Source: Ichthyosporea sp. XGB-2017a (taxonomy: Eukaryota; Opisthokonta; Ichthyosporea). From it: a stretch of DNA of 64,000 bases. Location of the stretch: the NCBI GenBank assembly GCA_002811675.1, contig PDIM01000005.1, positions 51,417 to 115,416 of the forward strand, given 5' to 3'. Of this stretch, positions 1-64,000 are shown in pieces. The notes beneath the pieces are model-generated. The model was not told the DNA's origin, ran no database searches, and saw nothing but the letters and a program-made list of their open reading frames with translations. Positions within the stretch are counted from its first letter, which is position 1. Each line of letters opens with the position of its first letter. The position numbers and the translations under genes were made by a program.

Positions 1-269
1 TGTTTTATGTGGTTTTGGTCAGCTTGTGACTTGTGCAAAGACTCTCTTCAAGAAAGTTTAAGAATCCAAATCCTCTCCAAGTTGCACAGTCTGCCTCTGT
101 TTGTTTCTTGTTTTCTTGTTTTACCGGGCCCTTGACGCACTGAACCGTGCTGTACTATCAGAAGGACACCAAAGCGCTATCTAGTGCTAACGTTTGGAGG
201 CTGCTGGTATATGTATATGCGTATAAGTGAATTGCGTGTCCTAAAGGGACTCTCTTACGTTATAGAGAC
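1..269. other. Intergenic, upstream of first gene
   Basis: This is AT-leaning sequence upstream of the first ORF, presumably its promoter and 5' UTR. I see no coding signal. The window edge cuts whatever lies to the left. Confidence 0.4.
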
Positions 270-3200
270 ATGTACCAAGACAGGGTATGGGTGGGAAGAA
301 AATTAGAATCAGAGCGGGAGCATGCTACTGAGGAAGAACAATGGGGCATCAGATTTGTCTACGAAAAGATAGCACAAGTGTTTCTTGGTGAGGATGCCGG
401 TGAAAAGCCGGTTTCTAGTGGAGATTGGCCCTTGCGCCAAAGCGAACGTAGACATCGCTTTAGCAGTTTCTTAAGGGCAAATCTTTTTCTCTCTCCAGGA
501 GAATATGCATTGTATGAGCGATGTCGAGTGTTAGATTTTGCCGACGATAACGTACAGATTCAACATTGTTTTACGGGGAAAGGCGAGGGTTTTTTTGTAA
601 CTGGTCTGTACCTTTCTAACAAGCGGTTAGTATTTCGTAAAGTGGAGGGGGGGGAGGATGGTGCAGTTCAAATATTTCATCTACAGTGGTTCGTGACAAG
701 TGGTAAAGAAATTACGACTGGTAGCTTTTGCTGTGAGGCAGAGTGGCTTTTGGCTACGTGTCAAGATGGATCTGTCTACCTCGTTCCTTTTAAGTCACTT
801 ACAACCCGAGCTGCTGCTGCACAGGGACCAAATAATACAAGGGGAGCAACTAAAGAAGCCAATCCTATTTCTGATAAAAGGGTGCTTGGGTACCAAGACG
901 ACGTGACACTTATTGGGTCTGTTTCGGGGAAACCGTCGTCCATCGTCGTGTGGTCTTCCAAGACCTCTCTGAAGGAGTATTGTATTGTGGGAAATAACAC
1001 AGGGAGCATTTTCTTCATTGATATTATAGCAAGGGAAAGGGGGCATTTGGTCAAGCTTAAAAGTGGAATTGTTGATTTGCAGATCGCTGAGATTGAAGAC
1101 CATCAGACCCTTTCTACATTCCTGTATATCACCTGTGCAACCGGATGTTTTTCTCTTTTACTTGAAAGGACTTTTCAGAATATGGTCAGTGAAAAGCCGT
1201 CATCTCGGAGGAATTCTCTTGCTCATGAAAATATTATTCTCAACGGAGACAAGAGCAGATATCAGCCAGTCAAGACAATCAACAGTCCTGTAGTGGATGG
1301 GCAGTTCTTGGCTTCTATCCAGATGTTGCAAAGCGGTCCTGCTTTGGGCATTCACCAATTTGATCAATCCGGAACATTTAGCATTTACGACCTTGCAGGA
1401 GATCCCAATCGCTTCCCTTTGTACGTTTTGTCGATTCCAAAAGCTTCCAGGCACGTTCAGTTGTCTGAAAGACTTATAGTGTGTGCGAAAGAGCCCACGG
1501 AAAACTTAGAACGCAAAGGACCACAAGAACGCAGCTCGCTCGTCATCCTGTCAAAAGTCGCATGTGATTCTTCCTGGGCTCTTGTAAGATCAAAGGGACT
1601 TGTGAGTGAAGCGGGGGACACCACTGAAACGGATCCCACCGTACTGCAAGAGATCACGTTCTCGCGTGGTGAAAAAGTACTCGAAATTGCTTGTTTGAAT
1701 TCTTATAATCGTAAAGGTGAGGAACAAGCAAATGAATTGGACATTTCCTTTACAAGTTCCAATTTTGATACTGATGAAAATGCTTTAGAGACTGAGAGTT
1801 CAAGCAGTACAAGGGACGAAAACAAATTGCAATCATTTGTTGTAACAACTAATTTCGGAGTGTATGAAATTGTCCCTTGCTTGTCCGCAGAGGATATTTT
1901 CCTTGGGATGATATTAATGGGCTCGGCTGTAGTGGATCGAAGAGCAGAGTTTTTTGGAAAATCGATGGGTTTAGATTTATTTGGTTTATATGAAAATGCA
2001 GCTGATAATGTGCTTGCAGACCTGGGATGTGTTATTCAGGAAGCTCGTAAAATGGCAGGTGGGCTTCCGCAAGGCCTTTTTTTTAATCCTGATGTGCTTG
2101 ATAGTCTCAATTCACTTATTATGAGGGCTTTGCATATTTACCATTTGTCAAATGTCGGGTACGAGAAGATGATATGCAAATTTGTTAGCATAGGAAGACT
2201 TGATGTTGTGATTGATTATCTATTGGTGATTGTAAAAGACCCTGAAAACCTTGAAAAGACTAAACTACAGCACCTTTCAGACGTTCTGCTTGTGTGCCTA
2301 CTTTTTGAGGCGATTCGCAAAACGCCATGTAGAGAACTATACCGTAAAGACATTAGAGTGCAGTCCAAGTATGATATCGTTGAAGGTCTTTTACACAGCA
2401 ACGCCCTAGCTCTGGAAGCATTTTTGGTGGAAAATAGATACTATAACTTTGAAAAGGCTTTGACACTGTTCATTGATTTCAAGCTAGTAATATATGCCCT
2501 TCTTGCTGCCCATTGTCGAGATCGAATGCCCCATGCACTGAAAGCGTTTTACGGGAAATGTATTTTCGAGTTTCCAAAAAACTGTAGGTCCTTTCTGGTG
2601 TACTATAATTATTTAGAAGATATGTGCTCCTCATGCAATGGATTTTTCATGGACACGTTCCCAACAGAAGAAGCCTTTGAAGCCCTGTTGGCAAATGGAT
2701 TGACAACTTTCTCAAAAAGTAAGAGTTCGTACCTCAGGTCCATAATTCCTTCGTTAAATAATTCGGGTCTTTTGCACAGAGCTGCTAGCTTCTTTGTTCC
2801 GAGTGGAGTTCTGTGTACAAATTTGTATGAACGTAAATACTCTGACTCGGATGTGGTGGGCCAAAATAGCTCTTGCTCCGATCATATTGAGTTGTTTTTA
2901 TTATCATGTATTTATTTGTTACGGGCAGAAAACAATCACTTTGTAATGGCATCATCAAATTTCAAAACTTTTTTACTTTCTCTTTCCAGTGAGCATTCAA
3001 TTGGTTTTGCGAAGAAAGGGAAAGAAGAATGGGAATTCGAGGAAATGTTTAGCCAGTGCTTAGCTGGGACATTCGGGACGTTTAATTCATTGGCTATCCT
3101 CCATGCTAGTACGGCATGCAAACTGTGGAATATTTGCGCGGAAGTTCTAGAAAGCCAGAATTGCTTTTCTGAAGCTTTTCAGTTCAGGTGCAGGGTCTTT

Positions 3201-3950
3201 GAGAGCCAACCCCGAGAATCACCAAGTCGAGAGTCCGTTCTGAAATGTTCTTTTTGGTATTATGTCAAACAAACTCGTGGGGTGGCTGCCTCATGCTTTG
3301 ATATTCTCTGTGCGGTACTTTTTGCCGGCCTTGATCTAGCTGTTTCTGTACAGGCTCTTGAGGAGATGTGTACAGAATGTCTTGATGACTTGGTGCCATG
3401 TTTAAACATACTCCTGATGGGTGAGACTGGCTCGTGCTTATCGAAACATCAGGCTAACTGTTGCAAAGTGCTAAAGCCTTTGATTTGCCAGTTCAGTACA
3501 CAATTTTTTGTGAAACTCATGTATGCCAATGTAAAGAAACTAAATTGCATGCAACCCACCGAATCCCGTGAAACCAAAAAACTTATATCTGAACTTTCGT
3601 ACAACTTGTCGCGGATAACTACCCCACAGTCGGTGATTAGGAATATGAAACTGGATGGGAGAAGCTACTCCGATGATAACGGTGTACTGTCTATCGTTTG
3701 CTTCACTTGCCTTCACTCCTACAGGCGAGATTATTTTATTGATGTTTTGCTGAAGAAGCTGTTGGAAAAGCTAAACTGCCTTCCAATTCCCTACACTATA
3801 TCCGCAAAACTCACATTTTCAGAATACAGACAAAAAACCTGCAGCCTGCCTTGCCCAGTCTGTCTATTTAATGATTATATTATTCCACAACATCAACATG
3901 TACCATCCGAACAATGTAAATTAGAGCCCTGGACAACAAATAGCAAATAA
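270..3950 (+). CDS. Large propeller/solenoid-like protein with C-terminal zinc motif, family unassigned
   Basis: This is one uninterrupted 1226-residue ORF starting at the ATG at 270. The first ~550 residues are rich in short beta-strand-like segments with repeated small/hydrophobic turns, as in WD-like propellers. From about residue 560 onward the sequence looks all-helical, as in an alpha-solenoid. Near the C-terminus (about residues 1145-1210) there is a CxxC-x-H group followed by CxxxCPxC, which could bind zinc. This order resembles nucleoporins of the Nup133/Nup155/Nup160 type and membrane-coat or tethering proteins (VPS8, BLOC-2 class), some of which end in a RING-like finger. I could not recognise a specific orthologue, so no function is assigned. 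The gene is convergent with the P2X gene, with 74 bp between stops. Confidence 0.85.
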   Translation: MYQDRVWVGRKLESEREHATEEEQWGIRFVYEKIAQVFLGEDAGEKPVSSGDWPLRQSERRHRFSSFLRANLFLSPGEYALYERCRVLDFADDNVQIQHCFTGKGEGFFVTGLYLSNKRLVFRKVEGGEDGAVQIFHLQWFVTSGKEITTGSFCCEAEWLLATCQDGSVYLVPFKSLTTRAAAAQGPNNTRGATKEANPISDKRVLGYQDDVTLIGSVSGKPSSIVVWSSKTSLKEYCIVGNNTGSIFFIDIIARERGHLVKLKSGIVDLQIAEIEDHQTLSTFLYITCATGCFSLLLERTFQNMVSEKPSSRRNSLAHENIILNGDKSRYQPVKTINSPVVDGQFLASIQMLQSGPALGIHQFDQSGTFSIYDLAGDPNRFPLYVLSIPKASRHVQLSERLIVCAKEPTENLERKGPQERSSLVILSKVACDSSWALVRSKGLVSEAGDTTETDPTVLQEITFSRGEKVLEIACLNSYNRKGEEQANELDISFTSSNFDTDENALETESSSSTRDENKLQSFVVTTNFGVYEIVPCLSAEDIFLGMILMGSAVVDRRAEFFGKSMGLDLFGLYENAADNVLADLGCVIQEARKMAGGLPQGLFFNPDVLDSLNSLIMRALHIYHLSNVGYEKMICKFVSIGRLDVVIDYLLVIVKDPENLEKTKLQHLSDVLLVCLLFEAIRKTPCRELYRKDIRVQSKYDIVEGLLHSNALALEAFLVENRYYNFEKALTLFIDFKLVIYALLAAHCRDRMPHALKAFYGKCIFEFPKNCRSFLVYYNYLEDMCSSCNGFFMDTFPTEEAFEALLANGLTTFSKSKSSYLRSIIPSLNNSGLLHRAASFFVPSGVLCTNLYERKYSDSDVVGQNSSCSDHIELFLLSCIYLLRAENNHFVMASSNFKTFLLSLSSEHSIGFAKKGKEEWEFEEMFSQCLAGTFGTFNSLAILHASTACKLWNICAEVLESQNCFSEAFQFRCRVFESQPRESPSRESVLKCSFWYYVKQTRGVAASCFDILCAVLFAGLDLAVSVQALEEMCTECLDDLVPCLNILLMGETGSCLSKHQANCCKVLKPLICQFSTQFFVKLMYANVKKLNCMQPTESRETKKLISELSYNLSRITTPQSVIRNMKLDGRSYSDDNGVLSIVCFTCLHSYRRDYFIDVLLKKLLEKLNCLPIPYTISAKLTFSEYRQKTCSLPCPVCLFNDYIIPQHQHVPSEQCKLEPWTTNSK

Positions 3951-4024
3951 ATAGCACTTGGTGCATTTCACCGAAGTAAGTAATATCGAACTCCTCTGCC
4001 AATGTTTCATTCGTTTTGAAAACT

Positions 4025-5248
4025 TTACATAAGAGAATCCCCCTCCGCGTGTCGCAGTGGGGTGCTACTGTCCACGGAATTCCGCGAACGCGAATGATAC
4101 AATTCCCTCAAAGTCTCGTCTTCTTCAGGTCCAATAAGGCCATCTCTTAGGTCAGAAAAGTCAACAGTTTCTTTGTATTTATACCGAAAATAAACCTCTT
4201 TCTCGGGCATGAAGCTACATGCAAGAATGTCAATCAGCAGCGTAGACAATGCTATCAACCCCGACCCGGCAACCAAGCTCAAAAGTAAAGCTTGAAAGTC
4301 AAAAATCCCAATTTCCCCCCTTTGTTTGATTAGGATGCGAATTCCATGACGATCCCACTCTTGGATATTTTCGCTATTTGTTCCAGACTTCAGCTTCTCC
4401 ATTGCCTTGTATTCGGTATTTTTAATATGCCTGGCCGTTATCGTATACCGAATATCATTTGTATCATACGAGATGCGATTCGAATACTCAATTGTTAGTA
4501 GAATGATTATCCCTGTATATCGCATACTTTTTTCGATACTGAGCCGAGTGTTTTTCACCTCAGAATCAATATCAAGACTATCAATTCCAGCGACTTTCAA
4601 AAGAAGGCCCAGTTCAACAATGTCTAATTTTCCCCTTCTTCCAACAGTGTTGATTCCCTTCGTTTCAACCACATTTCCAGAAATATCTTTCAAAGAACCA
4701 GGCATTGCTTGAGCATTTCTCTGGACGCCAAGATTGGTTGCATATATTGTATGATCTAGCATTAGAGTAAAGTGCTCAATGTCTCCAACGTAAACGTTCT
4801 TAACGGCCCCTTGTGGTTTGTACCTGCATTGAGGATCTTCCCAGTGGCAGTCTAAGGACATATTTTGCATGGCCACCCGTGTTGCGCCCAAGATGGCAGT
4901 CTCTTCTGTCAATGGATACTGCACCAAACTCTCATCCCAGTACTCACAAGGGAAGTTAGTAAAGTTGCGAATAGTGGGTGCAGTTTGCAGACAATAAGGT
5001 AAATCTTCCATTGCCATTGGAGATCGAGGTTTCATTAACGACATCCTTACTGACCCTTCCGGTTTCTCTAGTTGAAGATATCTCTTTTCATATATAATCG
5101 TATACCCCACAATGTAAAGGAATATAAGGAAAAGAACACTGTAGTGAAGCAATCCAAGCCTTCTATCAAGAATCTTCACCACCCTCACAGTCTTATACGA
5201 GAAGATCCTATCAGCGTCCAAAGACGCAAACCAATTTCTCAATCCCAT
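4025..5248 (-). CDS. P2X-type ATP-gated cation channel
   Basis: The 407-residue product has the two-TM P2X layout. A short cytosolic N-terminus contains the YKTVRVVKI motif and the LGLLHYSV stretch (residues about 18-38). TM1 spans about 32-52 with YIVGYTIIYEKRY, as in animal P2X subunits. A ~265-residue extracellular loop follows, then HGIRILIKQRGEIG and TM2 at about 318-345. Just after TM2 is YFRYK (353-357), the conserved YxxxK trafficking/stabilisation motif. An NxxR pair before TM2 matches the ATP-contact region of the family. P2X subunits trimerise to form ATP-gated channels at the plasma membrane or, in some protists, on contractile vacuoles. Loop cysteines are fewer than in vertebrate P2X. 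It is encoded by one exon, head-to-head with the methyltransferase gene 382 bp away. The family call is firm; location and ligand are inferred. Confidence 0.93.
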   Translation of the reverse strand: MGLRNWFASLDADRIFSYKTVRVVKILDRRLGLLHYSVLFLIFLYIVGYTIIYEKRYLQLEKPEGSVRMSLMKPRSPMAMEDLPYCLQTAPTIRNFTNFPCEYWDESLVQYPLTEETAILGATRVAMQNMSLDCHWEDPQCRYKPQGAVKNVYVGDIEHFTLMLDHTIYATNLGVQRNAQAMPGSLKDISGNVVETKGINTVGRRGKLDIVELGLLLKVAGIDSLDIDSEVKNTRLSIEKSMRYTGIIILLTIEYSNRISYDTNDIRYTITARHIKNTEYKAMEKLKSGTNSENIQEWDRHGIRILIKQRGEIGIFDFQALLLSLVAGSGLIALSTLLIDILACSFMPEKEVYFRYKYKETVDFSDLRDGLIGPEEDETLRELYHSRSRNSVDSSTPLRHAEGDSLM

Positions 5249-5630
5249 TCTTCAATCTGCACTTCTGTTGGTATTATATATTCATCAAGAGCTGAAAGAG
5301 TTGGAATATCTAAATTAAAAATACTCTACATAATAACACAAGTAATAATAACAATAACTACCTCTCCTTGCCCTTGGGAATAATAATCGTCAATGAAATC
5401 AAGGAGCGCCAGCTGGTTGGTCCATAGTGGTTAGCTGCCTGGGGTTATGGCTAGTGTGTGGAATGGGGATAGCTGCAAGAGTGGGATATTCAAGGAATGT
5501 GGTTATCGAGGTGTGTGTTGTGTATCTTCCTCAAGCGGTGTTGGACACTGACAGAGACTGACTCTTGGAACAGATCAACCCCCCTCCCCTCCCTCCCTCC
5601 TGTCTAATCCTGCTCCACTGTATTGTGGTG
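5249..5630. promoter_or_regulatory. Shared intergenic promoter region, P2X / methyltransferase
   Basis: This 382-bp spacer lies between the ATGs of two divergently transcribed genes, so it must hold both promoters and 5' UTRs. It contains an AT-rich TAATAATAACAATAAC-like run near 5341-5362 and a pyrimidine-rich stretch at 5579-5601 just before the methyltransferase start. No specific factor site was recognised. Confidence 0.5.
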
Positions 5631-8439
5631 ATGCCCGGAAGGAGCAAACGAAAAGACCGTTGTGGGGCAGAAGCCCCAGGTGAACGAGAGTGTGCAGATG
5701 ATGGGTCTGGACTTGTGTGGGTCCAGTGCAATCATATTACTTGTGAGAAGTGGAGACGTGTAAGTAGTTCGGATGTGGCTATTGAGGCTGCTCAGCAAGA
5801 GCCTTGGTACTGTTGCAGCATTGCTCAAACAGACACAGAGGAAAACTTGACGGACACAAAGCTTGGGGAACAGTGTGGTGGTAGCCCCAAGAGGTGTAGT
5901 GTATGTCAGAAGACAAGGATAATTAATGTGACTCGAAATGGTACTCGAACGCAAGATTTCGATGAGTGGAATTGCTGCTCCATTGAGTCCGAGACATCAG
6001 GTCCTCGAAAGGCCCACAAAAGTAGCAGAATTTTTGGTGGCGACCCCCCGAGCTTAGGTGATTGTGAACGATGGATTATTTGCATGAATGAAAACTGCAG
6101 GAAATGGCGAGTGAACAAAAACTTAGCTATTAAGCAGAAACGACCGAAAAACTGCTGTGAAATCATAGAAGATAAAGAGGTCTCTCAAGAAACGGAGAAT
6201 ATTATTGTGGACATTCTTAATGATGGGGATGATGCGGCGCTAAATAATACTACGACACCAAATGTCAAGCAATGTAGTCTTTGCGGCAAATGGCGAATGG
6301 CTTCTTCCCAGATTCTTAGCAGCGCATTTACCTGTTGTGCTCAAGACTGCGACTTAAGGGAGTTTTGCTCAGAAGTAACAGACTTTGAGGCAGAAGAAGA
6401 AATGTTTGGGGCAGCCAAAAAATCGAATGATGAAGACGACTTCCTGTCGCATATTGAAGGAGAGGTAATGAGTTGCACTGAGTTTTGGAAAAAACTTCGT
6501 GATTATGGTTTGCTAGAGAGATGCTGTGTAAAGAAAAAATATGAATTTATGTGCTGTGAGGCGGGTTGGGAGGGGTCTTTTATGGCTTGTTGCGATGTGT
6601 GTGATGAGTGGGTCCATGGCGCTTGTGAAGGCATTGTTGATGAAAGTCAATGTCCCTATTTTTTTGTTTGTAAAGGATGCCGTGGTCTTGCTAATATTCT
6701 GATGGAATCATTGAAAGCTATAACCGATGAGGTTCGGCTTGCTCAAGCAGGTGAGATACAACCTTTTGATTCAAATGCCATTCTTTGTTGCTCTAAAAAC
6801 AAAAAAAACGGTGTGCTGTTGCACTGTAAAGTGTGCAAAGGATGCTTTCACAAAGTATGCGTTTGGCCTTGGGGTAAGCCGACAGCTGACGATATATATG
6901 TGTGTAGACAGTGCAACTTGCTTATTTACAAGACCAAGAAACATTGGGAAGACCAAAAGCTTAATAACGAGTGCTTTCTGAGCTGCTCTGTGTATAGCTA
7001 CCAGAGTTCTGGAACAGATACGTGTCGTTACTCAATTTGTGAGATGTGCTCCAATTTCTTTTTGTCTGAATTCAGTATGAATGGCTGGGAAAAGGAATTG
7101 CTCTGCCCAAAGTGCTGTCTAGATCCAGACCAGCTAGATATTGATGTTTGTGGAGGTAATGGTGAAAATGATGATATCGACCGTGGTTTGTTTTTATTTA
7201 GTAAGACCGAGTCTGGCGGCTTTAGAGAAAAAAAAAATTCTGAGCAAGCTTTTAAAGGCCCTTGTGACATTTTAGTACATATGCACCCTGAATACCTATT
7301 AATTTTGGGGGACTTCACTGAGCTAAGTAGGGCCAGCTTTCCTTCTAAGGTTGTGGATTTTGCTGCAACTGATCCGCCGTCTGGAGCCAGTGCACCAGTT
7401 AACACTTGGGACAAGCGAATTTCTGTATTTAACTTCTGGATGTCGATTGAACGCCTTGTGAAAGACGATGCTGCGGTGACAGTAATGGGAGCGGGACAGT
7501 TTGTGACGGATTGGGCTGTTAGAAATCGTGATTTGAACGCCTTCATCAATTCTGACATAAATGAATCTCAGTCACTAAAAGGCTACGAAGCTTGGAAAGA
7601 GTTTTCAGGCAATTTTCTAAAGAAGGAAATTTTCCTTCCGGTTCGAAACGGCAGAAAGAAGGACCTTTACAAAGATGTCTTTTTTAGCCGGGGTGGAGGT
7701 GAAGGAGGAAATAGTCCAATATCTCCTGCAATTCCAGTTTATCGATATAACTGGTATTGGTTAAACAATATTTTAGGATTTCCAATGCTTCAACACTCGA
7801 TGCCCCAGCGGTTTGTGGAGGAAATCTGCGTATTTTATAAATCACCAGAATGTGTCACTTATCACCCCCCCTATGTTGCCCTTCCTTTTCTTTCTACGGT
7901 CGAAAGAAGTGCAGATGATAACCGGTCTTACAAAGGCGAATCCTCGCGAGCTGAGTATTACTTCAGTGCGGATTTGAAAAACTGTGTTAGCAACTTTTTG
8001 CCTATTCCATTTGAGCCATTCGAGTTTCCGGGCTCGGCCAGGCGTCCCGCTGGGCTACCAATGCTACACCCTCATCGAAAGCCGCGCAAGCTTTTTCAAT
8101 TTCTAGTTGAGACGTATTCTGAAAATGGAGACATTGTAATGGATCCTTTTACCGGAAGTGGTAAGTTTTAAAATCATGTTTGGCTTTGTATATTGCCTTG
8201 TTTTTAACTGAATGCCTTCTTATTTCTTGTGTGTTGTTCTATAAGGTACAACTGGAGAGGCATGCATGTTATCTGCACGAAGATTCATTGGTACAGAAAT
8301 CATGTATAATCATTTTAAAATGGCTCGTTCCCGCTTGGATACCTACTATCGCGGAACAACATTTCGAACTAAAGATTTAAGGCGATTAATACGAGCTTGG
8401 AAGGAAGTTGACGCTGTAAAAGCACATTCCACGGAGTAA
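5631..8439 (+). CDS. CW- and PHD-finger chromatin reader fused to beta-class DNA methyltransferase
   Basis: Two exons, 5631-8160 and 8246-8439, are joined by a GTAAGT...AG intron at phase 1, giving 907 residues. The start is the ATG at 5631. The N-terminal half carries four Cys-rich modules: residues ~27-60 and ~143-185 are clear CW-like fingers (WVQC/WIIC, then KWR, then W/NxCC); ~88-125 and ~213-250 are shorter relatives. Two PHD fingers follow (~303-350 with CDVCDEWVH; ~380-430) and a further Cys-rich module (~446-505). The C-terminal ~330 residues are an N6_N4-type DNA methyltransferase in beta order. Motif IV is DPPSGA with a following WD (~581-594), then the FYKSPE region, a LHPHRKP segment (TQKP-like), and motif I DPFTGSGTTGEA, which is rebuilt across the splice. 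CW and PHD domains bind H3K4-methyl or unmodified H3 tails, so the inferred role is chromatin-guided DNA base methylation. Motif IV has Ser where Tyr/Phe/Trp is normal, so activity is uncertain. Confidence 0.9.
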
Positions 8440-8559
8440 TACAAAATTCAAAAGGCTTTATTAAACACAAGAATAATACAGTCAGGAAATGTTAGAGAGA
8501 AAGGGGAGGAGAGTGTTAGAGAGAAAACGGAGGAGAGATGCGAAGAAAAATAAGATGAA

Positions 8560-9564
8560 TTAGGCAACTATTGCACGCTTTGTGTCGATTACGTTGTCTG
8601 CTGTGGCGGGGTTAAACTCTTGGGCCACATTGCGTGCTTTAGTCGGCTGTGCTTTCGGCGCGGTTGGTATTTTCGTTCTTGTGCTTCTAATACCATTGTC
8701 TAACCATGGGTGGCTTAAAATCTTCTTAACTGAAATCCTTTCCTTTGGGTCAACAGTGAGCATTTTTAGCAACAGATCCTTCAAGTCTCTTGAAAAACTG
8801 AACTTTGTAAGCAGACCCTTTGATAGAAACGCACCAAACTTTCTATTGCCAGTCTTAGCCTCATCCCATTGCATTTCGCCGGTCAACAAGGTCAAAAGCA
8901 GCACACCACAGCTCCAGATATCTGCCTTCACCCCATCATGAACCTCTCCATTAACTACTTCCGGTGCCATATAGCAAACTGTACCTATGCAATCAGTGAA
9001 CAAAAACATTTCATCTTCCTTTTCTGCTACAAATGAAGTGCATGTTCCGAAGTCGCTTATTCTGACTGTTCCGCATACGTCCATGAGTGCGTTATCAAGT
9101 TTCATATCACGGTGAGCAAAGCCGGCGCTGTGAATGAACCCTAGGCCTTCAATTAACTGCCGAAAAATTTTTCCAGCAAACACTTCCGATATTGGCCCTT
9201 TCGCAATCACTTTGGTTAGATCTCCCTTCGAGCAAAACTCCATGACAACACACCAATCCTCTCCTTTGTGAACAATTTCTTTAACATTAACAATATGGTC
9301 CTTGTAACTGGGATTTTCGCAGAGTTTTCTCAACACAAGCACTTCGTGGGGAATCCCAACTTCAAGTTCGTCATCAAAATCATCAATCACATTGAAGAAC
9401 TTGATAACCACTCTTTCCTTCGTTTCAACCACTTTGGCCATCTTGATGTACCCTTCGGCACCCTTCGCCAAAGTTTTTCCAACGTCATATTTACCCTTCA
9501 ACTCACTTTTAAGATTCTTATAGCTTTTTTTAGCTGTATCGCACGACGGTTTTGATTCCTTCAT
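8560..9564 (-). CDS. Serine/threonine protein kinase, CAMK-like
   Basis: This is a single-exon, 334-residue kinase with all the core elements. It has a degenerate glycine loop (AKGAEGYI, residues 33-40), the VVIKFF lysine at 55, HRDMKLDN at 151-158 (catalytic Asp153, Asn158), DFG at 171-173 and the YMAPE activation-segment anchor at 198-202. The kinase domain fills residues 26-292, and a short basic/Pro tail follows with no further domain. The fold signature and the DIWSCGVLL/HPWL segments fit the CAMK/CAMKL (CHK1/AMPK-like) group; the precise subfamily and substrate cannot be read from sequence. It is tail-to-tail with the methyltransferase gene (120 bp between stops). The glycine loop lacks the standard GxGxxG spacing. 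Confidence 0.93.
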   Translation of the reverse strand: MKESKPSCDTAKKSYKNLKSELKGKYDVGKTLAKGAEGYIKMAKVVETKERVVIKFFNVIDDFDDELEVGIPHEVLVLRKLCENPSYKDHIVNVKEIVHKGEDWCVVMEFCSKGDLTKVIAKGPISEVFAGKIFRQLIEGLGFIHSAGFAHRDMKLDNALMDVCGTVRISDFGTCTSFVAEKEDEMFLFTDCIGTVCYMAPEVVNGEVHDGVKADIWSCGVLLLTLLTGEMQWDEAKTGNRKFGAFLSKGLLTKFSFSRDLKDLLLKMLTVDPKERISVKKILSHPWLDNGIRSTRTKIPTAPKAQPTKARNVAQEFNPATADNVIDTKRAIVA

Positions 9565-10091
9565 GATTGTTTTATATCCAAGAATACGGTGTAATTACAT
9601 TGAACACACTCCTCCTATCCAGATCCTTCACATAAAATTTAAATAAATCTCTGAACTAGCAAATAGCAGATATTCATTGCACTATGTATCAGCTGGCCAT
9701 GGCCATCAACCTTAATTATAATTACCTGCTGCTGCATGCTGTGCCATGAGTAACGTATCAATCACTCTGCCATTATTTGTCAAGCCGTGTCTGCAAATTC
9801 TCATTTCTAATTTCAGTTTTCACACCTATGCAGTGCTATATTGAGCAACTTGAGCAGCTATGACCTGCCCTTGGTGATCTTTCCCCGCTTCTCCCCCATC
9901 ATCCCGTGATCGATCACGACGTCGTCAGTGTCCAGCACCGCGTGGTTCCGCGTCGGGCTGGGTGGACCTCGGGGTGGACGTGGCGTAACGGTTATCTGCT
10001 TTTAATGTTATCAAAACTTGGTCTCCCGTTTGAATCTTCCATGAGTTGATCTACTTTTCATTTTCTGGAAAGTACTTTACAATACTGCTAG
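9565..10091. other. Intergenic with CpG-rich patch
   Basis: This is the upstream region of the kinase gene. Most of it is AT-rich, but 9870-9990 is sharply richer in C, G and CpG than its surroundings and contains a perfect 14-bp palindrome, CGTGATCGATCACG, at 9905-9918. On the minus strand an open frame of about 47 codons (about 9998 to 9859) reads like a basic, Pro-rich protein C-terminus (…DTDDVVIDHGMMGEKRGK…stop). It may be a terminal exon or relic. Confidence 0.35.
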
Positions 10092-10437
10092 CTTACTTTA
10101 CGAAGCGCAATAGCTCCTCCTCCTCATGAGGAGAATGGTGATCACGGACTCATTGATTTGACAACCCGTGAAGGGGAAACGCCCAAAGAGGATTATGTTT
10201 TTGGGGAAGCTGATTTCGGAGTCCGACGCGACGACGACACTGATTCCGACGACGAAGAAGAAGAAGATAATTCGTGTTTAGTTCAAGCACTCCACCCGCG
10301 CTTTCGGAGGTGCAGACACCTGCTTGAGGCTCAGCAAGGACGTGGGGTTAAAGTTCTCCCCAGCGTATGGTCAAAAAAAGAAAAGAGTATGACCTCCAGG
10401 TCGAGGCTAAAAACTTTCTAGACTACCTACGCACCTA
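10092..10437 (+). pseudogene. Possible gene remnant, acidic coding-like ORFs in shifting frames
   Basis: An open frame at 10092-10421 has no usable in-frame ATG. It encodes an acidic stretch (DDDTDSDDEEEED) flanked by plausible protein sequence. At about 10282 and 10361 two other frames become the more protein-like reading, the last one ending RKEYDLQVEAKNFLDYLRT then a stop at 10435-10437. The shifting frames suggest either a decayed gene or unrecognised short introns. There is no homology I can name. Confidence 0.25.
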
Positions 10438-10642
10438 ATTCAACGAAAAGGCAAAGGTTCATGTCCCCTTGTGAACTTGATCAGTACGCGTGAAAGATTG
10501 AATGTAAACCCAAGCAAGCACATAGCTAGCGTGCATAACTAAGAATATAATCTGTTTTATTTTCACATTCTGCTCAGTAGGCTCCACGCCCTTCGAGCGC
10601 ATGATGGACGCACACAATTTGATCTATTAAAACTGTACTGTT

Positions 10643-13600
10643 TTATCTCCTTATTTCGCTGTCCGTAGATATATCATCACCATCTGCCAGCTCAATTTCG
10701 CTGTGGGGACCACCACCCCCTATCTCGGCACTCTCTTCACCAACCACATTGCTATTGCCCTTTGTTTTCCTCGGACCAATCGACTTGTAGTTAGCAAGAA
10801 GATAATCTTTCAAAGATGTTATTTCGAATGAACCATCAGAAGGCGTTGAACATGATACTTTGCTCCAATTGGAAAAGTTCTTCGTAGAGAGCATTAAGCA
10901 AGAAAAAAATTGAATCAGAATTGCGACCTGCTTTTCCTCGCTTTCCTCGAGTAATGTGGCAAGATAACTTAAAAGCTGTAAAAATGTATTCCTATTATCT
11001 GCCATTTTGCTCAAATAATTTACAGACAATGCTAATCTCCTTGAGTTTAACGGCTCGTCCTTCAGTGAAAGAAGTGCAATTTTGCAGACGTCATGAGCAT
11101 GTTCAGAAGAATAGATATCTTCATGTGAAGAAGATAAATCTTCTACTTGACTTTTTCTTGGCGAAAAAATTTTCTGGTATGAATTTAAGTATAGCTGATA
11201 TCTCAATCCTTGGCGCTTGGTTCCATTATAAAAGCCAAAAAGAATGTCGAGGGAAGTTGATGGGTTTCGTTGAATTCTTCTCAAGCCCATCCCTATACAA
11301 TTGAATATAAAGCAACCTTTGTCAATCGCTATAAACATTGGGTACTACACAGTAAAGAATTTTCTTATGTACTTACATTGGACTCCAGAAAACAATCGAA
11401 TTTTCTCAATTTCAAGGCTATGTTTCTTATTGGCCGCAGTATATTCCAAAGAAAATAACGTATACTTTTTTGTTTGTTTCACGGTGACTGCTGTCAATAC
11501 ACAGTATGAAAATAGAACGGTCCCCATTGGGTAAATCTGCTCTTTCACAGAAAATGCCTCAAATAAAATGAGGATAACTGCGGTAATGACACCAGTGCAA
11601 GGCAAAGTTCGGGTATAAATGTTTGCCCAGTCAATATAGCTTTGGTTTGTGCGAGCAAGCCAAATTAACATCAAGCTACTTAGGAGAGCGACGAAGGCTA
11701 AGTTTGCTATAGGGTTGGAACCAAAGTGAAGAGTGCTCAGAATTAACGCTGTTTTGTAGTTTTTGTATACCAATATGTATATCCCAGTGAATTTGATATC
11801 ATTATCTTCCTCGAGCTCTTGCCAAATGTGGCCCAAAAGGAATGAGCCAGGGATGAATGTGAAAAGACATATATAGGAAAATGAAAACAGTCTCCAATAG
11901 TTGTCATTAAAACACTCAAGTTTACACACACTTGTCATATAGATACCATCAAATTCCTTGATGTAGGCACAGGAATTCACTCCAAGAATGGTTTCCACCA
12001 AAGGAAAATACAGCCCTGTGCTCAGGGCAACTAGAAGGGGTATGGCAGGCTTCATGAGTATCGCCCCAACTTTGGTCTTCTCAAGTGTAGAGTCGACCCC
12101 GTAATATATAAGACAAGAATAAGCAGTCCATAAGCAGGCAGCGGCAAGACAAATAATATAAGATATTTCACTTTCTAAAGCCAAGCTCAAATACTGCAGC
12201 ACCTTAAATGTTTGCCTGTCTTTTGACAGCCATCCCAAGTCAGATTTAAAACATATTCTTACTATTTGAAAATGTTCCATGCCAATAATAGCTAGGGAAA
12301 CATAATTCGCTAAATTATGACGGATTTTAGACCTGCGAACGACATGAACTTCGAAATGTGTCAAAATTCGATTAATGACATACCAGTCTATTACAAATAC
12401 GAATACTACCAACGCGCACGTAAATGCCAAAACAATACTCTCAGCTGAAGCATTACCTCTAGGATCACCATCGAAGAGGAGAAAGATCCAGGGTTCTTGA
12501 TTTTCTGCTTCTCTTGAACACGATGGGGAGACAGGGGCAATATAAGGAGGGCTCTCCAAGATCGCCCTTTCAAATGTACTACCTGGAAAGTGCATTTGCT
12601 GAGTTATTCGAAAGGGGGGGGGTGTTGTCTCGTATTCAAACAGCTCGCAGCTACCTATTGTACGAAATACAAGGTTCATTTGCCCAGTAGAGTTTTTTAC
12701 TGCTTGCCCATTTCTAACTATCATTCGTGTCTTTAGCAGCTCTCCTTGACCACTGAGAGATATGTTTGTCAAGATTCCCTCTACTTCTGTTTTAGATATT
12801 TGGTCAAGCAATAATAACTCTGAAACGTGAATGGAACTTCGTCCTTTCGCATTGATTATGGTAAGGATACCTTGCGTTTTGATGCATGATTGGCTTTCAT
12901 ATATACCACTGCAATTCGCTCTGTCAAATATATCATCGACCAATGCTGATGGAAGATAACACAAGGGTGACGTGGTAAGTTCTGTTCCGTGTTGAAGACA
13001 AGTCGGCTCTAGTCCTTGCGCAGCCATGTCCTTGTATGTGTTATTTACAGCTCGCATAAGGATGTTGGCTGTATCATAACCAGTCATTGCTGTAGTCTCA
13101 AAAATAGTAGGCTCTCCCTCTAATCCGGTGTTAGTAGCCAAAAGAAAAACTGATTTGTCAGAAAGTTGCTCCACCAAATTTTCATACTTCTTAAACTCTG
13201 CGTTGTTTTGTGGCCCTGGGGTAACAGTAAATAACCCATGAAGTATATCCAGATTTTGATTTAAGTATTCTTGTCCTAACTCATAGTACCAATCATCATA
13301 AGTGATGAACACATAGTCACTTATGCCATTTCCAATCATTTTTAATGACCTGGCCTCTTCGAGTATCAATATATATTCTTCAATCTCCTCTACGTTAACA
13401 AATATAATTCGGGAAGGATATCTCGTTTTTACCTGAATAAGAGTATTGCGAATCAAAAGCCTATTGTCATTCGCACGAAGTGTAACGACATCCACTTTGA
13501 TGCTTCCCCGGAATGCGTGGATAGCAGTTACCAAACCACTCAAAGCGTCATCTTCAGTAACAATGGCCGTGACATGCCACCATTTCATTTTTTGCGAAAA

Positions 13601-15202
13601 TGATATTGAAGTTTTTAGACGAGCCATACTATCTGGGCCAGGGCGAACTAAGGAGGGGTAAAATTCTTTGTCTCTCAATGAAGAAGAAGTAACTGGTCCA
13701 GCTATATGTGGGATGTTCGATGCTGAAGTTAAGGATGCCATAGTGAGAGCAACAGACGACAGTGACGGGCCCACAACAGCAACTGGGTGGCGGGCATTTG
13801 CATTTGAAATAAAATGGCTAGCACCAAAGTAATAGACAGCCAAATCATTCAATGCGGAATTGGTCACAGATATATTTTTGGAAACTTCAAATCTCTTCAA
13901 TCCCAACTCAAACCCTTTGAGGAAGGCATTTCCAAAGCTTCTGGTGGTATTACTAGGAAGATAGAGTTGGGTAATTATTGGGGCTGTATACTGAACTGTG
14001 CTTTCGTTATATATTGGAACCCAGTTTTCCCAGATAGCTTTGTTTTTTTTCAACCAAGAACACGCAGCCGATGCAGGCTCTTTTAATTTGTTAATATCTC
14101 GCAGCATATCTGAAATCAAAAAATTGTCTAAAACAATATTATTAATTAGCTCATAAACAGGAGGCTGGAACTCCTCGAGCTTGTAATCAAAGACCTTAAG
14201 AAGTCTTTTAGATTCAAAGTCACATGCTAGTGGGCCTGATGGGTGACTCGTATCCCCCTGAATACATTCTACAGTTGGTGTCGGGAATGACAGTCTAAAT
14301 ATCAAAGTCGCATAGAGGGCGGTGAACTCAGAAGGATCCCAGTTGTATACTATGAGGTGCTTTCCTTTGTTTAGTGCATCTCCTACCAAATCCATGAAAG
14401 AAGTTCCTAGGTAGACAATAACGAGCTTAATATTATTGTTATTGATCATCTGAGGCAAGAAGCCTATATCATGGGTCGGATATGTTGACCATAGCTGCCG
14501 ACACTGAGTTATATCTGATGAACAGGCTTTCGATATAAACATGCCTGTTACAGGGTCACACCAATCTAGTACTTCAGAATTGCAGACAAACTTTCCATTG
14601 ACTTTTTCTGTAGCTAGATCATTATAAGCGGGAAGGGATGCCAGAACCGCGGCGTCATTCAGAATTGTGTAGTCATTAAAAGTTTTCGCCGGAAAAGCAG
14701 TCTTTAATGAATTGGACATATAAACCCCTGATAATCCAATCAAGGCGCTCTCCTTTGCGCTTACTAGCTTTTGACTAGCCGCGGAAGCAAATGATTTCCT
14801 AAATTCCCCACTTATGTCCCATACTTCCAAATTGAATGTTGTAACTTTGTTTGCGGTGGAGCTATAAGGATTATAAGAGGCGTTGAAAGGGGCAGCAATG
14901 CTAATGTTGGACTGAATCACCATTGTGTTTCGCTTGTTCATCACTTCCTTTAGCAAATATGCCCCCAGATACCCAGATATAATACTGGAGTTCCAGTCAT
15001 GTGTGTCGAAGGAAAAGTTAGTTACAATGCTTGGCTTATCATACCATCCAAATTTTCTGACCTCTGACTCCTCAAAGCACTTTGGCAAAGGAAGAATATA
15101 TTTCCCTGGAAGCCCTTTGTATGGTACTAGCTCTGCGGGGATCTGAACAATAAGCAATAGTCCAACAAAGACAAAAATAATGTCGTGCCCCCCTCGAAGC
15201 AT
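10643..15202 (-). CDS. Class C (GABA-B-like) GPCR with two stacked ligand-binding ectodomains, copy 1
   Basis: Two exons, 15202-11377 and 11292-10643, are joined by a GTAAGT...TAG intron at phase 1, giving 1491 residues. A signal peptide (1-~24) is followed by a ~370-residue domain resembling the glycine-betaine type (OpuAC-like) substrate-binding protein, with GWYDKPSI near its start and a WLKKNKAIWENWVP end. Next comes a type-I periplasmic fold (ANF receptor) at about 400-800, with the VAVVGPSLSS and GYDTANILMRAV segments. The seven TM helices lie at about 915-1245. The ~245-residue cytosolic tail contains a helical block (about 1340-1430) shared with the neighbouring paralogue, then an acidic end. 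The absence of a Cys-rich linker makes it GABA-B-like rather than glutamate-receptor-like. Class C receptors couple extracellular small ligands to G proteins; the ligand here is unknown. It is divergent from its paralogue (634 bp between starts). Confidence 0.9.
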
Positions 15203-15835
15203 TTTGAGGTGTGAATGAATGGGGTTTTCTAGGTCTTGTAGACACCCATACTAGACCGTCTCTATCCAAAAATTCCGCTATCTTCACAAGTGAATAATTC
15301 GAGCAACTTAAGTGTTGGTGCAGAGAGAATAGATGTGGTTTTCCAATCTGTAGGTTACGTCTGATTCAGCATTTTAAAATGCTCAGGGAGACAAACATGG
15401 CCTTCGACCTTTATATTATATATCAGATAATAATATAACTTGCATTTATTCAAGGCTTGATTTATTTATATATTTAGTAAGCGTGAGTCGCGATTACCAT
15501 ATATGGGGTTTCAGCAGCCATAAATGGTCAAGAGGTTGTACACATATGGATTGGCGTTTGCTTGGCTGTAATCATCATTCAATTAGCAGGATATTTTTGC
15601 TGTTATACGTAGGAAAGAATATTAGCGCTTCACAGCCTCACCATCAAAATTAGACTATGAATCAAAATTAGATTATGAATCTTGCCAATGTGGTATAGAA
15701 GTATTGAAGACGCAGAATATGTTATAACTTAAGTTCAATCCAAGAAGGAATATTTAAATAGTGGCGATGAGGACTGTAGTTCCAATTTTAAACGGGGGGT
15801 AGTCACACTTGCACCTAGTATAAGGTCATTAGAAA
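15203..15835. promoter_or_regulatory. Divergent promoter region between the two receptor genes
   Basis: This is an AT-rich spacer between head-to-head paralogues. It contains an 18-bp near-perfect tandem duplication, ATCAAAATTAGACTATGA, at 15643-15660 repeated with one change at 15661-15678, and several TATATA runs around 15410-15475. No specific site was identified. Confidence 0.45.
15643..15678 (+). repeat. Two-copy 18-bp tandem repeat
   Basis: The unit ATCAAAATTAGACTATGA is followed directly by ATCAAAATTAGATTATGA, one mismatch in 18. It sits in the promoter region of the receptor gene that starts at 15836, so it could be a duplicated regulatory site or simple slippage. Confidence 0.8.
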
Positions 15836-18800
15836 ATGGGGGCTGTGTCGAAAACCAAGAGCCAGTTGTTGGTTATCTTTCTGCTGGGGCTTTGGATTAT
15901 AGCCAATGGACAGCTTAGTGTGGATGGAAGAACAAAAATTTCGATGCCCACAACTAACTGTATTTCTACATCAGACGCACAATCGTATGGATGGGATCCA
16001 GTCACTCGTCCTGTGGTTATATATTCAGATTTATGGGAAGGAAGTCAAGCTATCAATGCCATAATTGCTATTCTTTTGAAGGAGGTATATTCATATGAAA
16101 ATGTATCTCTGGAGGTTGGGCAATATCGATTCAACCAGAGCGTGCATATTGATCAGCCTTATGAGTCTTTAAACACCAACTTAGCTTACATTGCAGGGGA
16201 CGTGTGGTCAGGTAGCCAGGCGTGGTATGATAGGTACTATGGAGGAGCTGTGGGGGGGATAGATATTACTATAAAGAATGGCCTTGCAACTCGTCCGGGA
16301 CTGTTTGTTACAAAGAAATTGACAACAGATTTCCCAGCCAAAGATTTCAGCAAGTACTCAGTTCTTCAGGATAGCAGTGTTCTTGCTGCATTACCACCAT
16401 ACAACTTCCGGGCTTCAGGCAAAGATTCTTCTGGGAACTATTTTTGCACTGCAAATAAGTTTCCATGGTGTGATTCTGAAGGGCGATATGTGCCTCCCCA
16501 ATGCCAAGCAGACATAACTGCGTGTAGGCAAATATGGCACAGATATCCCGAGGATTCAGAAGGGCAGCTTGAGCAATTGATCAAAAATCATCAACTTCTA
16601 CTTATCGTAATCTATTTGGGGGATGAGCAATATACGTACGCAAAAGGGATTCTTGATGCTGGGGCACAATCTTTTGCTGTTTACACTTGGGAGGTTCGTT
16701 CTTCACTTCATGCTTTGCACGCTTCCTCTCTGGTTAGGATACCATTTACTTCCGTTAAAGAAGGTGAGTCCTTTGTCATGCTAAAGCATCGGTTACTTGT
16801 GCTAACTATGAGTTATATTTTCGCTCTTCTTAATTAGGTTGTGTTGAAGATTTAACCATTGCTCCAGCCACAGGCAAAAGAACATGTGACTGGTTTTTGA
16901 AGTCAAACGCAATTTTGGTTAGCAGCTCTGTCGAGGTTGCTATGCCCAATGCGCTAGTGTTTCTAAACGACTTCTTGACAGATTCCTCTACTATGACTTC
17001 TATTATTGCCGATAGCTTCGCGAGCGATATTATAACTGCTTCGTGCAACTGGATTAAGACCAAAGGCAGTACTTGGAGAAATTGGGTAAATACGAAGACC
17101 ACAGAAGATAAAGTTTTAATTAACTTAGTACCCATGTTGCCCATGTCGGGTCCAAAGGGCGGGCAAGGCGTGTCTATCTTTGAAGGGATACGTAGTGGAA
17201 TACAGAAAAATTTTCATCTAATTGATTCCAAGGTTAGATTAAGCTACGAAAAGATCCTTGATCATAGATTGGAACCGGTCGTCGCGCGACAACAAATAGT
17301 TGCTCTTTTGTCAAACACATCTGTTCACGGGATTTTAGGTCCAATGGATGGTGCAACAGTATTAACAGTACAAGGGCATACGTCCTTGTATGGGATTCCA
17401 ACAATCGACCAGGGAGTTTACGGCACGGCCTTTGAAGACAAAGCTGCTTACCCAACGCTATACAGGGTTGCACCAAAAGTTGAGAGATTTATGGATTTTG
17501 TTAATTTGTTGTTCAAAGAATTCAAGTGGGTGAACGCTCACGTTCTACTTACGAACTCTCCACTGGGGTTGGACGCTTCACGTGGATTGCTAATTAACTC
17601 GAATTCGGTCATCCGCTACGAGAGTAATACCTTGCTCAATGAAAAAGGTTCTAAATCCCAGCAGCAGTCGGAAATATCAGCTTTCTTAAAGAAAGTTGAG
17701 TCTGGCAGATCGAGAATAATTATTCTTGTTTGTGATATTGCTCAAGCACGAATGGTAATAGAGCAAGCGGCACAAAGGCAGCTTATTGGAACCGAAGAGT
17801 ATATTTGGATAGGTTTCGATAACTGGGCCAACGAATTGTTAATCAGAGGTTGGTCCGGATTTGAGAAATATTTGAACGGATTGCTCATTATTTCAAGGTA
17901 CTCGGACCTTAATATTTTGGATGATAAAACCGATGTTAAGTGGGCGTTGGTAGGGGAATCTGAAAGGTCATTTAGTATTCCTATTAACTCTGAGGTGAAC
18001 AGCGCACTTGGATACGATTCGGCCCTTTCTTTTATGATTGCGCTAAACAAAACAATAGCAAATCTTACAAGTACCGGAATACCCGTCAACTGCTTGTCAC
18101 CATACGTTTTTGGAAGAGTACGAGTCGCACATATGTGTGAGTTGTCTAATGATCAAATGAATAATATAAGAGAAAGAATATTTTGTTCTGGGGCATACAA
18201 CTACACAGGATGTAAAGAAATCAAAGCGATGCAGTTACTAGGCTCTGAAGAGCTTAGAATTCTTTCAAGTACCGCTGATAATGATATCACTAAGAATCCT
18301 CGCATGTTGCTGTTACTTAACTTAGCAGAGGTAAACTTCCGAAGTGCTGGTGGAATCGGTGATTTTTCGTTTGACAGTATCAATGACAGGAATGGTGCGG
18401 ACGGCTTTCTTTATAATTTCGTGATGGCAGGAGACAGTAACATTTCTGTTAAGCGCATTGCCACATTCTCTGCGGGTGAGAAAGAGTTCCCCCAAATGAC
18501 CCTTATTGATACTGGAGCTGTGCTTGGGGCAGGGACAAGAAAAGAGTTCAAAACTCAACTACCCTCTGATACGAAGGTTGCGCTGAGCAATTGCGAGAAA
18601 CTTGATAGCCAAGGTGTGCCTTTCTCTACGGATAGAGATCTCGCTTTGGAAGTGAATTTTTATGGGGAGCTTTTAGCAGCGATAGCTGTTCCGAGCTTGG
18701 GGCTTGTTCTTATCGGCGTCTGCGTTTTGTCATCCAAAAGAGTGATCTTTTTGTTAAAGGAAAGGAAAGAAAGAGAGAAGCAGGGCAAAGAAGCTTCCAA

Positions 18801-20523
18801 GTGGGGTATTGCAAATATGGTCCTTCTATTATTTTATGTGGCAGAGAGTTTTCAGGTCCTTGGTGTTTTGTTTGCGCCGCGATACTCATTTGCAAAAGAT
18901 ACCAACATCCCTTACATTGTCGCATCAAGCTTTGGACTCTACGTGGCCTTTGAGTGGTCATTCTATATATACTCATTTCTTGTTTTTGTTTTCTTGAGCT
19001 TACTTCTGTTTGTTAGAAACTTTGACTATCTATTTACTACCCAGTTCGGAAATGTATGTCTTCGTTTGATAATTTCGTTTTTGCAAGTTGTATCTCGACC
19101 CCTTTTCTTTCCATGTATTACATCTCTGATTTCTCAACTTTCTTGCTCATATATAGAGTTAGAAGACAAGGGCTATTTGATCAACTTTTGTGATGATCTA
19201 GTTGAATGTGGAACCTCAGTGCAGAAGATAAAGGCCACTATATCATCTGCTCTCCTTCTCCTCTTCGTACCTGTAGTTATGTATTTGGGAAATGGTATAG
19301 AAAATATAGGCCCGAAAAAGGATATCGAAATGGGGGAGCTTTCGTTTCTTGTAGCCACTCTATTCAAATGTATACTTGCTCTTTTGGCTTCTTTCGCTAG
19401 TTACAAACCTCTCTTGTATGTCTCCTTTCTGACAGGGATCATTGCTGTCTATATTATTTTCTTGTCGATTAATAGAGCTTCATCGAGTGGCAGTATCAAT
19501 ATGTTCTTGCTCTTCATCTTCAGCTCCTGGTTGATTAGTGGGGTTATTCTTATTGTAGCTGAGTCAATATCTGCAAGTGATTATGAGCTTATATTTCCTA
19601 CAATTGCAGTCATTGATACTTGTGTGATCGTATTTGGAATGCTATTCTCATTTCGCAAACGCGAGAAAGCTAACGAAAATGAGGGTGGGGCTTATGGTCC
19701 CAAAAAAATTTCTCGAAAGTTGACAATGAAAGCCAAAGCACTTGTAAAAGCTGTTACCCGCCCCTCTGCTGTTATTAAAGCTCAGAAGGTTCACGCTTTG
19801 ACTGACACCAAAGCAAGGATGATAAGAAATGTTGAAAAGGAGCAGACCGAGGACATGTTTAATGAAATCGCTTACATCTGTGCATTGAATCGGCAGTGCC
19901 AGTTTTTAAACCCAGAATTGCTTCGAGAAATGATTTCGTTATTACATTCTCAGCCTGAATTTTTTATTCAATTGTTTGCGGCACATGATACAGAAGCATC
20001 ATCCCGTCACAGGAAAGCTATATTCTCCATATCGTTTATTCTTTTGTCATCAGATCTTGAGATTCTTCACAGGTCAGATGAGAATCCAAGCTACCAAACG
20101 ACAATGAACAAATTGGAGATGCTTCTCTTGGCATTTATGCCGGACGATGCACTGGTTCCTATCACAAGTAATATTGATCAAAGTGGGGATAGTTCAGAAG
20201 CTAACAAAAAAGCTTTGTTCCAAACACCCATTCAAGGTGTTTTTATTGGAGAAGATGGAATAAGCAATGGAAACGCTGAGGAAGGTGTTGTTGATATCGT
20301 AGAGCCTTTCTGTGATGTGAATTCGTCCACAGAGAGCATCCAGGCCAGTATTTTGGCCCTACAACACAATGATCGTGATGAAGAAGACAAAGAAAGACAA
20401 GCCAATGGCGATGGCGATGCAGAAAAGTCAAACGTGCAAGTGACTTCAAGACAAGAACAAGAAACAATAGAAGCAGAAGTAGAGTTACCGTGGGTCTGCA
20501 CCAACGATGATGACCAGTCATGA
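15836..20523 (+). CDS. Class C (GABA-B-like) GPCR with two stacked ligand-binding ectodomains, copy 2
   Basis: Exons 15836-16763 and 16838-20523 are joined by a 74-bp GTGAGT...TTAG intron at phase 1, giving 1537 residues. The join reads KEGCVEDLT and restores alignment with copy 1. The layout matches copy 1: signal peptide (SQLLVIFLLGLWIIANG), an OpuAC-like domain to about residue 400 ending in WIKTKGSTWRNWV, an ANF-type ligand-binding domain (about 410-850), seven TM helices (about 920-1247) and a long cytosolic tail. The tail has a helical block (about 1310-1414) clearly related to copy 1, then a Glu/Asp/Gln-rich end. Overall similarity to copy 1 is recognisable but distant, so the inverted duplication is old. 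The intron position differs from copy 1 (ectodomain here, start of tail there), suggesting independent intron gain or loss. Confidence 0.92.
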
Positions 20524-21101
20524 CTAATGGTTGCCGGGAGTTGAAAATTTCTGAGAATTCAAAATAAAAAATGAAGTCCTCATAATTGATATTGCACCAT
20601 TGTATTTCCCTCGAGGGAATATCTAATTCTGTGGATCGCGGGAAATTTGGAATTTGTCAGAAATAAAACCTCTGCGTCCTCTGTAAACCGGCAGAGCTGT
20701 ACATGTAGCCTGCGCGCAGTCTCGCATCATCGAATCGTCATGTTCGTTATGAAAAGTCCCATACAAAATTCATAATAGAAATAGTAAATAATATATATCT
20801 TTTAGCGGGTGTTGTGCAAGATCTTGTTCTTGTTAATATACGGTTAATCTACCTAACTCTCCGGATAGAGAGCACCAGTGTGTCTGGTGTGTGCCTTGAT
20901 TTATCCACCCTCCTTTCCTTCTAGGGCTTTTATAGTCAAGGAAAACAAAAAAGGCATTGTGTTTGACTGGTCTATTCTGTTTTCCGAATGAAGCAAATAT
21001 CGAGATCTTTATTCTAGATTTGTTTTTTAGTTTGCGCAGATTGACTGTGAGGACTAGTAAGAAAAGGGAAAGAAAAAAGACAAACATTCAGATCTTTTAA
21101 A
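20524..21101. other. Intergenic, promoter of MARVEL-protein gene
   Basis: This 578-bp stretch holds the 3' UTR of the receptor gene and the upstream region of the next gene. It is AT-rich. I see no coding signal, repeat family or RNA gene in it. Confidence 0.4.
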
Positions 21102-21839
21102 ATGTACTCTCAACCTATTGTAAGTACGATAATAGCTCAGGGAGACGATCTATATGAACGCAAATGTGTGCTAATGCCTTTTGTTTCCTTCTGTTTTTTG
21201 GTTCTTGCGTTAATCAGGGGCAGGAAAACAGCCCTTCGTCTACATCACCCATGGGGGGAATGGATGCTATTGTAGGCACGACATTTGGAAGACTTCGGGC
21301 AGGTCAATTGGTTTGTGGGGCAATAAGTTTCCTGGCTGGGATAAGTGTGTATTTAGATGACGGGTGTGGTTATTGGGGATTGAGATTTCATTGGTTTGTG
21401 TCACTGATCTGCGTGTGTATAAGCGGCGGCTTGCTATGGTGTGGTTATAGTGGGATTCAGATTGAGTATGGACAGTATGATCGCACGTTTATAGAACTGC
21501 TTTCCAGTGCATTGGCCACCGCTATTTTATTTGTTTCATCGAGCATTGCTGCGGGTAAGGGCATGTGTTTAGCACAGGGTGGGGGGTCTGCATTGACCAT
21601 ATCTGTGGTAAGTTCTGGGTTTTTGCTGAGACAGAATTAACCGTTCGTGCGTGTAACTAATGAATTTTATTGAATGATAGGTCTTTGGATTTCTAGGGGT
21701 GGTATTATGGGCTACGATGGCCTATTTTTCATTCAAAAGGTGGAAATCTGGGTTTAGAAGATTCTCTCCTCTAACTGAAGACTTGGTAGCTAGTGCCACA
21801 CCTTTTGAGCCTTATGAACCTCCTTCAGGTGATCTATAG
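21102..21839 (+). CDS. Four-TM MARVEL-domain protein, synaptogyrin-like
   Basis: Three exons, 21102-21119, 21218-21607 and 21681-21839, all with GTAAGT...AG junctions at phase 0, give 188 residues. The first coding exon is only six codons (MYSQPI). Four hydrophobic helices lie at about residues 25-45, 58-78, 92-112 and 130-155. The fourth ends WATMAYFSFKRW, like the synaptogyrin/synaptophysin family end of TM4 (W…A…FQRY), followed by a short Pro/Tyr-rich cytosolic tail (EPYEPP). MARVEL proteins of this group sit in small secretory or recycling vesicles and shape membrane traffic. The length and tail match synaptogyrin (~190-230 residues); the N-terminus lacks the canonical loop cysteines, so exact orthology is unproven. 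It is convergent with the forkhead gene, with 96 bp between stops. Confidence 0.8.
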
Positions 21840-21935
21840 ATGGTCAGAATTTAAGTTAAATTTGCAGTTTATTGTAAATATTTTAGAATAATTTTGGTTC
21901 CCAAGAAAGCAAAGAAGTTTCATGAGATAAAAGGC

Positions 21936-23675
21936 TCATGACAGGGAGCTGTTTGGCTCATGGATTTTGCCTTTGGTGCGCCTTGCGGAATAACTCTCTT
22001 GGTCAAGGGTCCATACTGAGCCACGATCATTTTCTACGCGAATAAAGAATTTATGAAGAGATAAATTTCTCCTCACAGCATTCTACAATAAAAACAAAAC
22101 AGGGGCGCAGAGTGTGAGCAATAGTTGTAATTTGAGTGAAAAATTGGTGCTATTTTCGTATTGCTTACCTTCCAAGAATGATCTGTACTTTTGTAATAAG
22201 GAAAATTACTGGAAATCCAAGAGTATATATGGCAGACATTGAGTTGCTGGGCTGGGGACTCGAGAATGGCTTTCCCAATAAGAGTTGCATATGAAAAAGG
22301 AGGCTTTCCCGGTTTGTGCTTGTACTGTTCAATTTCCCGAGAACTAGTCTCCATTTTAAAACATGACATATTGGTTTCTTGGTCAAAGCGACAACCTTTT
22401 TCAGGGGATTTTGTAGGAGTCTTACGGATTGAATTATTAGAAGAAAGGGCATTTACCGTTACAAAAGTTATGTCTGCAGATTGTTGACCTGGCTTAGTCG
22501 TTTTGTCGCTGCCACTAGTAGTCCTCGTAGCACCTTTGTGAGTGTTTGCAGAAGGGAGAGCGGTAATGGTCATAAAAGAAATATCAGAAGGCCTGTCCCC
22601 ATGCCTCATGCTCTGGTCAGACAGTCGAAAATGAGAGTTTGTGCTGCTAAGTGAACTGCTAGCTCGAGTTTCACTAGAATGAATGCTGGGAGCCACATGG
22701 TCGTCCATTTGATGAGAATCAGCAGAATAAGAGCTTTGAGAAGATACAGATTGCTCAAAAGTCTTTTCCATCAAGTCCAATTTTTCATACTCATTGTAAT
22801 ATTTATCATAAATGCGACGGACGCTCTGAAAATGATGTGAATTTGAAATATTGTACGTGGGAATTATGTTAGCATGCAGACAGAAACAGGGCGATGGTTT
22901 CACAAAAAGTACTTACCTCTCGTTGACTTCGTAATTCACTTTTTGCTTGCTCTACATTGTTAAAATGTGTTTTTATATGCTCAGCAGCCTGGGCATCAGT
23001 TTCAAACTTTAAAGGGCAATTACCCCAAAAGCATGCAGATGCCGGTGGTGGTTGCTTCCAATGGTCTAAAATGATAAAAAGTGACAATGTTTAGTTTTTC
23101 GGCGTAAAATAAAGAACCTTATGATATTCAAAAATACAACAAAACTTACCTATAGTCCCAGGCTCATTTGCAAGATGGCGTTGATATTGCATAGCAGAAG
23201 CCTGATCCACATATCCAGGATAGTGTTCACCATCACGAGGAACACTTCTATGAGCATATGATACCCCCCCTTTGAAATGGGGGGACGCAAAGTAATTATC
23301 TCTCCCCTGAGACCCCCCATACATAGATCTACTTTCCATGCTCATGCCCTTATTCTCAGGGCACCCGTTGGCATTTCTATGCCAAGCCATGGGTACATGA
23401 GCTTTTGTTCTATGGTTAGCAAATGAGTATGCAGACCCTTGATACTCAGCGTATGCACCTCCCGAAGGAGCCTCACTATTGTGCTGATCACTATGAACGC
23501 GCTCGTTTAAGCAGGGGGAAGATATGCTTAAGCTGCGGTCAGAGTACATGCTTTGTGTACGGCTAGCAGCAAAAGCACCTTGATTGAAAAATCCGGGTCC
23601 CTGAGAATCCACCACCCTTTGCTCCTTGGCATGAGGGGGTGCACTAGCGTCTTTAGTATTGTCAGTGTTGTGCAT
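21936..23675 (-). CDS. FoxP-like forkhead transcription factor with C2H2 zinc finger
   Basis: Four exons, 23675-23150, 23065-22917, 22825-22169 and 22082-21936, give 492 residues; all joins keep frame. Residues 1-175 are low-complexity Ser/Gly/Tyr-rich. Residues ~184-206 are a C2H2 finger (CFWGNC, then HIKTH), followed by a charged helix (SELRSQRE…[10 protein letters not shown]) that may form a coiled coil. The forkhead domain spans about 391-480: [23 protein letters not shown], then across the last intron [19 protein letters not shown] and VWTLD…Y..RR. Zinc finger, then helix, then forkhead, together with RVENxxGxVWTxD, is the FOXP order; FOXP normally dimerises through the helix and represses transcription. 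Two copies of an 11-residue motif ([11 protein letters not shown] / [11 protein letters not shown]) lie between finger and forkhead. Orthology to metazoan FoxP is inference. Confidence 0.93.
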
Positions 23676-24228
23676 TGGTAGAAGTGTGCTTTTTAAGAAA
23701 ATGAGCTCAGTAGAATGTGAAGCAGAAAATAAAATAAAGTGTGTATAAGCAGGTAGAGAAAAGATAGAAAATGTCAGAGGTTTAATTCTCTTCTATTCTA
23801 ACATTCTGAATCTTCAACACGCTTGCTCCGGCTTTACTAAACACCGACGCCAAAAATATGAATAAAACCAGCAAATGATTTCTTGAATCATAAGCAACTC
23901 TTGTGTGGGTGCCTATATATGGATGCACTCACAAAGTCGAGAAGTGTGATTACAAATAATTACAAATAACGTGACTTCAAGAATAAGCAGCAGCAATGCC
24001 AAGCAGGCCCAAAGATCAAGTTAACACAATAAAGAGACAGACAGAGAGATGCAAAGAGAGAGTGTGATTTGATTAAAGTTAACTCAACAAACACAATCGG
24101 CAACTTCAGAGGAGGAACCGCGGCACTCGGGCAACACTGGCCAGACTTAACACAAACAAACAAGCACACACACAAACAAGGGCAGAGGTAGATCCAGGTG
24201 GTAGGAGGGTAGATCTTGAGGGAAGAGG

Positions 24229-24459
24229 AGGGGGGGAGGAGAGGAGAGAGTGGAGAGGGCAAGGAGGGGAGGTGGTGTAACTGAGGGAGAGAGAGAGAGA
24301 GAGAGAGCGAGGTGTACACGGGAGTCCTGACACGCGGGATGGGTTGGGATGGTGGAGCTGCTGTAGCCTGTATACAGTACAGTATGGAGGGAGGGAGGGA
24401 GGGAGGTGGTAACTGGTAGTGCAGTGAGCTGCATGTGGATGGACTATGGAGGGGGGGGG
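24229..24459. repeat. Purine-rich microsatellites (GA)n, (GGGA)n, G-run
   Basis: The plus strand shows GGAG-rich sequence at 24229-24268, a (GA)n run at 24286-24307, (GGGA)n at about 24383-24405 and a G run near 24450. The polypurine/polypyrimidine strand bias could form triplex or G-quadruplex structure. The apparent minus-strand ORFs here are Ser/Leu/Pro repeats from this composition, not genes. Confidence 0.85.
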
Positions 24460-25329
24460 GTGCAGTGGAGAATCTGTGGGGCCAGGTGGTAATACATTTA
24501 CATCAATTAATGTATATCCACATAAGTGGGCAGATAAGCTTGGTATGTGAAACAGGAATCAGCTATGCTGCCCTCCAGATATATCAATAGTAAACTACAA
24601 CTCATCACATCATCACCTCCAATCCACACCTATTTCTATAACCCTTACACGCATAAACCCCTAATGCACCCAACATCTCTCTCCTCCCCTTTATTAGACC
24701 TCCACGCCCATTTCCCGCCTAATTTCTAGAACAGCTGTTCGCCAAAAGCCCCTCCCCTCCCAAAATTCAAAGTTTAGCTACCAAATTTGACATTGGGATC
24801 TTAATTCGAAATAGTTTTGAAAGAGGATCACGCAAATAATGGCCTGATGCATAGGGGTGTAGCAGTGGTGTGGCACTGGAATAGGGAGCTCTGTGAAAGC
24901 AACTTCATTCCCCCGATCATGTAAAGTATCCCCATTTGGCCCCCATTTGGCTCATCAAACATTTGTTCCCATAATTATTTATATTGAGCAATAATAATTG
25001 TTATATCATGCATGACAAAGTTCAAACATGAATTTAAAATATGCCATAAACCAGATTAATAATTAATTATCGCAGTATTATAAGGGGCATTAGGCCTAAT
25101 AATGTACATAGTACTGTACTCTGCTCGGTACTCTGTATACGTAGCTGCACTCTCTGACCACTGTCCACTCTCCATGTGCAGCGCGTCTGTCGTTGACCGA
25201 CGACCATTTTAGTTAATAACATGTTCTCATGTTGTGTCCATTACTATCCCTTCTTTAGTCTGTGCCATAACAGTCTGTCCCAAGAAGGAAGCAGCCCCCT
25301 GGCTCAAGGCCTTTTTATAAGTTCGTGAC

Positions 25330-25638
25330 TTGTCCTGTACCATATTACACATTCAGCGCGCAAGTGGTGCTTCTACTAGTACTCGACGTGAATGTGCGAA
25401 TTATGATGGTTCTCTGCATTATTCCCATGCCTTATTTTATGCAACTTGCACAGGATATTTAGCTGGGCAAATGCCAGGTGATACAATAACAATTATCATA
25501 GCTGATGATTGCACATGGCAAGTACCATGTTCGCAACACACAGATCATCTGAGCGTTGACCTTGGGCCACAAGTCAATCCCCTGTACACTTTTGATGATT
25601 GTAGAACTTCTGCACCAACAACTGTTGACAATAAATAA
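25330..25638 (+). pseudogene. Coding-like Cys-containing ORF without start, possible exon or relic
   Basis: An open frame of ~103 codons with no in-frame ATG at its 5' end reads as a plausible small secreted-type sequence (several Cys, ADDCTWQVPC, DDCRTSAP). A possible 3' splice site (ATTCAG) lies at its 5' edge near 25357. No family was recognised. It ends just before the first copy of the 25.6/25.9-kb direct repeat. It could be a last exon of an unseen gene or a decayed fragment. Confidence 0.25.
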
Positions 25639-25646
25639 TGGGCTCC

Positions 25647-25709
25647 TTGTCGAACTTCCAGCTTTAGAAGCGATTTTATTTTGGTATCATATTTATTTGA
25701 CAAGAGTTT
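25647..25709 (+). repeat. Direct repeat copy A (~63 bp)
   Basis: This is about 85-90% identical to 25923-25986. The best-matched part is TTCCAGCTTTAG near the start and ATCATATTTATTTGACAAGA near the end. Both copies are in the same orientation, 276 bp apart. It is probably a local duplication or the shared part of two insertions. Confidence 0.8.
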
Positions 25710-25922
25710 TCATAGAATAACTACAAAGTACATGTACATCCACGACCTCAGCAAGAGTTATGAAGGCCCCTGTGACAGTCCCCCCCCCACCCTGCCGCTC
25801 TAGTATCCATTCTCTACTCAAACTTCAGAGAGCGCATGGCCTGACCTCTTGTGATTAAGAAGTGTATTCCAACACTACTACGTCAGTCTATAACGGCAGC
25901 GGTTAAAGGAAAGTCTAAATTT

Positions 25923-25986
25923 CTTGAACGTTTTCCAGCTTTAGGGGCTATCTTATTTTGATATCATATTTATTTGACAAGAGTTT
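25923..25986 (+). repeat. Direct repeat copy B (~63 bp)
   Basis: This is the partner of 25647-25709, in the same orientation. The 3' part is identical over more than 20 bases, and the 5' part differs by a few substitutions and a small indel. Confidence 0.8.
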
Positions 25987-26059
25987 CAATTTATTCAAGT
26001 GCGAATCAATCGGCCACTTCCTTTTCTGTACAGCAATACTCTGGTCAAAAGTGAAACTC

Positions 26060-29000
26060 CTACGCACCCGTCTTTTTCTTTTCTTTCAAAATGTCCTTAC
26101 TACATAAATAGTGTACCACTGTACCATTAGGAAAGCACGAGAAAACACTAAATATGATCAAAGATTAGTCTGTGGTCAAATATACAAGGCCAAAATAAGG
26201 CAAAGTTAAGACTTACCTATTCCCTATCCGTTTGTTGCAATGGGGGCACATTTTAGTATCAGTTATATTCACTTGTTTGGAACGATAGTGGACTAACCGC
26301 TCACGCACACGAATATTTTCCGTCCGATACAAATTCTTCAATACTCGAGTTCTATGAACGTCTTCTTCTTTCTCTTTGAAAACACATTCAATGTAATTTT
26401 TCAGATTTGAAAGAAGAGAACCTGGAGGTAAGAGCTCTAAAAACTTGGAAGGACTAACAAACGAATGATACTTTTCAGCCAGCTTCAAAGCTTCCGAAAA
26501 AAGCGCTGTCTTACCAAGAGGGGGGCTAAGCAGCATTTTCAGTAAGGTTAAGTATATATGCTTGCACGGTTTAGTGGGTTCGGGTAATGCAAGGCATTCT
26601 TCACTGCTGCTTGAGCTAATGTACACACTTGCAATACTGGCATTAAGGTCAGATTTACTTCCCATATCCCCACTGTGAATAGAGCCCCCACTGACACCGC
26701 TTCTACTAAGGTCTTCTACACTACCAACGTGCAGCTTTTCACTTTCACTACTCTTTTCCCTGTTCAAAACTTCACTCTCCAAGGTCGACAAAGCCGGGTC
26801 TTTAGTGTGCTCAAGGGCACTTACTTTCGTCTCCTCTAGAGATACCAAAGCCTTTCTTTGATTGAAGGAGAGAGTCCTCCATCCAGCTCTATCAAAATTC
26901 AGCGCACAATACTCTTCCGCCTTATCAATCATATCTAGCTCATAAACATAAATAAGAAGCGCCTGTTCATGTTGACCTATTCTCCCTAATAAAGTGGCCC
27001 TTTCTTCATGCAACCGATCAAAGGGGAACCGACTGAGCATTTTTTCTGGGTTGTATTTGTCAGAAAATTTTAGAAATCTCAATAGTTTAAGCCTCATGTT
27101 AACAAAGCTTTCATGCTCGTCCAATTCGCTATCTTTCTGGCCCTTGTGTATGCTGAAATATTCTCTCAGCTCTTGCAAGTACTTCAAAATCAGTTCGTCG
27201 TGAAGTCGGCCTTGGATTTTATCTTCCATCCGCTTAATATACCCTTTCTTCACAATAGTTTCGAGGTATAGCATGCAAAGTGTTGCGTCAGTTCTTTGAA
27301 TGTGATCCAGCACCTTTAAAGGATTCAAAGACTGGGCAGCTTTACTATCATCCGTGAATATAGTCAGACCCTCCTCAGGGTGCCTTTTCAAAACCCATGA
27401 AGAAAATTCCAGCAATAGTGCGGCATCTTCCTTGTCTAAAGTTTTAAGGTACGACACTGTTTGTGTGGGGCCCTGTAGATGCAATTCTGGCTTGTTCAAC
27501 AGCTCTAACGCGTCATTATTACTTCGGTTACCATAGCGGTAAAGCAGCTCCAGCGCTTTTCTGTGGAGCCCCTTTGACTTATATAACAGAATGAGCTCTG
27601 GGTATCGTTCGTACTCCTTTAGCAATTTTTCTGACTCTTCTAGATTACAGCTATTCTCTAAGCGCAACAGGGGGTTTATAAGGGCAAAGTTTGTCTGGAG
27701 GTAGCACTTCAATAGGGTCGTATCAACAAGTTCTTCCATTCCCTCAGGGCAATCAAACTTTGTCCCTTCATCAACCTTCTTTCGCCTTTGGTATATGTAC
27801 TGACGCCGGTACAAAGTAAGAAAATGGATTAGAGACATTAATCCATTCTTTAATTCATCCCCGTCTAACAATGGGGGGCTGATCGGAAACGACAGTTGCT
27901 GCTTTTTCTCTTGGGAAATTAAATTAGGATAAAGTCCAATGACGGTGAGGGGGTCAATTCGCAACTCTACAAACATTTCCATAGCCTCATCAAATCTATG
28001 CTCAATAAATAGACTAAATGCAAGTTTCGTATGTATGCCTTTTAGTACATTGTTTCTGTCTTCCATATCAAGCGGCAACTTTTTTGCTAATTCAAGGGCT
28101 TCTTCGTATTCTCTCCTCCCAACCAGCAAGTCCACTTGCTTAACTAGAGGAACCAGCTTAACTTTCCATACGTTAGAATTGGATGCGATAAAAATAACGT
28201 CCTCTCCGGTGCTGTTTTTAGATCTACTTATCATTCGGACAGAAGGCAATGGTATAGTTTGAACTTTTAAAAATGATTCCATAGTGCGGATTTCTAAGCC
28301 AGTGGGAAGTATGGCAGCCAAGTAGGGAAAGAACATGTCAACTGCGATAGGAGGTTGAGAAAGAGTTAAGCCGTATTTTCGAGATGGAGAGCCATCACTT
28401 GTGCAAATAAATATTCCAATATCATCTTTACCCAGTAAAATCTCTTCTTCTGTAATCTTGGCAATGATGGGATCACTCCTGCCTGTCGGAAACAGCTCCG
28501 TGATTTCACCTGTATCAACATTGATTAAGTTGTATTCTTTTCTAAAGCCACAGCATACAGTCGATTCATTGCACCACATTATCGCACGGGCAACATCAGG
28601 AACAATAAAATCTTTTGACTCCCTAAATTCATTGTTGATCCATTCATATGTAAGTAGTTTTCTTCGCACCACACAGCAAAGTGAAAGTCTATATCTGCCT
28701 CCCCCTTCTGTCCCCTCCCAATAATCTTCCGTATTATGAACTTTCGGATCGAAGATGATGACTTTTACAGCAAAAGCTGTGCATGCACTACTGCCAGACA
28801 GCTCATCCAAAGGCGCAAACGAATTCAAATCATGCACATGAACAATATTCTCAGACAAAGACAGTATAATCCCGGCCTCAGGCACCGCTGCTAACTGGGT
28901 CACAGCCTTCCGAGCAAAGCCCTTTTTCGAATCAACTAGACAAACATTGTAAGTTGATCCATCTCCCTCACCTCCCTCAGATTCTCCTTGGCTTACATTA

Positions 29001-29119
29001 TAAATTAATAGATAACCTTTGTTAGTGCCCACAAGCAATGTATCGTCATATGATGAAATTGATTCTATACCCAGTGGAAGCTGTTCCAATATAACATTCG
29101 TATAGAAAGCCTCGTACAT
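26060..29119 (-). CDS. VPS39: VPS39/VAM6 (TGFBRAP1-like) HOPS/CORVET tethering subunit
   Basis: Two exons, 29119-26217 and 26147-26060, give 996 residues. The start is the ATG at 29119. The N-terminal ~280 residues are a CNH (citron-homology) propeller (LPLGIESISSYDD…, GTNKGYLLIYNV). A long alpha-solenoid with clathrin-type repeats follows, then the C-terminal Vps39_2 zinc finger. The small last exon supplies the second half: MCPHCNKRIGNS, then FPNGTVVHYLCSK. This CxxC…CS pattern is typical of VPS39/TGFBRAP1. VPS39 binds Rab7/Ypt7 in HOPS; TGFBRAP1/VPS3 binds Rab5 in CORVET. Both share this architecture, and I favour VPS39 from length and the C-terminal finger. The gene acts at late endosome/vacuole membranes. 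A run of Ser/Glu (about residues 800-830) is a likely disordered insert. Confidence 0.9.
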
Positions 29120-29879
29120 GATAACGGCCAAATGTATAACAATCCCTTTCAGGCAGTCCTCGTCACACGCGCACAGAGAGGCAACACAAAAAAGTACACG
29201 CCCTCAGAAAATGTACAGGTCTACATCTACCCCCACTGGCCCCACACACACACACACGCGCACTTTCTCTCTCTCTGTCTGTCTGGGAGTGGACCTGGAA
29301 GTGGGTTACACGAAAAACAGCCTCGCCAATCGCCATCCCTTGAAACAGGGACCAGTGGTGTTTCCCATTCAAGCAATAATAATAATACTGGTACAGGAAA
29401 GCCACAGTCCACAGCCCACACTTGGTCCACAAAGCAACAGGCAGAGGTGAGACTTGAGAGGGATCCGCGGGAGGGAGGGTCGTTAGGGGTAGATGATGGT
29501 CAGCTGGCTGCAGGGGCCAGGGACTCTCATGCGTTACTTTATTTGGGTTTCTGGTATTTCCTATTCTGACGCACTTTTGCGGAAACACCATCCACGCACA
29601 CCAAGGAGCATACTCGTGAATGAAGCAAATGCAAGGAGTGAATGAACCACAACTAGATAATGCAACGAACACAGCGGCACGCTTTCACTGAAAGGACTGG
29701 GGAGATCACATAACATCCTCGGATCTGTATTACGATAGCCAAGAGTGGACTGAAACGTATTGGTAGATCCTGGTCGGTCAATTGTAAGTTGGGACGCCTT
29801 AGCTTGTTGATTCGCAAGAAGTTTATTTGCAAGAAATTTGAGCAGTACATAGCAGTTGCAGTTTGTGAAGACGATTACA
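29120..29879. promoter_or_regulatory. Divergent intergenic region with CA and CT microsatellites
   Basis: The spacer lies between VPS39 and the broken TMX1 copy. It contains (CA)n at about 29246-29262 and (CT)n/(TCTG)n at 29268-29286. The open frames here are compositional. The last ~30 bp before 29880 are shared with the region upstream of the intact TMX1 copy. Confidence 0.5.
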
Positions 29880-30355
29880 ATGATGCACATGAATAAGTTG
29901 GGCATTTACACACTGGTACTACTTGTAGTGGCATTTCTGATACTATTTAGCTTTAATGCTTCAGATGTGGTGGGTGCTCCTACTGGTGAAGAATTCGACG
30001 AAAAATTGTAAGTTACACATGCATCAACCGCGATTGACGAATTTATTATTAATAGTGTCTCTTCTATTCTTATTTAGTTATGCTCCCTGGTGCTCAGATT
30101 GCGCATCAAAGGAAGCGGCGGCTCTCTTTTAAAAAATCTAAACAAACAAAGCAAAGGGGGAATGGGAATCCGTTGGCTTCGATCTCCATCCAAACCTCAA
30201 GGAGAGAACTGTGGCTGTCCCAGGGGCGTAATTAGAAGCTGCCACGGATATGTTGGGGAAGTAGAATCCAGCACGAAGTGCTGTATACTTTACATCTTAC
30301 ACCTCTTCCCGCAAGTTCTTGATTTTGCGCTGCTTCCAAAAATTGGCATACTGTA
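29880..30355 (+). pseudogene. Truncated, frameshifted copy of the TMX1-type thioredoxin gene
   Basis: Exon 1 (29880-30007) encodes MMHMNKLGIYTLV… with a signal anchor, nearly matching the first exon of the intact gene at 30919 but lacking 14 in-frame codons before the thioredoxin motif. A GTAAGT donor and a TTAG acceptor at about 30076-30077 lead into FYAPWCSDCASKEAAALF then a stop. One extra T in the T/A run near 30129-30138 would explain the break, because the next frame continues with thioredoxin-like sequence for about 30 codons. The active-site pair is preserved (CSDC versus CPHC). It is most likely a tandem-duplicate pseudogene; expression of a short secreted peptide cannot be excluded. 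Confidence 0.7.
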
Positions 30356-30918
30356 AATAAAAGGAAGTTGAACACTTCTCAATGGTTGTGTGACTTTGAC
30401 GACGTAAGAGTTCTTGGTCCCAGAGAACACAACAAGTTAGCCTCGCTGCGCTGATTTCTCTTACAGGCTGGGCATCTTTCAAAAGGTAGCATTTTCATGT
30501 CTTTCTACAATAAACTCAATAAGCAAACTGTATTTCCCCCAGGAGCGGTACTCCTTGGTCGAGAGAAAGGGATTGGCTCTTGAGATTTGGTGTTCAGAGA
30601 GCAACTCGAGGAGACCCCTCTTGCACAAGGCTCTTGCACAAGGACAATTTTAGTGAGTGGGAAAGAAGTCCATACAGCAGTAGAGACTTATACATAAATA
30701 AACACTGTTCAAGATGAGGTGGTTAAGGGGAGATTCTTGTTGGTGGCTCGAGTCTCTAGTCGGGAGTCACCTCACGGCTCACACGGAATAAAGAAGCATG
30801 CCCAATTGGTGAAGTGTTGGCAGATTTTGGTTAGTGAGTGCTGAGACCTGGATTTGTGGATTTTAAGTTAGTGTGAACAGTATATAGCAGGTGTGATTTG
30901 TGAAGACGGACCATTGCA
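30356..30918. other. Spacer between TMX1 copies
   Basis: This holds the degraded 3' part of the first copy and the promoter of the second. A short tandem duplication, CTTGCACAAGG, occurs twice at about 30621-30645. No gene is seen. Confidence 0.4.
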
Positions 30919-32128
30919 ATGATGCACATGAATAAGTGGGACCGTCGTACTTTGGGGCTGATTGTAGTTGCATTTCTGGTGCTATTTAGCTTTAGTGCTT
31001 CAGATGCGTCGGGCGCGTCTGTGGTTGAAGAGCTTGATGAAAGTGACATATTCAACAAAATTGGGCATGGGGAATGGTTGATTGATTTGTAAGTTATTGA
31101 TGTTGCAGTGGTGTTGCATTTCGTTGCTTTCAAGTATTGATTGGTTGTTCTGCGTCGTTGTTGTAGTTATGCCCCGTGGTGCCCACACTGCCGAACTCTG
31201 GAGCCTATATTCGAAGACTTTGCGAAATCTCATGCAAAAGAGCTTGGTATCCAAGTGGGGAAGGTCAATGTGGCAGTTCACTCGTGTAAGACATTTTTCC
31301 CTTGGCTTAGTGTAAACTAGCAATTATTCGATCATTTTGACTGACTTCTTTCTTTGCTTACAATAGCTTTGTCGGGTAGATTTCAAGTGAGTGGCCTTCC
31401 TACCATATATCAGTAAGTGCTTGTTCTCGTACTGCATGGAAGAATGTCAAAAAAAGAAACGAAAAACTAAAGTTTATTGCTTGCATTTTGTTTTGCGCCT
31501 CAGTATTAAAGATGGGGAGTACCGCCTCTATTCAGGACAGAGAGCTAAAGAGGCATTTTTGAGCTTCATCAAAGAGAAGAAGTGGAAAGATACGGATCCT
31601 CTTGCATGGTGGAGAAGTCCATCGTCTATTATGTAAGCTTTTTGTTGATATTCTCTTTCAGCCGCACACAGGACTTTTTTTTTGCTTACCTTTTTTCTTT
31701 TGCGTTACATTGAAATAGACCTCAACTTTTTGGATACTTTCACGTTTTTGCATACTTCCTGCAGGTGAGTAGCTTTTGCCTTGTCGCTTTGTTTTTTGTT
31801 CGATTTCAACAGCCTCTCGAATGCTAATTGTGTATGCTTTTAATAGGATTCATTTATTTTTCTCAAAAAATTAACTGGATATGGGGATTCTGCTGTTGCT
31901 ATTGGCTTTGGGCTTTGCGCCGTATTGTTTGCAGCATTTATTGGTCTGATCTTGGGCTGCGTGTTTGATTTCTTTTTTCCCGAAGGAGATGAAGCCGCGG
32001 AGCTTATTGCTCGCCGCCAAGCTGCTATCAAAGCCCGCGAGGAAGCTCTTAAAAAGTCAGGCAGTAGTGATAAAGACAATGCGAAACCAGCTTCTTCCAA
32101 ACCTCCTCGTTCTAAAAAGATTGACTAG
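30919..32128 (+). CDS. TMX1-type transmembrane thioredoxin (ER protein disulfide isomerase family)
   Basis: Six exons, 30919-31088, 31167-31285, 31367-31412, 31504-31632, 31719-31764 and 31847-32128, give 263 residues with every join in frame. An N-terminal hydrophobic signal (about 10-30) is followed by one thioredoxin domain with FYAPWCPHC (active-site Cys62 and Cys65), the cis-Pro region SGLPTIYH and KDGEYRLYSGQR, all close to animal TMX1. A TM helix at about 186-210 and a Lys/Ala/Ser-rich cytosolic tail follow. TMX1 is an ER membrane oxidoreductase acting on membrane-bound clients; human TMX1 is 280 residues with CPAC. It is the most intron-rich gene of the window. A broken tandem copy lies ~1 kb upstream. 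Confidence 0.93.
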
Positions 32129-32701
32129 CTTGTGCTTTGGAGTTGTGACTGGGAGCTGTCTACATACTTCGTTAAGCTACACCTAACAAGTGTAGTGCGT
32201 CATGTTTGTGCCATTCGTCTCCACTGTAACGCGTGATAGGGAGAAGGCCGAAGGGACCTTTTACACTTTGGGGCTGTAATGGAAGTTTCTGGTTTGAGAG
32301 CTGAAACATTGATGGCTGCAGCACTCTGCAGCTGCAGACTGCAGGTCTCTGCTATAATTAGGCCTGGGGGCAGGGTGCACGACAGATCATGCGCAGATAG
32401 AATAAACCCTAAACCAGAACACAATTATTTACACTCTAGATAGTACTGGAGTCCAAGGAGCTGAGCTGGAGTCTGGAGAGTGGAATTTGGCACAGAGACT
32501 TGGAGAAGAGTAGAGGGACTGAGGGAAGGGAAATAATTATCCCGCTTATTCTTTTCTATGATTTATTTTTTCTTTTTCTTAATCACCCTTTTTTTTTTTT
32601 TTTCGTTTCACAAATCTCAAAAGTAGTGGAACTTTAACTTGTCAAGGCCCACACAATAACATCAGCACAACTTCTTGCACATATAGTGTTTTGGTGGCAG
32701 G
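32129..32701. other. Intergenic with telo-box-like site and T-tract
   Basis: This region includes a cluster of CTGCAG-type motifs (32318-32345), a telo-box-like AAACCCTAAA at 32404-32413 and a T-rich tract at about 32588-32604. It is probably the 3' UTR of TMX1 and the promoter of the next gene. No coding signal is seen. Confidence 0.4.
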
Positions 32702-34029
32702 ATGAGGAGACTTTTTTGTGTTTCTGTTGCCAGGGTAGGCGTAGCTGCGCATATCTTTTGCTTAGTATTAGCAAGCTGTTTAGCCTACGAGATGCCTTCT
32801 CACCCTGCTTGCTCCTTCACTATTATGGCTAATACCGACTGCGATAAGATGGACGAAATCCTCGACAAGGGATTGGCACAATTCATTTCTCAGCACACAA
32901 CAATTCATCCTGATGGAAGGACAAAAATAGAAGGGTAAGCTCTTTCTGGAGTGAAGTATTTCTTTTATTCCAACTAGTTGATATTAAACTATTCCTCACC
33001 AATTTTTGTTTTATGTGTCATATATTTTTGTTATTTTCCAGCGAAATAATGTCATCTCCGTTTACTTTAGCGAAATCTTTCCCAATAAGTGATGCAATTG
33101 AACCTTGGGATAAGTTGCACAAATACCTCTCCTCCTTGAACGATTTGAGACCCATTGCCACTGTAAATATTGCCGGAAAACATGCCGATTTTCACGTTCC
33201 TGATCTTGTTCAATTTAGTGAAAAGCAGTACTCATCTAAAGATGCAAAGTAAGTATCTATACTAAGTCAAATTTGTATCACGCAAGCTACCAACTCTTTA
33301 TTTCTGCAATTTTTACTTACCTGTTTCACTAGTGTAACTCTTAAGTCTGGTGTTTTAAGAGAGGCGGTTCTGCGATATAGCAATAAGGAATATGGGGATA
33401 ACGAACTAATAGAATCTAGATATCTTTTGAGATTGAAAACTGAGGAATTTTGCCCTGATCTCTATTCCTCGTCTCTTGATACTGACCACATGTGTTATGA
33501 ACATATAAGAGACGAAAAAAATGGTCTTGTGTGCCATGATAGTGTATATAAGCAACATGAAGAGTTGCTTCTTGATGATTTCAATGAAGATCCGCACGAT
33601 GCTATTATCGATAGGCGAAGAACTAACTGCAGAGCGTGTAGAATGAACGAAAGATTTCGAATGCTCAATGCTGAATGTAAAACTCCCCGACTTCCGAAGT
33701 GTTATGCAACTTTAAATGTCGCAGCCACGAGCCTTCCTGGATATAAAGTCAAATGCGATCGTTTCCGCTTTGTACCAAATGCAGGCAAAGTCGTTCTTGA
33801 ATACCTCAAAAAGGCTTCACCATCTGTTAAGTTTGAGCTCTTTGAAAACATTGAGAAATGTAATGTGCAAGTTTGTAATCAAGAAAATACGGCGAATGCT
33901 CTCTATCAAGAAAAATACCATTTATCCGATAAAAATCGTCAGCAAACACAAGAAAGTGACATATTTTTCCACATTGAAAAGGAGAGCGACTTTATTGAAG
34001 ACGCCGAAGAGCTCTACAACGACTCGTAA
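32702..34029 (+). CDS. Secreted or ER-lumen Cys-containing protein, unrecognised
   Basis: Three exons, 32702-32934, 33042-33248 and 33333-34029, with GTAAGC/GTAAGT donors and phases 2 and 2, give 378 residues. Residues 1-28 are a signal peptide (VAAHIFCLVLASCLA). The mature protein has scattered cysteines, including a CRACRMNE cluster near 235-242 and others around 260-275 and 325-330, which suggests disulfides. The C-terminus is acidic and polar with no membrane anchor or obvious KDEL signal. No domain was recognised, so no function is given. It lies downstream of TMX1 on the same strand and is convergent with argininosuccinate lyase (38 bp between stops). Confidence 0.8.
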
Positions 34030-34067
34030 CAGCCTTGTTAGAACACCACAATTAGGATACCCGGAAC

Positions 34068-35751
34068 TCATTTTTGAATAAACCATTTCTTTTCTTTGGT
34101 ACCAATCCACTCTTTCATATTGGCAATTTGCTCAAGCACAGATGATTTACTGGTGCCACCAGAAGAACTATATTGTTCCACACTCTTCTCAAAGTCCCAG
34201 ATAGACTTAACGTCCTCTTCAAAACTGGGGCAAATTGATTGGAGTGCATCGAGGGGAACATCCATAATATCAACCTTACACTCTTCGGCTTCACGCACAA
34301 CTGAGCCGACGAAACAATGGGCATTTCTAAAAGGAACACCTTTTCTAACAAGGTAATATGCGAGGTCAGTGGCCAGGAGGTCGGTTGAGAGTGCTTGCTT
34401 TGCCATTTTTTGATCAAAGGTTAAACTTGACATAACTCCTCCTGCTATTTGCAGCACTCCACGCATAGTGTCTGCCACATCAAACATATGCTCTTTGTCT
34501 TCCTGCAAGTCTTTGTTATATGTGGAGGGCAGCCCTTTCATACTCATCAGCATTCCAGACATATGCCCAAAAACCCTACCTGACTTACCCCTGATAAGTT
34601 CAAGGCTGTCTGGATTCTTTTTCTGTGGCATTAAACTAGATCCTGTGCTATATGCATCAGATAGCTTTACAAACGAGAATTCTTTTGAGCTATAGTTAAT
34701 TAAGTCTTCACTCCACTTACTAAAATGACTCATCATCATTGTGCTCGCATACATAAAATCTACAATAAAATCCTGAAGTAGACATGCTTGTTAGTGGTCA
34801 TAATAATGGTTACCATTATTTCCGCCCTTCAGCCATACAATATTCAAAATATGTGTACACCTACCCTGTCACCAGTTGAGTCTAAACTATTGTCTGATAC
34901 AGAGTTAAACTGAAGCGAGTCTTTTAAAAATTTCCTATCAACCCCAAATGCATTTCCTGCCAGAGCTCTACCAGTTATAAAACGAAACACAATTATTAGC
35001 TTTAATCAACAAAGCAAAAAAGTACTTGATCACACAATACCAACCCGCATCCCAATGTAAGAACATTTACAGTATCAAAGGTCTGCTCAAGCTTAACAAA
35101 ATCTCTTTTCCACGCAGCACAATAGCTCATTAGCCAATGGCTCCATCGAATAGTCTGTGCTCTTTGCAAGTGGGTATAGCCTGGGAACAGAAGGTCGATT
35201 TCATCCTGTGCTCTAGCAACATGAATGCTAATTACCCTCAGAAGCAATGTCATGATGCGCTTGATTTCTTCCCTAAGCCAAAGCCTCATATCGACAGTTA
35301 CCTGATCATTTCGAGATCGGCCTGTATGCAATTTTCCAGCAACACCGATGCCTATAAGTTCCGTGAGCCTTCTTTCATTAGCGGTATGAATATCTTCATC
35401 AGCGTCCACAACTGTAAATTTGCCCTGTGCCCATTCTTCAGCGACCACTTGCAATCCCTCAACAATGGCTTTAAGCTCGGCTTCAGACAAAAGCTTTTTC
35501 AAGGAAATGGCCTTTGCATAGGCGATGCTTCCCATTATATCTTCTTGTGCCATTTTCTTATCATAACCTATTGAAGCATTAAAAGATTCCATTACAGGGT
35601 CAGTCGCACTGGAGAATCTTCCTCCCCAGAGCTTTGCGCCTTCCGTTGGCGGCTGCACATCGGGAGCAGCAGCAGCAGTGGCAGTCTTGTTAGTCATCAT
35701 GCACTGTTGAAGAGATAGTTTGGAGTGTGTAGGGGGGCAAGTGTGATGCAT
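34068..35751 (-). CDS. ASL: Argininosuccinate lyase
   Basis: Three exons, 35751-35045, 34967-34865 and 34772-34068, give 504 residues from the first ATG, or 487 from the ATG at 35700. The first donor is weak (GTTGGT), but the join rebuilds LGCGALAGNAF exactly as in the family. Family signatures are KLWGGRF at the start, HTGRSRNDQV, PGYTHLQRAQ and the SSLMPQKKNPD catalytic loop (the catalytic Ser lies in this loop). The enzyme splits argininosuccinate to arginine and fumarate, the last step of arginine synthesis and part of the urea cycle. It is a homotetramer and usually cytosolic (~465 residues); the extra ~20-40 N-terminal residues are Ala/Thr-rich and not a clear targeting peptide. It is head-to-head with argininosuccinate synthase. 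Confidence 0.96.
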
Positions 35752-36222
35752 AGATTAAGCCCAGTTTATGACAGCTTAGCTAGGGAGTTGTAACTTGTAA
35801 GCCCACTGAAGCACACAAAGGAGAGTTAGTAGTGACAAAAGGAGGTATAACTATGATATCATCATAATACAACCCTCCTGGAGTCTGGACCACCAGTCAG
35901 TGCCATAATTCAGACCACAAGAAACTAAAGGGCGACAGCTGATCCCTCATCCTCGTGTAACCCTAAGTATCACCTCATTATTACATCACCTCAGCCAGGC
36001 TATGAGTCTGTGGTGTGGAGACTGGAGTGGTGCTGTCATGCATGCAAAGGAAGTTATCCCAAGAGGACTGTGAGGAGGCATGGATAAGTACTGCACTGTA
36101 CACAGAGAAAGCCAACCCACTCGGTAAAGAAGGATCACCAGAAACTTTTAACTTTCATCCTGTGAAGAAGGAACAACCACTTTGAGGATTAGTGCAGAAC
36201 CAGTACACGTCAGTAGTACATA
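35752..36222. promoter_or_regulatory. Bidirectional promoter region, ASL / ASS
   Basis: This 471-bp spacer separates the start codons of consecutive pathway enzymes transcribed divergently, which makes co-regulation from shared elements likely. A telo-box-like TAACCCTAAG occurs at about 35958-35967. No other defined site was recognised. Confidence 0.6.
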
Positions 36223-37583
36223 ATGACAGGGAAAGATTCGAAAGGAACCGTTGTTTTGGCGTATAGTGGAGGCTTGGACACCTCATGCATTCTCGTCTGG
36301 CTCATCGAGCAAGGATATGAGGTGATATGCTACATGGCAGACGTTGGTCAAGACGAAGATTTTGAAGCGGCAAGGGTAAAAGCTACTAAACTTGGAGCCA
36401 AAAAAGTTTACATTGAAGATCTCAAGAAAGAATTTGTAACAGAGTTTATTTTCACGGCTGTGCAAGCTAATCTCATTTATGAAGACCAATATTTGCTTGG
36501 AACAGGCAAGTATTTTAACTTGTGCTTTTGAATGTAAAGAGTCGCTGGAGTTAATGAATTGGTAAACTAACATTGTTGAATAATATTGTCTTGCTTGTCC
36601 GTCTTTTAAATTCCCATTTTTCCATTTTAGCGGTTGCAAGACCATGCATTGCGCGAAAACAGATTGAAATTGCTTTGAAAGAAAAGGCAGAATTTGTGTC
36701 TCACGGCGCTACTGGAAAGGGAAATGATCAAATTCGATTCGAATTGACTTTTTATGCCCTGTACCCATCTGTTAAGGTCATTTCACCGTGGCGTAACGCT
36801 GAATTCTTGGAAAGATTTAAGGGACGTGTGGACTTGTTCAATTATGCAAAGCAGCACGGCATTCCCCTTCCAGTTACCCCGAAAAGCCCGTGGAGTATGG
36901 ATGCCAACCTTATGCACATCAGTTATGAGTCAGGTATTTTGGAAGATCCCGAAACCCCAGCACCCGTTGACTTGTATCAAATGACCACCGATCCCCGAGA
37001 AAGCCCAAATGAGCCTGACGAAATTGTTGTTTCATTTAAGGATGGCATCCCTGTTAAAGTCGCAAACGAGAAAAAGAGCATTTCAATCGAGGAACCTTTA
37101 GAACTGTATCTGTATTTGAACAAGGTTGCAGGTGCTCATGGAGTTGGTAGAATCGACATTGTTGAAAATCGCTTTATTGGAATGAAGTCAAGAGGCATTT
37201 ATGAAACACCAGCGGGAGCTGTTTTGAGACAGGCTCATCTTGATATCGAATCTATTGCTATGGACAAAGAAGTTCGCAAAGTAAGAGATCTGCTTTCTGT
37301 TCGCTTCGCAGAGCAGGTCTACAATGGATTCTGGTGGAGCCCGGAATGTGAATACACGCGCGCGTGTATTATTGGCTCACAAAAGGGGGTCACTGGGTCC
37401 GTGTTTATGAACATCTTTAAAGGTGGCGTGTACGTCCGTGGAAGAACTACTTCTAGCAAGCTTTATAACCAAGAACTAGTTAGCATGGATGTGGAAGGTG
37501 ATTACGACCCTCATGATGCTGAAGGTTTTATTAAAATCAATGCAGTTCGTCTGCGAAACGCGGGGGTTCACAAAACAGCTTAA
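36223..37583 (+). CDS. ASS1: Argininosuccinate synthase
   Basis: Two exons, 36223-36505 and 36631-37583, give 411 residues, the usual family length. The P-loop of the ATP-pyrophosphatase fold is [12 protein letters not shown] (residues 14-25). [14 protein letters not shown] and [15 protein letters not shown] follow, all canonical. The enzyme joins citrulline and aspartate with ATP to form argininosuccinate, feeding ASL. The intron begins GCAAGT, a GC-AG intron: only this donor restores LLGTAVARPC across the junction. The product lacks an obvious targeting peptide, so it is probably cytosolic. Confidence 0.97.
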
Positions 37584-37688
37584 AGAATAATTTCCTGGTT
37601 GTTTCTTATATTTTCCTTGTGTTTATTTTTGATTATTATTTTCTGATAATAAAACAAGAAAGTAAAAGCCGGAATCTGCTTTTTCATT

Positions 37689-38867
37689 TTACAATTTCTG
37701 ATAGTCAAGTTTTCCTTCTAATTTCTTTGCATCATTTACCTTTCGGACAGCTTTCATAAAATCCTCTTCAATGACATAGTCTCTTTCTCCTCTCAGAGCA
37801 AACATTCCCGCCTCGGTGCATACATTTCTCAAATCAGCCCCATTGAAGCCGTCAGCAAGTTTCACAACTGCTTCATAATCAATATCACCGTGCTTTGCAA
37901 TACCAGCGCTATGAATCTTTAAAATATCAAGACGAGCTACTTCATTAGGAAGATTAATTTCAATCTTTCTATCAAGTCGACCAGGACGAAGTAAAGCTGG
38001 ATCAAGAACATCTGGTCTATTCGTAGCCATAATCATTTTCACTTTACCCAAAATATCAAACCCATCCATTTGATTCAACAGCTCCATCAAGGTTCTCTGA
38101 ATTTCACGATCAGCTGAAGTCCCTTCTGAAAATCTTCTACCACCAATAGCGTCAATTTCATCCATGAAAATAATGCAGGGCTGATGATCTCGGGCGTACC
38201 CAAACATTTCTCGAATAAGTCTGGCACTTTCTCCAATATATTTGTCTACAATTGCACTAGAAACAACTTTCAAAAAATTGGCATCAATGTTGCTCGCCAC
38301 GGCTCTTGCGAGCAAGGTCTTTCCAGTACCGGGTGGTCCGTACAAAAGAACACCTTTAGGTGGTTTGATTCCCACACGAAGAAACAATTCCGGATTCAAC
38401 AAAGGAAGTTCTATGACCTCTCTTAACTCTCTAATCTGCTCGGCCAAACCACCAACACCCTGAAATGTGACATTACCCGGATCTTCGTGAGTCATGTTAT
38501 ATACCAAAGGATCCACCTCCCTCGGAAGATGCCTCATGATAGTTAGCGTAGTCATATCTAAAGCCACTCGAGTACTCGGTTTTAACATGTCCCTGTCAAC
38601 GTTTCTTCTGCACCCAACCACGTAACGGGGCCCACTGGACGCCTTTACAATAAATCTTTCCTCGTCCAGCTGTCTTAATACCTCACCAATAATCTGCCCT
38701 ACACTTTGCAATGCTTTTAAATCATCTTCTGTTTTGTCATACTGCTTTGTAAGTTCCATAACCGAGAGTCGCATCGTCTTGAGCTTTGATTCAAGCTCTC
38801 TATGCTCGAGCAACTTTTTTCTATAATCCCCAAGGACCTTCTGTCTTTGAACATTCTCTTCCTCCAT
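37689..38867 (-). CDS. PSMC6: 26S proteasome regulatory AAA-ATPase RPT4 (PSMC6)
   Basis: Single-exon, 392 residues, collinear with PSMC6/RPT4 (389 in human). An N-terminal coiled coil (about 10-50) is followed by the OB domain ([15 protein letters not shown]), Walker A GPPGTGKT (~175-182), Walker [13 protein letters not shown], the sensor-1 region MATNRPD and the arginine-finger motif [14 protein letters not shown]4 is one of six ring ATPases that unfold ubiquitinated substrates into the 20S core. The C-terminus is DYQKL and lacks the HbYX gate-opening motif, as expected for RPT4. It is divergent from GPKOW (454 bp between starts). Confidence 0.98.
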
Positions 38868-39321
38868 AGTAACAGGTCTGGTATATTATTCTTCCTCTTT
38901 TTCTAGTCTCAAAATCAAACAATCCTCAAAAAGCATCACAGACAACAAACGACCAGTCCTCCCGTGTGCGAATCACATAAACAAAAAGAAAGCAACTTGA
39001 GCCATAAAACAGAGGAGAGAAAAAAACAGGAAGGAACAAAAGGAAAAGCAACAGTCAAAAACACAAAAACGCAGGCCGCGGGAATTTGGAAGAAATTGTG
39101 AAACAGACAAAAAAAGGTCAACCCATATGAATAATGATCTGGGACCCTAACCCTGAGCTGGGGGAGTTACATAATTATAAATCACACAATCGCTCCTTAT
39201 AATAATAATAGCTAGCCCGTCTGGTTGGAACTTGGAATATAGTTCAATCTCACTGGACGCTGCTGTGGGCCAGGTGGAGCTTTGTGTTGTGGATTTATAG
39301 GTGCTGCCAGTGATAGACATC
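38868..39321. promoter_or_regulatory. Bidirectional promoter region, RPT4 / GPKOW
   Basis: This is a 454-bp spacer between divergent housekeeping genes. It contains ACCCTAACCCT at 39144-39154, a telomere-like or telo-box site. No other motif is assigned. Confidence 0.5.
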
Positions 39322-40443
39322 ATGGCTTCATTCACGTTTAAGGCAAAGATTAATAAGCCTTTGAAAGCTACTGCAAAGGTGAGCACTACAGGAGTCAAAC
39401 GGCAATGGGACAATGAAGACGATTTTGGGGACGACAGGGAGGAAAAAAAAGTCTTTTTGAATACGTTTGATAAGGATAGTATTGGCGAAAAGGAAAAAAG
39501 TGCCAAAGACTTTGTGATTCCACTCATCAAAGAAAATCGCTGGAAAAAAGAGGGGGATGAATCTCCGGGAAAGGGTAAAGATTTAGATAAGGAAGCGGCA
39601 AATGAGATTCTAAGCGAAATCGAGGCCGGAAAGAGCGAGGGACTAGAAGATAACCAGGCTGTGATTCCCTTGCTGATGAAGAATAGAGCTCCAGGAAGTG
39701 AAAATATCATGTCAGAGGATGAGAAATTTAAGATTGATGTGCAGCTTCGCCCTGATGAATGCGGAGTAGATGCGTACACAGAGATGCCCGTGGAGCATTT
39801 TGGCGCTGCACTTCTTCGGGGAATGGGATGGAAAGAAGGTCAGCCCATCGGTTTGACAAACAAGAAGTTGGTAAAGCCAGTGGAAGCTTCACAAAAGTTG
39901 AATAGGGGCGGTTTGGGGGCCACACCTTCTGATTTATTTGATAAGAAAAAAGGAAAGCTCCCCAAAAAGCCTAACATGGTAGACAGCTCCTCAAAATCAG
40001 GGAAGACAGAACAACCGACTGTAGGTCTCTCTGCAAAAGAAGGAGCAACAGCAGACAAGGAACTTAAGCAGAATTCTTGGCTGCGCAAGGGCATTACGGT
40101 TCGAATAGTGAGTAAATCGTTTAAGAGGGGGAAGTATTATAGAGAAAAAGTCGAGGTGATCGCTGTCTTTGACAACAGAAAAGAGTGTGATTGCAAAACG
40201 GACGACGGGGTTGTTCTTCGAGACATGAGGGAAAAAGAGCTGGAAACAGTGCTACCAAGGGGGCTAGGCGGTACCGTCGTGGTGGTGTGGGGTAAGCATA
40301 TTGGGAAAACAGGGAAAATTATACGTAAAGACAAAGATAAGTGTAGAGCTCTTGTTGAATTACAGAATCAAAATGGAAACGGCCCTGGAGGCAAAGTCGA
40401 TTTGGACTTTGATGATATAAGCCAAAAAGTCATAAGCCGATGA
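39322..40443 (+). CDS. GPKOW: GPKOW / Spp2-like G-patch and KOW spliceosome protein
   Basis: Single-exon, 373 residues from the ATG at 39322 (MASFTFKAK). A charged N-terminus is followed by a G-patch at about 153-200 (FGAALLRGMGWKEGQPIG, then NRGGLGA) and a KOW motif near 310-335 (WGKHIGKTGKIIRKD). Spp2/GPKOW binds the DEAH helicase Prp2/DHX16 through the G-patch and is needed for the first catalytic step of splicing. Human GPKOW has one G-patch and two KOW motifs; the central basic segment (GITVRIVSKSFKRGKYY) may be the first KOW here. It acts in the nucleus. Confidence 0.88.
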   Translation: MASFTFKAKINKPLKATAKVSTTGVKRQWDNEDDFGDDREEKKVFLNTFDKDSIGEKEKSAKDFVIPLIKENRWKKEGDESPGKGKDLDKEAANEILSEIEAGKSEGLEDNQAVIPLLMKNRAPGSENIMSEDEKFKIDVQLRPDECGVDAYTEMPVEHFGAALLRGMGWKEGQPIGLTNKKLVKPVEASQKLNRGGLGATPSDLFDKKKGKLPKKPNMVDSSSKSGKTEQPTVGLSAKEGATADKELKQNSWLRKGITVRIVSKSFKRGKYYREKVEVIAVFDNRKECDCKTDDGVVLRDMREKELETVLPRGLGGTVVVVWGKHIGKTGKIIRKDKDKCRALVELQNQNGNGPGGKVDLDFDDISQKVISR

Positions 40444-40634
40444 AGCTTATTTCGCGCAGTATTTTATTTACAATGTTTGTTTTCGTTGCTTCCCTTTGGC
40501 ATTCGTGTTTCCTGTTCTCTTATTTCCACCAACACGCAAAATGGGGAGTTTATATGTACACACCTTGAACAGTAAGTGTTGAGTTCCCTACCCTTTCGTT
40601 ACAGAATCCATCCAGAAAAGGATCGGTTAAATAA

Positions 40635-41069
40635 TTACACTTGAAAGCCTTCCCAACAGTCAGCAAACACATCTTCCTCTTCCTCTTCTTTCTTCTTATC
40701 TTCCACCTTTCCTCCTTTCTCAATAAACACCTTCTTCTTCACCCTATCTACATTGCCAGTTATTTTGTTCTTCTGATTAATATTAGTAAATAGTTGCTGG
40801 TACTTTAAAATGTTGTTCTTCGTGTTTTCTTCCCTGTTATCGTTTTCAGCCTCCATTAAGATTTCTTCCATTTCGCGCCGCTCATGCTCTTGTGCGCTAT
40901 GCACTTTAAGTCTAAGCTCAACCTTTCCTTTGGCCTTTTTTGTTAAATTTTTCGATTTCTTTGTGGTTCTGAAGGTCTTGTTTAATGCATGATTTTCCCT
41001 TTCCTTCTTCATAAACTCGTTCCCATTGTTGAGAAAACTAAGAGACTTCTTTGCGAACTTCAACGACAT
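40635..41069 (-). CDS. Small basic coiled-coil protein, probably nucleolar, unrecognised
   Basis: 144 residues from the ATG at 41069 (MSLKFAKKSL). The N-terminal half is rich in Lys/Arg (TTKKSKNLTKKAKGK), the middle is a predicted helix (QEHERREMEEILMEAEN), and the end is a Lys/Glu stretch closing with DVFADCWEGFQV. The composition and the divergent position next to KRR1 suggest a ribosome-assembly or nucleolar role, but I recognise no family. The frame is fully open, and the ending motif looks conserved-type rather than random. It is convergent with GPKOW (191 bp between stops). Confidence 0.7.
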   Translation of the reverse strand: MSLKFAKKSLSFLNNGNEFMKKERENHALNKTFRTTKKSKNLTKKAKGKVELRLKVHSAQEHERREMEEILMEAENDNREENTKNNILKYQQLFTNINQKNKITGNVDRVKKKVFIEKGGKVEDKKKEEEEEDVFADCWEGFQV

Positions 41070-42741
<1,672 letters not shown>

Positions 42742-43005
42742 TATGAGAGAGGAGAGGGGCCGATGATAGCAACATCTGTGTTCATAGGTATTTATTTTTA
42801 TGGCTAATAGAATGTTAGTAGGGAGAGTGACCACAGTTTCTGACAAGCTTGTTCCTACTTCAAAGTGAACCAATAAATAAAAACTGCCAGATGCTCTATA
42901 AATGAGGTCATACACACATATACATATAAAACAAACAATAATTTTTTGTGTAACAAATTTTCAAACGAAAGGTGCATATCATTAAGGTCATCCGACCTCA
43001 ACAAA

Positions 43006-46000
43006 TTACATGTTGCCAGAGGCATGGCAACTTCCAGAATCCATTTTCTCGCCAAATACATAATCAGACCAGCTCAAAGGCTCTGAAAGAAACTCAGATT
43101 TCTCATACTTCAGAGCTTCGGCGAACACTAGGCCGCATTTAGCATTATTAAGAAGGGCCACACCATGGTCAACAGCCATTCTACGAATGCGGTAATGGAT
43201 TTCGGCGTCCGAATCGGCTTTCTTCCCAGTTACATCAACAACCAAATCTATCTCTTTCGTGATAAATTTGGAGCGCAATTCGTTTAATCCTTGCTTATCC
43301 AGCTTGATTGATTTAGAATACACATCGTTGTTCAAAAGTGCAAAAGACGTTCCCGGTGTGCTGTAGATCTTAAAGCCTTGCGAAGACAATTTTCTTGCTA
43401 TTTCGTAAAGGTCTTCCTCGGAAGTATGCAAGTCTCCATATAAAAGAATTCCATTCTTGGGCACATTAAATCCATGGGTTGACTTAAGAGCTCGCCAATA
43501 TGCTTGATACTTATCAGAGCCAAAGCAAGCGACTTCACCAGTGGAGGCCATTTCAACACCTGTCATGGGATCAGCTCCTACCAATCGAGTGAATGAAAAC
43601 TGGGGGACCTTTACACACTGATATTTGTAATCCTTCTGCATCAGGTCAACGGGCACTGCATTTTCATTGAACATGCTTTGTACTGCTCTTTCAATAAAAT
43701 TAACTCCTAAGGCTTTTGATACAAATGGAAAACTTCTTGACGCACGAAGGTTGCACTCAATTACTTTCAACTGTCCGTCTTTGTGAATGATTTGCATATT
43801 GAAAGGCCCACAAATCTGCAAACTATTGGCCACCTTTTCGGCTATTGACTTAATTTCCCCCTTAGTGACAGATGTAATCTTTCGTGATGGAAGAACCAAA
43901 GAAGCATCGCCAGAATGAGTTCCCGCATTTTCCAGATGCTCTGATATTGCATGAAGAATTAATTTTCCGTTTTGGGCAACTCCGTCAAAGTCAATTTCCT
44001 CGGCGTCTTTTATGAATTTGCTAATGACAACAGGGTGGTCAGGGGAAACAGCTGTAGCCCGTTCAAGATAGTCTGTCAGCTCTTGCATATTGTGCGCAAC
44101 CTTCATTGCAGCGCCACTGAGTACATACGATGGCCTAATCAAGCAAGGAAATCCAACGGTTTTGCAAAATTTCTCAGCTTCTTCAAGGGTTGACAGCTCT
44201 TTCCAAGCAGGCTGATCAATACCCATCTCATCGAGCATTTTTGAAAACTTAAATCTATCCTCTGCACGATCTACGTTGCGTGGATGTGTTCCAAAAATAC
44301 GTGCACCGTGGTCATACAAGGGGTTGGCAATATTCTGACTAAGTTGTCCACCCATAGACGTAATGATACCCGATGCATTCTCCTTCTCATATATATCCAT
44401 TACACGCTCAGCAGACAGCTCTTCGAAATAAAGTCGGTCACATTCATCATAATCGGTACTCACGGTTTCCGGGTTGTAATTTACCATGACCGTTTTATGC
44501 CCCATTGCTGACAGAGCACGGATAGCGCTTACACCACACCAGTCGAATTCCACACTGCTACCAATGCGATAAACACCGCTACCTAGAACCATAGACGGTT
44601 TGATATCAAAGTTAACATCGTCATATTCAGCATTATAAGTTGTATAAAGGTAATTCGTTCGAGCGGGAAATTCAGCAGCAAGTGTGTCAATTTGTTTAAC
44701 CTTTGGAACAATGCCAAGGGCCTTTCGCTTTTCGCGAACATCCCACTCGTTCTCAGAAGTAACTAGGCCAATCATCTGATCAGAAAACCCTGCTTGTTTT
44801 ACCTCCTTCATTTGCTCAAAAGAAATGGAGCTCATCTTTTCCCCTTTTAAAGATCCGCATAAATCAGAAATGTTTTGCAACTTATGTAAAAACCACTTAT
44901 CGATTTTGGAAATATCATGGAGTTCATCTACCGACATGTCTTTCGAAAAAAGTGCTTTGGCTAATGCCCACACTCGTTTGTCTGTGGGATTGTCAAGAAT
45001 TTCGTAGTCTACGGCACTTTCTTTTGGATAAAAGCCAATGTTTGAGGAATCAACCATTCTTAGAGCCTTTTGAAATGATTCTTCAAATGTCCTTCCAATT
45101 GCCATAACTTCGCCAACGCTTTTCATTGCACTTCCGATATTCGGAGAAACATAACTGAATTTGTCAAGATCCCATCTGGGGATTTTGCACACAATATAGT
45201 CTAGACTAGGCTCAAAGCATGCTGTAGTAGTTTTCGTGATATTGTTGACAAGGTCTGGCAAGTTGTATCCAAGTCCCAGTTTAGCAGCTACAAATGCCAA
45301 TGGGTAGCCCGTTGCCTTGGAGGCCAGAGCACTACTTCGCGAAAGTCGAGCATTCATTTCGATAACCTTGTATTCAGTACTATCAGGACTAAGGGCGTAT
45401 TGAACATTGCACTCACCAACAACTCCCATATGCCTCACAATTTTGATTGAAGATGTGCGAAGCATATGGTATTCTTGATCAGAAAGTGTCTGCGATGGGG
45501 CGACAACAATTGAATCCCCAGTGTGAACACCTAGCGGATCAAAATTTTCCATGTTACAAATCACATTGCAATTATCAGCTGAGTCACGAATTACTTCATA
45601 CTCCACCTCTTTCCACCCTTTTAGTGACCTTTCAATCAAGAGCTGGGGAGATAAAGAGAGGGACTTACTAGCAAGCTCGGACAATTCGGAAGGTGAATTG
45701 GCAAATCCAGATCCAAGGCCCCCAAGGCAAAAAGCAGCTCTAACGATAACCGGATACCCGATACTGGCTGCAGCATCGAGCGCATCGGCCACAGAATTTA
45801 CAGCTTTACTTCTTGCCACAGGCTCATCAATTGATTCCAAAGCTTTAGCAAATAAATCTCTGTCTTCACTTGTTTTCAGCGTACTAATAGGCGTACCTAG
45901 AACGCTTACACCATGCTCTTCAAATATGCCCATGTCTTCGCATTGGACCCCCGTGTTCAAAGCAATTTGGCCTCCGAACGCAAGCATGACACCATCAGGC

Positions 46001-47737
46001 TTCTCTTTCTTAATGATATGCTCGACGTATGAAGGAGAAAGGGGCAAAAAGTACACTGTGTCGGCTAAGTTCTTTTCGGTTTGTATAGTTGCAATGTTCG
46101 GGTTCAATAGAATGGTTTCTACGCCCTCTTCTTTCAACGCTTTGATTGCTTGGGATCCGGAGTAATCAAATTCACCAGCTTGTCCTATTTGCAATCCTCC
46201 AGAACCGAGCATAAGGATCTTTTTAGATGGATTCAGTGCTCTTGTCGAAGAAAACCTATGGAGAAATTCGCGAGCCATAGTCATATGATCTATTACATGC
46301 TTTGCCTTTCTAGTTCTAACCATATCCACGTATTTGTGGAACACATCAATGGAATCCAAGGGGCCTCCTGTAGCCTCCGGGTGAAACTGCACACTCATAA
46401 AAGGCTTGGTTTTGTGAATTAAACCCTCATTGGTCCCATCATTTGCATTTTTGAACCAAATATCCCAATCAGCCACCAAAGGAGAATCGTTTACAGCATA
46501 CCCATGGTTTTGACTTGTAATTACACATTCTCCTGTCAAAGCATTAATGGCAGGCTGATTATGCCCTCTATTTCCATATTTCATTTTGTAAATATCCATA
46601 CCAGCAGCAATTGCCAAAATTTGGTTCCCCATACATATACCAAAGATGGGACGATCTTCAGCTATAGCTTTCTTTACATTTTCAATAAGAGAACTGGCAA
46701 GTTTTGGGTTCCCAGGTCCGTTACTCAGGAAAAGTCCGTCATATGGGAGTGACGTGAAATCGTAGTCCCACGGCACTACCATTACCTTTGCGCCAGCATC
46801 AGCAAGAGAGCGGATAATGTTATTCTTGATGCCGCAGTCAACAGCTACAATGCTGACATCTCCGTTAGGATTGTAAACATCGATATTCTTTCTGGATACA
46901 CTTTCAACTAGGTTCACCTTGTTGGGATCTTCAACCCCAACCGAGGAAGCATTTCGTTCAATTTTTCCTAGCATTGAGCCTCTTTCACGGCATCTTTTTG
47001 TCAACTCCCTGGTGTCTACCCCGTAAATTCCGGGTACATTATTTTCTTCTAGCCATTTTCCAAGACTCTTTACGGCATTCCAATGACTGTACTCTTTGGA
47101 GTAGTTGCTCACAACAAGCCCTGCGACCTGAACTTTATCAGACTCAACAAAAGCCTTCAATCCATATTTATCTTCGTGAACCGTTGAGGGAACTCCATAG
47201 TTTCCAATTAAAGGTTGAGTAAGCACCAATATCTGACCCTTGTAAGAGGGGTCCGTAAGGGACTCTGGATACCCTCTAAAAATATATAAGATAGATGCAC
47301 AAAAAAAAACAGTTGCTTGTGTTAGAAAAAAAGCAAATATACACATAGCACATAACCAGAACGAAAGCAGACTTACACCATTGCAGTTGAGAAAACGACT
47401 TCCCCAGAGGCAGGCTCCTTTGCTCCAAAGGACTCACCACGGAGTATTGTACTATCCTCCAGGACCAAACTTACTTTCTGTTTCAAATGGATTTTAGTCA
47501 GTGTGAATATTGCAATAAATTGCAAATGAAACAAGACAAAGCTTACAGCGTTGGAAATAACAAATGACCTACCTCCTTCACTCGGGCGCTACTAGAAAAG
47601 CGGCGGGAAGCAAGCTTCTCATTCTCGCATTTTCTTCCTTGAAAAGCACCAGATAAGCAACGAAGATTAAAATATGCCTGTGGGGGAAGCAACACTGGGT
47701 TCTGTGTCAAATTCTTTTTGACTACAGATGATAGCAT
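43006..47737 (-). CDS. CPS1: Mitochondrial glutamine-dependent carbamoyl-phosphate synthase (CPS I/III type)
   Basis: Three exons, 47737-47573, 47477-47377 and 47275-43006, give 1511 residues, close to vertebrate CPS1 (1500). Exon 1 is a basic, Ser-rich presequence (SSVVKKN…RRFSSSARVKE) typical of mitochondrial import. The joins rebuild KVSLVLED and STAMVGYPESLTDP. A glutaminase domain with an intact nucleophile (FGICMGNQ, Cys303) is fused to the two ATP-grasp halves (LMLGSGGLQIGQAGEFDYSG; then VLGSGVYRIGSSVEFDWC) and the C-terminal allosteric domain. Unlike mammalian CPS1, which lost this Cys, it should use glutamine, like fish CPS III. It is not fused to ATCase/DHOase, so it serves arginine or urea-cycle rather than pyrimidine synthesis. 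N-acetylglutamate control is inferred, not seen. Confidence 0.95.
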
Positions 47738-49679
47738 TTTGAATCGACTGTCTATATATCACTTAGAAGCTCGATGCACTCGGTTACTAAAACTAAACTG
47801 CATCTAACAGAGTGCCACTCTAAATCAAAGCCTGTATAGAATCAAAAACTGTAGCACTCATGCAATGAAGATTCATGCAGAGAAGTAAGGTCCTTTACAA
47901 ACAAATCCTTGTTTCAATGCTCAAGCTAGACGAAGGAAGGAGCGAGGAGGCGGAGGAGGTTTAACAAATGCAATAGACTATGCGAACTGAGGCATGAGTA
48001 ATGGCATGACAGAACTCTGGACTGGTCAAGGAGAATAACAGAAGTTAATGACATAATAATATAACTAAAAGTTTAGTTTGTGAAAGAATTAATACACTTT
48101 GAAACTTCACTGTTGTCTGTTGCACGGTGCACCCCCGCCAGACATCAGAAGGGGACTAGGAGTGCCTATTGCCTATAAATCAGCGAAGGACTCGAGTCTC
48201 GACATGCATGCACTGTGTGAGCAGTGAGTTGTGACCACAAGCACATGAAGGAATAGAAGTGAATTACATCATATGAGGTGCAGTGCCCTAAAATTATTGC
48301 ACATCCCTCACATGTACTCACCTAGAGAGTTATTATGTAGGAGTCTGTGGTGTAATTAGGACTTGAGGGAAGCTTTATTCTTTTTCAGCCATCATTGTTC
48401 ATGGCAATGATGTCACATGAGTACTGTACAGAGGGAGGGAAAGGGTCTTGAGGGAGGGAGGTTATGGCAAGGAAGGGGGATAGGAAAGACACAGAGGGAG
48501 AATGGGCATTACGTGATTGGTATTTCTATCACTTATGAATCAAACTTTCAGTACTATATTTAAACCCCCCAGCTGCTCCTCACTTCATATATTTGTGAAG
48601 GATTCTGGCATTGAGAGGAGCCCAAACTAAGCATATACCAAGCCTTGCATATACAAAGTCAATCAAAAGCCTCCCTAATCGAAGTCCTCAATCCTCGAAC
48701 CAAACTGCCTTTTCTTTCCTTTGAGCAGCCCGAGCAACCACCGTCAACTAGAGTCCCTTGTAGTGACCGTTGAAGACCTATGGAACCAAGCTTGCTTATT
48801 TGGTTCATTTTTGTCTTCAACTCTCCTGTAAATTTTCAAAACAGTTAATTGCCGGGTGCAGGATGGAAGCTCGCCAAGTAAGACATTCAATAAACTTTGA
48901 CTCAGCACTCCTATTTAGCCTTTTAGACCAGTTCAATTGCTATGGTTATTGGACCTTGATGAGCAGGACTTGTTCGCGAGGAAACATATTCTTCAGGATG
49001 GATATTGTAAACAGAACGCAATTTTAAGTCAATCCTTCTTCGACATTCCGGCAATGAGCATGTGCGTTAAAACACTATAGGTAGCCATTGCAATTAACAA
49101 AGGGTCCATGCGACGAAAACCATTAAGTAGGATCTTAGACTTGAAAAAAAAGATTGCTCACATGAAAACTATAAGTTCCTGCATTTATGAACTGTGATTG
49201 AGCGTGAGGCTGTCTATCTGTGCTTGCCACACTTGAGTACCCTACACAGCAGGGAAGGATGGAGTTTTGCATGGTCAGGAGCCTCATGCAGGGCAGTCAA
49301 GTGCCAATTTGTCAGAGACATTACTGCAGACAAGTTGGGAGGGAAGAGGCAATGTAGAGCGAGAGGTTGGCGTAATTTCCAAGCAGTCCTCGAATAAGGT
49401 TTGGTTCCCTAAATGCTAATACCTCACAGCTCAGGCGCTCTGATGAACGATAAGGTGTCCTGCCTTGCGGTTTAGCTGTCATCTGTATTGACTAATTGGT
49501 ATAAAAGTTACATAGATACCAGAGTCACCGACCGGCCAGTTCAAATGTATGAAGGTATTTCGCTAGTCAAAGGATTAATTGTACTTTTTGGCGAATAGAA
49601 AATCACAGCTATATATTTTTGCCTATAAGATTAATCTGCCTTTTTTCTTTATCATCACCCTTTCGAAACTATTTGAGCC
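47738..49679. other. 1.9-kb intergenic region
   Basis: This lies between CPS and the Cys-Pro protein, both starting away from it. It holds GGGA-rich sequence near 48430-48480 and AT-rich blocks. Frames at 48770-49027 and 49194-49397 lack in-frame ATG starts and look random. I see no RNA gene or repeat family; unusually long 5' regulatory sequence or an unseen non-coding transcript are both possible. Confidence 0.4.
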
Positions 49680-50045
49680 ATGGCTGAAAAAAGAATATGC
49701 CCAGCCTTTAGTCAAGGCTGTCCCTATCATGACTCTTTATCTTCCGCTCACAGTGATTTGAGAGCAAAGTGCCCCGCCTTTAAGGATGGATGCCCTCACA
49801 GAGACAGTAGTTTAGAGGAAGCTTTAGCGGTATTGCTAGAAGAAGACTGGGAAAAGCTTAAGGAGCACGCACAGAAGTGCCCAGCTTTTGCGGGAAGTAA
49901 GTGTCCATTCGCAGATCTGTCTGAGGAACAGAAAGGCCAAATTAAAAGCAAATGCCCAACCTTTCATGCTGGCTGTCCCTTCAAAAGTTCCAAAGAGGAA
50001 TTAGAGGAAGCAAAAAGAAAATGCCCGCACTTTGCTAATCACTAA
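49680..50045 (+). CDS. 121-residue Cys-Pro repeat protein (CPAF..GCP repeats)
   Basis: A single-exon small protein is built from four and a half repeats of the form KCPxF-x2/3-G/K-CP, at residues 7-15, 31-39, 67-76, 92-100 and 115-118. They are separated by Glu/Lys-rich helical linkers. Nine Cys, each followed by Pro, and no signal peptide point to a cytosolic metal- or heme-binding protein. Cys-Pro dipeptides before an aromatic (CPF/CPY) are the core of heme-regulatory motifs, and paired Cys could also bind zinc or copper. No specific family was recognised. It is convergent with the acyltransferase (129 bp between stops). The reading frame is certain by repeat periodicity; the function is inference. 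Confidence 0.88.
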   Translation: MAEKRICPAFSQGCPYHDSLSSAHSDLRAKCPAFKDGCPHRDSSLEEALAVLLEEDWEKLKEHAQKCPAFAGSKCPFADLSEEQKGQIKSKCPTFHAGCPFKSSKEELEEAKRKCPHFANH

Positions 50046-50174
50046 TGATACTGACCATCGTAGAGGCCTTTTCTCTCTTTCTTTCTTTTTTTACGGTTTA
50101 AAAGAGCATGAAGCCAATAAAGTCAGCATTTTCTGTACAAGTTTATTTCATTACATCAATCAATATACATTCAG

Positions 50175-52652
50175 TTAGCTATAAGAGGAAGTTGTTGAAG
50201 CTGCCCTTTTTCTCTGGACCCGCTTTCTTGAGAGTTTAGCTAAATTCAAAATTCTCTCAGAAAGGTCCTGGGCTTCCTTGCGGTATCTTCCTATTCTTCG
50301 AAATTTACCGATTCGAAGGCAAACGCTTCTTATTTTCTCCGGGTCTCGAAAGGGTTCTGTCAAGCTAATTACGTACACAGGCTTTTTGCTTTCTTGATGG
50401 CACAAAACTCTGTTAATAATACCCATATCCCGAAAGCGAACATAGGAATTTACCAACGCATCCCCAGAAACAGATTCATAGTAGTTCAGATCACCTTGGT
50501 AATACAAAGTTGTTGCAAACTCCTGAATATCGGCTAAAAACATTCTTTCGTCAACCACTTCATAAGGCTCCAAGGACAACAACCCTACGCTTGCCAGCCA
50601 GTACGATTCAACTATTGGCCACATCAGCATGCACAGAAAGGCGTACTTTTCACTCCAGCTTTCAAGTTCCAGAGGAAAGAGCTCAATCATATCACCCTTT
50701 GCTTTCAAAATATTTCTTTCAATAAGAGCATCCATACCTTCTTCAAAGTTTACCTGAAGAGTGTCTTCGTTATATTCCCCCCTTTCCTTTTGCAACGTTC
50801 TCTGTAAATCCGACTGTCGTTTGAAAACAAACTCGAGCTTTAAAAGCTGAGTCAGGTACTCAACATTATCTATTAATTTGCTGCGACGCACCTCAGAAGT
50901 TTTTCCCTTATTCGATTTGATGTGTGCATAAAGTGAAAGAGCAACAAGGCTTTGGCGAACAAAAATGTGAGATACCGCATTCCGGTAGTAGCTCAACTCG
51001 AACCGCTTTGCAGCAATATATACAGGTTGCGTCAGCACATTAATTTGAACAAGGTCACCCAATACCCTGACAGCCCGGTCCACAACTTCACCAGTTGTCC
51101 CAACTCTGAATTTAGCCACTTTCCCTCCGTTATATATAATTTCTGCTCGCAGAGAGTCTACTTTTTTAATAAGCTCATCCCGAGCAATACCACGCCCTCT
51201 GGTAGTTAGAAGAACAGTACCAACAAGCATAGTTGGCGTAATGACAGTAACACAGTTGATGTCGTCCAATATACGATACCCAAGGGCTTTAAGCAAAAGA
51301 CTTTTACAGCTCTCGCGAATTTCAGGGTGAAAGTTATGTCTTTGCTCTTGCTGCAACTCGATATATTCTCTAAGAGAAAAAGGCTTAGCAATGCGAATAT
51401 TGATTCTACCCATGTTAGGCGGGTTGATCAAATATGCGCTTTGCTGAGCGAGGCCTGTTACAGTTTCTTTCTTTTTCTTTTGCCCCAAAAGCTCATTCAC
51501 AAATCCTTCCGTTTCCATAACTCTATCATGTCCTATTGATATTGGCACCAGAATGACATCCCTAACAGCATTACTTAACACGAGGTCTGTTATCATTTTC
51601 AAAAATCCGAACTTTGGCTTTAAAAGCTTTCCCGTTCTGCTGCGCCCCCCTTCTATAAAGAATTCAAGATTATATCCATTTTTCAACAGGACTTCCAAAT
51701 ATTCGGTCACAATCGCTTTGTACAGATTGTCCTCCCCCCACTCCCTTCGGATAAAGAAGGCTCCGCACCATCTTAGAATTTCGCCCACAAATGGCATCTT
51801 TAAATTATCTCCCGCAGCAATATGTGGCAAGGAAATCCCCAAGCGAAAAAATATGTAAGCAAGAACCAGGTAGTCAAAATGGCTTTTGTGGGACGGAATG
51901 AAGACAAGAGAAACCCCTTCATTTTGGGCCTTCATTGCAACCTTTCTCAACCTTTCAAAATCTTCTTCATGAACGTGCAATCCCCTATAAAATTGTTGAA
52001 AAACACAATTAATGAAGTATGCCACCGCCTTTGTCGCCGAAGAATACTTGAAATCCGTGGCCATTCTATCAAAGATTTGTTCTGCTTTACTATGAAGAGT
52101 GGGTCTCCTAAAATACCTCGAATCTTGGGCGCTTTCAATTACTCTCTGAACTCTATCGGAGATCATTACTTGTCTCTTGATTTCTTCTAATGGGTATGGG
52201 AATATGCACTTCCCAATATAATTATCGTAGCTTCTATAGCCAGAAGACCCAAAATATAGACGCGCCTCTGCCAATAGCCATTGGACATTGTTAAGCAGAG
52301 GCCATCCCTGAAAGCAGGTAAAAATCCAGTGCAGTTCGTCACGCTCATCTCGCGAAAGAACATTTATGTAGTAGGTTTTTTCCGAGACATATTCTTCTAT
52401 CACTTGTGTTTGATAAACCTCATGATCGCCCTCCGATACATCAGACCCATCAAAGGAGGAAAATGAGCGAGACGCATGCAAGGCTCTCGGCTCAAAGTTC
52501 AATTTCTCTCTACTCCGCCCCCACTTATAGTCTTCATCAGGTTTTAAAGGCAAATAACCGGCATGCAAATTTCTTTCGCGTTCTTCGTCGTCTGTCTCAG
52601 TTCCCGGAGGCGACGAGTACATTTGTTGTCCGGAATCTCTTTCCGTTTGCAT
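50175..52652 (-). CDS. Glycerol-3-phosphate acyltransferase, PlsB/GPAM type
   Basis: Single-exon, 825 residues, matching E. coli PlsB (807) and mammalian GPAM (~828). The acyltransferase motifs are in order: HKSHFD (HX4D, block I), GAFFIRREWGED (block II), FIEGGRSRTGK (block III, glycerol-3-phosphate binding) and VPISIGHDRVME (block IV). The long C-terminal region with YYRNAVSHIFVRQSLVAL is the PlsB/GPAM-specific helical domain, not present in DHAPAT of peroxisomes to this degree. The enzyme makes lysophosphatidate from glycerol-3-phosphate and acyl-CoA, the first step of glycerolipid synthesis, at the mitochondrial outer membrane in animals. Block sequences here (IEGGRSRTG, IAAGDNL) look somewhat closer to bacterial PlsB than to animal GPAM; whether this is transfer or retention is unclear. 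Confidence 0.93.
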   Translation of the reverse strand: MQTERDSGQQMYSSPPGTETDDEERERNLHAGYLPLKPDEDYKWGRSREKLNFEPRALHASRSFSSFDGSDVSEGDHEVYQTQVIEEYVSEKTYYINVLSRDERDELHWIFTCFQGWPLLNNVQWLLAEARLYFGSSGYRSYDNYIGKCIFPYPLEEIKRQVMISDRVQRVIESAQDSRYFRRPTLHSKAEQIFDRMATDFKYSSATKAVAYFINCVFQQFYRGLHVHEEDFERLRKVAMKAQNEGVSLVFIPSHKSHFDYLVLAYIFFRLGISLPHIAAGDNLKMPFVGEILRWCGAFFIRREWGEDNLYKAIVTEYLEVLLKNGYNLEFFIEGGRSRTGKLLKPKFGFLKMITDLVLSNAVRDVILVPISIGHDRVMETEGFVNELLGQKKKKETVTGLAQQSAYLINPPNMGRINIRIAKPFSLREYIELQQEQRHNFHPEIRESCKSLLLKALGYRILDDINCVTVITPTMLVGTVLLTTRGRGIARDELIKKVDSLRAEIIYNGGKVAKFRVGTTGEVVDRAVRVLGDLVQINVLTQPVYIAAKRFELSYYRNAVSHIFVRQSLVALSLYAHIKSNKGKTSEVRRSKLIDNVEYLTQLLKLEFVFKRQSDLQRTLQKERGEYNEDTLQVNFEEGMDALIERNILKAKGDMIELFPLELESWSEKYAFLCMLMWPIVESYWLASVGLLSLEPYEVVDERMFLADIQEFATTLYYQGDLNYYESVSGDALVNSYVRFRDMGIINRVLCHQESKKPVYVISLTEPFRDPEKIRSVCLRIGKFRRIGRYRKEAQDLSERILNLAKLSRKRVQRKRAASTTSSYS

Positions 52653-53466
52653 ATTGAATACTTACAATGTATAACAAAAAAGGACAATGATAAAATAAAA
52701 CGCAAATCCAGTTGAGCGCGAGGAGAAAATATATCACACACAGGGACCTTGCACTTGTTCAGAATTAAGATTCATCTCCTTCAAGTCCCTTACGCGTCTG
52801 CAAAACGGTTCAAGCTATTCCAGGTCAATCTATGAGATGGAACTGCACGTCTACATGAATCACATACATTATATTATGCAAGGGCCAAGGGGTGTGGTTC
52901 AGTGCAGGTCAGCTCTAGAGTACTATATGTAGAAGAGTGCATGGGGACTGGGGTCTGGTCGAGGGGGCGCGGAGGGGGGAGGAGCTGCAGGATGCACGAT
53001 GGGATTTCCTTTCCAGGCATTGGATCACGACATGGAGTCTGGACAGAATCGTAACCCTTATAGACGATAGATATTATAGTAAAGCTATCTCAGTAACCCT
53101 AACCCGTTAACAGTCACCCGGTGGCCGGTATAATGAGGCCCCTTTCAGGCGTGCCCCATACTATTTTCGGTTATTTCTTTTTTTTTCCATTTTTGCATTT
53201 TGCTCCAATGATTCATGATTCATGAGACATGCATGACTGTGGAGTGATGTGCTCTGTGCACGGGCCATGTGTGATGTGGTACTCTGTGAAGCCGCCAACA
53301 GCTCTCCTTAGTGCAACGTCTCACGAGTGCAACTGCTTACTGCACGGCTTACTGCAGTTCACCGCCCACCGGCCAAACTCTTTATAAGAAAGAGTTGACA
53401 CATGGACGCGGGTTGCTGGCCACAGCCGAATGATCACTCATACCTCAAGTATCAAGTTTCACCTAG

Positions 53467-53933
53467 ATGTATACAAGTGCCACTGTGCCAAATATTGGTG
53501 AAGTCTCACGGATTTGCAAAGAGGTAGTTCAATGTGCGGTGCCTTTTGAGGGCCCTAGAGGAATTCCTCATGCAAGACCAGGCGTTGACTTATCTACTAT
53601 GAAGCTGAGGCAATGTTTCCATTTGAGCAAGGCTTACGGTCTATCGGGCCTGCTATCGGGTTCATGAAGAAGGTAAGGCGCTTCAGAAGAGAGAAAGCTA
53701 TTCAACAAATCCATCTTATCTCATTTTTTCATGCTTTATCACCAGTTATTCACTTGTTCTCTCACTGTACAGTTTTGGCATTTTTGGCCGCCAATATCCA
53801 CACGGAGTACTATACAGGTACTACCCCGGTACTACCCAGGTTCTATCTTCTACATGGCCTACACGTACGCAGCGGTTTTTCTGTATTTCAGCAAGGATCG
53901 GCTTTGTTTCTTTGTCGCTAGGTGGTAAGTTGG
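53467..53933 (+). pseudogene. Possible exon fragments of a small membrane protein
   Basis: One frame reads MFPFEQGLRSIGPAIGFMKK and meets a GTAAGG donor at about 53671. After a CACCAG or TACAG acceptor, a second open stretch ends with an aromatic, membrane-like segment (IFYMAYTYAAVFLYFSKDR, then LCFFVARW) close to a GTAAGT near 53931. No onward exon is found downstream. It may be a truncated gene or chance frames. Confidence 0.25.
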
Positions 53934-53991
53934 TTACTGTGAATTGTGTATGTCTTCAACCATTCAACAACGACCCTTTGCCGAACTATAT

Positions 53992-54111
53992 TGTCTGTCC
54001 AACCTAAGGGCGGGACCATTTTTCATATCACCGGGTCCACTTTTGTCAATTGTTTGAAAAAAAGAGCCCGCAGCTTATGGAAGAAGGGCCCGCCCTTAGG
54101 TTGGACAGACA
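53992..54111. mobile_element. MITE-like element with 23-bp perfect terminal inverted repeats
   Basis: The left arm at 53992-54014 begins TGTCTGTCCAACC and ends GGGCGGG. The right arm at 54089-54111 is its exact reverse complement. The spacer is 74 bp and non-coding. TA dinucleotides flank both ends (…CTATT | … | TAGTC), consistent with a TA target-site duplication of the Tc1/mariner type, though the left edge has one extra T. A non-autonomous DNA transposon or a stable RNA/DNA hairpin are the two readings. Confidence 0.6.
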
Positions 54112-54879
54112 TAGTCAAGTTGGGCATATTCGGGCATATTGCAAATTAGACGAATTAGACTTTATTGCTCTCTAGCTAAAATGTAAACGACTGTAAATTG
54201 CTTTTTTCTTCTTCTTCCTTCGAATTCAAAATATGCAACAAGCTAGGACTCATGAAGCACCAAAAACAATTCCTTCTCCGAATGCGAAACTCTAGAGTAC
54301 AGTATAGCTCGGTCCCCGAATGAGAAATAAAGCCACAAGGTCCGTTAAGCTCCCTTTTGGATACAAATGTAAAATTGCATTTGCAGTACGAGAGGACCAG
54401 GTGGATTCATGAAAGTGCCAGTTGCAATAATTGAAAGGTAAAACTCTCAACCCTAAATTACTACTAGACGTTGCCAGGGCCCTGCAAGATGCAGCAGCAG
54501 GCTGCACGGGATTTATTTTTTTTGGCTTTTCTATTTGCTTGTAACTATGGAATGCACCATACAAGTCACCGTTATAAAAATAATAGGCCACTTATGACTT
54601 AGCACAGATTTTCCGAAGCTCCACGGTGATTATAGGCGTATAGACTCGCACTATCAGTCTGATTGAGACGCTTAAACTTACAAGACAACAAGCTATATCG
54701 CTGTCGCAATTGCATGAAACAGAGCGAAGGAGTATATATTGTGGAAATTTTAATTGTATCTATTGTCAAGTACCATTACTATCACAACTGCTAACTTCTC
54801 ATCTCCGCCCCGCCTTTCGCATCATAAGTTTGTTGTAATCACATGCTGGGTAACATCGCTTGCCAATCTTGTATAAACA

Positions 54880-57800
54880 ATGGCAGTTGTTAAAACAAAT
54901 CAGCAGAGACAGTGGCTGACGTTTCTGCTACTCTTTTTACTCTTCACAATCACCATCGTTGTTAAGTTGAGGGATCAGCTTGACAAGAAAGCCACTAAAC
55001 TTGACAGATTTATACCAGGCTACCACGTTGTTGTTAATGAGTTTCGGTATTCAAACTGTGATTTTTCGGAAGACGCGGATATGTGCGAATGTCATAAGAT
55101 GAGTGAAAATAACGAAAAGCTGGTAAAGATTGTTATGACTGGCCCCCTTTATGACAGTGACCATAACTTTGGTATGGTACATATTTCACCATTCGTTAAA
55201 AGAGCCTTTTGTCATTGCGCCAACCCAGAGCTGAAAACTTATGCTGACGAAAGTACGGCACAGATTTACTGCCTCAAAAATGAGTTTTACCCACCTTCGG
55301 AAAAAGGGAAAATGCAAGGTTTTATGTCGGCGATTTCTAGCTTAAATTTCAGAATAGACTCTTCCATTCCCAACCGACCATCATTTCAACTTCGATCTTT
55401 GGAGCTGTATCAAAAAATTACAAACACCATGGCTGAGTATATAATGTTTCAACCGACTCTGTATGAGTATTATCAAACGTACGAGAATTTACTACCTATG
55501 AGTGCGTATGCTTTGAATGTATCTTCTCCTGTGATTGCCAAAAAACACAATGAAAAAGACATTTATTCTTTTAATCAAAAGGCTGCTCAATTAGGTAGCT
55601 TACAATATTGGCAAAATCAGACTGCATCAAACGACTTTGTTTTCTATCGCTGTCCCAATAGCGTGACTTATTCTGCTCTCCAAGGGGTTTGCATTTGCCG
55701 ATATGAATACGAGCCGGTGCACGATTTAGGAGAAGTAAATTGCGCAAACAGGATCAGCAACAACGGCATAGACAACGGTTATGTACGGTGCTTCAAAAAG
55801 CTCGGGCCGTACTGCAGCAATCCGCAGTTGCTTGATGAGAGCAAGGCCGGGAATTTTGAATTAAACAATCCGTTGATTTCAGTGCATAGCCTGTACAAGG
55901 ACACTGCTTTTGCACGAGGTAGGGCTATGCTAAATACTCGCTTTTTGTTGGCATCTTATAGTCTTGTTCGGTTCGAGATAAGCCCCATATTGATATCACC
56001 TGACCACAAAAGTAGGTGTTTTACTCCCCTATTAAGATTCCTGAACAAAATACACTCGGAGGGAAGTTTTGCCACTGGTCACTCAACAGGCTGGGGCCAG
56101 AATGCCATACTTGAAGATGATGTACTGGCCATTGAAGATGAAAATGGAAACCTTTATAAAGTAATTTACAGGCCCTTGCACAAAGGAAATTATCAAAAGC
56201 TCGGTTGGATAACAGGAAGAATGGATGGGTACCAATTTCATCTGATGAAGTGGAGTGAAGATTACAGTGTTTCTCCCCCAGCATCCAATGGGTATTATGT
56301 TCCGAACAAATGGGTTATCGAAGCATGTCGCAAGGGAGTTGCTATAGACTCGTCCTCAGAACCCGTTCTCATTTCAAGTCCCCAAGCTAATCACCATTGG
56401 TTGGGCGCTGGGTATACCATGGACGATATAATGCGAATTGAAGAAGAAGAGAAGAGTACTAATTTCATGCTCATGTATAGTGTTTACCAGACTTCACACA
56501 TCGGAAAACTTTTTGTTGGAGCTCTTCCTGGCTTAGAAACGTTTCACAAGCTTAACTACTCTGATTTAAATGACGCAGTTAGAACCAAAGAAGCCATTAA
56601 CTACATAATGGCATACGATGAAACGCAATCAGTTGTATCTTTGATACAGAAAGAGATTCGTGGTATGTGCATCTATTTTTACTACGCAAGTCCTCAGTTT
56701 GACACCTACCGTCAACAGGAGCTGTTCCCTCCCCTTTCAGAATACGAAGCGTTTCGAAAGTATTTGCATGGAGATTCAGCCCTTCGGCAAACTGTTTACC
56801 AGGACAAAGATGGCTTCTTCCAGGAGCTTACACATCTATATATTGCCCGAACTATTCTTCAACTCGTTTTGCAAATACCCAAGAAACTGAACACGGTGTA
56901 CGATTCAAGCTGGGAACCTATATCTGACAAGTGCCCGATGGTATTTTTCTACAATTTTGGGAATATGACTTCAAAATTAGATGAACCGCTTGAATACCTT
57001 CGAAATGGTCAGTGTAAGGATATTTATGCAGACAATCGTCTTAACAAATGGCAATTCTTAGAAACTGGCGGGGCACCACCCTTGGTGGATTCGCCATTAA
57101 TTACTGGTATAAATGGATACAAATATATGGGCACTGGTATTGATATTGGTTTCTTTAACACACAAGCTGCGAAATTAAGACGTGGGCTAAACAGAAAACT
57201 AAATGGAAAAGACCTGTCAGAAGAACGAAGAGAAACTTATGATAAAGTAACGAAGCTTATCATTAGCAAGTCATTCCCTGCTGTGACTGAATTTACTTCT
57301 AGCTCTAGAAATGGCTATCTTCTAGGAGAGTTTCTTAAAAGCAGTTCATTCACTGAGCTTGCATATGAATACTTGGTAAATCAGCCGTCCAAAATGTTTA
57401 TGCGAAATGTCCGTTTTCTCAAAGAGGTCACTGATCTTTTTGTTCAGAGTATACCCTTTCCAGTTAGCGCTGCCAAAAAAGAGCACTTTAGGAAAATCTT
57501 AGTTGCTAATTTCACCAATTCTTTAGGCCGTCCTGGCAAAGATGATATTATTGGCAATTATAACATGACAGCTTTAAGCATATTCAGTGGAAAATACGGC
57601 ATTAAAGCTTCACCGGGAATTAAAAACTTTGTGCATACTCTGTTTGAGGTGAGTTCAGCACGCCAAACAGCTGGTTTTTTTGAAAGTGTGTTTCTGAACA
57701 ACACAGACGAGTTTCGTGAATCATCGAATAAGGCCTTGCTGGATGAAATCATTCTTCTAACCGTCAAAGAGTTTGCAGCTCAAGTTGACTCAATGACTAT

Positions 57801-60519
57801 TTTTCGAGATTATAACCTAACCAATATAATGATTTCAAGCACGAGTACTTTTGAAAAAAGTGTCGCTTATCTCTATAGTTTATTTGGAGCAAATGCGGGC
57901 GAATTCGAAAATGGCATTCGAGAATGGATAACCAAAGTTAAATCAAAGTGCTCATTAAAGAGCTCAGGGGATAGTCTTGCATGTTCAAAATCTACAATGG
58001 CCTTTTTGGAAGAATTAAACACACACATAGGAGGTCAAATTTCGGCAGCCATATCTTACAGTCGCCGTCGCCGCCGCAGTTTTCAAGTTGGGGTTGGCTT
58101 GCATGGGGCTGTGCTGAACAACATTTATGCTCCCCCGGTGCTTGTCATATTAGCGGCAATTAAGCAGGCTTATACCTTTTCTCTACTGCAAAGTGAAATT
58201 CCAAACTCGTATTGGCTTTTAGTGCAGACAAAACAAGCTCTTCTAGATTGTGCAGAAAATGCGCGTCAATTGTTTAGCAATTTTTTTGTTGCAGAGCGAA
58301 TGCTTACGATGAGCTCCCTCAAATTCGTAGGGAAATCCTCAATTGGCAGTGGTGTAATGTACTATGACGAATTTAGGAAGGGAACATTTCATGTACGGGG
58401 AGAGAGGCTAACTAAAGAATTTTATTTTAATAATGAGGGAATGCTTGAAGGTCCTGGTGTTAAAAAAGGAACCAATGAAATTTTGGGGATTTTAGAAACT
58501 AAAGAACAAGTAAGCAAAAAATTAATTGCTTCCTTCTACCCGCATATGTTTCAAAAAGGAGACCGTGTTATGGTATCTTCCGAATACCTTTCAAAACTTT
58601 TGGAAAGGGAGAGTCAAAACAAACTGTGGCGGTTGTACCCAGGGCCAATACAAAAGGAAGCACTATACGAAGAAATTTTTCGCTTGTGTGAGTGTTTTCA
58701 AGTGTCATTGAGCCCCATTAACAAAATCACATTTTTGAAGAAAAGCCCACAACAAGGGTTGGAGGAATTCGAAAATGCGATTCTGAAAAGTGAAGGTACT
58801 TTTGAGTCAGACTTGCGCAGTCGCCCAATGCTAAGGAATGAGATTGAAAAAGATAAAATAACGGACTGGAAAAGCAAATTTACATTTCGGTCGCCTGTAG
58901 ACCAAAGCATGAAAACAAGAAATGATGTGGTGCGGGACTTCTTTTATGGGATGGTCGATCTAGCGAAGAAGTATGGGACTTTGGCAAAGACGTATGGGTC
59001 CAAAGAGCTGCTAGTGGAGCAATTATCAATGGATTTTCTTTTTTTGGACTTTCTTCGAACTTTCGATGAGACTATCGATTTTTATGGGGACCCCCAAAAA
59101 GCGGAAGCTCGAATCGCAGCCCTGAATATGGAAGCGTTCTCAGTGGCATCCAAACTTGGATCTTCCGCAGGATTTCCTTCAAAGTACACTTATGCTGCCC
59201 AAAGTTCTATTATCAAAGAAATTAGCAAGTTGATGAGCGACTTTTCAAAAGATTATATTGCGTTAATTTCAGAATCGCAGAGTAGATACACTTTGCAGGA
59301 TAGAGTTTCCACCTGGTCAGCAGTTTTTCAGAACAATTTGAACAGGTTTCTGTTTAAAGATGAACTGGTTGACAACATCCAGGATATTATTATTGGGTGC
59401 ATGGGTAGTCAACTATGGAGAATGAAACATATGGAGCGATTATTGGCAAGTATGAGTACTCTTAGCTTCGTCAAACCCGAATCTACCACAGGTGTAATGG
59501 TCACTGGGTTTGAATTTCGTCATGGACGACCCATCGAGGAAGACTTATATATAGATAAGACTAACATTGAGGTTGGTTACTTTGCTTCAGTAGAAGTTGA
59601 GTTTAGGGAGTGGGGAAGATTGCGGTTCCGAATTCCCCATTCAGACATTAAGGGTAAGCCATATTTGAAACGTCTTGGCGTTCGTAAATCGATTGGGGTG
59701 TTTCGTAAGTTTCGAATAGCCGAAATTGTAGTGAAGCCTCCTCCAAATGAGCCTTTATTTGATATTGATTCATACATGCCATTGCAAAGTCATCCACCCA
59801 CCATGTACCCAGAATCACTTCAAATGGTCTTTTTTGAAAACGCAGTTCGCACAGATGATATTATGATGCTCAGCACTTTTATGAACAGTGTAAATTCGGT
59901 ACAGAATTCGGTTTATTTCGTCAAAGCTTTTCCCACCAAGGCGATGTCCACAACCGGAACGGCCTTTATATCAACTTGTACAGAAAGTTCGCTTACCTTG
60001 GAACAGTGTGCATTTAAATTATTTTTTGACGATCAGCCTTTGGGTTTATTTCAGTTCCAAAATATACGGGACGTAAGCTTATACTATTATCTAAGGCTAC
60101 ACAACCCCGTGGATATAAACGAGCAAAGGGATATGAGATACATTTTCAGTTCTGACTCTGCTGTTATGGATGGGCTTTCGCAATCAAACGCCGGACTCCA
60201 ATCATTTAGTACCGCTTCAAAAAATTTAGAGCATCTGGAGCTTGATAAGCTCAGATTTGCTTACTTTACCCCTCTGTATTCTTCAAATTCTCTACCTTTA
60301 ACATTCTATTCCTATTTCTGGCAAAATAAGCAAATGACAGATGATACAATAACAATTCCGTCAAACCCCGCGCAAAGAGTGAACAACACAAACGAAATTG
60401 TAAAAATTGTCAATTTGATGTTTACAGCCAATTCCATTTTTGCAACGCCTTTATTTCGAATGGTTCATTTCAAATCCACTTCAAATTACTTACCCCCTCT
60501 TTCAACGAAGGGCCAATAG
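54880..60519 (+). CDS. Giant orphan type-II membrane or secreted protein (1879 residues)
   Basis: This is one uninterrupted ORF of 5.6 kb. A single hydrophobic helix at residues ~12-30 (LTFLLLFLLFTITIVV) is a signal anchor or uncleaved signal. The rest contains several Asn-X-Ser/Thr sites (NVSS, NQTA, NYSD, NMTS, NFTN, NNTD) and Cys clusters near 50-75 and 265-310, as in extracellular proteins. Around residues 1061-1067 there is SRRRRRSF, a strong furin/kexin-type processing site. It is followed by a hydrophobic, Ala/Gly/Val-rich stretch (VGVGLHGAVLNNIYAPPVLVILAA) that could be a buried or membrane-inserting segment. No C-terminal membrane anchor is seen. I recognise no domain or family. It lies 232 bp from a convergent secreted lipoxygenase, near the telomere. 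Confidence 0.85.
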   Translation: MAVVKTNQQRQWLTFLLLFLLFTITIVVKLRDQLDKKATKLDRFIPGYHVVVNEFRYSNCDFSEDADMCECHKMSENNEKLVKIVMTGPLYDSDHNFGMVHISPFVKRAFCHCANPELKTYADESTAQIYCLKNEFYPPSEKGKMQGFMSAISSLNFRIDSSIPNRPSFQLRSLELYQKITNTMAEYIMFQPTLYEYYQTYENLLPMSAYALNVSSPVIAKKHNEKDIYSFNQKAAQLGSLQYWQNQTASNDFVFYRCPNSVTYSALQGVCICRYEYEPVHDLGEVNCANRISNNGIDNGYVRCFKKLGPYCSNPQLLDESKAGNFELNNPLISVHSLYKDTAFARGRAMLNTRFLLASYSLVRFEISPILISPDHKSRCFTPLLRFLNKIHSEGSFATGHSTGWGQNAILEDDVLAIEDENGNLYKVIYRPLHKGNYQKLGWITGRMDGYQFHLMKWSEDYSVSPPASNGYYVPNKWVIEACRKGVAIDSSSEPVLISSPQANHHWLGAGYTMDDIMRIEEEEKSTNFMLMYSVYQTSHIGKLFVGALPGLETFHKLNYSDLNDAVRTKEAINYIMAYDETQSVVSLIQKEIRGMCIYFYYASPQFDTYRQQELFPPLSEYEAFRKYLHGDSALRQTVYQDKDGFFQELTHLYIARTILQLVLQIPKKLNTVYDSSWEPISDKCPMVFFYNFGNMTSKLDEPLEYLRNGQCKDIYADNRLNKWQFLETGGAPPLVDSPLITGINGYKYMGTGIDIGFFNTQAAKLRRGLNRKLNGKDLSEERRETYDKVTKLIISKSFPAVTEFTSSSRNGYLLGEFLKSSSFTELAYEYLVNQPSKMFMRNVRFLKEVTDLFVQSIPFPVSAAKKEHFRKILVANFTNSLGRPGKDDIIGNYNMTALSIFSGKYGIKASPGIKNFVHTLFEVSSARQTAGFFESVFLNNTDEFRESSNKALLDEIILLTVKEFAAQVDSMTIFRDYNLTNIMISSTSTFEKSVAYLYSLFGANAGEFENGIREWITKVKSKCSLKSSGDSLACSKSTMAFLEELNTHIGGQISAAISYSRRRRRSFQVGVGLHGAVLNNIYAPPVLVILAAIKQAYTFSLLQSEIPNSYWLLVQTKQALLDCAENARQLFSNFFVAERMLTMSSLKFVGKSSIGSGVMYYDEFRKGTFHVRGERLTKEFYFNNEGMLEGPGVKKGTNEILGILETKEQVSKKLIASFYPHMFQKGDRVMVSSEYLSKLLERESQNKLWRLYPGPIQKEALYEEIFRLCECFQVSLSPINKITFLKKSPQQGLEEFENAILKSEGTFESDLRSRPMLRNEIEKDKITDWKSKFTFRSPVDQSMKTRNDVVRDFFYGMVDLAKKYGTLAKTYGSKELLVEQLSMDFLFLDFLRTFDETIDFYGDPQKAEARIAALNMEAFSVASKLGSSAGFPSKYTYAAQSSIIKEISKLMSDFSKDYIALISESQSRYTLQDRVSTWSAVFQNNLNRFLFKDELVDNIQDIIIGCMGSQLWRMKHMERLLASMSTLSFVKPESTTGVMVTGFEFRHGRPIEEDLYIDKTNIEVGYFASVEVEFREWGRLRFRIPHSDIKGKPYLKRLGVRKSIGVFRKFRIAEIVVKPPPNEPLFDIDSYMPLQSHPPTMYPESLQMVFFENAVRTDDIMMLSTFMNSVNSVQNSVYFVKAFPTKAMSTTGTAFISTCTESSLTLEQCAFKLFFDDQPLGLFQFQNIRDVSLYYYLRLHNPVDINEQRDMRYIFSSDSAVMDGLSQSNAGLQSFSTASKNLEHLELDKLRFAYFTPLYSSNSLPLTFYSYFWQNKQMTDDTITIPSNPAQRVNNTNEIVKIVNLMFTANSIFATPLFRMVHFKSTSNYLPPLSTKGQ

Positions 60520-60751
60520 TCTCTTTGGACAACACCAAGCGTATGGCAACACAGCAAAAGTATTTTCTTTTAAAGGACTGAGTCGTAATGTGTATAGGGC
60601 GGCCTTCGTGTACAAACACTGTCGCAGTTTCACCATCCACACTCTGAAACATGGTATCGAAATAAAAAAAGTACAGAACTTAATGCTATTTTATTTTGTG
60701 AATTCAAAATTGTTCTATGCGCGTTGGCAAAAGCCGCAAAATACTAAAAAT

Positions 60752-62722
60752 TTAAACCCAAGAATGGGTTGGACATCTTACAGGGTCACCTGCATTGTAA
60801 CGAGGTTTGCCCACCGCTCTCTTAGCTTCCATGCTATCATACTTATCCTTTAATTTACGAATGTCATTTCTGAGGGACCAAATAATGTCTGGGGCAAAAT
60901 CATGAAACTGTGGAATGTGCTCTGTGTAAATATTCAGCATATTATCTTCGGCTCTGATGTTTCTGTAAAACGCTTGGGACTGTGCGATTTCAGCAAGAAT
61001 AACTTGTAGATTGGGGCTTAGATACTGCCTAAGATTCACTTCTACACCATGCTCAGTTGGCAATGGAGCCCAAAGAGCAAAAGGCGCATTTGGGAGCCCC
61101 ATGCCATGCCACACAAGATCTGAAGACATTGTGTTGTGCTTGAATGTCGTCTGGAACACCATGTTCGTAACTATTTCAATTAACTCTTTTCTTTTCTCAA
61201 ACTTGGAAGGGAATCTCTGAAAGTCGCCTCCGCTCGGGGACTGTACAGCAGCTGCCCAGCTTTGCACTTCCATGTCGTTTACCAATTCGGAATTAGTGTG
61301 GTACATTCGCTCCACATATCTAGTAACAAAGGATTTGATTGCTTTATAATATTCCATTCCTATTTCTGCAAACCTGTTGTTCTTAAGCGTATGGATACCT
61401 CTTCTTTTAAGACTATCGGGAAAAGGGGTTGTGATTTCTCTTTGGGAATCATCAAGAAAATCAGTCATCATTGCCATCATGCCTGGGGCTCCCCAACCAA
61501 AAAAGTTATCAAGAGGAGTATTGTCTGTGAACAGAGTAGTCAGACCTAAGGATGTTGTACCAAACAGAAGCTTAAAATGGTATTCAAGAAGTTGGTACAA
61601 AGGATGGTTCACAGATATATGCCTATACATTTCCACGCGAACAGGCTCTAACCACACATGCGCTTTATAGAAATGGACTCCATTCTGCCAACATTGTTCC
61701 GCCGCATTCATCGCTATCTTAGCAAGAGTCCACTCAGACTCAGTGCTCTTAATAGGAGTATAGACAATTTCATTATCTAGGCGAATGGCAACAGGCATCA
61801 GTCCTTTTTTACCATCACAAAAGAGTCCATGGGCGCCTGAAATGTATTTATACGGAGCACTAGCGTCATTATATTTACCGAAATCAGACATATTAACTTC
61901 AAATATTTTTTTGCTTTTTAGGAGTTGTTCAACAGTTTTCGATACGCCACAAAGGCTTTCTATCTCATCTTTAGTCAAGTCAACTTCAAAATGCAAAGAT
62001 GTTGCGCGTTTCAGAAGATGTGGAGCAAACGTCAACCTACGATCGGCAAAATTAGCGTCATCTCTCCAGTTTTTTAATGAAAAAGGAACAGGAAGAGCGT
62101 CCGTGAACAAATTATACAGGGCTTCAAGATCTTCCAAAGTGTCAATAGGAGGGTTACTGCCCAATAGTGTCCCGGCGACAAATTCAGACTGCCCAGGATT
62201 CGCTGTGGCAGAAACAATGCCTAAATCTTTCAAAATCAAGAGAGTAGCAGTTGCCTCGGTGTTCGTTAAATTGTCGAAAGCAAGCCCGTTAGGCATTTTG
62301 TACACTTCAGGAAAGGGGATTACACTGTATGCCCTTTCCACATTTTCAATAACACTTTGAATTCCCAGGAGTGTCTGTGCTCTAATTTGTTGCTCAGCTT
62401 CAGAGTCATAATCTGGAATGGTCATGGTTGGGGACTGATCATTTCGCTTTTCAAATCTACTTTTCGAAGCACTTTGAGCGGCGAGATACTTATCTTGTCT
62501 TGGTACTGGCTCTCTAGAGAATCTGATAAATCTGTTAACATTCTCCAACACTTTGTGTCCGTCAATATTGTCCTGCTCTCTGGCAAATTCCAGGATTTGG
62601 CCAACCGTAGGGTTCTTAAATGAAATCCTAAGACCACATGTTGTTTGAGCAACAGTGAAAAGCACCAAAGCGCAAAGAAGCACTACGAATGACAATCTGT
62701 TATTCATGATACAAAGCAACAT
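60752..62722 (-). CDS. Secreted PLAT-less lipoxygenase, Mn-lipoxygenase-like
   Basis: Single-exon, 656 residues. The start is at 62722 or, with a better signal peptide, at 62707 (MNNRLSFVVLLCALVLFTVA). No N-terminal PLAT/C2 barrel is evident. The catalytic domain has the lipoxygenase core: HFYKAH (metal ligands His350 and His355), HPLYQLL, then KHNTMSSD where His529 aligns with the third ligand and Ser533 with the variable Asn/His/Ser position. LPNAPFALWAPLPTEHG corresponds to the family's IPNAPP..R.PPPT. The last residue, Val656, would supply the carboxylate ligand. Secretion, no PLAT and terminal Val recall fungal Mn-lipoxygenases. The spacing HX4H is the usual Fe-LOX one, so the metal is uncertain. 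It oxygenates polyunsaturated fatty acids to hydroperoxides, here probably outside the cell. Confidence 0.88.
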   Translation of the reverse strand: MLLCIMNNRLSFVVLLCALVLFTVAQTTCGLRISFKNPTVGQILEFAREQDNIDGHKVLENVNRFIRFSREPVPRQDKYLAAQSASKSRFEKRNDQSPTMTIPDYDSEAEQQIRAQTLLGIQSVIENVERAYSVIPFPEVYKMPNGLAFDNLTNTEATATLLILKDLGIVSATANPGQSEFVAGTLLGSNPPIDTLEDLEALYNLFTDALPVPFSLKNWRDDANFADRRLTFAPHLLKRATSLHFEVDLTKDEIESLCGVSKTVEQLLKSKKIFEVNMSDFGKYNDASAPYKYISGAHGLFCDGKKGLMPVAIRLDNEIVYTPIKSTESEWTLAKIAMNAAEQCWQNGVHFYKAHVWLEPVRVEMYRHISVNHPLYQLLEYHFKLLFGTTSLGLTTLFTDNTPLDNFFGWGAPGMMAMMTDFLDDSQREITTPFPDSLKRRGIHTLKNNRFAEIGMEYYKAIKSFVTRYVERMYHTNSELVNDMEVQSWAAAVQSPSGGDFQRFPSKFEKRKELIEIVTNMVFQTTFKHNTMSSDLVWHGMGLPNAPFALWAPLPTEHGVEVNLRQYLSPNLQVILAEIAQSQAFYRNIRAEDNMLNIYTEHIPQFHDFAPDIIWSLRNDIRKLKDKYDSMEAKRAVGKPRYNAGDPVRCPTHSWV

Positions 62723-63430
62723 ACAGATTTGAATATTTCAATGAACTGGATTCCTGACTGGATTGTCACACAACAGGGAATATACTTAAACCAAACAAAG
62801 CAAAGAACAACAAGTATGCATTCTGCAGTTTATGTACTATACCAGTACAGTCCTCGAGAAAAAACTAGTTACCTGACAAAAACAACATCAGCAGCCAGTC
62901 CCATATTTAGGACAATTTTTGAGAGTCCTTTTTGGCGTTGGTCAGTTCCCAGGGGGGGGATTTTTTCGAGAGTCCTCAGGCACAGCAAATTAAGCTTGAG
63001 CGGCAACAACAAATACATAGTAAGTGAAAAGTGTTCCCGCTGGTTATATTTGGTCCGGAATGCCGAATGTCCAAATCCAGGACCCCGGAATTCCTCGCCC
63101 AGGAATGTAGGTACAAAGGGGAAAACTTTCCTGGAAAAAATTTTTGAATGAAAGAAAAATGCTTAAGTCGGGCCATTTTAAAAACGTGTGGTTCTCCCCA
63201 GGATCGGGAAGGGCTTCTCGAGGCTCGACTCTCCAGGGGGTTTACATTCTTGAGACTTGATGGCACGAGGCCTGCAGACATCAGTTGTTTTTGCCCGCCT
63301 CCGGCCCTTCGTGCCTCATTGATTTTTTTTGATTTTTGGAATTTCAGGTACCGAGTGGAGCACCACGTGGTGCGTGTTTGGTATTTCCTCCTCCTACTCC
63401 TCTTTTTGTTTTCTTGTTTTGTTTGTAACA
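62723..63430. other. Subtelomeric non-coding region
   Basis: This is upstream of the lipoxygenase gene. It has short G and A runs and an AG-rich block. Open frames on both strands are short or lack an ATG start and read as compositional. No repeat family was identified. Confidence 0.4.
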
Positions 63431-63775
63431 TTTGTGTTTTGACGCATCAGGAGTGTTCCTTTCGCCAGTGACCAGAGAAGGAGTAGGAAAGAGGGGAGGG
63501 CGCCACACACAGACCAAGACACTTGTGATCCCTAAGTATGCTGTATCAGTTGAGGAGGAGCCTTCAAGGAAGAGACGTGCAGTAGAGCAGGAGGTGGAGG
63601 AGAGGGATGTGCCACCCAAAGCTGACGCTCCTTGTCCCCCTCCTCCTGCTTCTGCTTCTGCTGCTGCCCCTCGTCTTCCCAATGAGATAATCCAGAAGAT
63701 CTTGGGCTACTCAGGACTCTTCTGAGACCTGAATGACAGAATCACAGATAACTCACTGCATATTCTTAATCAGAA
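63431..63775 (+). pseudogene. F-box-like gene fragment with in-frame stop, next to telomere
   Basis: An open frame (no ATG at its 5' end; possible CATCAG acceptor at about 63450) carries a basic/acidic linker (EEEPSRKRRAVEQEVEERD), a Pro/Ala run and LPNEIIQKILGYSGLF, which matches the start of an F-box (LPxEIxxxIxxYL). A TGA at 63723-63725 interrupts it, and the same frame continues DLNDRITDNSLHILNQK before a T14 tract and the telomere. It is probably a subtelomeric F-box-family relic truncated by chromosome-end healing. Alternatively it is a terminal exon ending at the TGA. Confidence 0.5.
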
Positions 63776-63805
63776 GTTTTTTTTTTTTTTGCCGAATTGG
63801 ACCCT

Positions 63806-64000
63806 TTAGGGTTAGGGTTAGGGGTCAGGGTCAGGATCAGGGTTAGGGTTAGGGTTAGGACTAGAGTTAGGGTTAGGGTCAGGACTAGGGTCAGGGTTAG
63901 AGTTAGGGTTAGGGCTAGGGTTAGGGTCAGGGTTAGGGTTAGGGTTAGGGTTAGGGTTAGGGTTAGGGTTAGGGTTAGGGTTAGGGTTAGGGTTAGGGTT
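63806..64000 (+). repeat. Telomere, (TTAGGG)n with degenerate inner variants
   Basis: The distal part (about 63935-64000) is perfect TTAGGG. The proximal ~130 bp is mixed with TCAGGG, TTAGAG, CTAGGG and ACTAGG-type variants, as expected at the inner edge of a telomere. Orientation (G-strand toward the window end) makes this a true right chromosome end. A T14 tract at 63777-63790 lies 15 bp inside it. Confidence 0.97.

Follow-up and report, generated by a model that had tools for sequence, protein, structure and literature searches.

The window analysed here is a stretch of 64,000 nucleotides (C5:51417-115416), and on its plus strand lies a gene in which chromatin-reader fingers are joined to a phage-type methyltransferase domain. 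The coding sequence (5631-8160 plus 8246-8439, in frame) begins with the ATG at 5631 and ends with the last base of the stop codon at 8439, so that its 2,724 bases encode 907 amino acids and a stop. The product is identical to the EukProt gene model Nk52_evm25s2209 (hereafter P0001) of the ichthyosporean Chromosphaera perkinsii, the Nk52_evm prefix being that given for C. perkinsii gene models in PMC6981761; on this ground the window is assigned to that species. A search of the genome (25.06 Mb, 291 contigs) found the gene once. Its features are listed in Table 1.

Table 1. Features of the reader-methylase gene (positions in the window; residues of P0001).
Feature	Position	Strand	Evidence or remark
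Exon 1	5631..8160	+	P0001 residues 1-843 and first base of 844; one open frame
CW finger 1 (residues 30-62), both tryptophans kept, VWVQC..KWR	5718..5816	+	zf-CW E 5.8e-7
CW-like finger 2 (residues 89-116), tryptophans lost, KRC..KTR	5895..5978	+	Pattern match
CW-like finger 3 (residues 146-176), both tryptophans kept, RWIIC..KWR	6066..6158	+	Pattern, similarity to CW1
CW-like finger 4 (residues 215-236), one tryptophan kept	6273..6338	+	Pattern match
PHD finger 1 (residues 308-350), CDEWVHGAC	6552..6680	+	Complete Cys/His pattern, PDB matches
PHD finger 2 (residues 386-428), Cys in place of the PHD1 tryptophan	6786..6914	+	Complete Cys/His pattern
Degenerate third PHD-like finger (about residues 448-496)	6972..7118	+	Read from sequence
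Phage-type beta-class amino-methyltransferase core (residues 553-881, runs into exon 2)	7287..8160	+	PHROG_67
Motif IV DPPS (residues 581-584), TDPPSG context	7371..7382	+	P0002 identical; relatives DPPY/DLPY
Insert of about 60 residues (about 637-703), also in P0002, missing from aligned phage enzymes	7539..7739	+	Alignment
Motif X-like HPHRKP (residues 813-818)	8067..8084	+	Alignment
Motif I, first part, DPFTGSG (AdoMet loop), finished in exon 2	8142..8160	+	Alignment
Intron, 85 bases, GT..AG, splits motif I	8161..8245	+	P0001 gene model agrees
Exon 2: remainder of motif I, motif II, C-terminus, stop codon	8246..8439	+	

Exon 1 holds all reader fingers and most of the methylase: motif IV, the target-recognition part and motif X, with the beginning of motif I. 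An artefact of gene joining is ruled out by a single open frame, 869 codons from stop to stop, that runs through the fingers and the methylase as far as the start of motif I. The initial annotation had described a reader-methylase fusion in a gene marked as eukaryotic by an intron inside motif I. Both points were confirmed, since the CW and PHD fingers and most of the methylase lie within one exon and the 85-base GT..AG intron is in place at 8161-8245. In G+C content and codon use the methylase half resembles the reader half and three neighbouring frames, which fits an old acquisition. Pfam was run on 6 of the 19 window frames of at least 250 aa, the frame of P0001 itself being set aside. Those around the gene are eukaryotic, with matches to a P2X receptor, a protein kinase, the ANF receptor (two frames) and a VPS39-like protein; the large frame 231-3947 gave no Pfam match.

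The four CW-like fingers announced by the initial annotation were all recovered, finger 1 through its zf-CW match, the only one of the four above the Pfam cut-off, and the whole set through a cysteine pattern. This pattern, composed after the fingers had been seen, matched four times within residues 1-300; among 20,000 shuffles of these residues, 69 contained one match and none contained two or more. Similarity between fingers was clear for CW1 and CW3 and weak for the others. Finger 1 aligned to ZCWPW2 (4z0o, E 3e-6), and 4 distinct PDB sequences were matched at E ≤1. As to the two or three PHD fingers that had been proposed, two are clear and the third is degenerate, with no full match to the C4HC3 pattern. 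The Pfam PHD score of P0001 (E 0.013, 15.9 bits) is below the cut-off of 24, and the C4HC3 pattern is found twice. Comparison of the PHD region with the PDB gave 47 sequences at E ≤1. The best is the PHD-like stretch of a HORMA-domain protein (E 2.6e-5), followed by the PHDs of PPS, PHF20, Set3, MLL5, DIDO, PHF2, CFP1 and BPTF; the weakest matches, for example to spike proteins, are due to chance.

Many of the PHDs among these matches read H3K4me2/3, and PHD1 retains the tryptophan found in such readers. Since both CW tryptophans are kept in CW1 and CW3 and the PHD tryptophan in PHD1, and the other fingers lack one or more of them or are degenerate, binding of methylated H3K4 is predicted for this subset of fingers only. 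The idea that the whole array reads the state of H3K4 thus stands for the resemblance of CW1 and PHD1 to known H3K4-methyl readers and is narrowed to a part of the fingers. Finger sequence and cage tryptophans are shared with the CW domains of ZCWPW2 and ZCWPW1 and with the PHDs of PHF20, MLL5, CFP1 and BPTF. To our knowledge, none of these proteins is joined to a DNA amino-methyltransferase.

The C-terminal part was matched over its whole catalytic domain (residues 553-881) by the phage family PHROG_67 (E 1.8e-32). Pfam PF01555 (N6_N4_Mtase) scored above its cut-off (E 5.7e-18) and covered only the motif X/I part, residues 808-870. The motifs follow the permuted order, with DPPS at 581-584 (IV), the recognition part, HPHRKP at 813-818 (X) and DPFTGSGTT at 838-846 (I), so that the assignment to the beta class of N6/N4 methyltransferases, with motif IV before motif I, was borne out. 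Alignment with phage and GTDB relatives indicated that the residues of motifs X, I and II are intact. With tblastn, 682 of 50,697 phage records were matched, none of them across 80% of the query. The 20 matches listed all carried DNA methyltransferase or DNA methylase annotations, adenine-specific for several and 'cytosine methylase' for two records of one phage. In the PDB, the motif X/I region matched the N6-adenine enzymes DpnA, CcrM and MboIIA as well as N4-cytosine enzymes, so that the target base is not singled out; a tRNA methyltransferase was matched weakly (E 0.057). NCBIfam PRK13699, PRK11524, CcrM and TIGR01177 aligned to the same region, far below their cut-offs.

Relatives of the domain were confirmed in 13 of 19 viral-contig stretches and, for GTDB, in 6 of 22 (Anaeromassilibacillus, Haloplasmataceae, Tissierellia, Paenibacillus, Listeria, Clostridiaceae). 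P0001 and these relatives have in common the blocks WD, WYW/WIW, EEICVFYK-like, HPxxKP and GSG. Set against the consensus of the PHROG_67-type enzymes of phages and Firmicutes (DLPYG..WD, WYW, EEICVFYK, HPTQKPVELL, GSGTT), P0001 shares the motif order, W593 D594, Y706 W710, E730-F735, HPxxKP and GSGTT. It differs by DPPS in place of DLPY/DPPY, by the insert of about 60 residues, by a long stem in the tree and by its eukaryotic readers. An MT-A70 identity was rejected: PF05063 gave no match, and the best families are phage and bacterial DNA methyltransferases. The class proposed in the initial annotation, bacterial or phage-type and not MT-A70, is therefore upheld, the closest matches being phage and Firmicutes DNA methyltransferases; families of RNA or protein methylases scored less well than these.

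Inspection of motif IV revealed a change that the initial annotation had overlooked. The last, aromatic position of [D/N/S]PP[Y/F/W] is a serine in P0001, while the aspartate and both prolines are kept. In known enzymes this aromatic residue stacks on the flipped base. The serine is present in both proteins of the fusion family with a readable motif IV, P0001 and P0002, and the recurrence of TDPPSG in P0002, which is 44% identical over 244 domain residues, indicates that it is no sequencing slip. Among the phage-type relatives, 226 frames from phage and GTDB loci matched a profile, 187 of them distinct; 165 were parsed for motif IV and 22 were not. The aromatic was present in 163 of the 165, in a set that leans towards the scan queries; two of the scans retained 80 relatives each, out of 260 and 278. 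The motifs were DLPY (103), DPPY (54), DLPF (3), DMPY, DVPY and DIPY (1 each), and DVPQ and DIPQ (1 each). Eight of the 22 unparsed frames were inspected: four read DLPY by eye, and four lacked the stretch or were cut. A second count, over 94 frames at 83 loci, gave DPPY 51, DLPY 4, DPPF 3, DPPA 3, SPPY 1 and TLPN 1, with 31 unparsed.

A small residue at this position was also observed in a group of prokaryote- and phage-type methylases, as DPPS in P0021, P0022, P0024 and P0028 and as DPPA in P0003 and the viral L291 and L292. These sequences carry FMG..WD after motif IV, and motif I is complete in P0021, P0022, P0024, P0028 and P0003, which suggests that the domain can be retained with a small residue there. 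The spacing from the glycine after motif IV to WD is 7 residues in P0001 and in this DPP[A/S]G group, versus 5 in most aligned DLPY rows. Inheritance of DPPS from the group is nevertheless disfavoured, because the P0001 domain scored 131 bits with the DLPY family versus 72 bits with the DPP[A/S]G group, and each half followed suit, with 31.8 versus 17.1 bits for the N half and 104.2 versus 59.1 bits for the C half. This comparison is biased, the DLPY profile (22 rows) having been derived from scans seeded with the P0001 domain and aligned jointly with it, and the DPP[A/S]G profile having 7 rows. Given the higher score, the serine appears to have arisen inside a family that otherwise uses an aromatic. 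A literature search by motif letters brought up three papers on lipids and nothing on DPPS or DPPA methylase motifs. As its motif IV is without the aromatic last residue, we file the P0001 methylase as a derived homologue rather than as a proven active member of the beta class.

Three protein searches bear on the distribution of the fusion. With residues 560-905 as the query and proteins of about 499-1587 aa as the target, P0001 itself was the sole match among 2,227 candidates. A search over 3,058 candidates gave P0002 and 12 weaker methyltransferase matches. A third, over 3,993 candidates, gave 26 proteins: P0001, P0002, P0015 and otherwise phage- or bacterial-type methylases. P0002 (358 aa, on an ENA contig of 7,480 bases) has a PHD and a methylase in one frame, ends before motif I and is 39-45% identical to P0001. 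It was taken as eukaryotic on account of its PHD, which is above the Pfam cut-off (26.2 bits). By itself P0002 gave no PF01555 match with Pfam, and its methylase identity rests on the alignment to P0001 together with matches to PHROG_67 (E 1.4e-5) and PHROG_12862 (unknown function, 6e-13). P0015 (163 aa, on 14 contigs of up to 126 kb) is the AdoMet half, 47% identical to P0001; it begins after motif IV and is known from the methylase part alone. Gene calls made without introns are perhaps the cause of both truncations. The initial annotation had suggested looking for orthologues with the same fusion; P0002 is a relative in which the PHD-methylase fusion recurs, and P0015 is related to P0001 in the methylase part.

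A viral-contig scan with P0015 matched at least 574 relatives, of which 80 were kept; these were at most 53% identical over a part, and P0015's own sequence was absent from them. A scan with A3 (one pattern) yielded 21 loci, 11 of which fell on contigs known from the earlier scans. The tree has 74 rows, selected out of 197 on length and with a 60% cut on identity. The C. perkinsii/P0002 pair was recovered at 100/100 beside the phage family, and its stem is 3.24 changes per column long. The pair was not placed inside any phage subgroup, deeper placement being weak in a tree with long branches, a bootstrap that had not settled and an outgroup that did not fall on one side. Capture of the methylase, as the initial annotation had put it, is likely; the tree placed no donor.

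A second reader-methylase protein was observed in the same genome, as a 1929-aa frame on the minus strand at C27:14500-24400 (L003) matching PF01555 (E 5.3e-13). Like P0001, it combines a PF01555 methylase with PHD-like zinc fingers. Unlike P0001, it has motif I (FMGRGSD) before motif IV (SHPPY) and an extended PHD (PF13771, E 1.8e-8), which makes it another methylase type. ZZ-like fingers and a chromo/Tudor-like N-terminus were recognised in it by eye only. Its methylase matched 3 of 50,697 phage records by tblastn, and no relative was found in the viral contigs. One MT-A70 gene region was found in the genome (C167:82135-82761, L294), in exons, one of which has DPPW; we take its DPPWQLA..PTRGV stretch to resemble AMT1. 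An exon-by-exon search of the assembly, which may be incomplete, found no C5-cytosine methylase domain.

Among the closest known systems is the bdelloid N4CMT, described in PMC8885841 as a captured PF01555 enzyme with a chromodomain and said there to be without eukaryotic homologues. According to the same description, N4CMT is, like P0001, a captured permuted PF01555 methylase with a histone-reading domain in a eukaryote. By that published description the two differ in motif IV (SPPY versus DPPS) and in their readers, an HP1-type chromodomain at the C-terminus of N4CMT versus CW/PHD fingers at the N-terminus of P0001; no chromodomain was found among the Pfam matches of P0001 at E ≤1. Another point of comparison is the AMT1/AMT6-7/p1/p2 machinery. 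PMC12695648 is concerned with MT-A70 enzymes, treats AMT1 as the active 6mA writer and reports 6mA on 92% of C. perkinsii genes. Common ground with P0001 is the presence of 6mA in C. perkinsii and the PHD domain carried by the ichthyosporean AMT1 partner p1. In contrast to P0001, that machinery is MT-A70 and not PF01555, with reader and enzyme on separate subunits. PF01555 does not occur in the main text of PMC12695648, and the two mentions of 4mC matched in that paper apparently stand in its reference list. Among the papers listed in searches of a literature that leaves out most subscription journals, none describes a CW/PHD-methylase fusion in its title or start of abstract.

Taken as sequence evidence, these data point to a real and rare fusion of readers with a putatively catalytic core. 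The reading that we tentatively prefer, at somewhat short of even confidence, is that of a domesticated phage-type DNA amino-methyltransferase brought to chromatin by its own histone readers. CW1, CW3 and PHD1 would dock on H3K4-methylated nucleosomes at active genes, and the methylase core would engage the DNA beside the docked nucleosome. The core would then methylate an exocyclic amino group, with adenine N6 as a first guess from kinship and cytosine N4 as a possibility, and the DPPS site would give low or altered activity relative to phage enzymes. We rate catalysis on DNA by P0001 at about an even chance. It is favoured by the AdoMet motifs, the aspartate and prolines of motif IV and the kinship with DNA methylases, and a non-catalytic adaptor is favoured by the missing aromatic in an aromatic-using family. 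Against an active writer also speaks the presence of the DPPW-bearing MT-A70 gene in the same genome, AMT1 being the 6mA writer in the published account (PMC12695648).

A methylase core that folds and binds AdoMet and/or DNA with no catalysis could account for the same features, P0001 then being a chromatin adaptor that perhaps guides another enzyme, such as AMT1, to H3K4-methylated nucleosomes. We consider this quite possible, if on balance improbable. Loss of the catalytic aromatic in both proteins with a readable motif IV agrees with it. So do the non-catalysing partners employed by MT-A70 systems, the PHD-bearing ichthyosporean p1 among the partners, and the co-occurrence of 6mA with H3K4me3 in most mapped species, two being divergent and C. 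perkinsii not noticed among them in that account (PMC12695648). The SPPY to APPA change that inactivates N4CMT points the same way, although both outer residues were altered in that mutant (PMC8885841). Retention of the motif IV aspartate and prolines and of the AdoMet signature DPFTGSGTT argues against a dead enzyme, as does the existence of the prokaryote-type DPPS/DPPA proteins, themselves putative enzymes. An active methylase of another substrate, be it RNA, single-stranded DNA or protein at transcribed chromatin, seems unlikely. The changed motif IV could mirror a changed substrate, the beta-class M.EcoGIX is described as preferring single-stranded DNA (PMC7736820), and weak matches to RNA methylases were obtained, namely TIGR01177 (E 1.5e-5) and the tRNA methyltransferase noted above; the top families, however, are DNA methyltransferases, and those of RNA and protein methylases score lower. 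Contamination or the misjoining of two genes is the least probable explanation and was rejected. That the protein searches returned a single named organism would suit it, but a single exon without a break holds the readers together with motif IV, base composition and codon use match the three neighbours, other frames of the window are eukaryotic, and in P0002, too, PHD and methylase are fused within one frame.

Returning to the domesticated methylase that we prefer, a wider and rather doubtful extension would place it in a second DNA-marking layer beside AMT1. There, a phage-derived DPPS methylase with a pack of seven reader fingers (one degenerate) would write 6mA or 4mC, or sense the state of AdoMet or DNA, at H3K4-methylated promoters, and together with the C27 protein it would represent two independent captures of prokaryotic methylases by chromatin readers within the same genome. 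Whichever activity it has, the protein physically links H3K4-type readers and a DNA methylase core in one polypeptide, which bears on the coincidence of 6mA and H3K4me3, and it does so in a cultured organism with a published 6mA map. It adds a further case, beside the bdelloid N4CMT, of a phage- or bacterial-type amino-methylase joined to chromatin readers. Its active site, kept but altered, raises the question whether captured methylases retain their chemistry or turn into readers, and the C27 protein is a second, different fusion of this kind within one genome.

Some further observations concern the window and the genome at large. The P2X receptor frame (an ATP-gated channel) adjoins the fusion gene at 4028-5251 on the minus strand (Pfam E 1.7e-16). 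ANF_receptor ligand-binding regions occur in two large frames, possible receptor genes, at 11348-15250 on the minus strand (E 1.1e-27) and 16834-20520 on the plus strand (E 2e-21). The only other place found in the genome with a CW finger is C168:139129-139251 (L047), where it closes a frame that matches SIR2 in part (E 2e-8); as a protein this finger scored 22.5 bits, below the zf-CW cut-off of 27.5.
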